Source: a virus. Taken from it: a DNA stretch of 34,507 bases. This document shows positions 1 to 34,507 of this stretch, piece by piece. Each line of letters opens with the position of its first letter. Position 1 is the stretch's first letter. The notes under the pieces are model-generated. The model worked only from the letters and a program-made list of their open reading frames with translations, had not been told where the DNA came from and searched no databases. Made by a program: the position numbers and the translations under genes. The DNA lies in IMG/VR virus record IMGVR_UViG_3300028595_000037, positions 1 to 34,507 of that record, one strand, 5' to 3'.

Positions 1-66
1 TTAGGATTTTTTTCCGTAACTCGCTTATCTAAATTCTTTAAATCATCAACTGCTCCCTTTTCAACA
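1..66. repeat. Left copy of diverged terminal overlap
   Basis: These 66 bases align without gaps to 34442-34507, with 8 mismatches by my count. Both copies encode, on the minus strand, the same portal segment (VEKGAVDD[L/I]KNLDKRV, then TEKNP), and most differences fall in third codon positions. The simplest reading is that the contig closes into a circle and its two ends were assembled from slightly different strains. A flanking second portal gene cannot be excluded from the window alone. Confidence 0.85.
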
Positions 67-1094
67 GTCCAACCCTCTCGAATAGAATTATTTAAAGCAT
101 CCATAAGCAAACTACGCTTCTTGTTTTTCTCACGCTGAACATCAACAAGAGGTCGAATTAACCCCTGTACTTTCAATTCCCAGTCATCTAAAAATGGATT
201 TAAATAACCAACTATTGGGAAAAATGGAAATCGCTTTAAATTAGTCGCTTCATCCGATAATAAAGTATCACCCTCAAGAAGAAAAGCTCTACGATATACA
301 GCAACTTCACGCTTGCCAACTTCATAATAACCCTCATTGATTATCTTATTCTCAAGCTCTTCTTTACTGCCATCAAAAACTATGAAATCCTCTTGATTAT
401 TAGCTATTATAGTCTTCTTTACGTAATCTTTATACCAACACTCAACCACCTCAACATGATCCTTCCGCTTCTCTGGGACTACATTTTGCACAACATAATT
501 TGTATTAAATTTCTTGTTAGCAGCATTATCAATAGCTTCACTATGCTTGCTCCACTTTCGCTTAGCTAAATCCTTATGCAAACTTTTCTTATATATAAAA
601 AACTCAGAATCTTTGAAATTCTTAAACTTTGTATTCGGATCAAACAATAACTCAAAAGGACTTATAGCTCTTAATACTACATCACCACTTACAAAATCAT
701 CTTCGAATGAAATATCAGCAAATAACCACCCCAATCCAGTTATAGCAGCATTCTTATAAGCTAAGCTATTCTCTTCAGAGAATCCACCATTATTATAAAC
801 CCATTTGTAACTTTTGTTTAATATCTCGGCAAGTAATTCATCGTTAGTTTCTTCAGGCTCAATACGCATGTCATAACGATTCTGACGCTCATTTCCACTC
901 ACACTATCAATCATCTTCTTGATGAAATTGACAGTCATACAAGCTTTGTCTTCGTTCTCTAACTTCTCTCTATCCGCACCTAACCACTGGCGAGAAGAAT
1001 ACATCTCATTCTCTTCCAACATCCTATCAAAGAAATTTTGCAAATCCTCTTGAGCCCGACTTTCAAACCCTTTAATCTTAGTTACAATATCCAT
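1..1094 (-). CDS. Portal protein, N-terminal part (P22-type), runs off the window start
   Basis: The portal forms the dodecameric ring at the capsid vertex through which DNA is packaged and ejected. The reading frame is open from an ATG at 1094 to base 1, giving 364 codons. It begins MDIVTKIKGFESRAQEDLQ and contains SGNERQNRYDMRIEP and FELLFDPNTKFKNFKDSEF, the kind of segments seen in P22-type portals (N-R-x-D after the first helices, then DPN/DPD with a nearby K/D-D-S). It follows TerL by 63 bases. A TTGACA at 1129-1124 lies upstream but has no good -10 box. The rest of the protein is at 33682-34507 in the same frame. Joined at the overlap, the product is about 617 residues, somewhat short of the roughly 725 of P22 gp1. 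Portal identity is firm; the P22-type assignment is by resemblance. Confidence 0.88.
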   Translation of the reverse strand, partial: MDIVTKIKGFESRAQEDLQNFFDRMLEENEMYSSRQWLGADREKLENEDKACMTVNFIKKMIDSVSGNERQNRYDMRIEPEETNDELLAEILNKSYKWVYNNGGFSEENSLAYKNAAITGLGWLFADISFEDDFVSGDVVLRAISPFELLFDPNTKFKNFKDSEFFIYKKSLHKDLAKRKWSKHSEAIDNAANKKFNTNYVVQNVVPEKRKDHVEVVECWYKDYVKKTIIANNQEDFIVFDGSKEELENKIINEGYYEVGKREVAVYRRAFLLEGDTLLSDEATNLKRFPFFPIVGYLNPFLDDWELKVQGLIRPLVDVQREKNKKRSLLMDALNNSIREGWTVEKGAVDDLKNLDKRVTEKNP

Positions 1095-1157
1095 ATAATT
1101 CCATTAGTATGAACATAAAAATTTGTCAATAAGATATTATGTCTCATCAATTTTTTT

Positions 1158-2783
1158 TTATCTAGCCATCCAAGTTGTACTTTGATTATTTTTACTTTTA
1201 AAAAATATAGATTCAAAAATCGATACTTTCCCTTCTTCTATAGGTTTGGCTGGATATAAAATCTTCAAACCTGAATACATGATAAAACTTAAACAATCCA
1301 ACATATCGTCATGCTTTGCAAATGGATAATTAGAATATTCATTTAAAAAATCCAACACCATATCATGCGGCTGACCTTCTAAATTGACATAAACAGAACT
1401 TCTTGGCAATACTATCCTGGAATCACTAAAATAACCTACTAATTTTTCTATTCTCCTTTCTTTTTTAAGCGTAGAATGGAATGTATATAATGGAAGATAT
1501 TTCCCAATTTCCTCCATCTTTTCTTGAAAATACTCCATATCGCCTTCCGCACCATTTTCCTCATATCTTATCTCTTCTGGCAAAAATTCCTCATATAATT
1601 TTAATATCATCTCCCATTTATCTTTTAAATTCAATTTATCTCTTACAATTTTAACTATATTTATTTTTTTATAGCAATCAACTTTCACCACGAAAGCTAC
1701 CGTATAATCGTGCTGAGTTCCTTTCTTCTTAGCAGGGTCTATCAAAATATAACAATTAGTATCATCCTCCAATTTATCCCAATAATTCAACCAAAAGCTT
1801 TTAAATATCTTATTCTGACCCCTTAAAGGATTAAGGAGCATCTGAGCACCATAAATATAAGGACTAGAACCTGCCAACTTCTCATCTAAACTCTCGCGAG
1901 CTAAAAATACAGGCTTGCCATACAATTTGCCTTTACCTTCCTCATCAACTTCCGCTGGATATTCTCTAACTTCCCATCTTTTGCCTTTCCCAGCTATTAA
2001 CTTGCCATAATAATCATTATCTCCATAACGAGTTCCAATTATCCTTTTCTTTCCACCTTTAACTTTCCCATTCTCCGCCGCTAAAAACTCACTCAATCCA
2101 AACCTTTCTTCAACTTTTGCTCTCTGAGCTCTAGTCGTAATACTATTCTCAGTTACAATATCATCATATACTCTAATAGTATAATGCTTTCCAGTCGGCA
2201 TTGAATCAACTAACCCCCAAGCTTCCACACTAGCCTCATTATATACCCTATCCCTTCTTACAAAAAGACCATCATTTTCACTCCATTTAGGACTATCTTT
2301 ACTAGGATTAGCAAAAAATATATCAGGGAAAGCATTGAGAAGCTTAGTATTAGTCTCTAAACACTCTTTTATCCTACGAAGAAAACTCTTAGCTAAAGCC
2401 CGAGTATGACTAAATATAGCAATCCTTTCTTCCTTATTATGTATTAATTCCCAGATAGGCATAGCATACGTCAAAAGAGTGGATTTTAAATGCTCTCTCG
2501 CCCACAAATCTAAAGTTAAATGATTCTTTTTCTCAACCTCATGAATGCGAGCCAAACAAAACGGATTATTGACAGGCAACTCAAGCACGTAAAAACAAAA
2601 GAAGAAAAAATCAGAAAGAGCCATCTCGCGGACTACCCGATTATATTCCGAATCCAACCCCAAATCCTTGTGCTCATCCAAATCCCGAAGCAAAGATGCA
2701 TAGTCATACTTATATTCCTTACTATGAATCCCAAGCTCCCCCAACTTCTCATCATACTCTTTACCAATCGGAATAAACTTCAT
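1158..2783 (-). CDS. terL: Terminase large subunit (ATPase-nuclease)
   Basis: This is the packaging motor, which binds the portal, hydrolyses ATP to translocate DNA and cuts it. A deviant Walker A (LWAREHLKST) sits near residue 100, a Walker B-like VYDDIV follows near residue 215, and the RNase H-like nuclease shows YILIDPAKKKGTQHDYT near residue 350, then RYEENGAEGD and a C-terminal KHDDMLDCL. The frame is open to a GTG at 2810, but a TTGACA/TGTATA promoter spans 2820-2792 and would start transcription near 2785. I therefore prefer the ATG at 2783 (541 aa, MKFIPIGKEYDEK), which implies an almost leaderless message. A start at GTG 2810 (550 aa) is possible if another promoter is used. It is the first gene of the leftward late unit, with the portal immediately downstream. 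Confidence 0.93.
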   Translation of the reverse strand: MKFIPIGKEYDEKLGELGIHSKEYKYDYASLLRDLDEHKDLGLDSEYNRVVREMALSDFFFFCFYVLELPVNNPFCLARIHEVEKKNHLTLDLWAREHLKSTLLTYAMPIWELIHNKEERIAIFSHTRALAKSFLRRIKECLETNTKLLNAFPDIFFANPSKDSPKWSENDGLFVRRDRVYNEASVEAWGLVDSMPTGKHYTIRVYDDIVTENSITTRAQRAKVEERFGLSEFLAAENGKVKGGKKRIIGTRYGDNDYYGKLIAGKGKRWEVREYPAEVDEEGKGKLYGKPVFLARESLDEKLAGSSPYIYGAQMLLNPLRGQNKIFKSFWLNYWDKLEDDTNCYILIDPAKKKGTQHDYTVAFVVKVDCYKKINIVKIVRDKLNLKDKWEMILKLYEEFLPEEIRYEENGAEGDMEYFQEKMEEIGKYLPLYTFHSTLKKERRIEKLVGYFSDSRIVLPRSSVYVNLEGQPHDMVLDFLNEYSNYPFAKHDDMLDCLSFIMYSGLKILYPAKPIEEGKVSIFESIFFKSKNNQSTTWMAR

Positions 2784-2791
2784 ACCACCAA

Positions 2792-2820
2792 TATACACAT
2801 AACCTTCCACCCATTGTCAA
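2792..2820 (-). promoter_or_regulatory. Leftward promoter for the late unit
   Basis: On the minus strand a perfect TTGACA (2820-2815) is followed by 17 bases and TGTATA (2797-2792), a sigma70-like promoter. The predicted start of transcription, about 7 bases further, is almost exactly at the ATG at 2783 of the terminase gene. Two TATGTACAC direct repeats lie just upstream. It is the best candidate for driving the leftward late genes. Confidence 0.6.
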
Positions 2821-2846
2821 GAAAAAAAGACAATATCCTGCCATTT

Positions 2847-2874
2847 TATGTACACCCGAGACCCATATGTACAC
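2847..2874. repeat. Paired direct repeats upstream of the late promoter
   Basis: The 9-mer TATGTACAC occurs at 2847-2855 and again at 2866-2874, 19 bp apart start to start, about two helical turns. The pair lies about 60-90 bp upstream of the predicted late transcription start, a usual position for activator binding. That they bind a phage late activator is inference. Confidence 0.45.
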
Positions 2875-2954
2875 GAAAGGCTACTTTCTTCACCGTCCGG
2901 ATAGATTTATATCACAATTCCCCCTCGCGGAAAAGAGCCCAAATCAGCAAAAAG

Positions 2955-3103
2955 CCTCATAAAACCAGCACTTACCACAATTATACCCCAAATAAGTATA
3001 CATTCCCCACCACCAGTGTTCAGGAAATACCTTCACTGCATCTAAAGATGCGTACAATTCTAACAACCGCAAATATATAAACCCTCATAATACCAGCTCT
3101 TTC
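2955..3103. repeat. Pair of 21-bp direct repeats
   Basis: The segments 2955-2975 and 3083-3103 match at 18 of 21 positions; the consensus is CCTCATAAWACCAGC then WCTTWC. A related piece, TAATACCAG followed by GCTCTT, occurs at 3402-3416 as part of a perfect dyad. They are probably protein-binding half-sites or an origin element. Function unknown. Confidence 0.5.
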
Positions 3104-3241
3104 TATAATTCTATTGAATAAAACCCCGGCCTATTGTTAAAAAAACCCAAAAATTTCTGAGTTTTGTAAACGCTCTAATCTTTAAGTAAGGCGAATCCAA
3201 AGAACTGACCCCCTCCCCCCTAATCCTCTCAGACTGCACGA

Positions 3242-3318
3242 CAGCTTTTCTGCTGGGCTTTAGACTACTCTCTCGACTCTAGCCATTCCAGAAGCTCTCT
3301 ATCGTCTCTGCGTGGCTA
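3242..3318. other. GC-rich island with stem-loops (possible structured RNA)
   Basis: In otherwise AT-rich DNA, this stretch can fold two hairpins. One pairs CAGC (3242-3245) with GCTG (3252-3255). The other pairs TAGCCA (3280-3285) with TGGCTA (3313-3318) and has a nested CAGA/TCTG stem (3289-3292 with 3307-3310). No T-run follows, so it is not a standard terminator. It could be part of a small RNA, an origin structure or a packaging signal; I cannot tell which. Confidence 0.3.
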
Positions 3319-3397
3319 AAAATAACCATAGAATCAATTGAATAATATTATATTAAAAAAGGGGACAATATATTTAACAATATTCAAAAAATAAATG

Positions 3398-3410
3398 CTG
3401 GTAATACCAG
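3398..3410. promoter_or_regulatory. Operator-like perfect dyad
   Basis: CTGGTA at 3398-3403 and TACCAG at 3405-3410 form a perfect inverted repeat around one central base. The half-site TACCAG recurs at 3091-3096 within the 21-bp direct repeats. This is typical of a site for a dimeric regulator. The phage encodes a ribbon-helix-helix-like protein (5674-5841) and an HTH protein (11452-11673) that could bind it, but the pairing is a guess. Confidence 0.4.
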
Positions 3411-3421
3411 GCTCTTCTTAG

Positions 3422-3451
3422 TTATTAACAAGTTATCAACAGCAATCCACA
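3422..3451 (+). other. DnaA-box-like 9-mers
   Basis: TTATTAACA (3422-3430), TTATCAACA (3433-3441) and CAATCCACA (3443-3451) each differ by one or two bases from the DnaA box TTATNCACA. They lie just after an AT-rich run that could serve as an unwinding element. With a phage-coded DnaB-type helicase and an HTH replication protein, this is a reasonable candidate origin core, but the boxes are imperfect. Confidence 0.35.
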
Positions 3452-3552
3452 ATAAAATAGTGATTAACTTATTTAGGGTTGATATATACTTTTAGGATAA
3501 TTTATATTCTTTATCTCTTTGTGTTGTTTGTCTTAAGATCGTCCCCAAGGTT

Positions 3553-3817
3553 TCACCGCCAGAATAGAAAAATAACCATGGCAAATCTATCCAATATATT
3601 CCCATAACAATACTCTATATATTATACTTAATTACAGCCAGCAAAAAGATCACCGCCAAATCTAAAACTCAAACAGCAAACATTTTGTACGATAACAATA
3701 AATAACACTCAAACCCGTTCCTTAACTCTTTCCCTAAGCTACGTAGTGCCATTCTATAAACTGTCCTAATGGTTTTATACCCTGCTTTTCACCGCATTTT
3801 CAAATGCTTTCACCGCC
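3553..3817 (+). repeat. Cluster of TCACCG motifs in non-coding DNA
   Basis: Four same-strand copies occur here: 3553-3560 (TTTCACCGCCAGAAT context), 3650-3657, 3789-3794 (followed by CA) and 3810-3817 (TTTCACCGCCAAAAT). A looser copy is at 2890. The same motif is spread over the whole genome almost only on this strand (see findings). Its density here and the extended A/T-rich flank suggest a protein-binding site near the origin. Confidence 0.6.
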
Positions 3818-3884
3818 AAAATATAACTCCCCATTACAAAACATAAAAAAAATAAACTTTTTTACATTTTTTTCTTTTTTATTG

Positions 3885-3913
3885 TTGACAAATAATATTT
3901 ATATAGATATATT
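3885..3913 (+). promoter_or_regulatory. Rightward early promoter
   Basis: TTGACA (3885-3890), a 17-bp spacer and TATATT (3908-3913) make a near-consensus sigma70 promoter. The AGGAGG ribosome-binding site and ATG of the LRR gene follow at 3949. This is the probable main promoter of the rightward early unit and explains immediate transcription by host polymerase. Confidence 0.75.
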
Positions 3914-3948
3914 ATATTTATATTGATCAAACAAAAGGAGGAAACAAA

Positions 3949-4446
3949 ATGAAAGAATTACAAAAATGGTTAAAAGACTTAAACAAAGACTACACTTTAG
4001 AAGAGTTAGAAAATCTTAAAGATTTAGATTTAACCGATAATCAATTAAAAGAATTTCCAAAAGAAATTACTAATCTTGAAAATCTTGAATGGTTAAGTTT
4101 ATCCGATAATCAACTAAAAGAAATTCCAAAAGAAATTACTAATCTTGAAAATCTTAAATATTTAGATTTAACCGATAATCAACTAAAAGAATTTCCAAAA
4201 GAAATAAAAAATCTTGAAAATCTCAAATATTTAGTTTTAAGCTGTAATCAATTAAAAGAAATTCCAAAAGAAATTACTAATCTTAAAAATCTTAAATATT
4301 TATATTTATGTAATAACAATTTGTCAAAATTCCCAAAAGAAATTACTCATCTTGAAAATCTTGAATTTTTAAATTTAAAAGATAATAAAATAAAAGAAAT
4401 TCCAGAAGAAATTACTCATCTTGAAAATCTTAAAATTATATTTTAA
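3949..4446 (+). CDS. Leucine-rich-repeat protein
   Basis: A 165-residue protein made almost wholly of 23-residue leucine-rich repeats. It has a short N-terminal stretch (MKELQKWLKDLNKDY), then about six or seven units of the type LxxLxLxxNxLKEIPKEITNL. LRR proteins form curved solenoids used for protein binding; no enzymatic domain and no signal peptide are visible, so it should act in the cytoplasm. The start is set by an AGGAGG about 8 bases upstream. It is the first gene after the main early promoter, so it is probably made at once on infection. The repeats are also near-identical at the DNA level, which implies recent expansion or recombination. The target is unknown; inhibition or decoying of a host protein is a plausible inference. 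Confidence 0.85.
   Translation: MKELQKWLKDLNKDYTLEELENLKDLDLTDNQLKEFPKEITNLENLEWLSLSDNQLKEIPKEITNLENLKYLDLTDNQLKEFPKEIKNLENLKYLVLSCNQLKEIPKEITNLKNLKYLYLCNNNLSKFPKEITHLENLEFLNLKDNKIKEIPEEITHLENLKIIF
4018..4440 (+). repeat. 69-bp tandem DNA repeats inside the LRR gene
   Basis: Units of about 69 bp are strongly conserved in DNA, recognisable by recurring CCAAAAGAAATTACT, AATCTTGAAAATCTT and GATAATCAACTAAAAGAA blocks. They encode the 23-residue LRRs. The high DNA identity makes copy-number change by recombination likely. Confidence 0.8.
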
Positions 4447-4462
4447 AAAAGGAGTAAACAAA

Positions 4463-4624
4463 ATGTATAAAATTAAAACTAAAACACACAACTACACAAC
4501 CTTCACCTTCAAAGATGCTATTAAAATCTTAATGGCTCAAGGAGGAATCTTAACAAAAACAGATCACCGCAAAGGTGTTAAGAAAATTATTAGAAAAAAC
4601 AATATCACTAAATTTATATTTTAA
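4463..4624 (+). CDS. Small basic hypothetical protein
   Basis: A 53-residue protein starting MYKIKTKTHNYTTFTFKDA. I chose the ATG at 4463 because an AAGGAG lies about 9 bases upstream; the longer frame from 4421 would overlap the LRR gene and lacks a ribosome-binding site. The protein is lysine-rich, especially in its last 20 residues, which suggests nucleic-acid binding, but no family is recognised. It follows the LRR gene by 16 bases and belongs to the same early operon. A TCACCG motif lies inside it at 4564. Confidence 0.6.
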   Translation: MYKIKTKTHNYTTFTFKDAIKILMAQGGILTKTDHRKGVKKIIRKNNITKFIF

Positions 4625-4636
4625 AGGAGTAATAAA

Positions 4637-4765
4637 ATGACAACACCAATGGAAAAACTAATCAACCCATGCAAAAAAGAAAAAGAAACAAACAAAGAGA
4701 AATCAACCCCAATGGAAAATTATATCAATCCAAACAAAAAGGAGGAAGAAGACAATGAAAATTAA
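4637..4765 (+). CDS. Very small protein with an internal duplication
   Basis: A 42-residue frame with an AAAGGAG ribosome-binding site. It contains two copies of one module, TPMEKLINPCKKE and TPMENYINPNKKE, separated by a charged linker, and ends in an acidic tail. It overlaps the start of the lipoprotein gene by 11 bases, which suggests translational coupling. No family is recognised. The well-placed ribosome-binding site and the internal repeat argue that it is expressed, but its size leaves doubt. Confidence 0.5.
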   Translation: MTTPMEKLINPCKKEKETNKEKSTPMENYINPNKKEEEDNEN

Positions 4766-5057
4766 ACAATTTATAGCTCTAATGATCCTTGTCTTTACCA
4801 TAGGATGCCATGAAGATGACGAAAGCAAAAAAGAAACTTGCTATTGCTTGCCAGAAATAAAAATAACAGTTTATCAAAAATATTTATTTGAAAAAGGAAT
4901 AATGGACGACTCCGACGACTGCTATTGCGTCCTAGAATCAGAGCTTAGACCATATCAAATAGAATATCTCGAAGAACAAGGAATAATAGAAACAAAAAAA
5001 ATAGAAATAATTAAAGCCCTAGAGAACATAGGGCTTAATGTTTCTATAGAAAAATGA
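4755..5057 (+). CDS. Predicted lipoprotein with two Cys-Tyr-Cys modules
   Basis: This 100-residue protein starts with a type II signal peptide: MKIKQ, a hydrophobic stretch (FIALMILVFTIG) and a cysteine at residue 18, with acidic residues right after it (CHEDDESKK). The mature part carries two related modules, CYCLPEIKITVYQKYLFEKG and a CYCVLESEL...PYQIEYLEEQG copy, each with a CYC motif. It is therefore probably anchored in the cell envelope. The ribosome-binding site is AAGGAGGAAG. An early phage lipoprotein often blocks receptor function or superinfecting DNA entry; that is inference from known examples, not visible here. Confidence 0.75.
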   Translation: MKIKQFIALMILVFTIGCHEDDESKKETCYCLPEIKITVYQKYLFEKGIMDDSDDCYCVLESELRPYQIEYLEEQGIIETKKIEIIKALENIGLNVSIEK

Positions 5058-5085
5058 TTGACAACAAATATTTATATAATATTAT
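5058..5085 (+). promoter_or_regulatory. Rightward promoter 2
   Basis: TTGACA (5058-5063), a 16-bp spacer and TATTAT (5080-5085) form a sigma70-like promoter directly after the lipoprotein gene stop. A strong AGGAGG and ATG at 5111 follow. It probably boosts expression of the nuclease and replication genes. Confidence 0.6.
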
Positions 5086-5110
5086 TTATTTATAAAAAGG
5101 AGGCTGCGTT

Positions 5111-5674
5111 ATGAACACAACATTTTTAAAAGCTTACAAAGATAAGCATTTTAGCAAAGAACTACAAAAAAAAGGACATTTACATTTAGAACTATTGCCA
5201 TATGTAAATAAACCAATGCCAGTACATAAAAAATGGGAAATCTTCAACAAATATGCTTTTAATATCTTAGAGCATTTTGAGGAAGAATCTGATATCCCTT
5301 TCTGTACTTATGTAGAAAGAATTGCTGACACTTCACCACACAATATATCCGAAACTATCATTGACTATGTCTTAATATGGATACAAAACGACTATGAAAA
5401 ATTCCTAAAAGAAAAACTATCTCTTGCAGAAAGAATGGCTATAGAAGATGGTCTCACCCCGATTGATGATAAACAAGTCACGGGCAACGGTGCTTTAAAA
5501 TCAATATCAACATATAAAAATGGAGACGGCGAACTGCCACTTGTCACCCTAAACTTTATAGAAACAAAATGCCCATTCTCAAAGAACAAAGAAAATTCTT
5601 ATATGTATTATGGACATTTAGCTAGAAAAAAAATAAATAAATATTATAAATTTATACAAAAAGAGGATAAATAA
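5111..5674 (+). CDS. Hypothetical protein, 187 aa
   Basis: No family is recognised. The sequence is soluble and charged, with mostly helical character. It carries aromatic-rich segments (IDYVLIWIQNDYEKFLKEK near residue 85) and a short possible motif, TLNFIETKCPFSKNKENSY, near the C-terminus. The start is firm: AAGGAGG lies 7 bases upstream of the ATG and a dedicated promoter precedes it. It is first in a tightly packed cluster with a ribbon-helix-helix-like gene (its stop overlaps the next start) and a Cas4-like nuclease, so a role in DNA metabolism or recombination is possible. Confidence 0.7.
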   Translation: MNTTFLKAYKDKHFSKELQKKGHLHLELLPYVNKPMPVHKKWEIFNKYAFNILEHFEEESDIPFCTYVERIADTSPHNISETIIDYVLIWIQNDYEKFLKEKLSLAERMAIEDGLTPIDDKQVTGNGALKSISTYKNGDGELPLVTLNFIETKCPFSKNKENSYMYYGHLARKKINKYYKFIQKEDK

Positions 5675-5841
5675 TGAAAGTACTTAGAACTTATAAAATA
5701 GATGACCAACTAGAAAATGAAGTCACCGCCACAATAAGAAAACTAAACGAAAAACATGACATAAACCTAAACAAAAATAAACTAATAATACTATCTTTTA
5801 AAGATTTTATTAAAAAATGGGAGAAAAAAATCAATGCTTAA
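5674..5841 (+). CDS. Small ribbon-helix-helix-like protein
   Basis: A 55-residue protein (MKVLRTYKIDDQLENEVTA, then an amphipathic helix ending FKDFIKKWEKKINA). The short beta-like N-terminus followed by two helices of this size resembles Arc/CopG DNA-binding proteins, which act as dimeric regulators. The assignment is by pattern only. Its ATG overlaps the stop of the preceding gene (TAATG), and its end overlaps the start of the nuclease gene by 8 bases, so it is translationally coupled. A TCACCGCC motif lies within it at 5723. It could bind the operator-like dyad at 3398-3410. Confidence 0.6.
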   Translation: MKVLRTYKIDDQLENEVTATIRKLNEKHDINLNKNKLIILSFKDFIKKWEKKINA

Positions 5842-6637
5842 ATATATAATATGTCCAGACAAACAAGAAGTCACCGTCAAAGAATGCCTAAAAGAATGCA
5901 GACTAGAGGAAAGATGCACCCCACTTGCATATCTCAAATCAATTACACACAACAAAAATCCATTGACAACCGATCCAACCCAATATATACCTTCCGTAAC
6001 GCAGCTACTTAATGGCACTCTAGAGGAATACCTTAAACTCACCACCCACTTTGCCACTAATCCTCAGGGTGCCGCCTTCCTTACTCATGGAAACCTCGCT
6101 CATCTCGTCATAGAGAATGAAGCTCCAGAATCAGAAATTCACCTCGAAATGGACGGAATACAGGGAACTCTCGACCTCATAGAAAATGATACCCTAATCG
6201 ACCACAAAACTTGGGGAGCTTACAAAGTAGCAAAATTCTTCGGAAAAACATATAACTACATCAAAAGAGAAATAGAAGAAACCGAACCTGACCGTTTTGA
6301 CATTACATTCCAAATGAATATGTATAGAATCATGTATGAACATAAATATAAAAAGAAAATAAAAAACATGAAAGTATTTATTATAGTCAGAGACGGAGGG
6401 ACTTCAAACGCTAGAAAAAACAAAATAACTAAAAATCTATACTATGAAAAAATAAATATATTGCCAGATGAAGACATCATAAACTTCTTCCAAGCAAAGA
6501 AACTGCTCTTATTGTCAGCATTAACAGAAGAAAAAATGCCAGAAAAATGCTCAGATAAAGAAACATGGAACGGTAATAAATGTAAAAAATATTGCTCAGT
6601 GAACTTTGCTTGTCCATATTCTAATCTAGAGGACTAA
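5834..6637 (+). CDS. Cas4/RecB-like PD-(D/E)XK nuclease with Cys cluster
   Basis: A 267-residue nuclease of the Cas4/RecB-like group. The core motifs are GIQGTLDLIE (near residue 106) and LIDHKTWG (near residue 122), corresponding to the GxxD and (D/E)xK metal-binding residues. The C-terminus has cysteines at 239, 250, 254 and 260 (CKKYCSVNFACP) and the N-terminus has CPDK and further cysteines. This fits the iron-sulfur staple of Cas4 and AddB-type nucleases. Such phage enzymes are usually 5'-3' or 3'-5' exonucleases used in recombination or host-DNA breakdown; some are linked to CRISPR spacer capture. No recombinase (Beta or RecT) was recognised next to it. Confidence 0.8.
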   Translation: MLKYIICPDKQEVTVKECLKECRLEERCTPLAYLKSITHNKNPLTTDPTQYIPSVTQLLNGTLEEYLKLTTHFATNPQGAAFLTHGNLAHLVIENEAPESEIHLEMDGIQGTLDLIENDTLIDHKTWGAYKVAKFFGKTYNYIKREIEETEPDRFDITFQMNMYRIMYEHKYKKKIKNMKVFIIVRDGGTSNARKNKITKNLYYEKINILPDEDIINFFQAKKLLLLSALTEEKMPEKCSDKETWNGNKCKKYCSVNFACPYSNLED

Positions 6638-6638
6638 A

Positions 6639-6785
6639 ATGGAACACTGCTCCATATGTAATTCAAAACTAGAAAAGCAAGAACTTAATAAACAGTTAGC
6701 AAAAGTATATAAAGCTATATTCTTCTGCACTAACTGTACTTTTAAACTATATTATCACATCAAATATAAAGGAGAAATAAAATGA
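6639..6785 (+). CDS. Small zinc-ribbon protein
   Basis: A 48-residue protein starting MEHCSICNSKLEK and containing FFCTNCTFKLYY. The two CxxC pairs, about 26 residues apart, are typical of a zinc ribbon. It starts one base after the nuclease stop and its TGA overlaps the next ATG (ATGA), so it belongs to the same coupled cluster. There is no classic ribosome-binding site, consistent with coupling. Zinc ribbons in small phage proteins often bind host polymerase or nucleic acid; the partner here is unknown. Confidence 0.65.
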   Translation: MEHCSICNSKLEKQELNKQLAKVYKAIFFCTNCTFKLYYHIKYKGEIK

Positions 6786-7117
6786 CAAATGAAAACCTTA
6801 AAAATTTACAAAATGAAACAGGAAAAATACTAGATAAATATATAGGAAAAAAAATAACACAAAAACCACATCTATATTTTGACCTATTACAAAATGAAGA
6901 AATACAAATTTTTATAATATCTTTAGCATCAAAATATAATGCAAATACTTACATCGAAAAATTTACCGACAGAGGAGAAGATAACGTAACTATTGGACTT
7001 TCTTTCATATTAGAAGACTCAAACGGATACATCCCAATTCTTGCATTTAATTTTGAAAATGAAAAACTAAAAAGTTATGACATATTTGCAACTATTAAAT
7101 ATTTCAAGGAGAAATAA
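6782..7117 (+). CDS. Hypothetical protein, 111 aa
   Basis: No family is recognised. The protein is soluble and starts MTNENLKNLQNETGK after a GGAG ribosome-binding site. The second half looks beta-rich (NVTIGLSFILEDSNGYIPIL). It overlaps the zinc-ribbon gene by four bases and directly precedes the HTH replication protein. Location suggests a replication or host-takeover accessory role, but nothing in the sequence proves it. Confidence 0.65.
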   Translation: MTNENLKNLQNETGKILDKYIGKKITQKPHLYFDLLQNEEIQIFIISLASKYNANTYIEKFTDRGEDNVTIGLSFILEDSNGYIPILAFNFENEKLKSYDIFATIKYFKEK

Positions 7118-7118
7118 A

Positions 7119-7982
7119 ATGATCATAAGAGTAAAAAAAGATAAAAATAATCCATATGTCCTATTAAACAAAACATTCCTTAACCAAAAAAATCTATCAT
7201 TCAAGGCAAAAGGACTACTATCATTCCTACTTTCACTGCCAGACGACTGGAATGTAAACATAGAACATCTATCCAAAATATCAACAGATGGGAAAGACTC
7301 AGTAAGAACAGCAATAAAAGAACTAATAGAAACAAAATACATAACAAGAAATAAAATAAAAAATGAAAAAGGCCAATTTGAAAACTGGGAATACATAATT
7401 ACAGAAAAACCGACATTGGAAAATCCGACGTCGGAAGACCCAACACTACTAATTAATGATTTAAATAATATATATAGTCCATTTCAAGGAAATGAACAAA
7501 ACACAAATCAAAAAGAACCAAATCACCACCCTGACTGTAATCTTAATGAGAGATCTAACGAAGAGATCGCCTCTAAGCCTATTTTAAACAACGCAGAGAG
7601 AAGTTCTGATGAAAATAGGGATAAGCCTAAGGAGAAAAAAGAAACCCCCTTAGAGAAGCAGAAAAGGACAGTTCTGACTATATGGAACTCAACAGAGGGG
7701 TTGAGGCAACATAAAGACAGTTGCTTAGGCCTTTATTTCAAGAAAAAACATGAGAAGCTCATTGACTATTATGGCACTGTCTATATACGTAATGCAATAA
7801 AGAACTATGCCAAAATAGTTAACGATGACAAGTATTATTTTAATTACAAATGGTCCTTGTGGGACTTTATCGCTCGTGGAATAGAGAAATTTAGCGATGA
7901 TGCTGATCCTTTTGTTAGTTTCTTAACTTCTAAACCTAAACAATCCATTACACCAGAGGTGCATTATGATACAATTGGATAA
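7119..7982 (+). CDS. HTH replication initiator-like protein
   Basis: A 287-residue protein. The N-terminal domain (residues 1-100) reads IRVKKDKNNPYVLLNKTFLN, then LSFKAKGLLSFLLSLPDDW and a winged-helix segment (SKISTDGKDSVRTAIKELIE). This is the usual opening of phage replisome-organiser or Rep-type proteins. A low-complexity linker follows, then a C-terminal segment (RTVLTIWNSTEG to PFVSFLTSK) like those of DnaD-type helicase loaders. The ATG at 7119 has an AAGGAG upstream and is preferred to an in-frame ATG at 7077 inside the previous gene. It overlaps the DnaB-type gene by 17 bases. The likely job is origin binding and loading of the phage helicase. Confidence 0.8.
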   Translation: MIIRVKKDKNNPYVLLNKTFLNQKNLSFKAKGLLSFLLSLPDDWNVNIEHLSKISTDGKDSVRTAIKELIETKYITRNKIKNEKGQFENWEYIITEKPTLENPTSEDPTLLINDLNNIYSPFQGNEQNTNQKEPNHHPDCNLNERSNEEIASKPILNNAERSSDENRDKPKEKKETPLEKQKRTVLTIWNSTEGLRQHKDSCLGLYFKKKHEKLIDYYGTVYIRNAIKNYAKIVNDDKYYFNYKWSLWDFIARGIEKFSDDADPFVSFLTSKPKQSITPEVHYDTIG

Positions 7983-9189
7983 AATCACCGCCATAGAGAG
8001 TGAAAACGCTGTACTATCTACCTTCTTAATCAAACATAAAGCTCATAGCGAAATATATAGGCTCACTGAAGAACACTTCTATGTGAAAGATAACGCTAAA
8101 ATATTTAAAGCTATTAAAAAAATAATAGAAGATGATAAAAAAGTTGACATTTCCACTTTGAGTGTTGAATTAAAGGGCGAAGTTGGAAAAGAAAGCTTAA
8201 CTTCTCTTTTAACTAATGATACAACTTTTAATTTAAATTTTCATATAGACGAAATTATAAAAAATTATAAAACTAGAAAAATTTATAATGTTATTCTTGA
8301 TTATAAAGACCAGCTTGAAAATCACCGTGAAGCTGAGATTGATTTAAATAAAATAGAGGAAGCTTTAGAGGACAAAACCACAACTAACAGCTTTACTTCT
8401 CTTAAAGATATTAAAAATACTCCTCTCGACGATATTTTCACTCCCAACCTATTCGTAAGAACTGGACTATTTAAGTTTGACAACTTCTATTCTGGTTTTG
8501 GCAAAGGACAACTTATAACTCTTGGAGCTAGACCTGGCTGTGGAAAAACGACATTAGCACTACAAATAGCAACTTCAACTCCAGCTAAACCCCTATTCTT
8601 TTCACTAGAAATGATAGAAGAAGAAATATACGCAAAGATACTATCAGCAGAAACAGATATATCATCAAATAAAATAGAGCAAACAAAGCTAGATGAAAAT
8701 GAAATGATGACTATAATGAACCATCACGATAAAAAAAGAAAAGATATAATAATCCAAAGAAACACAGACAATTTTAATGCTATTATAAATTCAATTAATT
8801 ACCACATAAAAAACAGTGGAATAGAAATGATAATTATAGATTATCTGCAACTAATAACTTCTAATTCAAGACTAAAAAGACATGAAATGCTTTCAGAAGT
8901 CACCCGGAGCTTAAAAAAAATAGCGCAGAGGCATAAGATTCCAGTGTTAATACTGTCACAGCTGAATAGACTTCTTGACCGTGAAAATAGAAAGCCAACT
9001 CTAGCCGATCTAAAAGACAGTGGAAGCATAGAGCAAGACTCTGACGTTGTAATGTTGTTATGTGAAGCAGAAGAAGAAAAAAGAGAATTATTTTCTCACA
9101 ACTTGATAATAGCAAAGAATAGAAAAGGAAGAGTGGGGAAAATGGAAGTTAATTTTATTAAAGAATTTTCTAAATTTAAAGATATTTAA
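7966..9189 (+). CDS. dnaB: DnaB-type replicative helicase
   Basis: A 407-residue helicase of the DnaB family, which unwinds DNA at the fork as a hexamer. The N-terminal domain (residues 5-110) has the usual ESENAVLSTFL start. The RecA-like C-domain has Walker A GARPGCGKTT (near residue 187), Walker B MIIIDYLQL (near 287), the LKKIAQRHKIPVLILSQLNR motif and DLKDSGSIEQDSDVVMLL. It is slightly shorter than bacterial DnaB (about 470). No primase was recognised in the window, so the host primase or an unrecognised protein must supply primers. The start overlaps the preceding initiator gene; a TCACCGCC motif lies at its fifth codon region (7985). Confidence 0.95.
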   Translation: MIQLDKITAIESENAVLSTFLIKHKAHSEIYRLTEEHFYVKDNAKIFKAIKKIIEDDKKVDISTLSVELKGEVGKESLTSLLTNDTTFNLNFHIDEIIKNYKTRKIYNVILDYKDQLENHREAEIDLNKIEEALEDKTTTNSFTSLKDIKNTPLDDIFTPNLFVRTGLFKFDNFYSGFGKGQLITLGARPGCGKTTLALQIATSTPAKPLFFSLEMIEEEIYAKILSAETDISSNKIEQTKLDENEMMTIMNHHDKKRKDIIIQRNTDNFNAIINSINYHIKNSGIEMIIIDYLQLITSNSRLKRHEMLSEVTRSLKKIAQRHKIPVLILSQLNRLLDRENRKPTLADLKDSGSIEQDSDVVMLLCEAEEEKRELFSHNLIIAKNRKGRVGKMEVNFIKEFSKFKDI

Positions 9190-9190
9190 C

Positions 9191-9219
9191 TTGACATAAT
9201 ATATTTATCTAAATATATT
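9191..9219 (+). promoter_or_regulatory. Rightward promoter 3
   Basis: TTGACA (9191-9196), a 17-bp spacer and TATATT (9214-9219) repeat the exact architecture of the main early promoter, two bases after the helicase stop. It drives the block of 9247 and the repeat-protein genes. Confidence 0.75.
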
Positions 9220-9246
9220 ATAGCTATAAGTTTGAAAGGTAAATAA

Positions 9247-9858
9247 ATGGAAAAGCAAAACATAAAAATAAGTACAAAAAAGCTTTTAGAAAATTTAAAA
9301 AGAGAAAACATAGAAATAAAATTTGCTAATAAAGTTACAAAAATTATTTCGCCTCTTTTAAATAAGTATAAAAATAAAGCTATTGCTAAAATAAATAAAA
9401 AAATTTATAACGAAATGGATTTTGAAGATTATGAATTTGTAGTAGAAGAAACAAATAAAAGATTAAAATTTAAGAAAAAAATAAAAGAATTAGAAAAAAA
9501 TTTTTTAAAAGAAAAAAAAATAAAAGTATCTTCAGAATTTATTATTAGAAGAGAAGATTATTATTTTTGCGAAAAAGAAAATCGTCATTGTATAGATTAT
9601 AAAATTGATTTTTTATTAAATTTTATTGAAGAAAAAAAAATAAATGGAAAAACTATTGAAATTGAAACTAAAAATAAACTAATTTTTATAATAAATGTTT
9701 CTAATAAAAAAATTAAAGGTTTTGAAAAAGTAAATTATAAACTAATAAATATAAAAAAAGAATTATCTCAATTTAAAAAAACTCAAAAACTAATAAATGA
9801 AAGTAAAAAAGAAAAAGCAAAATTAAATCTTTTTACAATAAAATATATAATAAATTAA
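9247..9858 (+). CDS. Lysine-rich hypothetical protein, 203 aa
   Basis: No family is recognised. The gene is strikingly A-rich, more so than its neighbours, and the protein is dominated by K, I, E and N. It is probably helical or coiled-coil in residues 1-100 (MEKQNIKISTKKLLENLKRE, later KFKKKIKELEKNFLKEKK) with a more beta-like centre (IDFLLNFIEEKKINGKTIEI). It follows its own promoter at 9191 and precedes the paired repeat proteins by 12 bases. The base composition suggests a different origin from the structural genes. Function unknown. Confidence 0.7.
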   Translation: MEKQNIKISTKKLLENLKRENIEIKFANKVTKIISPLLNKYKNKAIAKINKKIYNEMDFEDYEFVVEETNKRLKFKKKIKELEKNFLKEKKIKVSSEFIIRREDYYFCEKENRHCIDYKIDFLLNFIEEKKINGKTIEIETKNKLIFIINVSNKKIKGFEKVNYKLINIKKELSQFKKTQKLINESKKEKAKLNLFTIKYIIN

Positions 9859-9870
9859 AGGAAAAATAGA

Positions 9871-10455
9871 ATGGAACAATTAATAGGAAAGGATATTAGT
9901 TTGATATTGCAAAAGCAACCTGGATTAATTGACAAGCTTAATATTAACTTAATGGATGGGTATGATATTCGTTGGGTATTGAAATATCAACCTAGCTTAA
10001 TTGATAAATTAAATATTAGTTTAATGGATGGAGATGATATTTGTCGGGTATTAGCAGATCAACCAGAATTAATTGATAAATTAAATATTAGCTTAATGAA
10101 TGGACATGATATTTATTGGGTATTGAAACATCAACCTAAATTAATTGATAAGCTTGATCTTAAATTAATGGATAGATTTGATATTAGTTTGCTATTGCAA
10201 GAGCAACCAGAATTAATTGATAAATTAAACATTAATTTGCTGGATGGAAATAATATTTGTTGCATATTGCGAAAACAACCACACTTAATTAATAAATTAA
10301 ACATTAAAAAAATGAATAAATATCATATTAGTTCATTATTAGAAAAACAGCCTCAACTTGAAAAATATTTTAATAATGATAAAGTAAAAATAACATGCGA
10401 AGGGAAGACGATAGAAATTAGTAGAGAATCTGCTAAAGCTTTAAATTTAATATAA
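9871..10455 (+). CDS. 24-residue-repeat solenoid protein, copy A
   Basis: A 194-residue protein built from seven units of about 24 residues with the pattern QPxLIDKLNISLMxGxDIxxVL. It ends in a non-repeated tail (NNDKVKITCEGKTIEISRES, then AKALNLI). The regular spacing of leucine, proline and glycine suggests an alpha-solenoid of helix pairs, but no named family is recognised. The next gene encodes a paralogue of the same length with the same tail, so the pair arose by gene duplication. There is no signal peptide or membrane segment. The ribosome-binding site is AAAGGAAAAA, moderate. A protein-binding role is likely; the partner is unknown. Confidence 0.75.
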   Translation: MEQLIGKDISLILQKQPGLIDKLNINLMDGYDIRWVLKYQPSLIDKLNISLMDGDDICRVLADQPELIDKLNISLMNGHDIYWVLKHQPKLIDKLDLKLMDRFDISLLLQEQPELIDKLNINLLDGNNICCILRKQPHLINKLNIKKMNKYHISSLLEKQPQLEKYFNNDKVKITCEGKTIEISRESAKALNLI

Positions 10456-10465
10456 GGAGTGTAAA

Positions 10466-11050
10466 ATGGAACAATTAACAGGATTTGATATTAGTCGTGT
10501 ATTGAAACATCAACCAAAATTAATTGATAAACTTAATATTAGCTTAATGAATGGAAATGATATTCATTGGGTATTGCGAAAGCAACCACAATTAATTGAT
10601 AAATTAAATATTAGTTTAATGAATGGATTTAATATTCATTGGGTATTGCGAGATCAACCTAACTTAATTGATAAATTAAATATTAGTTTAATGCATGGAA
10701 GTCATATTAGTTTGGTATTAGCAGATCAACCTCAATTAATTGACAAGCTTGATATTAGCTTAATGAATGGAAATTATATTTGTCTGGTATTGCAACATCA
10801 ACCACAATTAATTGATAAATTAAATATTAGCTTAATGAATGGACTTAATATTAGTTGGGTATTAGAAGAGCAACCAGAATTAATTGATAAACTTAATATT
10901 AGTTTAATGAATGAAGAGAATATTAGTATGGTATTAAGACGTCAACCAAAACTTAAAAGATATTTTAATAACGATAAAGTAAAAATAACATGTGAAGGGA
11001 AGACGATAGAGATTAGTAGAGAATCTGCTAAAGCTTTAAATTTAATATAA
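10466..11050 (+). CDS. 24-residue-repeat solenoid protein, copy B
   Basis: Also 194 residues with seven 24-residue units and an identical C-terminal tail to copy A. The repeats are more uniform than in copy A; QPQLIDKLNISLMNG recurs several times. The surface positions (for example HWV, SLV, CLV and SWV before the L-x-x-QP turn) vary between units while the scaffold residues are fixed. This is as expected if variable positions contact a ligand. The start has an AAGGAG ribosome-binding site 7 bases upstream. It lies directly upstream of the SSB gene. Confidence 0.75.
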   Translation: MEQLTGFDISRVLKHQPKLIDKLNISLMNGNDIHWVLRKQPQLIDKLNISLMNGFNIHWVLRDQPNLIDKLNISLMHGSHISLVLADQPQLIDKLDISLMNGNYICLVLQHQPQLIDKLNISLMNGLNISWVLEEQPELIDKLNISLMNEENISMVLRRQPKLKRYFNNDKVKITCEGKTIEISRESAKALNLI

Positions 11051-11061
11051 AGGGGGACATT

Positions 11062-11442
11062 ATGTCAGATACAAATTTAATCGTAGCAAGTGGTCGGCTA
11101 AAAGCTGATCCAGAAGTAAAGAAAAGCAAAGAGGGTAAAGCTTATATAATTTTTACCATAGCTAACCAAGGAAGAAATGAAGAGGTTATATGGTGGAATT
11201 GTGTAGCATTCACCCACACCGCGAAATTTTTATCTCAATATGCAAAGCAAGGAGATAAAATCTTGATTCAAGGCGAAGTGAAAGAAAGCAGCTATAAAGA
11301 TAAAAACGGGCAACAGAGAACTGCAAAATCAATTAATGTCTATAAAGCTGAAATATTGCAAAAAAAGGGACAAAATCAAGAAAGCAAAGTAAAAAATGCT
11401 TTTGACGGAGAAAACGTTACTAGTCCTGAATTTCTTTTTTAG
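11062..11442 (+). CDS. ssb: Single-stranded DNA-binding protein
   Basis: A 126-residue SSB with one OB fold covering residues 1-105. It contains IVASGRLKADPEVKKSKEGK, EEVIWWNCVAFTHTAKFL and GDKILIQGEVKESSYKDKNG, all family hallmarks. The C-terminal tail is short and ends SPEFLF. This keeps a terminal hydrophobic Phe but is less acidic than the DDDIPF tip of bacterial SSB, so binding of host SSB partners may be changed. It coats single strands during replication and recombination and works with the DnaB-type helicase upstream. The ribosome-binding site AAGGGGG is strong. Confidence 0.95.
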   Translation: MSDTNLIVASGRLKADPEVKKSKEGKAYIIFTIANQGRNEEVIWWNCVAFTHTAKFLSQYAKQGDKILIQGEVKESSYKDKNGQQRTAKSINVYKAEILQKKGQNQESKVKNAFDGENVTSPEFLF

Positions 11443-11451
11443 GAAAATAAA

Positions 11452-11673
11452 ATGATAGCTAAAATTAAAAATAAATTATCAACAATAAAAGATTATTTAA
11501 TCAAATATAATCAAAGCGAATACTCTAAAATAAGCACTTATTCAATACAAAAAGATTTACGAATTAGCACTAGTCAAATGAAAGATTTAAAAGAAAATCC
11601 TGAAAAATTAAGAATCGAAACTCTAATGAATTTAGCAGAGAAAGTAAGTGGAATTAAAATTAGTAAAGATTAA
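11452..11673 (+). CDS. Small HTH (XRE-like) protein
   Basis: A 73-residue protein. The segment SIQKDLRISTSQMKDLKENP and the following RIETLMNLAEKVSGI resemble the last helices of a Cro/CI-type (XRE) helix-turn-helix domain, where T/S-x-x-x-L-x-x-N/G-x-R/K and L-x-x-L-A are usual. The N-terminus is lysine-rich. It follows SSB by 9 bases and overlaps the next gene by 26. It may be the regulator of the early or late promoter; without an integrase nearby a lysogeny repressor role is less likely. The fold assignment is moderate. Confidence 0.65.
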   Translation: MIAKIKNKLSTIKDYLIKYNQSEYSKISTYSIQKDLRISTSQMKDLKENPEKLRIETLMNLAEKVSGIKISKD

Positions 11674-12091
11674 ACATTCACCTCAATTAGAACACAAAGA
11701 AGTCTTTGTCCCAATTGATGAATTGTCTAGTGAAGAAGTTAAAAAACTACCACTCAAAAAACCTCTTAATTGCGAAGTAGATGTTATAGACGATTTGCCA
11801 AGCTATAATCTAATGCAATTATATAGAGGTTGTTGTACAAAAGTAGCTGAAAACACAGACGACATCAATTGGAACACAAAAGAAAAAGTGGATTATCAAT
11901 GCAAAATGATATGTGGATTGGTAAAAGAAATAGGATTCAACCCAGAAACAAATGAAATTAAATTAAAACCTATTTCAATTTCATTTAAAAATTTATCTGA
12001 AATTAAAAGATATAATTACATTGAAAGTGCTTTAGAAGTTATGGCTAACAAACTTGGAATAACAAAAGAAGAATTAAAAAAAGAAATATAA
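11648..12091 (+). CDS. Conserved phage protein, possibly recombination-related
   Basis: A 147-residue protein with a GTG start at 11648, since no earlier in-frame ATG exists; it overlaps the preceding gene. The pattern SYNLMQLYRGCCTKVAENTD, then NWNTKEKVDYQCK and SISFKNL near the C-terminus, with a last helix ALEVMANKLGITKEELKKEI, is familiar from small phage proteins found in early recombination regions (DUF1367 or NinB-like layout). The resemblance is of layout only and I am not sure of the family. Context between SSB and a nuclease gene supports a DNA-metabolism role. Confidence 0.55.
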   Translation: MELKLVKIKHSPQLEHKEVFVPIDELSSEEVKKLPLKKPLNCEVDVIDDLPSYNLMQLYRGCCTKVAENTDDINWNTKEKVDYQCKMICGLVKEIGFNPETNEIKLKPISISFKNLSEIKRYNYIESALEVMANKLGITKEELKKEI

Positions 12092-12762
12092 TGATTAAAA
12101 AAATACTTTTATTTATCTTTATGCCAACTGTTCTATTCGCAAAAAACTACAACTTAACAATTGGAGGGTTCTTTTATGCTAATAAAGGCATTTATGATTA
12201 TTATAATGTTAATAGCAATATCGAAGCTGAATACAATAATAAAATTACTAAAGCAACCTTCACCGCCGATGGAGAATATGAGAAAGAACTTTCAGGAAAC
12301 GTCTATAAAAGCGAAAGAAATGCTTCATTAAATTACGATTTCAAACTATCAACAAAAATAGAATATTTCATGCTGACAAATTATAACTATAATAAAGCAA
12401 TCAATCTAAAATATAGATATAATATTGGAAATGGGATTAAGCTTTCGCCTCTTCACAGCGAAACTTTAAAGTTTAATGTGAGCTATGCCCCTATTTTAGA
12501 AATAGAACGCACCAGCAAGCAGGAAAAAGGCATTAAACATTCATTTAGAACTAAAGCAATGAAGGATTTTTCTGGAATTAAAATAGGAAATATAAACTGG
12601 TTCATTTTAGAAGACAAAAATAATTATAGAATAGATAATATTATATATGCTGAATATATGTTGACAAAAGTTGTTAGCTTCGAAATTGAATGGAAAAGAA
12701 AATATAATACAAAAACAATAACAGATAAAGAAATAGATTTAAGTGTTAAAATTAAAATTTAA
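12091..12762 (+). CDS. Predicted outer-membrane beta-barrel (DUF481-like)
   Basis: A 223-residue protein with a Sec signal peptide (MIKKILLFIFMPTVLFAK, probable cleavage after LFA). The mature part consists of alternating polar/hydrophobic strands ending in I/L/F residues, for example ATFTADGEYEKEL, NASLNYDFKLSTKIEYFML and SFEIEWKRKYNTKTI, with a final strand EIDLSVKIKI. This is the pattern of DUF481-type outer-membrane barrels. The last residue is Ile rather than Phe. It would sit in the host outer membrane. Barrel proteins encoded by early phage genes are rare; superinfection exclusion or changing envelope permeability is the natural hypothesis. Its ATG overlaps the stop of the preceding gene. 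Confidence 0.7.
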   Translation: MIKKILLFIFMPTVLFAKNYNLTIGGFFYANKGIYDYYNVNSNIEAEYNNKITKATFTADGEYEKELSGNVYKSERNASLNYDFKLSTKIEYFMLTNYNYNKAINLKYRYNIGNGIKLSPLHSETLKFNVSYAPILEIERTSKQEKGIKHSFRTKAMKDFSGIKIGNINWFILEDKNNYRIDNIIYAEYMLTKVVSFEIEWKRKYNTKTITDKEIDLSVKIKI

Positions 12763-12764
12763 AG

Positions 12765-13097
12765 ATGAAAAAACAAATTAATACAGACCATCTTTACCTA
12801 GAAGCCATTATGAAAGAAAATGGAATTAAATTCTTAACTGAATATAGATTTCACCCCACCCGCAAATGGAGGTTTGACTATGTAATATCAGAAAAAGACA
12901 TGATAGCTTTAGAATACGAAGGAGGGGTTTATTCCAGAGGAAGGCACACTAGAGGAAGAGGCTATTCCAATGACTGCGAGAAATATACAGAAGCAGCTCT
13001 TTTGGGATGGAAAGTTATTAGAGTAACAACTGATTTAATAAAAGATGGAAAAGCGGAAGAATTTATTAAAAGAATAACTTTTGACAAAAAGAAATAA
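12765..13097 (+). CDS. PD-(D/E)XK endonuclease-like protein
   Basis: A 110-residue single-domain protein. The core EYRFHPTRKWRFDYVISEKD, MIALEYEGGVYSRGRHTRGR and GWKVIRVTTDLI follow the Vsr/DUF559-like restriction fold: an Asp at the end of beta-2, E-x-E on beta-3, and a conserved H-T-R-G segment. This family is common in phages, where it may act as a Holliday-junction or mismatch endonuclease. The start is two bases after the barrel gene, and the ribosome-binding site is weak, so coupling is likely. The exact substrate is not visible. Confidence 0.75.
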   Translation: MKKQINTDHLYLEAIMKENGIKFLTEYRFHPTRKWRFDYVISEKDMIALEYEGGVYSRGRHTRGRGYSNDCEKYTEAALLGWKVIRVTTDLIKDGKAEEFIKRITFDKKK

Positions 13098-13109
13098 ATA
13101 AGATATAAA
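13081..13109 (+). promoter_or_regulatory. Rightward promoter 4
   Basis: TTGACA (13081-13086), a 17-bp spacer and TATAAA (13104-13109) form a sigma70-like promoter overlapping the end of the nuclease gene. An AAGGAG and the ATG at 13139 follow. It drives the last part of the early unit. Confidence 0.65.
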
Positions 13110-13138
13110 TAATTATTTTTTAAAAAGGAGAAAATAAA

Positions 13139-13729
13139 ATGAAATCAAATGAAACAGCTTTAATTTTAATAGGATATCAAAATGATTATTTTGATAAAGA
13201 CGGAATCTTACACTCTATAATCGAAGGACAATCAGATGGAGTATTAAAAAACACAATGAAACTAATAGAAGATCTTCCAAAAGATATGCTTATAGTTTCC
13301 ACCCCAATTATATTTTCTGAAGATTATCACGAACTTGTTAACCCAATAGGAATTTTAAAAACAATTCAAGATGTTGGAGCTTTCAAAAATAACTCCAAAG
13401 GATCTAAAAACATTAAAGAAATTGAAGAAGCTGGAGATAGAATATTAGAAATAAAAGGAAAACAAAGCTTCAACGCTTTCTTAAACACTAAACTTGATGA
13501 TATATTAAAAGAAAATAATATTAAAAATGTACTTATCGCTGGAGCTATCACTTCTATCTGTATAGATTCTACAGGAAGAGCGGCATCAGAAAAAGGATAT
13601 AAAACAACTATACTTTCTGATTGTACTTGTGGAAAAACTTTCTTTGAGCAAGAATATTATTGTGATAATATATTCCCAACTTATGCAATAATGAAAACAA
13701 CCAAAGATATATTAAAAGAAATGGAATAA
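13139..13729 (+). CDS. Isochorismatase-family cysteine hydrolase
   Basis: A 196-residue alpha/beta hydrolase of the isochorismatase/nicotinamidase superfamily. The catalytic Cys lies in AGAITSICIDSTGRAASEKG (about residue 140), followed by YKTTILSDCTCG; the Lys region is LEIKGKQSFNAF (about residues 105-108). The first motif reads ALILIGYQNDYFDKDG, so Gly12 stands where the usual catalytic Asp of the I-D-x-Q-x-D-F motif sits. The enzyme is therefore either of an atypical subgroup or altered in activity. Possible substrates include nicotinamide-like amides; the sequence does not decide. It has its own promoter and a good ribosome-binding site. A role in NAD metabolism during infection is inference. 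Confidence 0.8.
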   Translation: MKSNETALILIGYQNDYFDKDGILHSIIEGQSDGVLKNTMKLIEDLPKDMLIVSTPIIFSEDYHELVNPIGILKTIQDVGAFKNNSKGSKNIKEIEEAGDRILEIKGKQSFNAFLNTKLDDILKENNIKNVLIAGAITSICIDSTGRAASEKGYKTTILSDCTCGKTFFEQEYYCDNIFPTYAIMKTTKDILKEME

Positions 13730-13730
13730 T

Positions 13731-14012
13731 ATGATTGCTAAAAAACAAAACTTTAAAAAAGAAATTAAAAAGCTTAAAGAGAAATTAAACTATCATAAAA
13801 AAAGAGATATATTTTTTAGCTCTCAATGGCTTCTAATTAAAAAAAAGAGCAAAGAAATAGAAAAACATAAAGATAACATTTCACAAAAAGCAGATAAATT
13901 ATTAACAAATATAGCAAAAGAAATACAAAAAATATACATTGAAGATCAAAATATAGAAAATGAAATTATAGATTTAAAAAAAATAAACAAAAAATTAAAA
14001 CAAATAGCATAA
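13731..14012 (+). CDS. Small coiled-coil protein
   Basis: A 93-residue, lysine-rich protein with heptad-like patterns in residues 5-30 (FKKEIKKLKEKLNYHKK) and 60-93 (IAKEIQKIYIEDQNIENEII). No signal peptide or membrane span is seen. It starts one base after the hydrolase stop, and its own stop overlaps the next start (TAATG). No family is recognised; it may be a scaffold or partner for the membrane peptidase-like protein that follows. Confidence 0.65.
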   Translation: MIAKKQNFKKEIKKLKEKLNYHKKRDIFFSSQWLLIKKKSKEIEKHKDNISQKADKLLTNIAKEIQKIYIEDQNIENEIIDLKKINKKLKQIA

Positions 14013-14512
14013 TGAGAAAACTTATATTTGATATAGCAATCCTTCTAAGACCAGCAACTAAATTTATAACATTTATTGTCTGGATAAAATATGTTTTTAT
14101 GTATATGTCACAAAAAACAATTAGAAAAAGGTACAAAAGCAACAAAAAAAGTTATGACGAAATAAAAACATTAGAAGAATTACAAGACTGGTTTAGATTA
14201 AAATATAGATACTCAAGCGATGTGTGGAATGGTCTAGCTGATCACGACAATAGCCAACTAGAATTTTTCATTAAATTCGGCGACTGCGATGATATGGCGT
14301 TTTACGCTAAAAAAAAATTAAACGAACTAGGGTATAACACCAAAAGAGTTTATATGATGAGATGGAAATATAATGGTCATGCAGATTGCTTTTTCACTTC
14401 AAACAACGAAATATGCCTATTTAATTATGGCTACATAAAAAAAGGAAATTCTCTTGAAGAATGTATCGCACAATTGCCTAGGAATTATGACCTATTTAAA
14501 ATTGAAAAATGA
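14012..14512 (+). CDS. Transglutaminase-like cysteine peptidase with membrane anchor
   Basis: A 166-residue protein. The N-terminus has a hydrophobic helix (FITFIVWIKYVFMYM, residues 18-32). The catalytic domain shows KFGDCDDMAFYAKKKLNELG (Cys at about 92), NGHADCFF (His at about 122) and LFNYGYIKKG, the Cys-His-Asp/Asn order of transglutaminase-like peptidases. Homologous short proteins are common in phages and may process or crosslink proteins or act on peptidoglycan; none of these is proven here. The membrane anchor would place it at the inner membrane. It overlaps the HNH gene by 4 bases. Confidence 0.75.
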   Translation: MRKLIFDIAILLRPATKFITFIVWIKYVFMYMSQKTIRKRYKSNKKSYDEIKTLEELQDWFRLKYRYSSDVWNGLADHDNSQLEFFIKFGDCDDMAFYAKKKLNELGYNTKRVYMMRWKYNGHADCFFTSNNEICLFNYGYIKKGNSLEECIAQLPRNYDLFKIEK

Positions 14513-14760
14513 AGCATCAACTATGTGAAAAATGTTATAGCCAAATAGCAACAGAACTCCACCACAAATTCAGTCAAACGAAGAGAAATAAAAAAGTCTA
14601 TCCAGAATTTATCCATCATAAAGATAATATTATGTTCCTATGCTATAATTGTCACCACAATAAAGCATTAGAAAAATGGACAGAAAAAGAATTTTGCAAA
14701 AACTTTAATATAAATATAAGAGGTAAAAATGAAGTGGCTCGAAATAAATACAGCTCCTAA
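14509..14760 (+). CDS. HNH-type zinc nuclease-like protein
   Basis: An 83-residue protein with CEKC (residues 6-9), ATELHHKFSQTKRN, EFIHHKDNIMFLCYNCHHN and a short tail. The order CxxC, HH, H-x-D-N, LCxxCHxxK is the minimal HNH fold with a structural zinc. It could be a free-standing HNH endonuclease. In many podoviruses an HNH protein sits near terminase; here it is far away, at the end of the early unit. It overlaps the preceding gene (ATGA) and overlaps the following small gene by 32 bases. Confidence 0.8.
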   Translation: MKHQLCEKCYSQIATELHHKFSQTKRNKKVYPEFIHHKDNIMFLCYNCHHNKALEKWTEKEFCKNFNINIRGKNEVARNKYSS

Positions 14761-14899
14761 AAATAAAACTATATTAGCCTGGGCTAAAGAATGGATTCAC
14801 CCAAAAATAATATTTTGGGAAGATAATGAATGGAGAGAAGCAAAATCAAATCAAACTGTTAAAAACAACCCAACTTATTGGACAAACGTTGTTATATAA
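14729..14899 (+). CDS. Small DUF551-like protein
   Basis: A 56-residue protein, MKWLEINTAPKNKTILAWAK, then IIFWEDNEWREA and a final NPTYWTNVVI. The W-x-x-[ST]-A-P, then V/I-L-A-W, D-x-x-W and P-[TS]-x-W spacing is typical of DUF551 proteins, found widely in phages with no known function. AGAGG lies upstream of the ATG. It overlaps the HNH gene in another frame. It is the last gene of the rightward unit, 12 bases from the end of the leftward unit. Confidence 0.6.
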   Translation: MKWLEINTAPKNKTILAWAKEWIHPKIIFWEDNEWREAKSNQTVKNNPTYWTNVVI

Positions 14900-14911
14900 C
14901 TTTACTTCGCA

Positions 14912-15301
14912 TCAATCACTAAGAAAATGATAAGCAGCAGCACCAACGCCAATCCCAACAATAGATGCCCCCACATAATATTGCCAATTACTAGACTCAT
15001 GGACTTTAATCTTAGCAGTAGTTGACCATTCTCGCTCACAAAGACCAGCATTCACCTTCAACATAAAAGGATCTTCTGGCATTTGAAAGACTGACAAGGA
15101 TGGCTTGGATGTATAAAAGCAAGTTAAGGCAGCGTTTTTTTCATTCACTGCCATTTTGCTTACATTTTTCTCAACTTTCTTCCAAACTATCTTTTCCTGA
15201 GTAACAGTCACAGTCTCTGGTGATTTAGTAAATCTACCAACAGCAAACCCACCGCCGAAAATAAAAATAACCAATAATATTATAGCAATTGTCCTATTCA
15301 T
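14912..15301 (-). CDS. Membrane protein of the lysis cassette (spanin candidate)
   Basis: A 129-residue protein with an N-terminal membrane helix (TIAIILLVIFIFGGGFAVGR, residues 4-23), a soluble middle, and a second hydrophobic helix near the C-terminus (YYVGASIVGIGVGAAAYHFL). It is the last gene of the leftward unit, at the usual place of spanins (Rz). Rz-type inner-membrane spanins have one N-terminal helix and a coiled coil; the second helix makes this atypical and closer to a one-protein spanin in outline. The middle has two cysteines that could form a disulfide. Role by position only. Confidence 0.55.
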   Translation of the reverse strand: MNRTIAIILLVIFIFGGGFAVGRFTKSPETVTVTQEKIVWKKVEKNVSKMAVNEKNAALTCFYTSKPSLSVFQMPEDPFMLKVNAGLCEREWSTTAKIKVHESSNWQYYVGASIVGIGVGAAAYHFLSD

Positions 15302-15510
15302 TAAGGTGTCTTGTCCAACTTCTTTTTAAATGTATACTGCAAGAATCCACCACCAGTCAAACCAGCGACAAATACATATAGCTCAGATTGTAGTTGTTTG
15401 CCAAACCAATTAGAAATAGTAGCAACAATAAACATAGCTATAGCCATAGCAAAAAAACCAAAGTTCATAAACTTTGTACTTGAAAATTTACCTTTCTCAT
15501 CTTTAAACAT
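15301..15510 (-). CDS. Small two-helix membrane protein (second holin-like)
   Basis: A 69-residue protein starting MFKDEKGKFSSTKFMNFGFF. Two membrane helices follow (MNFGFFAMAIAMFIVATISN and LYVFVAGLTGGGFLQYTF), then a basic tail. I chose the ATG at 15510 because GAGGAGG lies 7 bases upstream; a longer frame from 15525 would use that ribosome-binding site as coding. Such proteins are annotated as class II-like holins or holin antagonists in phages. Its start overlaps the end of the endolysin gene. With the true holin candidate at 16829-17125 it gives the cassette two channel-like proteins. Confidence 0.65.
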   Translation of the reverse strand: MFKDEKGKFSSTKFMNFGFFAMAIAMFIVATISNWFGKQLQSELYVFVAGLTGGGFLQYTFKKKLDKTP

Positions 15511-15973
15511 AAAAAACCTCCTCATCTTTTATTGTTATAAAAACTTTTTTCTTCTCTAACTTTTCAGCTATTTTAGGATAAATATATTTATAAGCTAATT
15601 GTGAAGACTCTATAACCCCATCTTCTAAATTATTGTTGTTAGCTTTGTTTCCAACCAACAGACACCCTTCAGTATTATCATCAGTATTCCCACAGTGAAT
15701 AAGCACATACTCAAAATTAGGAATGTTAGCAATATGCAACATCCCTCTATGAATTTCTTTAAACTTAACCTTATATTTCTCATGAAACCCACCTTCAGAT
15801 CTAAATTTAACCTCATAAGTTCCTGCTGGAATCCTAGTCTCACCCTTAATCTTGACATCTCTTTTTTCGTCTTCCAAAACATAACAAGCAAACTCACCGC
15901 CAACAAACAATAATCCTAAAGTAGACTCCCCATTATCAGAATAACGATATAATTTTATAAATGAAGGTTTCAT
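15503..15973 (-). CDS. Putative endolysin (DUF5675 family)
   Basis: A 156-residue protein, MKPSFIKLYRYSDNGESTLG, with LEDEKRDVKIKGETRIPAGT, LIHCGNTDDNTEGCLLVGNK and a C-terminal SSQLAYKYIYPKI. These are the signatures of DUF5675 proteins, which recur in phage lysis cassettes and recall the H-x(n)-C layout of L,D-transpeptidase-type domains; cell-wall activity is inferred. I prefer the ATG at 15973, which has GAAAGGGG upstream, over the in-frame ATG at 16048, which has no ribosome-binding site and would overlap the PAS gene. There is no signal peptide, so export would need a holin. Confidence 0.75.
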   Translation of the reverse strand: MKPSFIKLYRYSDNGESTLGLLFVGGEFACYVLEDEKRDVKIKGETRIPAGTYEVKFRSEGGFHEKYKVKFKEIHRGMLHIANIPNFEYVLIHCGNTDDNTEGCLLVGNKANNNNLEDGVIESSQLAYKYIYPKIAEKLEKKKVFITIKDEEVFYV

Positions 15974-16040
15974 TTTTCCCCTTTCCTCTTGATTCTTTTT
16001 GTTTAAAAAATTAAAAATTAAAGCAAGTATTTTATTTAAA

Positions 16041-16832
16041 TTAAACATAATTTTTTTTATGAGTTAAAATTTTACTATTTTCACCGTTAAAGTGAAATTT
16101 ATTCACATGCCTTTCTAGCATCAATTCAAATTCAGCCCATTGTTTATTTGTGTAATAATCATAAATAGCTCTATGCTCTTTTACATCTTCAGTAATATCA
16201 CGTCCAACGCCAGCAGTCCCAAACAGCTTTCCTTTCTTGTCATACAATGGCACTTTATATGCTAATAAATATAAAGGTTTCCCGTCAATAACAAAATCTT
16301 CTACAAACATACAAGCTTTGCCTTCAGTTTTAACAATATCATCACTTATAGAGCATATCGCTCCAGCTTTATATTTTATGCCTTTCTCCAATATATTCTC
16401 TGTTATTTCTTTTATATCTTTTCTGTATATATCCCTTTTGTTTTTTGACAATAATAACTTTTCCCTACAAGCTTTATTGGTTTTAACAAACCTATTCTTC
16501 ACATCTTTTTCCCAAATTAAATCAGGCAAAGCATCCATAATATCAATTTCTTTTTTATTTAAAGCCTCAATTTTTTCAAAAAAAGCTAAGCCCTCCCTCT
16601 TATAGAGAAGGACCATAAAATAAAGAAAGAAAATATAAATAACTTCAATAGTAAGCGAATCAGTTAATTCAAAAAACCCTAAAAAACCATATATAAAAAG
16701 AATGCTGAAAACTACAGACAACTTCATTTTTAAATGCTTGTTTCTTTTGCTTAACCAAGTAGAAATCAGCAAATAAACTCCCAAAGACATCTCCATGACA
16801 CTAATAAAATTCATTATTAAAGCATCATTCAT
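16041..16832 (-). CDS. Membrane-bound PAS-domain sensor protein
   Basis: A 263-residue protein. The first 80 residues contain about three membrane helices (SVMEMSLGVYLLISTWL, LSVVFSILFIYGFLGFF and VIYIFFLYFMVLLYK). From about residue 95 a PAS domain begins: DALPDLIWEKDVKNRFVKTN is the usual start and PLYDKKGKLFGTAGVGRDIT the usual last strands. No kinase, GGDEF or HTH domain follows; the C-terminus is a short helix-rich tail (NKQWAEFELMLERHVNKFHF). PAS domains sense ligands, redox state or light and signal by dimerisation. Its start overlaps the holin stop (ATGA), and it lies directly upstream of the endolysin, so it is made with the lysis proteins. Tuning of lysis by a host signal is inference. 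Confidence 0.85.
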   Translation of the reverse strand: MNDALIMNFISVMEMSLGVYLLISTWLSKRNKHLKMKLSVVFSILFIYGFLGFFELTDSLTIEVIYIFFLYFMVLLYKREGLAFFEKIEALNKKEIDIMDALPDLIWEKDVKNRFVKTNKACREKLLLSKNKRDIYRKDIKEITENILEKGIKYKAGAICSISDDIVKTEGKACMFVEDFVIDGKPLYLLAYKVPLYDKKGKLFGTAGVGRDITEDVKEHRAIYDYYTNKQWAEFELMLERHVNKFHFNGENSKILTHKKNYV

Positions 16833-17125
16833 AGTTTCTCCCCTTTCTTCTCAGCATACTTGAGAGTATATTTTTTAATAATAAGCAATAAATTTTTCCC
16901 TCCAAGACCAGCCACCCCACAAAGTATAGAGGTCATATTTTTGCTGTATCCTAATTCTTGGCAAAAATGAAATGTTAAAAAACCTGCAAAACCAGCAGTA
17001 AAAAGAGAAACAATTAAATCAAACCAACTATGCTTTTCATCCATCAAAAACCCCGAAAATCCTCCACAAGCTGCAATCACTATTGCTAATAAAAGTTCCG
17101 GTATTTTCACTATAATTCCCCACAT
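16829..17125 (-). CDS. Holin
   Basis: A 98-residue protein with three predicted membrane helices: LLLAIVIAACGGFSGFLM, IVSLFTAGFAGFLTFHFC and SILCGVAGLGGKNLLLII, followed by a charged, lysine-rich tail. Size, topology and the G-rich last helix followed by KN/K residues match the LydA-like holin superfamily. It would form inner-membrane holes that release the endolysin. It starts the lysis cassette, 14 bases after an ATP-grasp-like gene, and overlaps the PAS gene by four bases. Confidence 0.8.
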   Translation of the reverse strand: MWGIIVKIPELLLAIVIAACGGFSGFLMDEKHSWFDLIVSLFTAGFAGFLTFHFCQELGYSKNMTSILCGVAGLGGKNLLLIIKKYTLKYAEKKGEKL

Positions 17126-17139
17126 TTCATGAGTAAAGA

Positions 17140-17919
17140 TTAAACAATGTATCTTTTCCTTTTTAAATCGTTATACACTCTTCCAGCTTTCTTGTTACCG
17201 TCAATCCTATAGCAAAGATTATTAACTTTTCTTTTATCAACTTCTTTAATGAGTTTATTCCAAGATTTAAAAATATTCCTTCCCGTATTCACAGCCAAAT
17301 AACTTTCTTTTAAAGAGATAAAAAATTCATCCTCCTCTATTCTTTTGTCCTGTATTTTGCCAAAACCAAAAGGGAAAGCAAAAGCTTTCATGGATACGCC
17401 AAATTTATCTTTAGCTTTCAAGCTTTCTCCATTCTCTAAAGCAACATAAATATCATCAACACCATAAAAATTATTTATGCAATTATGTAAACCATCAGAA
17501 AGAGCAAAAGATATATCATTAAAATATACTTTATTATCAACTAAGATAACTTTTAATAAATAAAAACCTTTATCTTGTTTTAAATTATTAAAATATTTGT
17601 CCATAAAATGACTATAATCTTCAAATATAGTTATTAAATTATCGTTTAATCTAACTCCCTGTTCTCCAGTTAAAAGCCAATCATCATGAATAGCCATAAG
17701 CTTAAAAGAAAAATCTTCACCGTCAAAATAGCAAACATACTGAACTTCAACTCCATTTATCTTTTCAATCAAAAGATTATCCTTAGAAAGGATATTCCAT
17801 TCTTTACCAGAAGTTCTTTCGATCAATTGATCTTTAGAATAGTTTTTTATGAAAATTACTTCAGGAACTTTTAAACCTATTTCATAAGCTTTTTCAATCT
17901 TTTCTTTTATATTCATCAC
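17140..17919 (-). CDS. ATP-grasp-like protein (distant PurD-like layout)
   Basis: A 259-residue protein. The central part runs LLIEKINGVEVQYVCYFDGE, LMAIHDDWLLTGEQGVRLND, then a helical stretch and GFYLLKVILVDNKVYFNDIS. This parallels the ATP-grasp order seen in PurD: an E-x-x-x-G-x-E-x-x strand, a dGe turn, a G-pocket, a g-x-L-x-x-x-x strand and a final acidic N/E-F-x-x-R. Here the last motif is VYFNDISFALSDG, so the metal-binding residues are only partly kept and the classic ATP-binding N-domain is missing or short. I infer a degenerate or minimal ATP-grasp fold, moderate confidence. It overlaps the giant ejection protein gene by 26 bases. Confidence 0.5.
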   Translation of the reverse strand: MMNIKEKIEKAYEIGLKVPEVIFIKNYSKDQLIERTSGKEWNILSKDNLLIEKINGVEVQYVCYFDGEDFSFKLMAIHDDWLLTGEQGVRLNDNLITIFEDYSHFMDKYFNNLKQDKGFYLLKVILVDNKVYFNDISFALSDGLHNCINNFYGVDDIYVALENGESLKAKDKFGVSMKAFAFPFGFGKIQDKRIEEDEFFISLKESYLAVNTGRNIFKSWNKLIKEVDKRKVNNLCYRIDGNKKAGRVYNDLKRKRYIV

Positions 17920-20900
17920 TACTCAAAAGTTTAAACATTTGATTTCCTCCAGGAACTCCTTTCCATTTCGCTGCCAATTTAGCAGCCGTCTTAGACATTT
18001 TCCCAAATTCCATTTTATTCGCATTATTTAAAAATTCAGCCGTCTCAGCTGCGAATTTCCCTAAAGCTCCAAAAATATTAGTCTCTCCATATCTAACAGC
18101 TCCACCAACAACAGGAGTTGCTGTAGCAACCTCTTTCAAAGCCTCATAAAAAGCTGCCATACCCTGCTCTTCACTTTCAAAAGCAACGCTTAAAGGAGCA
18201 GGATCAGGAGGATCATCCCAGAACATGCTTGCAACACTATTAGAAAAACCAGTTGCAATAAGATACCTAGATATCCACTTTGATTTTTCTTTCTTTGACA
18301 TTTCCTTACCTTCCGTACCAAGAGTTTTGTCAAATAAATAATTCAAATGATTTATACCATAAGTTTGAAATAAAGTTAAAGTTTTTCCAAGTGGAGTAGT
18401 TTGTATAGGAGCTAAATCAACAGGTTGCGCTGAAGCATTTATGTCTATCATTTTTTTATCGGCAAAATCAATAGCTTCCCTAAAATTCATTCCTCTCTTT
18501 TTTGCATAATCAAAACCTGCCAAAAAAGATGCAGTTGCAGTCTCATAATCAAATAACTTAAGTGGGGTTATTCCAGTTTCAGCAGCTCTTTCCTTATACC
18601 TACCTAATTTTTCATAAACTTTATCTAAAGTTTCAGATTTTTCTCTTAATTTACCGCTAACTATAGTAAAACCAGATTCATCACCTGCAGCTGAAAGAGC
18701 CTCTGGGATTCTTGATTTTAAATTCTTACTATATTTTTCAGCAAAAGCTCTTGACTTAGGGTCAAATAAACCTGCTACACCAACTCCAAACGATTTTTGA
18801 CCAAATTCAGCTAAAGCATTTTTAATAGCAAAAGGCTGAACTCCAATACTTCTCAAGTTCCCAGCTAAAGTGAAAACAGAATAATCTTTATTAAACTTAT
18901 TAAAAATAGGATCTATTTTACTACTAACAAAATCAGAACTAAACGTTGGCTTTCTTCTTCCTTTATAAAGATCAATTACTCCCTTAATAGATTCATAAGC
19001 TCTAGGATTTTCTTTTTTTAAGCTAAAACTTTCACCAGTTTCATCAACAGCATTTTCAATCATCTTGTCAAGTTTAAGTAAAATCGGGGATAAATATGTA
19101 TGCTTATTAGCTTTAATCATATATTTTTCAAGAGTTCTATAAGGATTATAAGAAACTTCTCCTACGCCTTTCCTTTTCTTAAAAGGCTCCCATTTGCCAG
19201 CTTCAGAATGTATTCTCTTAATCTGCTCTACTGGCATTTGAGTTATATCTTCACCACGAAGCTCAACTTCTCCCAAAATTTTTTCAAGAGTAAAATAATC
19301 TTTTATGAATCCAATAGGTTTTTCCCCGTTTATAGCTCTTGCAGTATTAATGCGAGAATGCCAACCTTTAAGCTGTTCTAACAAAAAAGCTTCATGCCTT
19401 GCCACCTCTTTTGGCAACAAATGACTAATAGGCTCTCCTTTTTGCCTAGCATTTAACGCTACTCTAAGAGATCCCAATAAATTTTCAGATAATTTACTTT
19501 TAGAATTTAAATTTTTTTTGCCTTGCATTTTTAAAACATCTTTAAACTCTTTACTTTGATTAACAACTCGTAAAGTTTCAGCCACTCTTAAAGGCTCTAC
19601 AAAAGTATTTACAGCATCCTCACCGCCTAAATCTTTAATAAATCTAGCTTGATTTCTAAACCCATAAAATAAAAGAGGCATTTTAGGCTTTTTAAGATTT
19701 TTCATCACCTGAATTTCAGAATTATTAAGCAAAGTCCCATTAGGTTGCAAAATCATTTTTTGATTTGGATCTTTTAATCTAACATTATCAACAGCTAAAT
19801 TCCTCAAATAATCTCTTTCTTGATAATTTAAATCTTTCAAACTTTCTTTATTTATACTTTGTAAAAACTGATTAGAAATATCTACTTTCTTTTGAACATA
19901 ATCTAAATATTTTTGTGGCTCAATTCTTTCATCATTCAATCTTTCAGTCAATTTTCTAAAATTAGACGATACATTCTCAGAATAACCAACAGGATCTGGA
20001 TCTTTAGGAAGTTCTCTTTTAGAAACTCCATGCTTTAATCCTTTAATATCACTATCTAAAAAATTTTCTATCTCTTCTATAAAAACCAATTTCCCTTCGG
20101 GAGTATCTAAATCTGAATTAGAAAATTTCTTAGATATATTTTCTAAATCTTTTGTCTTTAAAACTTTTTTCTTAAATATATCAACGCCTTTAGGAGTCTC
20201 TTTACGCAAAACTCCACCGGCTTTTAAAACACCTAAAGTCACCGCAGATTCTAATAAATTTTTTTTAAATTGTTTTTCATCAGGGAATTGCCCAGAAGAT
20301 ACTACGGAAGCCGCCAAATGCGGGATCTCTAAAGCCCCAAACTCCCAAGCCAAAGCACCAGCTTTAGAAAGAGCAGAAGCTGGAAGTTTAGCCAATCCTC
20401 CTTTTGCAAGAGAAGCCTTTAACCCTCTTTCGAAATAAGGAACACCCTGCATAAGCTTACCAGTTGCAAGACCCAAAGATGCTTCTTTCCCTAACTCTTT
20501 TACAAAATCTTTTGATGCATATTCTTTATCCGTCACAAGAGGATCGGTAGCAACATCAAGGGAAGCAGGCAAAGCAAAAGTTAAAGGGAAACCAAAAGGC
20601 TTAGCTGCTCCCCCTATAGCATAAAAAGGCAAATCAGCAGTTATCTTACCTATATTATAACCAACAGTTTCACCCAAAGTTTTAGGCTCATAAGCAGGAT
20701 CGTATAAATCTTTCCCAACCGCACCTCTAGCAAGTTTTGGAGCTATTCCTCTTGTTATTCCATAAGCAATAGCCTTCCCAACACCTCTTTTCCTTGCCTC
20801 TTTCTCTCTCGCATAAATATCAACATCATAAGTTGGTAATTTTGCTGTTTTAATCGCCCTAACTTCACCCTCAACTTTATCAGCATAAGCATCAAATTTT

Positions 20901-21049
20901 TTCATTCTTAATTGCTCTTGCTTTTCTGTAGATAAAGCTTTTGGAAATCTTTTCAAATAATAATTTTGCCTAGCTTTCTTCCAATCTTCTTGAGTAAAAT
21001 GTTCATACTCAGAATCAGTATATATGTCTTTCCAGTCTCTTAATGCCAT
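17894..21049 (-). CDS. Giant internal virion / DNA-ejection protein
   Basis: A 1051-residue protein, the largest of the tail-proximal block together with the LamG protein. It begins MALRDWKDIYTDSEYEHFTQ, has alanine/glycine-rich membrane-like segments between residues 85 and 270 (GVGKAIAYGITRGIAPKLAR; LPFYAIGGAAKPFGFPLTFA; SALSKAGALAWEFGALEIP), then long helical regions. The size, position after the tail hub and the two smaller ejection-like proteins, and the composition match internal proteins that podoviruses push into the envelope to form a DNA channel (T7 gp16 or P22 gp16/gp20 analogues). No lytic transglycosylase motif was found. Function is assigned by context. Confidence 0.7.
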   Translation of the reverse strand: MALRDWKDIYTDSEYEHFTQEDWKKARQNYYLKRFPKALSTEKQEQLRMKKFDAYADKVEGEVRAIKTAKLPTYDVDIYAREKEARKRGVGKAIAYGITRGIAPKLARGAVGKDLYDPAYEPKTLGETVGYNIGKITADLPFYAIGGAAKPFGFPLTFALPASLDVATDPLVTDKEYASKDFVKELGKEASLGLATGKLMQGVPYFERGLKASLAKGGLAKLPASALSKAGALAWEFGALEIPHLAASVVSSGQFPDEKQFKKNLLESAVTLGVLKAGGVLRKETPKGVDIFKKKVLKTKDLENISKKFSNSDLDTPEGKLVFIEEIENFLDSDIKGLKHGVSKRELPKDPDPVGYSENVSSNFRKLTERLNDERIEPQKYLDYVQKKVDISNQFLQSINKESLKDLNYQERDYLRNLAVDNVRLKDPNQKMILQPNGTLLNNSEIQVMKNLKKPKMPLLFYGFRNQARFIKDLGGEDAVNTFVEPLRVAETLRVVNQSKEFKDVLKMQGKKNLNSKSKLSENLLGSLRVALNARQKGEPISHLLPKEVARHEAFLLEQLKGWHSRINTARAINGEKPIGFIKDYFTLEKILGEVELRGEDITQMPVEQIKRIHSEAGKWEPFKKRKGVGEVSYNPYRTLEKYMIKANKHTYLSPILLKLDKMIENAVDETGESFSLKKENPRAYESIKGVIDLYKGRRKPTFSSDFVSSKIDPIFNKFNKDYSVFTLAGNLRSIGVQPFAIKNALAEFGQKSFGVGVAGLFDPKSRAFAEKYSKNLKSRIPEALSAAGDESGFTIVSGKLREKSETLDKVYEKLGRYKERAAETGITPLKLFDYETATASFLAGFDYAKKRGMNFREAIDFADKKMIDINASAQPVDLAPIQTTPLGKTLTLFQTYGINHLNYLFDKTLGTEGKEMSKKEKSKWISRYLIATGFSNSVASMFWDDPPDPAPLSVAFESEEQGMAAFYEALKEVATATPVVGGAVRYGETNIFGALGKFAAETAEFLNNANKMEFGKMSKTAAKLAAKWKGVPGGNQMFKLLSSDEYKRKD

Positions 21050-21894
21050 TACTCTATTTCAATCCTCATATTCCCTGGACTTGCTCTCTCCCCTTCTTTC
21101 AATTCTTTTTCATCTACTAAAACAGGCCAATTGTTCCTTATAATAAATCTTTTTTTACTTAAACCACCTGTTTTTTGTATAAACTCACTATTCATTGCAT
21201 CTAAAATTTCCTTCTCAGACTCTTCAGACATAGTTGCTCTTCTTATAGTGGATTTAACCCTAGAGCCAATTCCCGGACTAGCAACTTTTCTATACCAAAT
21301 TTCTAAACCTTCAGTCTCGCCCCTCTCTTCTTTGCTTGAAAGTTTTTCAGCTTTTTCCTTCGTCTTAAGTCTTTTATCTATATCTTTTATAGCATCTAGT
21401 TTTGCTTTATCTAACTCTCTTTCTGCTGCTCTTTCATCTCTATCCTTTTTTCTTTCTGCTGCCAAAGCTTTTTCTTTCTCATCCTGATATAATCTAAATG
21501 TATTCTGCTTCCCACCTAACATAGAATTTAACCTATTATTTTCATTCTGATAGTATGAAAAATATTTAGAAGCATTCTTGGGATCTTTTTTAGCCAAAGC
21601 TTTAGTACTTTCAATTAAACCTTCTCTAATGTCCTTGACATTCATCCCCAAATCTTTACCAGAATAATCTACAAAGGACTTAGGTTTTTGACCATATATC
21701 CCCTCATAACCCATAAAAACTTGATCTAAATTTCCAACAGCTCTTCCTGCTTCTATCATGCCTTTAGATTTTTGAAGCCTAGCCCTATCCCTAGCTTCTC
21801 CTACACGCTCAAAACTTTCAGCAGCTCTTCCTAAAGTTCTAGCCGTATCACCTAAAACTTCCCATCTACTTCTTAATCTTATTGGTCTTGCCAT
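21049..21894 (-). CDS. Coiled-coil ejection-type protein
   Basis: A 281-residue, highly charged protein. It starts MARPIRLRSRWEVLGDTART and has a long helical part with repeated K/E/A/R (RLYQDEKEKALAAERKKDRD and EKAEKLSSKEERGETEGLEI), a probable coiled coil from about residue 130 to 195. Position between a glycine-rich protein and the giant protein suggests the second of three virion-internal ejection proteins. Its stop and start overlap both neighbours by one base, showing coupled synthesis. No homologue is recognised by eye. Confidence 0.6.
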   Translation of the reverse strand: MARPIRLRSRWEVLGDTARTLGRAAESFERVGEARDRARLQKSKGMIEAGRAVGNLDQVFMGYEGIYGQKPKSFVDYSGKDLGMNVKDIREGLIESTKALAKKDPKNASKYFSYYQNENNRLNSMLGGKQNTFRLYQDEKEKALAAERKKDRDERAAERELDKAKLDAIKDIDKRLKTKEKAEKLSSKEERGETEGLEIWYRKVASPGIGSRVKSTIRRATMSEESEKEILDAMNSEFIQKTGGLSKKRFIIRNNWPVLVDEKELKEGERASPGNMRIEIE

Positions 21895-22934
21895 TATCCT
21901 AACCCCTTTATAGCAGCTCCAGTCCTAGCAGCACCACCAGCCGCACCAAGTAATGAAGCAAGCTGTCCTAATAATCCAGGATCTGTTGTGGTTGTAGCTC
22001 CAGTAGTAGACATTCCTAAAGCTCCAGTTGTCATTTGGTTCAATCTATCAAGCAAAGCCATCCTCTGTTCTTGAGGAGCAGCTCCAAGCCCCGCTAGTAA
22101 TACTGCCTGCTTTTCTGCCTCACCAATAGTTTTAGCCTTCAATTCTTGTCCTTTTAATCCTAACTCTTCAAAAAACTGCTCTTGGTCTTGACGCATCTCC
22201 AAATCACTTTTAAGCATTCCAGCAGAAAGATCTGCTAAACTAGTCATTCCAAGACGACCTCTTTCAAGCATTTTTTCTTTAGCTTCCATTTCTCTCAATC
22301 TTTCAGTATCAAGCATTTGAGCTCTTGATTGACCAAGTTGAGATAAATAATCACCTTTCAATTTTCCCTCTATAGCTTCTCTAGCAGAACTAAATCTATT
22401 TGGTGAATGCTGAGCTTCTCCTAAAGCATATTCCAATTCTTTTCTCATAGGATCTCTATAAGCTTGATTAAAATAATCTTCAGCTTGTCCTTGATATGCT
22501 GACTTTGGAGTTTCAATTTCACCCCGCAAAAGGCCATAAGCTTCCTCATAAGGACTTCTGCTAACAGGTGCAAGAGCTGCTGCTCTTTCAGTTGCGGATC
22601 TGCCAACATCACCAAAATAATCAGCTAAACCACCGTATCTATCTTCGGCTAAACTTTCTCTATAAACTTCCATCGGATCGTATATATCACCACGCAAAGC
22701 TTCTAATTCTGCCATAGGCTGAGTTGGACTTATGCTGGATAAATACTCTCTAAACAAAACTTGCTGTTCAGGAGTTAAAGTGCTATATTGACCAAGCTGT
22801 TCACCCTCCCCAAATAATACATCAGCAAGAGGGCCACCGCCAAGAGCAGTCCCAGCAAGACCACCTAAAGGACCAAACATTGATCCTAAAACAGCACCAC
22901 CGCCAACGTCTTTTACTTTATCAAAAAAAGCCAT
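21894..22934 (-). CDS. Glycine-rich ejection-type protein
   Basis: A 346-residue protein. The N-terminus is a hydrophobic Gly/Ala stretch (KDVGGGAVLGSMFGPLGGLA, then GTALGGGPLADVLFG), able to insert in a membrane. A long helical middle with many E, R and Q residues follows, and the C-terminus is again Gly/Ala/Thr-rich (GALGMSTTGATTTTDPGLLG). This layout is usual for small podoviral ejection proteins such as P22 gp7-like ones and for many marine podovirus internal proteins. Assignment is by composition and context. Confidence 0.6.
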   Translation of the reverse strand: MAFFDKVKDVGGGAVLGSMFGPLGGLAGTALGGGPLADVLFGEGEQLGQYSTLTPEQQVLFREYLSSISPTQPMAELEALRGDIYDPMEVYRESLAEDRYGGLADYFGDVGRSATERAAALAPVSRSPYEEAYGLLRGEIETPKSAYQGQAEDYFNQAYRDPMRKELEYALGEAQHSPNRFSSAREAIEGKLKGDYLSQLGQSRAQMLDTERLREMEAKEKMLERGRLGMTSLADLSAGMLKSDLEMRQDQEQFFEELGLKGQELKAKTIGEAEKQAVLLAGLGAAPQEQRMALLDRLNQMTTGALGMSTTGATTTTDPGLLGQLASLLGAAGGAARTGAAIKGLG

Positions 22935-24742
22935 TATATACCTCCGTCATTATAACTTAAAATAAAACTTTCTAGTTCAAAATTAGAACTATCTATATTT
23001 GAAAATTGAAATCTAATTTGCTTTCCTCTTTGCATATAATTCAATATAGTCTCTTTATAATATTCTGTTGAATCAGAACTATTGTCAACTGTTATCCAAT
23101 CACTATAATTTTCTCCAAAATCAATAGAAACTCTAAATTTAAAATTATTGCCAACTCCAGTGTTAACTTTATTTACATAAGCTACTATAAGCTCACATAA
23201 AACAAAATCTTGCCTATCATTATTTAAAGCATAATCTTTAGTGGTAAAAGAACTATCAATGTCAACATCTTCATCTTGCTCATAAATAAAATCAAATTTC
23301 AACACATTGCCATCAGTTGTACCAAAAACTCTACGTCGAGTATCTTCATAAAACAACAAGTCATCCCACCTAACTTTTTGAGTCAACATTGTATCCCAAG
23401 TAGTGCTTGTTAATTCATCCCAAGCAGTGGCATTTAATGATAAATAAGGAGACGCACAATAAATATCTTTATCAAAATCCCATTCACCATTCCAAAAATT
23501 CTTCTCATAATTATATACATAGCATATATTTGGATCATCATTATCATCAGTTGGAACACATAAACAATATAGTTTTTTCTCCTCAATTAAAAACGCAAAA
23601 CTTTTCCAAATTTTATCCCTATTTATAGTATTAAAAATTTTATCCCTATAAACTCCACCGACAGGGCTTACAGACAATCCATCAAATAAATATAAATCAT
23701 CTTTACCAAGAAACAATAGCAAGCCACCTATATTTTGTATAGTTCTTTGAGCCTGAGAGCCTATACCATTTATCTTGTTTTGATCTACGTGGAAAGGATC
23801 GGCATTCCCACCGCCAACTTTCCCAGTTAATAAAGTTATGCTAGACTTCTTGAAAACAGCAATCTGATCTCTAACACTTGCAAAACCCTCAATAGGCTCA
23901 CTAGTATCTAGCAAATCAACATAATAACCATCCCAAGTTTCAAAAGCTCCAGCATTAGTAAACTCTATTCTCTGTGTATATTCATTTGAACCATCAATAA
24001 TATTTCCAGCCAATAAATGCTCAAATCCAACTGAACCAGAAAAATGTAAATATTTAGCTTTTGGAGGTGAACCCCCTAAATCCTCAATTTGTAAATCATT
24101 AGTTATTTTCTTTATATTATCTTGCCCATTTGTAAAGACTATAATTTTATCACCAGTTGCATCATCAAAAGGATAAGCATAACTTATATAATCAGAATCT
24201 CTTAGGCAATATCGAAGCACATAAGGCTCTGAAGTGCCTGTAGTAATAGGCTCAGCTAAAGTTAATTGAGAAGACGAATCTATACTTTCTACAACTCTCC
24301 AAGCATAGTTTATATTTTCAGGATCAGTAGTTCCTATCTTTATTGCATAAGTATTTAAAGCATCTTTTGTAGTATCCCAAGTCACCCCAGATCCCGTTAT
24401 CACAGTCACAGAGGCTCCTGTAGGATTTATAGTCCCAGTGCTATCCAATTCAGTCATGAAAGAAAGCTCAAAAGTTTCTAAATTGTACTCAAAAACATCT
24501 TTAATCGTAAAAATAATTAAATATTTAGTTCCATCTAACTTTTCAAAAAAAATAATTTCTATTATTTTTTCTTTAAGTTGCAATGGAAGCCCAACACCTA
24601 TCTCGGCAGTTCCATACCTTCGAACTAATTTTAAATCATCTATAATAAGATTTATAGCTTCAGTTAAAGATTCATCATCAATAAGCCTAGGGGATAAATT
24701 AAAATTAACACCTTTAAAAAATGGAACTTTATAATATTTCAT
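22934..24742 (-). CDS. Tail hub / DNA stabilisation protein (P22 gp10-like)
   Basis: A 602-residue, beta-rich protein starting MKYYKVPFFKGVNFNLSPRL, then a LIDDESLTEAINLI segment and RRYGTAEIG. This opening, with P-x-x-x-G followed by repeated beta-strands with conserved DGL, G-R-V-F-G-T and W-x-x-D elements (for example YLFDGLSVSPVGGVYRDKIF and TRRRVFGTTDGNVLKFDF), is usual for P22 gp10-type stabilisation proteins, which plug the tail after packaging. It is encoded next to the adaptor and the collar fibre, as expected. The family link is by pattern and order, without a search. Confidence 0.7.
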   Translation of the reverse strand: MKYYKVPFFKGVNFNLSPRLIDDESLTEAINLIIDDLKLVRRYGTAEIGVGLPLQLKEKIIEIIFFEKLDGTKYLIIFTIKDVFEYNLETFELSFMTELDSTGTINPTGASVTVITGSGVTWDTTKDALNTYAIKIGTTDPENINYAWRVVESIDSSSQLTLAEPITTGTSEPYVLRYCLRDSDYISYAYPFDDATGDKIIVFTNGQDNIKKITNDLQIEDLGGSPPKAKYLHFSGSVGFEHLLAGNIIDGSNEYTQRIEFTNAGAFETWDGYYVDLLDTSEPIEGFASVRDQIAVFKKSSITLLTGKVGGGNADPFHVDQNKINGIGSQAQRTIQNIGGLLLFLGKDDLYLFDGLSVSPVGGVYRDKIFNTINRDKIWKSFAFLIEEKKLYCLCVPTDDNDDPNICYVYNYEKNFWNGEWDFDKDIYCASPYLSLNATAWDELTSTTWDTMLTQKVRWDDLLFYEDTRRRVFGTTDGNVLKFDFIYEQDEDVDIDSSFTTKDYALNNDRQDFVLCELIVAYVNKVNTGVGNNFKFRVSIDFGENYSDWITVDNSSDSTEYYKETILNYMQRGKQIRFQFSNIDSSNFELESFILSYNDGGI

Positions 24743-25116
24743 GTTCTAGGCCTCATTACAATCCAATAACCATAGCTACCAACTCCGAAAGAAACTTGGA
24801 CTTGATTATACTCACCGCCAGAACTTAACAAAGTACAATCTTTAACATAAATTGGAGCAATTGAAGTAGCCCACGATTCAGATAGATTATAAGTATTAGA
24901 CTCAAATCCATAGCCACACTCTATAACAAAATCACTAATTTCAGAAGTAGAAGTTAGATTATGAAAATAAAATTTATCAATAGATATAGAATTTAAAAAT
25001 TCATCATAAGTATCACTAAATTTTTTTTCTATTATCTTGTAAAGATCCCTAAACGCTTTATTTTTATCAGGGTGAGGAATATGAGGAAAATATGTTTGCC
25101 TTTCTAATACTTTCAT
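24739..25116 (-). CDS. Hypothetical tail-region protein, 125 aa
   Basis: A soluble 125-residue protein, MKVLERQTYFPHIPHPDKNK, with a helical first half and a beta-rich second half (EYNQVQVSFGVGSYGYWIVM). It overlaps both neighbours by four bases. Location between a collar-fibre block and the tail hub suggests a minor virion protein or tail accessory. A TCACCGCC motif lies in its Gly-Gly-Glu codons (24812). No family is recognised. Confidence 0.6.
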   Translation of the reverse strand: MKVLERQTYFPHIPHPDKNKAFRDLYKIIEKKFSDTYDEFLNSISIDKFYFHNLTSTSEISDFVIECGYGFESNTYNLSESWATSIAPIYVKDCTLLSSGGEYNQVQVSFGVGSYGYWIVMRPRT

Positions 25117-25352
25117 TTTTTATCCAATTTAATTTCTTGTTTAGCCTCAGATTCCATTCTTTCTTTTATGCAAAAAAACCTTTCCTTGCTAAACTTAAAA
25201 GAATAATATAAAGGAATTTCAATTCTTGTTTCATCCTCTAAAATAAAAAAACGATGGGAATTATTTTCTACTATCCCATCACCTTTTACTTTCTTTAATT
25301 TACTCCAAAAAGAACTATCTTTGTCTTTATATTTAACAGTATAAGTTATCAC
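25113..25352 (-). CDS. Small hypothetical tail-region protein, 79 aa
   Basis: A 79-residue basic protein, MITYTVKYKDKDSSFWSKLK, with predicted beta-strands (HRFFILEDETRIEIPLYYSF) and a lysine-rich end. Both its ends overlap neighbouring genes by four bases (ATGA), so it is firmly embedded in the late operon. No family is recognised. Confidence 0.6.
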   Translation of the reverse strand: MITYTVKYKDKDSSFWSKLKKVKGDGIVENNSHRFFILEDETRIEIPLYYSFKFSKERFFCIKERMESEAKQEIKLDKK

Positions 25353-26170
25353 TTAATCCTCATAATATATTTACAAGATAAATATTTAGGAATATTGTTA
25401 AAAGCTGTAGCAGAACCAACAGAGCTAGTTGTTCCTGAATATGTATGAGTATGCACAGTGCTTTCTCCCCCTGAAGTAACAGCAAAAGAATGCAAATGGT
25501 CACCACTTGAATGCGTATGATCATTCTCAGTACTACTCCTCCCTGCTCCTAGAGAAGAAGAAGACAAACCATTTAACTCATAACTATTATCCCCGGCAGA
25601 GTCGCCATTTTTATAAGATAAATATTGCCCAAGACCAATAGTTGTATTTGATGTAGTATCATAATCAACAGTATAATGATAATGACCTCCAGCAGCAGTT
25701 GTTTCTTGACCGCCTTGTGTCGCAGTATTCCCAGACACAGAATGAGTATGAGAAACATTATTATTAGAACTTGTGCCAGAAAAAGTATGAGCATGTGAAG
25801 GAAGATTTGCCTCAATTAAAGTTGTAGTGCCATCACCTAAATTACCATAAGCAGTATCACCCATTAAAAAACGATCATCAGTTAAATTGGGTAAATATCT
25901 GCTTGCTCCATTAAATATAGAGCTGTCACTGTCATTCACCGCCGAGCCATCACAAATCTCATAGTTATCTTCCAAAGTTAAAGAAACTTCAGTGAAAGTC
26001 CCATTAGAACCATCAGCAAAATAACCGGGCAAATAAGAAATTATACTGCCAACTGGAGGGATCATAGGCTCAACCATATCTAAAATATAAGCCTTAATAT
26101 CCCTAAGCTCACCCGCACCATTCCCTACATAATCACTATCTAACGGCAAAGTTTTATTTAAAGTAGTCAT
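25349..26170 (-). CDS. Short tail fibre with collar domain
   Basis: A 273-residue fibre protein. The N-terminus (TTLNKTLPLDSDYVGNGAGE) probably attaches to the tail, and residues 36-100 form a tail-collar domain: PPVGSIISYLPGYFADGSNG, WEICDG-like EICDGSAVNDSDSSIFNG and DDRFLMGDTAYG. The rest is rich in H-x-H motifs (LPSHAHTFSG, SHTHSVSG, DHTHSSGDHLH, HTHTYSG). In T4 gp12- and lambda gpH-like trimeric tips, H-x-H motifs bind iron along the trimer axis. It ends with the usual NNIPKYLSCKYIMRIK. It is probably a secondary receptor-binding fibre. A TCACCGCC motif lies at 25936. Confidence 0.85.
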   Translation of the reverse strand: MTTLNKTLPLDSDYVGNGAGELRDIKAYILDMVEPMIPPVGSIISYLPGYFADGSNGTFTEVSLTLEDNYEICDGSAVNDSDSSIFNGASRYLPNLTDDRFLMGDTAYGNLGDGTTTLIEANLPSHAHTFSGTSSNNNVSHTHSVSGNTATQGGQETTAAGGHYHYTVDYDTTSNTTIGLGQYLSYKNGDSAGDNSYELNGLSSSSLGAGRSSTENDHTHSSGDHLHSFAVTSGGESTVHTHTYSGTTSSVGSATAFNNIPKYLSCKYIMRIK

Positions 26171-26180
26171 CTAAATACCC

Positions 26181-26804
26181 CTAATAACTATATTCTTTAT
26201 TGTATCTCTGTCTTCTATCCCTGTCCTCTTCTCTTAAAGACTCTAAATCTTCTAAATAATTATTCTTGTAAATATTACTTAAATCAAATTCTTTCTTAAT
26301 TTGCATGAAATAACTTATAGCTAAATCCTTAATAGCATCACCCGCATAAATAGTTAAATCATTTTCATCCGCATCATCAGATAAAGCTGGGAAAAACTTA
26401 AAATATACTAACTTTAAATCTTTCGCTGCATTAGGAGTCGGTGAAAATATAAGCTGATTACCCTCAACCTTATATTCAGAAGCATATTCAGCTTCATCAG
26501 AAGAAGTAAAATCAGATTCACCGCCGATATACTCTAAGTCAATATTATAATTCCCCTCTGCATCTGCATATCTTAAACTTATTAACTTTTTTAAATCAGA
26601 TACATCTTTAGTATTAACGCCAGAAGTAGTGGAAAATTCTTCCTCTTCCCTCATGAACCAATAGTTATAATCACGTTGGATCTTCTTGCAAGCCCTATTT
26701 ATCGTGCCAAATTCACCCTTCAAAATAGTTGAAGCACTACTTGGAGGAGTAGAGTCTTGCCAAATTTCTGCTACTATAAGATTGTATATTTCTAAAAAAG
26801 TCAT
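26181..26804 (-). CDS. Head-to-tail adaptor (P22 gp4-like)
   Basis: A 207-residue protein, mostly helical, starting MTFLEIYNLIVAEIWQDS. It has the usual INRACKKIQRDYNYWFMREE segment (N-terminal helices packing onto the portal), a beta region (NYNIDLEYIGGESDF to LIFSPTPNAAKDLKLVYFKF) and a final helix (LEDLESLREEDRDRRQRYNK). Order, length and the W-x-F-x-x-E/R then P-x-P motifs match podoviral gp4-like adaptor rings. It connects the portal ring to the tail hub. The GGAG ribosome-binding site is clear. Confidence 0.75.
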   Translation of the reverse strand: MTFLEIYNLIVAEIWQDSTPPSSASTILKGEFGTINRACKKIQRDYNYWFMREEEEFSTTSGVNTKDVSDLKKLISLRYADAEGNYNIDLEYIGGESDFTSSDEAEYASEYKVEGNQLIFSPTPNAAKDLKLVYFKFFPALSDDADENDLTIYAGDAIKDLAISYFMQIKKEFDLSNIYKNNYLEDLESLREEDRDRRQRYNKEYSY

Positions 26805-26817
26805 TTATATCTCCTAT

Positions 26818-27204
26818 TTAAAGATTTTCAATCTCCTTCTCTAAATCTTTTAATTCAGTATTCACTTTCTTCTTATTTTGTCCTCTTTTAGAAGCTTTTT
26901 TGTCAACTTCAGCTTCAGCTTTAATGTCTTCAGCTAACTTCTCAACTTCACTAGGCTTATCAATTACTATCTCATCTTTAATCTCTTCAACCAAAAATCT
27001 ATGCACAATCTCATAGTCCAATCCTTTAGTCGCAGTCACTTCTCCGGAAAGATATTTATTGTAAAAAGCCCCACGTAAAATAGCAACCTGAGAATCAGTT
27101 AATTCTACAATAGAATTATTTTTAAAAGTTTTACGTTGACCATTTAAATTAATAACAACATCACTGTTATCTTTCTCTAATCTTATAACTTTGTATTTCT
27201 TCAT
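26818..27204 (-). CDS. Hypothetical head-region protein, 128 aa
   Basis: A 128-residue protein. The first 70 residues look beta-rich (MKKYKVIRLEKDNSDVVINL), and the rest is a charged helix (VEKLAEDIKAEAEVDKKASK to LKDLEKEIENL). Located between capsid and adaptor genes, it may be a head-tail joining or capsid-associated protein. It starts after a strong AAGGAG and a stable hairpin that separates it from the capsid gene. No family is recognised. Confidence 0.6.
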   Translation of the reverse strand: MKKYKVIRLEKDNSDVVINLNGQRKTFKNNSIVELTDSQVAILRGAFYNKYLSGEVTATKGLDYEIVHRFLVEEIKDEIVIDKPSEVEKLAEDIKAEAEVDKKASKRGQNKKKVNTELKDLEKEIENL

Positions 27205-27220
27205 TTTTTCTCCTTTTTTA

Positions 27221-27254
27221 AGGCTATAGGGGGATTTTACTCCCCCATTGGCCT
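27221..27254 (-). other. Stable hairpin after the capsid gene
   Basis: AGGC (27221-27224) and GGGGGA (27229-27234) pair with TCCCCC (27241-27246) and GCCT (27251-27254), with an internal 4+4 loop and a 6-base apical loop. In the transcribed (minus) direction no T-run follows, only TTAAAAAAGGAG, so it does not look like an intrinsic terminator. It may protect the 3' end of the capsid message or set the expression ratio of capsid to downstream genes. Confidence 0.55.
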
Positions 27255-27267
27255 AAATTAAATTTAA

Positions 27268-28284
27268 TTATGCAGTAACACCTACATCATATCTTATCAT
27301 GTTACTTTCATTTAATAACTGTAAGTCAGTGTAAGCTTTCCACGCCCAAGTTCCAAATAATCTTGTAGCAGAACTAGTATTATCATTTTTATCAGTAATT
27401 ATAACTTCAACGTTACCATGCTCAGTCGGAGTTCCAACTTTAAGCGGAGTAATGCCATAAGCATCTTTACCAAAAATAAATATAGAGTGTACGTCAACTT
27501 TGCTTCCACCGTCAGAAGCAAGACCAGTCGTTCCAACATCTCCACCTGCATCTACAACAGATTTAGCATTATCACTCATTACAAATCTAATTTGTCCCAA
27601 AGAACCTACTTCGTTGGCTTCCATTATAGTAGTATCTGAATATTCGGCAGCATATTTCCAACCAGTTAATTTTACTAAATCATAATATATAGAAGGTGAA
27701 ATAATACCAAAATAAGCAGGTAATACTATTTTAGTTCCAACTCCATCACTTGCCATCGAAGGCTTTGGACTCCAAAATTTAGCCTTATTCACTAGCAAAG
27801 ATCTTGTAATTTTATCAAGATCAGCAGTAGCAACTCCAGATACAATGTCAGTTTTAGCCGCTACGCCACCAGCATAATAAACGCTAGTAGTAGCAAAAAG
27901 CTTTTCACGATACAAAGAATCTAAAGTCAAAGAAGCTTGATCTCTTAAAAGATTTAAAGTTTCAACAGTTAAATGATCTTTTTCAGTATACTGTAATTGA
28001 TCTTTAATTGCCACAACTCCGCCATAACTTACAAGCTCACCAGCAACATCAGTTACAGAAAGTTGAACTGCTGTTGGATCTGTTATAGAATCTTTTGCTA
28101 TTAAAGAACCTGCTGCTAACGCATTATAACGTCTATATTTAGGTGCATCAGACTCATGCAACGGCATTTGAGATTTTTGTCCAAATAAACTATGGACTAA
28201 TTTAGGATTATTCCTAGGTAATAAAGTTGGGACTAACCAATTCGCTTGAAAGTTAGCCACTTGAGTTTTAGTTGTTGTTGCCAT
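27268..28284 (-). CDS. Major capsid protein (N4-gp56 family)
   Basis: A 338-residue major capsid protein. It starts MATTTKTQVANFQANWLVPT and contains DAPKYRRYNALAAGSLI, then ELVSYGGVVAIKDQLQYTEK, LNLLRDQASLTLDSLYREKL, and a C-terminal VEVIITDKNDNT to FGTWAWKAYTDLQLLNESNM. These follow the HK97-fold N4-gp56-type pattern. It comes directly after the scaffold gene and has an AGAGGAG ribosome-binding site; it should be the most abundant virion protein. A hairpin follows the stop. Confidence 0.88.
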   Translation of the reverse strand: MATTTKTQVANFQANWLVPTLLPRNNPKLVHSLFGQKSQMPLHESDAPKYRRYNALAAGSLIAKDSITDPTAVQLSVTDVAGELVSYGGVVAIKDQLQYTEKDHLTVETLNLLRDQASLTLDSLYREKLFATTSVYYAGGVAAKTDIVSGVATADLDKITRSLLVNKAKFWSPKPSMASDGVGTKIVLPAYFGIISPSIYYDLVKLTGWKYAAEYSDTTIMEANEVGSLGQIRFVMSDNAKSVVDAGGDVGTTGLASDGGSKVDVHSIFIFGKDAYGITPLKVGTPTEHGNVEVIITDKNDNTSSATRLFGTWAWKAYTDLQLLNESNMIRYDVGVTA

Positions 28285-28304
28285 ATCGCTCCTCTAGTTA
28301 CTGA

Positions 28305-28982
28305 TTAAAAATCCAAAGACTGCAAATATAAATATTTTTGATCTGGAGTCATATTATCAGTAACATTTCCTTTCTTGTTAGATTCTCCACCACCCGAACT
28401 TGCGAGCGAAGGAGTTTTGTTTAGATTATCACTAATCTTGTTTGCAATATTCTCCTTAGCTTTAGCCTCTCTCTGTTTAATATAATCAGGATGAGAAGAC
28501 CCTACACGGTAAAGCAAACTATAAGGATTTTTAGAATTTAAAATATCATTCGTCAATTCAGGATCTTTTTCTGCTAATTGCATCGCATACTTTTTTACCT
28601 CTTCAAAATCAGGATGCTGAGCAACAAAAGCTTTCCCACGATCAATAATCATCTGCTTCTGACGAGCTTCTCTCTCTTTCTGTAATTCCTTCTCTAGTTT
28701 ACTAACCTTGTCTTCAACCAAAGAATTAACATCCCTAAAATTAGGAATATCATCTTCAAGATAAGTCTTTTCAGGCTCTTTTGTCTCCACCCGCTCTTCT
28801 GCTTTTTGTTTAAAATAAGCATTCTGAGCTTGTAAATCCTTCAAAACCTCATCCCTCTCTTTTAAAGCAGACTCAAGACTGCTAATTTTTTCGTTCACTT
28901 CCGAAATAGCATTATTAGAAGATTCAATATTTTCTTCTACGGCTGCTTCTTGCTGAACATTTTCTTCTACTTGAGTATCCAT
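28305..28982 (-). CDS. Scaffolding protein
   Basis: A 225-residue acidic protein. The N-terminal two thirds are a predicted coiled coil (ISSLESALKERDEVLKDLQA, then VEDKVSKLEKELQKEREARQ), followed by a helical domain (FVAQHPDFEEVKKYAMQLAE) and a flexible tail. The charge, the coiled coil and the place immediately before the capsid gene are typical of podoviral scaffolds, which guide procapsid assembly and then leave. No protease motif is visible. Confidence 0.78.
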   Translation of the reverse strand: MDTQVEENVQQEAAVEENIESSNNAISEVNEKISSLESALKERDEVLKDLQAQNAYFKQKAEERVETKEPEKTYLEDDIPNFRDVNSLVEDKVSKLEKELQKEREARQKQMIIDRGKAFVAQHPDFEEVKKYAMQLAEKDPELTNDILNSKNPYSLLYRVGSSHPDYIKQREAKAKENIANKISDNLNKTPSLASSGGGESNKKGNVTDNMTPDQKYLYLQSLDF

Positions 28983-29008
28983 TTAATTACTCCTATTAAA
29001 AATATATT

Positions 29009-29284
29009 TTAAACGTAGCTAGATGCCCATGTTGGCACATCATTGCTAGTGCTTAAAGTCTCAATCTTCACCGCTTTACCAGCAGCATTATAAGAAATTT
29101 TAAGATCAACCCAAATTTCTTCTTTGACATCAGAATCCCTATACTTAACAAATCTACTTGCGATTCTCTTTGTACTATCAACTACCATATCAGTATCTTC
29201 CAAGATTACTCTATCATTTAAAGCATCTTCAATACTAACAGGAAGTTTATTAGCAAAAATATCTCCTAAAAGATTTATAGCCAT
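29009..29284 (-). CDS. Small hypothetical head-region protein, 91 aa
   Basis: A 91-residue protein, MAINLLGDIFANKLPVSIED, mostly beta-rich in its second half (EEIWVDLKISYNAAGKAVKI). It shares one base with the preceding gene and lies just before the scaffold. It could be a capsid decoration or head-completion protein, by position only. A TCACCG motif lies at 29068. Confidence 0.55.
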   Translation of the reverse strand: MAINLLGDIFANKLPVSIEDALNDRVILEDTDMVVDSTKRIASRFVKYRDSDVKEEIWVDLKISYNAAGKAVKIETLSTSNDVPTWASSYV

Positions 29285-29751
29285 TATAATTCCTCCATTT
29301 TTTTATTAAAATCATTTATAATTTCTTTACCTTGGTTTTTTAATATTATATTATCTAATCCAAAATAATCAACCCAGCATTTTAATTCATCATGCTTAAC
29401 TACATCAGGTCTATTTCCACTTTTCCCAATCCATCCAATTTTCAATAATACCTTACTATTCCCAATATCAAAAAAATGACAATACTCACTCCATTTTTTA
29501 CTTATATCGATAGAATCACCGTCATCATTATACTCAACAATCCTAGAATTTATGAAACTTTCAGGCACAACTTCACCCAAAAAACTTTTAGGCTTTTCTA
29601 CAAACCCAATAAAACCCTCAAATTTTGCACCATCATTCCATAACTTAATAAAATCTTCAGGCATAATTCCTGCTTTTATTTTATCCGCTATAACAAAATC
29701 TTTTATAAGACTTTTATCTCTCATTTCTGTTGTTATTATATCAACTGCCAT
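29284..29751 (-). CDS. Hypothetical head-region protein, 155 aa
   Basis: A 155-residue soluble protein, MAVDIITTEMRDKSLIKDFV, with no recognised family. It contains a G-F-x-G-F-V and several W/Y residues (WSEYCHFFDIGNSKVLLKIG). Placed between the adhesin and the small head gene, it may be a structural accessory. AGGAG lies upstream of the ATG. A TCACCG motif lies at 29516 in Asp-Gly-Asp codons. Confidence 0.55.
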   Translation of the reverse strand: MAVDIITTEMRDKSLIKDFVIADKIKAGIMPEDFIKLWNDGAKFEGFIGFVEKPKSFLGEVVPESFINSRIVEYNDDGDSIDISKKWSEYCHFFDIGNSKVLLKIGWIGKSGNRPDVVKHDELKCWVDYFGLDNIILKNQGKEIINDFNKKMEEL

Positions 29752-29762
29752 AATTTTTCTCC

Positions 29763-32700
29763 TTAAATTATCCTCAAAAATTTCTTTATCTTAGCTAAAA
29801 CATCTCCAGTTTGAGCTTCTGAATATGTTAGAATATCTTTTTTCTTATTACTTTCAGTATCATCTGCAAATATAATATCCTGCTCATCACCGCTAGCCAC
29901 ATTCTTTATTATATCACTATAACCAACGTCATTAGCTGCTGTCTTGCCTGAATTAAACCAAAAATCTTTATTGCAAGTTATGTCTGCTTGAATTAAAGCT
30001 GGTGCGAATGGTTGGCTAAGTTCTGTTTCTGCGTTATTGTGATAATTACCTGCTTGATTAGAAATATCTCTGCCTAAAGCATCTGTTGTGCCATCGATTA
30101 ATGCTGGTACTCTTATTAATTCTGGTGATCCATTAACTGTTCCATCATGTGAGTTGGCTGTTTGATCTACCCAGTCAGCATCTGTATTGCCATATCCATT
30201 TAAAGAAACCTTCAATTTAGTTCCATCAGAAATTTCAGACCCATCTTTAACAGCTGCTATGTCGCCAGCCGTTAGAGTTCCTTTTGTTATTCTAAAGTTT
30301 GATATAACTCCTAGATAAGGAGTTGATGCCCCGTCAGCTCGTATCCCTACATTTACATTGCCGTTAATTGCTGGAGCTGATCCTTGAGCTCCGCTAACCT
30401 TAGAAACTCCATCAACGTAAATAGTCGTAGTTCCTGACTCTCTTATTGCTGCAATATGGTATTTGACACCATCAGACATATTATGAAAGTCTGAAAATGT
30501 TGTTGAACCATCCATTATAAAGCGTAGTTTTAGCCCATCTTGATCAATTTGCATAAGACCAGACGCTAAACTGAACCCCACCAATGTATATGAAGACCCT
30601 ATTGCTTCTGGAATAACATCCATGTCTATACTAAAGTCCCCAGTTCCAAAATCCCAGTCATCAGAATCTGCCATAGATACATAGTTATTTGAGCCATCAA
30701 AAGACATCCTTCCAGAAAAACCACTTACAATATTATAATGCGACTTATCTTGTAAAGTTCCCCAGAAAGTAGCGAGTGTTGCGTTTGTGATTATCCCGTG
30801 GTTGTCATTCCCTGAAACATCATAAGCACTAATGCCTGCTCCTTCTGAAAGCGGAACAGCTAATAATAAATCATCGGTTTCACCATCTTTTATCTCGGCA
30901 TCTGTTTTTATAGCATTATAAATTTTCACATCAGAAATACTTCCTTCAAAATAATTTGTTGCTGATGATCCCTCTCTGCCAATAGCAAATTCATAAGAAC
31001 TTCCTGAAAATCCACCATCTATTGAGCCAACAGTTGCCTCTGTTAATGATTTTTCTACTCCATCAATCCATACCCTAAAAACTCCTGATGCTCCAGTGTA
31101 ATCAATAGAAGCTGTCACATCATACCATTTGCTTCCATCTACTATTAATACTTCATCTACATAATTGTATGTATAATTTGAACCGTCTAAACCAGCCCAC
31201 ACGAAAAACTTGCTACTAACCACACCATAGTAAAAATTTCTAATAGAACCATTACTTTGTTCTAAAATCTTTCCTTGAACTGCGGAAGCATTAAATTTAC
31301 AATTAAACGTCAAAGCATTTGCTGTTGCCACGAGAGGAGCACCATAAGATATATAATCATCAGTACCATCAAAAGTAGCACAATTAGAATTAACTAACTC
31401 AGCATTATATTTAACTCTTCCTGAATAGTTCAAAGCGTTTCCAAGAACATCTTTTGTTGGATCACTTTCATCTCGTGGAAAATATAGATAGCTTGCAGCT
31501 GCTGTCCATGTACCATCATTATCATTTCCTGAAATATCTGGCGAGGTAGAAGCTGTACTGTCTATTTCATATTGCCCAACAAGCCCTGTCGGCACAGCTC
31601 CTCCCCCATATATAGTAGTTATATCTGCTGATGATAATTCAGTATTATATACCCTAACGTCTTTAATTGATCCTGCAAAAAGATTCCCTATTTGAACACC
31701 TGTTGCTGCTGCTGGAATAGTTAAGCTCATTCCTGTTTCTGGCGTTCCAACTTCTGCACCATCAAGATATAACTTGCCAGTCCAAGTGCCACTTTTGTTT
31801 AAGGTAAACGCTACATGATGCCATTCTGCTGTATCGGTAAAGGCTGTAAAGACTTTTCCTTGCTGTCCCCCGTTAGCTGCATCATAAACATTTAATTCTA
31901 CAGTATCTGATCTAACATCTAATCTTACTTCTGGCGAATCGGGAGTTTTATAAAAATTAAACAATCTGTTCGATCCGTCAGTGTTATCTGCTTTAAACCA
32001 ACAAGTAACCGACATAGCGGTCGCACTTGCAAGAATATCTGTCGGCAAAGCTATATAATATACTCCATCAAAATAAACATTTTGGTTATATCCGACTTGA
32101 TTCTGAAAAGAATACTCTTTTTGTGTTGCGTGGAAGGTTGAAAGAGTTGCATTAGTTATTGCCCCGTGACTTGCATTTCCACTTGAATCGTAGGCTATCG
32201 TTCCTGACTGCTCATCACATTTATAAAATAAAGTTGAGCCAGTTGGATATTCATGGTTTTGGATTGCTGCTATTTCTGCCGAACTTAACACTTTAGGATA
32301 TATAGCGAAACTATCCATGTTACCGCCGTACAATGACCCAGCCGAACCATTGATATTTCTTGCGGCAAGGAATAAATTAAAAGCGTTTGATACAATACCG
32401 TCTATTGTCCCACCTGTTCTCGCCCATGAAACAGGTGATCCATCTACATAAAGTTTTACATGATCAGATGAACTTAAATCTCCATCATTTGTAATTATTA
32501 CGTTATGGTAAGTATTATTTGAAATGGGAGCACTTGAAGTTGTGAATATAGCTGTTTTTCCTGCATCAGTATTTTGATACATTGCGAAGATAAAGTTCCC
32601 CAAATAAAGCTGTAATAAAAAAGCTGTTTTTGTTGTAACTGTATCTTGACATCCAAATAATCTCTGATCAGCTGCGACATCTGCTGATTGCATATTAAAC

Positions 32701-32957
32701 GTAATGCTAAAAGGATCGTTATACGCTTCAAGCCCTAATTGAGAAATAGTCTTTCCTGTGTCTAAATAGTCATTAACTTTATCAAACAAATAACATCTTC
32801 CTTGCTGAATAGATCTTGTTTGATCTCCACTCCTATCTGCCAAGACAGTCTCACCGTCAAAAGTAGTGGTGATTCCGCCTTGCTTAGGAAATAAATGCTG
32901 GGCTAAATTCTTCTTAGGGAATCCAGATCTTGCGACTAATTTGTCAAAAATTTTCAC
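29763..32957 (-). CDS. LamG-repeat adhesin (tail-spike or head-fibre candidate)
   Basis: A 1064-residue protein with four concanavalin/LamG-type jelly-roll domains at about residues 55-230, 295-445, 518-690 and 748-890. Each has HNVIITND, HHVAFTLNKSG or YDVTASIDYTG-like strands followed by K-L-Y-x-D-G or a variant, and ends in a D-x-x-I-Y motif. The linkers repeat a module, CDEQSGTIAYDSSGNASHG, EGAGISAYDVSGNDNHG and STSPDISGNDNDG. LamG folds bind sugars or glycans with calcium. The N-terminus (MKIFDKLVARSGFPKKNLAQ) is probably the virion anchor. It is the probable receptor-binding adhesin, although it is encoded in the portal-scaffold interval rather than with the tail genes. It overlaps the next upstream gene by one base. 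Confidence 0.8.
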   Translation of the reverse strand: MKIFDKLVARSGFPKKNLAQHLFPKQGGITTTFDGETVLADRSGDQTRSIQQGRCYLFDKVNDYLDTGKTISQLGLEAYNDPFSITFNMQSADVAADQRLFGCQDTVTTKTAFLLQLYLGNFIFAMYQNTDAGKTAIFTTSSAPISNNTYHNVIITNDGDLSSSDHVKLYVDGSPVSWARTGGTIDGIVSNAFNLFLAARNINGSAGSLYGGNMDSFAIYPKVLSSAEIAAIQNHEYPTGSTLFYKCDEQSGTIAYDSSGNASHGAITNATLSTFHATQKEYSFQNQVGYNQNVYFDGVYYIALPTDILASATAMSVTCWFKADNTDGSNRLFNFYKTPDSPEVRLDVRSDTVELNVYDAANGGQQGKVFTAFTDTAEWHHVAFTLNKSGTWTGKLYLDGAEVGTPETGMSLTIPAAATGVQIGNLFAGSIKDVRVYNTELSSADITTIYGGGAVPTGLVGQYEIDSTASTSPDISGNDNDGTWTAAASYLYFPRDESDPTKDVLGNALNYSGRVKYNAELVNSNCATFDGTDDYISYGAPLVATANALTFNCKFNASAVQGKILEQSNGSIRNFYYGVVSSKFFVWAGLDGSNYTYNYVDEVLIVDGSKWYDVTASIDYTGASGVFRVWIDGVEKSLTEATVGSIDGGFSGSSYEFAIGREGSSATNYFEGSISDVKIYNAIKTDAEIKDGETDDLLLAVPLSEGAGISAYDVSGNDNHGIITNATLATFWGTLQDKSHYNIVSGFSGRMSFDGSNNYVSMADSDDWDFGTGDFSIDMDVIPEAIGSSYTLVGFSLASGLMQIDQDGLKLRFIMDGSTTFSDFHNMSDGVKYHIAAIRESGTTTIYVDGVSKVSGAQGSAPAINGNVNVGIRADGASTPYLGVISNFRITKGTLTAGDIAAVKDGSEISDGTKLKVSLNGYGNTDADWVDQTANSHDGTVNGSPELIRVPALIDGTTDALGRDISNQAGNYHNNAETELSQPFAPALIQADITCNKDFWFNSGKTAANDVGYSDIIKNVASGDEQDIIFADDTESNKKKDILTYSEAQTGDVLAKIKKFLRII

Positions 32958-33307
32958 TATCTAACTACCGTCATTATATATTTAGGAGTTGATGCATCTA
33001 CACATTGAATATAAACATAGTTAGTAACTGTACCATCATACTCTAAATCCCCTACATCAGTCACCGTTGCTGGCATTGTTATCGTGTAATCCCCATCAAC
33101 AACCAAACAGATAACCCTTCCAAGCTTTGGACTAATAATTGTAAACGTAGTATTCTCAGCTATAGTTTTTGTGAAAAAATCACTGCTTCCACTAAAATCA
33201 ATTTCTGTACCACTTAAAGCCTCACTAGAATATTGCAGCTTAGAACCTTCAACAGGATTCCCAGGATCATATATTTGAGAATTTTTAATAAAATCAACTA
33301 AACTCAT
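32957..33307 (-). CDS. Small beta-rich protein next to the adhesin
   Basis: A 116-residue, beta-rich, acidic protein. It contains EIDFSGSSDFFTKTIAENTT, a strand-turn pattern DGDYTITMPATVTDVGDLEY and ends YIQCVDASTPKYIMTVVR. Proteins of this style occur at the bases of phage fibres and as decoration proteins. It overlaps the adhesin gene by one base, suggesting both are made together and may interact. No named family. Confidence 0.55.
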   Translation of the reverse strand: MSLVDFIKNSQIYDPGNPVEGSKLQYSSEALSGTEIDFSGSSDFFTKTIAENTTFTIISPKLGRVICLVVDGDYTITMPATVTDVGDLEYDGTVTNYVYIQCVDASTPKYIMTVVR

Positions 33308-33308
33308 A

Positions 33309-33695
33309 TCAACTAACCCTCCTTATCTTATACTTTTCTTGAATTACCCCTTTTTCAATTTTACTCTCAGGATTGCTATCCTGCTTCTTACTTCCCTCAA
33401 CTTTATTAGGAAATAATCCAAATTGAATAGCTGCAAAAAATTTATACAAATCACGGTCAAAATCCTTGTCTTTCTCCCAAATCTTCTGCCTTCCTCTCTC
33501 AATAAAATTTGCAAAACTATCAATTTCTCGCTTTTCAAAAGCTTCTCTATACTCTTCATAATCTCTCATAAACCTTTGATGAACTCTAATAGTCACCCCA
33601 AGTCTACGCAAAGTTTCAGTCTTTGTTAAACTATTCTGACCACTCTCAAATAAAATACCTTTCCAATCTTTTGGCAAATCTTTAAGCTGTTTCAT
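33309..33695 (-). CDS. Probable terminase small subunit
   Basis: A 128-residue protein, MKQLKDLPKDWKGILFESGQ. It has an HTH-like start (NSLTKTETLRRLGVTIRVHQ), then MRDYEEYREAFEKREIDSFA, NFIERGRQKIWEKDKDF and FAAIQFGLFPNKVEGS. This order, HTH, a D/P-E-F-x-x-A-hel, a G-R/W-E stretch and a final F/G-x-F-P, is the layout of phage TerS proteins. TerS recognises the packaging site and feeds DNA to TerL. Its place after the portal, not before TerL, is unusual. It overlaps the portal stop by 14 bases. Confidence is moderate. Confidence 0.5.
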   Translation of the reverse strand: MKQLKDLPKDWKGILFESGQNSLTKTETLRRLGVTIRVHQRFMRDYEEYREAFEKREIDSFANFIERGRQKIWEKDKDFDRDLYKFFAAIQFGLFPNKVEGSKKQDSNPESKIEKGVIQEKYKIRRVS

Positions 33696-34507
33696 TTCTT
33701 GTCCCCATTAAATCTATGTTGGCATCAACTAGCTTAGTTTGCAACACCTTCATCTCTTTCTGATGCTCCATCTGCTTCATCCTTAAATCAGCTTCAATCT
33801 TCAATTTATCTAATTGCAATTTCTCCAGCTCCAATTTCTCTTTACTCGCTACTTTCATCTGCTCAACCTGTAAGCTTTGTTGCAATCTTTGTTGCTCAAC
33901 CTGTAATCTTTGAGCTTCCATCTGTCTAGACTGCTCTTCAATCTTCCTAAGCTTATCCTTTTCAGTCTTGTTGATGTCACTTAACTCCAAAATCAATCCA
34001 GCAGGGATCTGCCCACCGCTTTGCTGATATTGAGTCAACGCAATTAAACTAGCCATACGACTAGTCTGACTATAAGCACCCTCAATGACTTCACAATTAT
34101 ATTTAAAAGTATCTCTTAAAAAATCAAAATTATTTGGAAATGGAAAATTTCTACCTAAAATTTTTCTAAACTTAACCTCAGTAAAATTTTGAAGCATTAA
34201 ATCTAACACAAATTCACATACATCTTTCAATGCATCTTTATAGTTATCACTTAATTCCTCTAAAGCTACTATAGCTTGTTTCTGTCTCAATTGAACAGTT
34301 ATTCCAGCAGTCTGTTGCCCCATATCAGTACCTTGCATATACTGATTCACACCGATTAAATTCATATCCTGATCTAAAGTACTCTCGGATTGAATTAATC
34401 CCATATCTACACTAGGAGGCTCTTTACGCTGTATCAATCTATTGGGATTCTTCTCTGTAACTCGCTTATCTAAATTCTTAATGTCATCAACTGCTCCCTT
34501 CTCAACA
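33682..34507 (-). CDS. Portal protein, C-terminal part (P22-type), enters from the window end
   Basis: This is the second part of the portal gene that begins at 1094. The frame is open from the window end through VEKGAVDDIKNLDKRV, matching the left copy, and continues LIQRKEPPSVDMGLIQSEST, QDMNLIGVNQYMQGTDMGQ and a long charged helix (EEQSRQMEAQRLQVEQQRLQ), the C-terminal barrel-like helix of portals. The TTG at 34437 is internal and not a real start. The C-terminus ends LMGTRNETA and overlaps the probable TerS gene by 14 bases. Confidence 0.85.
   Translation of the reverse strand, partial: VEKGAVDDIKNLDKRVTEKNPNRLIQRKEPPSVDMGLIQSESTLDQDMNLIGVNQYMQGTDMGQQTAGITVQLRQKQAIVALEELSDNYKDALKDVCEFVLDLMLQNFTEVKFRKILGRNFPFPNNFDFLRDTFKYNCEVIEGAYSQTSRMASLIALTQYQQSGGQIPAGLILELSDINKTEKDKLRKIEEQSRQMEAQRLQVEQQRLQQSLQVEQMKVASKEKLELEKLQLDKLKIEADLRMKQMEHQKEMKVLQTKLVDANIDLMGTRNETA
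34442..34507. repeat. Right copy of diverged terminal overlap
   Basis: The partner of 1-66, with 58 of 66 bases identical and no gaps. Differences include gat/gac for Asp and tta/att for Leu/Ile, so the coding meaning is kept. See the left copy. Confidence 0.85.

Follow-up and report, generated by a model that had tools for sequence, protein, structure and literature searches.

The window, the whole 34,507-base stretch of viral DNA analysed here, is apparently a complete circular genome, since a P22-type portal gene split by its two ends (3-1094 and 33682-34506), which share no repeat, reads as one 639-aa frame once these ends are joined. On the minus strand, genes for a 1051-aa and a 259-aa protein, for which family searches gave no useful match, are followed in order by a holin gene, a gene for a membrane-anchored PAS protein, a DUF5675 gene and genes for two small membrane proteins. 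The holin (98 aa; 16829..17125, minus strand) belongs to the Phage_holin_3_3/LydA family (PF16083, 48.2 bits, E 1.2e-12) and also matches the phrog_785 holin (E 9e-15). The PAS gene (16041..16832, minus strand) encodes 263 aa, the coordinates, strand and length being those given in the original prediction; we refer to its product as the 3TM-PAS protein. Its start overlaps the holin stop by 4 nt (ATGA), and a strong Shine-Dalgarno sequence, AAGGGGAG, lies within the holin gene (16838..16845, minus strand), 5 nt ahead of the PAS ATG. Judged from this arrangement, the 3TM-PAS gene is probably translationally coupled to the holin gene, which counts in favour of a part in lysis control. The DUF5675 protein (15503..15973, minus strand; PF18925, E 1e-28) is a probable cell-wall enzyme whose start at 15973, 67 nt past the PAS stop, is supported by a strong Shine-Dalgarno sequence, and its open reading frame can be extended to 16048. 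Overlapping starts had been described for this cassette; the overlap with the holin gene is present, whereas that with the DUF5675 gene requires an upstream ATG without a Shine-Dalgarno sequence. Similarly, the predicted placement between holin and endolysin genes is firm on the holin side, while the endolysin is represented by the DUF5675 protein, probable but not proven as such. The cassette continues with a small membrane protein (15301..15525, minus strand; weak DUF6442 match) and a 129-aa protein that is hydrophobic at both termini (14912..15301, minus strand), a possible spanin-like final gene product that had no convincing family match in Pfam and PHROG searches.

Elsewhere in the window, we found a 1064-aa protein with four laminin-G/concanavalin-like stretches (29763-32957), probably a tail fibre or host-binding protein, and, among plus-strand genes, a 196-aa protein resembling an isochorismatase-type cysteine hydrolase (13139-13729), whose phage relatives have no assigned function. 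Defence-system models gave no match in the window. Its DnaB and TerL matches in named phages were distant and scattered, and point to no one host.

The 3TM-PAS protein combines three N-terminal transmembrane helices (residues 1-78; 16599..16832, minus strand), a PAS domain (residues 100-216; 16185..16535) and a C-terminal helical pair (residues 214-246; 16095..16193), the last recognised in the AF2 model and in alignments, where its outline is common to the phage relatives described below. The PAS assignment made in the original prediction was borne out by profile search (PF08448, PAS_4; 23.6 bits against a cut-off of 23.1 over residues 100-216) and by structure, with a mean pLDDT of 87 for the AF2 model and values of 96-98 over the PAS domain. 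Foldseek returned 221 PDB matches for this model at E<=1e-3, and the best 50 were mostly PAS or LOV domains, the best matches including the BvgS PAS (1.2e-6), VqmA (2e-6) and LOV PAS domains. The predicted three-helix membrane part was likewise confirmed by hydropathy peaks, positive-inside loops and AF2 helices (3-30, 32-54 and 59-101), the last helix running continuously from TM3 into the PAS domain. Hydropathy and loop charges together predict an N-out/C-in topology with a cytosolic PAS domain. Pfam searches detected no kinase, GGDEF, HTH or other output domain in the protein, in agreement with the original prediction, and only about 47 residues lie beyond the PAS domain.

We further considered what the PAS pocket might bind. 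VqmA was the nearest solved sequence relative (E 6e-4); its DPO residue K101 aligns with K193, which is invariant in this family, but the position of F99 is not Phe. A ligand in a VqmA-like pocket is therefore plausible, and DPO itself unlikely. A canonical light (LOV) or heme sensor also appears unlikely, given that the LOV cysteine motif (NCRFLQ) is absent from the window protein and that the His of NHTFG shared by the soluble family members is replaced by Tyr in the window protein and in its closest counterpart in form (contig L140, described below). A PAS domain may also serve simply for dimerisation, a point against the reading proposed below.

To place the protein in a wider context, 2.9 million viral contigs were scanned by motif and profile. 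An exact-peptide scan using the window protein alone found no relative in this set. The general PAS motif GxGRDITE, used alone in the first scan, gave 12 stretches and opened the family: five of them hold a stand-alone PAS gene, and all five genes lie in lysis cassettes, flanked by a two-TM holin-like gene and by a one-TM gene plus an endolysin gene (contexts were read from the fetched stretch or a longer stretch of the same contig). Profile-guided scans raised the number of contigs with a stand-alone PAS relative, the window not counted, to 14 (8.8 to 111 kb), so that PAS genes are indeed present in other phage lysis cassettes. In 14 of 14 further contigs, a holin, endolysin or spanin-like gene lies at most about three genes away from the PAS gene; these nearby lysis genes comprise GH24, M15_3, M15_4/phrog_465, phrog_894, DUF5675, the PF16083 holin and weak spanin-like genes. 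With the window included, the lysis location holds in 15 of 15 contigs. The chance of such placement over seven lineages can be roughly estimated at 4e-8, which serves as a guide only, as it assumes independence of lineages and about 1.4 genes per kb; the agreement of the later scans is moreover not fully independent, because they were seeded with lysis-located members. Three relatives matched PF08448 more strongly than the window protein (47.3, 37.5 and 33.5 bits), while the members in L044 and L046 and the second copy in L131 scored just under the cut-off.

Two candidates were left out of the family: L028, a partial multi-PAS protein, and L036, which has two PAS domains and no lysis context. 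The protein of the latter (L036:7230-8522) has two PAS-like domains but no recognised output domain; the gene after it encodes a coiled-coil protein with one TM helix, and no recognised lysis genes are nearby. The 60.6-kb viral contig L131 carries two different PAS genes of the family (595-1242 and 3646-4269), reflecting either a duplication or a chimeric assembly; a spanin-like gene lies ahead of the first, and the contig contains two portal-like genes. In a tblastn search of 50,697 phage records with the window protein, two soluble relatives and the L140 protein, no match was found, which indicates that most phages do without this PAS gene. A neighbour-gene scan of viral contigs with an injection-type protein gave no result.

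Comparison of related cassettes revealed different endolysin types alongside constant PAS and membrane genes. The cassettes of L023, L033 and L026 have the PAS, holin-like and one-TM genes in common, but their endolysins are GH24, M15_3 and M15_4, respectively. Similarly, L044 and L132 share the PAS gene, a one-TM protein of 74 aa that is identical in both and a 41-aa protein that is nearly so, and these otherwise near-identical PAS cassettes differ at the endolysin place, where L044 has DUF5675 and L132 has M15_3. This replacement suggests DUF5675 proteins as phage endolysins. The DUF5675 protein of the window (also matching phrog_1501, 'unknown function') has conserved His...GC residues, and phage relatives are annotated as transpeptidases; on the basis of the exchange, these residues and the annotation of relatives, we consider DUF5675 a probable endolysin. 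DUF5675 genes were located at 15503-15973 in the window and at L038:3391-3816, L044:8774-9199 and L132:7039-7491; a structure model from three sequences gave no reliable fold (pLDDT 38). The PAS genes are under purifying selection: three pairs gave dN/dS of 0.06-0.09, similar to the values for the genes beside them. Taken together, the 15 viral contigs, the several unrelated phage backbones among them, the swapped endolysins and the strong purifying selection support the gene as a component of lysis control, which is the part of the originally proposed lysis role that can be maintained on this evidence.

The membrane-fused form of the protein was found in a second genome. In contig 3300020048_000370 (L140), which by gene order and sequence reads as a long-tailed phage (protease, capsid and a 2315-aa tape-measure-like protein), a PF16083 holin ORF overlaps a 3TM-PAS ORF. 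The L140 protein is 31% identical to the window protein over residues 9-248, the conserved transmembrane region included, and its holin is 33% identical to that of the window. The 3TM-PAS form and the PF16083 holin thus occur together in two of two genomes, one with a P22-type portal (the window) and one long-tailed (L140), and the gene adjoins the PF16083/LydA holin in both, as in a LydB-type operon; a search of ten other PAS contigs detected no PF16083 in any of them. For the soluble PAS members whose neighbour was read, the next gene usually encodes a small one-TM protein, for which no convincing family match was obtained. This one-helix membrane neighbour may supply the anchor for the soluble PAS.

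We then compared the phage proteins with their cellular relatives, which are sensor proteins, many of them from Desulfobacterota and Campylobacterota. The cellular PAS_4 proteins from these groups belong to the same subfamily as the phage PAS (about 30-40% identical) and have in common with it the motif (W/H)HTFGE-C-SD and an invariant K. In two bacterial groups, the genomes with this subfamily numbered 31 of 397 and 57 of 389. All seven cellular relatives that were scanned, including a 263-aa protein encoded close to the end of its contig, carry the same PAS together with HisKA/HATPase, GGDEF/EAL, LuxR-HTH or further PAS domains, whereas the phage forms carry none of these and group separately. 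In a tree of 113 PAS domains, a single branch separated the 14 phage proteins from the 99 cellular relatives (support 100/96, recovered in all 200 bootstrap trees), although the tree is a guide only owing to few columns and long branches, and is unrooted. A genome closely related to the window and with its lysis cassette intact was not found. Relatives with 35-44% identical TerL comprised 15 distant contigs, in which profile searches detected no PAS, PF16083 or DUF5675; being distant throughout and mostly short fragments, they are not informative.

Based on these computational findings, we propose that the 3TM-PAS gene encodes a lysis-timing regulator, a ligand-responsive, antiholin-like protein in a LydB-like position beside a LydA-type holin, a reading in which we place about even confidence. 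The protein would sit in the inner membrane by its three-helix anchor (N-out, C-in), with the PAS domain in the cytosol and joined to TM3 by the continuous helix, and would most likely associate with the neighbouring PF16083 holin. Gain or loss of a small host molecule by the PAS domain could then alter this association and shift the moment of holin triggering. We infer the holin binding, the ligand sensing, the effect on timing and the sign of that effect, that of an antiholin rather than an activator. Against this reading stands the failure of the three-helix anchor to match any antiholin or holin family in Pfam and PHROG searches. In other phages, the same PAS would act as a soluble protein, possibly with the one-helix membrane neighbour as its anchor.

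Several known systems resemble parts of this arrangement. LydB of phage P1 is a soluble antiholin encoded with LydA that delays lysis by a mechanism that is not known; it lacks TM domains, and neither a PAS domain nor a homologue with a known function has been described for it (PMC9025707). LydB and the window protein are alike in position, both being encoded with a LydA-family (PF16083) holin, and LydB shares the absence of a TM domain with the soluble PAS relatives, whereas the window protein is membrane-anchored. Like the window protein, VqmA of phage VP882 is a PAS protein encoded by a phage; it is the receptor for an autoinducer, a small molecule made by the host, and switches on the lytic program at the level of transcription, leading to lysis (PMC8284805). 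However, VqmA is a cytosolic HTH transcription factor acting on the lytic switch through qtip, outside the lysis cassette, and the window protein has no HTH. The T4 antiholins RI and RIII are presented in the cited passages as proteins with the dedicated role of adjusting holin triggering to a signal, RI being periplasmic and believed to sense superinfecting phage DNA; those passages describe neither as a PAS protein, unlike the window protein (PMC8385771, PMC11413866).

Alternatively, the protein could itself belong to the apparatus that breaks the membrane, perhaps as a second holin that uses its PAS domain for dimerisation or oligomerisation alone and senses no signal. Class I holins have three helices and an N-out/C-in topology, as predicted here, the gene sits between the holin and DUF5675 genes, and purifying selection would equally be expected. 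We nevertheless regard this explanation as unlikely: the anchor of neither the window protein nor the L140 protein matches a holin family in Pfam or PHROG, soluble versions without TM helices hold the same place in other cassettes, the window cassette already has a PF16083 holin, and the conserved residues follow a PAS subfamily that serves as sensor input in cellular proteins. The occurrence of this subfamily in sensor kinases, GGDEF/EAL proteins and LuxR-type regulators, and its presence in the two bacterial groups (31/397 and 57/389 genomes), instead raise the idea of a late host-takeover gene, whose product would pair with a host sensor PAS, as PAS domains dimerise, and jam or rewire signalling, with the lysis operon providing timing only. 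Such a function seems distinctly improbable to us, in view of the strict lysis location in unrelated genomes, the membrane anchor of the window form and the grouping of the phage PAS proteins on their own, not nested beside particular host proteins.

Control of lysis or late gene expression through an unseen output partner, rather than of the holin protein, would fit the usual behaviour of PAS regulators, which feed transcriptional or kinase output, as VP882 VqmA does (PMC8284805); for a membrane protein that has no HTH or other output domain and is encoded within the lysis operon itself, we consider this very unlikely. Finally, a passenger without a role in lysis might show the distribution seen here, the gene being missing in most phages and, according to profile searches, in the contigs of the closest TerL relatives, but a dN/dS below 0.1 and the lysis location in 15/15 contigs make this explanation extremely improbable.

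Lysis time is usually viewed as fixed by the holin allele, with the lysis inhibition of T4 and N4 as rare signal-driven cases. That many unrelated uncultured phages have a conserved PAS protein encoded among their lysis genes suggests that some phages are equipped to sense the state of the host as they lyse it. Extending the lysis-timing reading beyond the window, we tentatively suggest, at a little below even confidence, a hitherto undescribed group of lysis regulators in phages. Here, a PAS domain, either fused to three TM helices beside a LydA-type holin or soluble with a one-helix partner, would bind a host metabolite and gate the holin directly, so that the lysis clock would be set post-transcriptionally by host state. 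A literature search for a link between PAS domains and lysis timing turned up no paper that makes one. The small, soluble, well-folded PAS domains and a defined holin partner make the question of host sensing at lysis directly testable.

Leads with hosts in culture may be offered by the Cellulophaga phages phi18:3 and phi19:1, of which a 172-aa and a 240-aa protein were among the better viral fold matches in Foldseek. By protein length, as the sole CDS of those lengths found in the tables, these were identified as phi18:3 gp090 (NC_021794 39102-39620; PAS-like fold, E 8.8e-6) and phi19:1 gp108 (NC_021799 54202-54924; PAS-like fold, E 3.3e-6). Sequence profiles gave E 0.06 or worse, or no match, for the two proteins, and they were excluded from the family count, as the fold match alone spoke for them. 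The gp090 gene lies two genes upstream of an annotated endolysin (GH108) and the gp108 gene five genes upstream of an annotated lysozyme. In both phages, a multi-helix membrane protein is encoded between the PAS-like gene and the endolysin gene.
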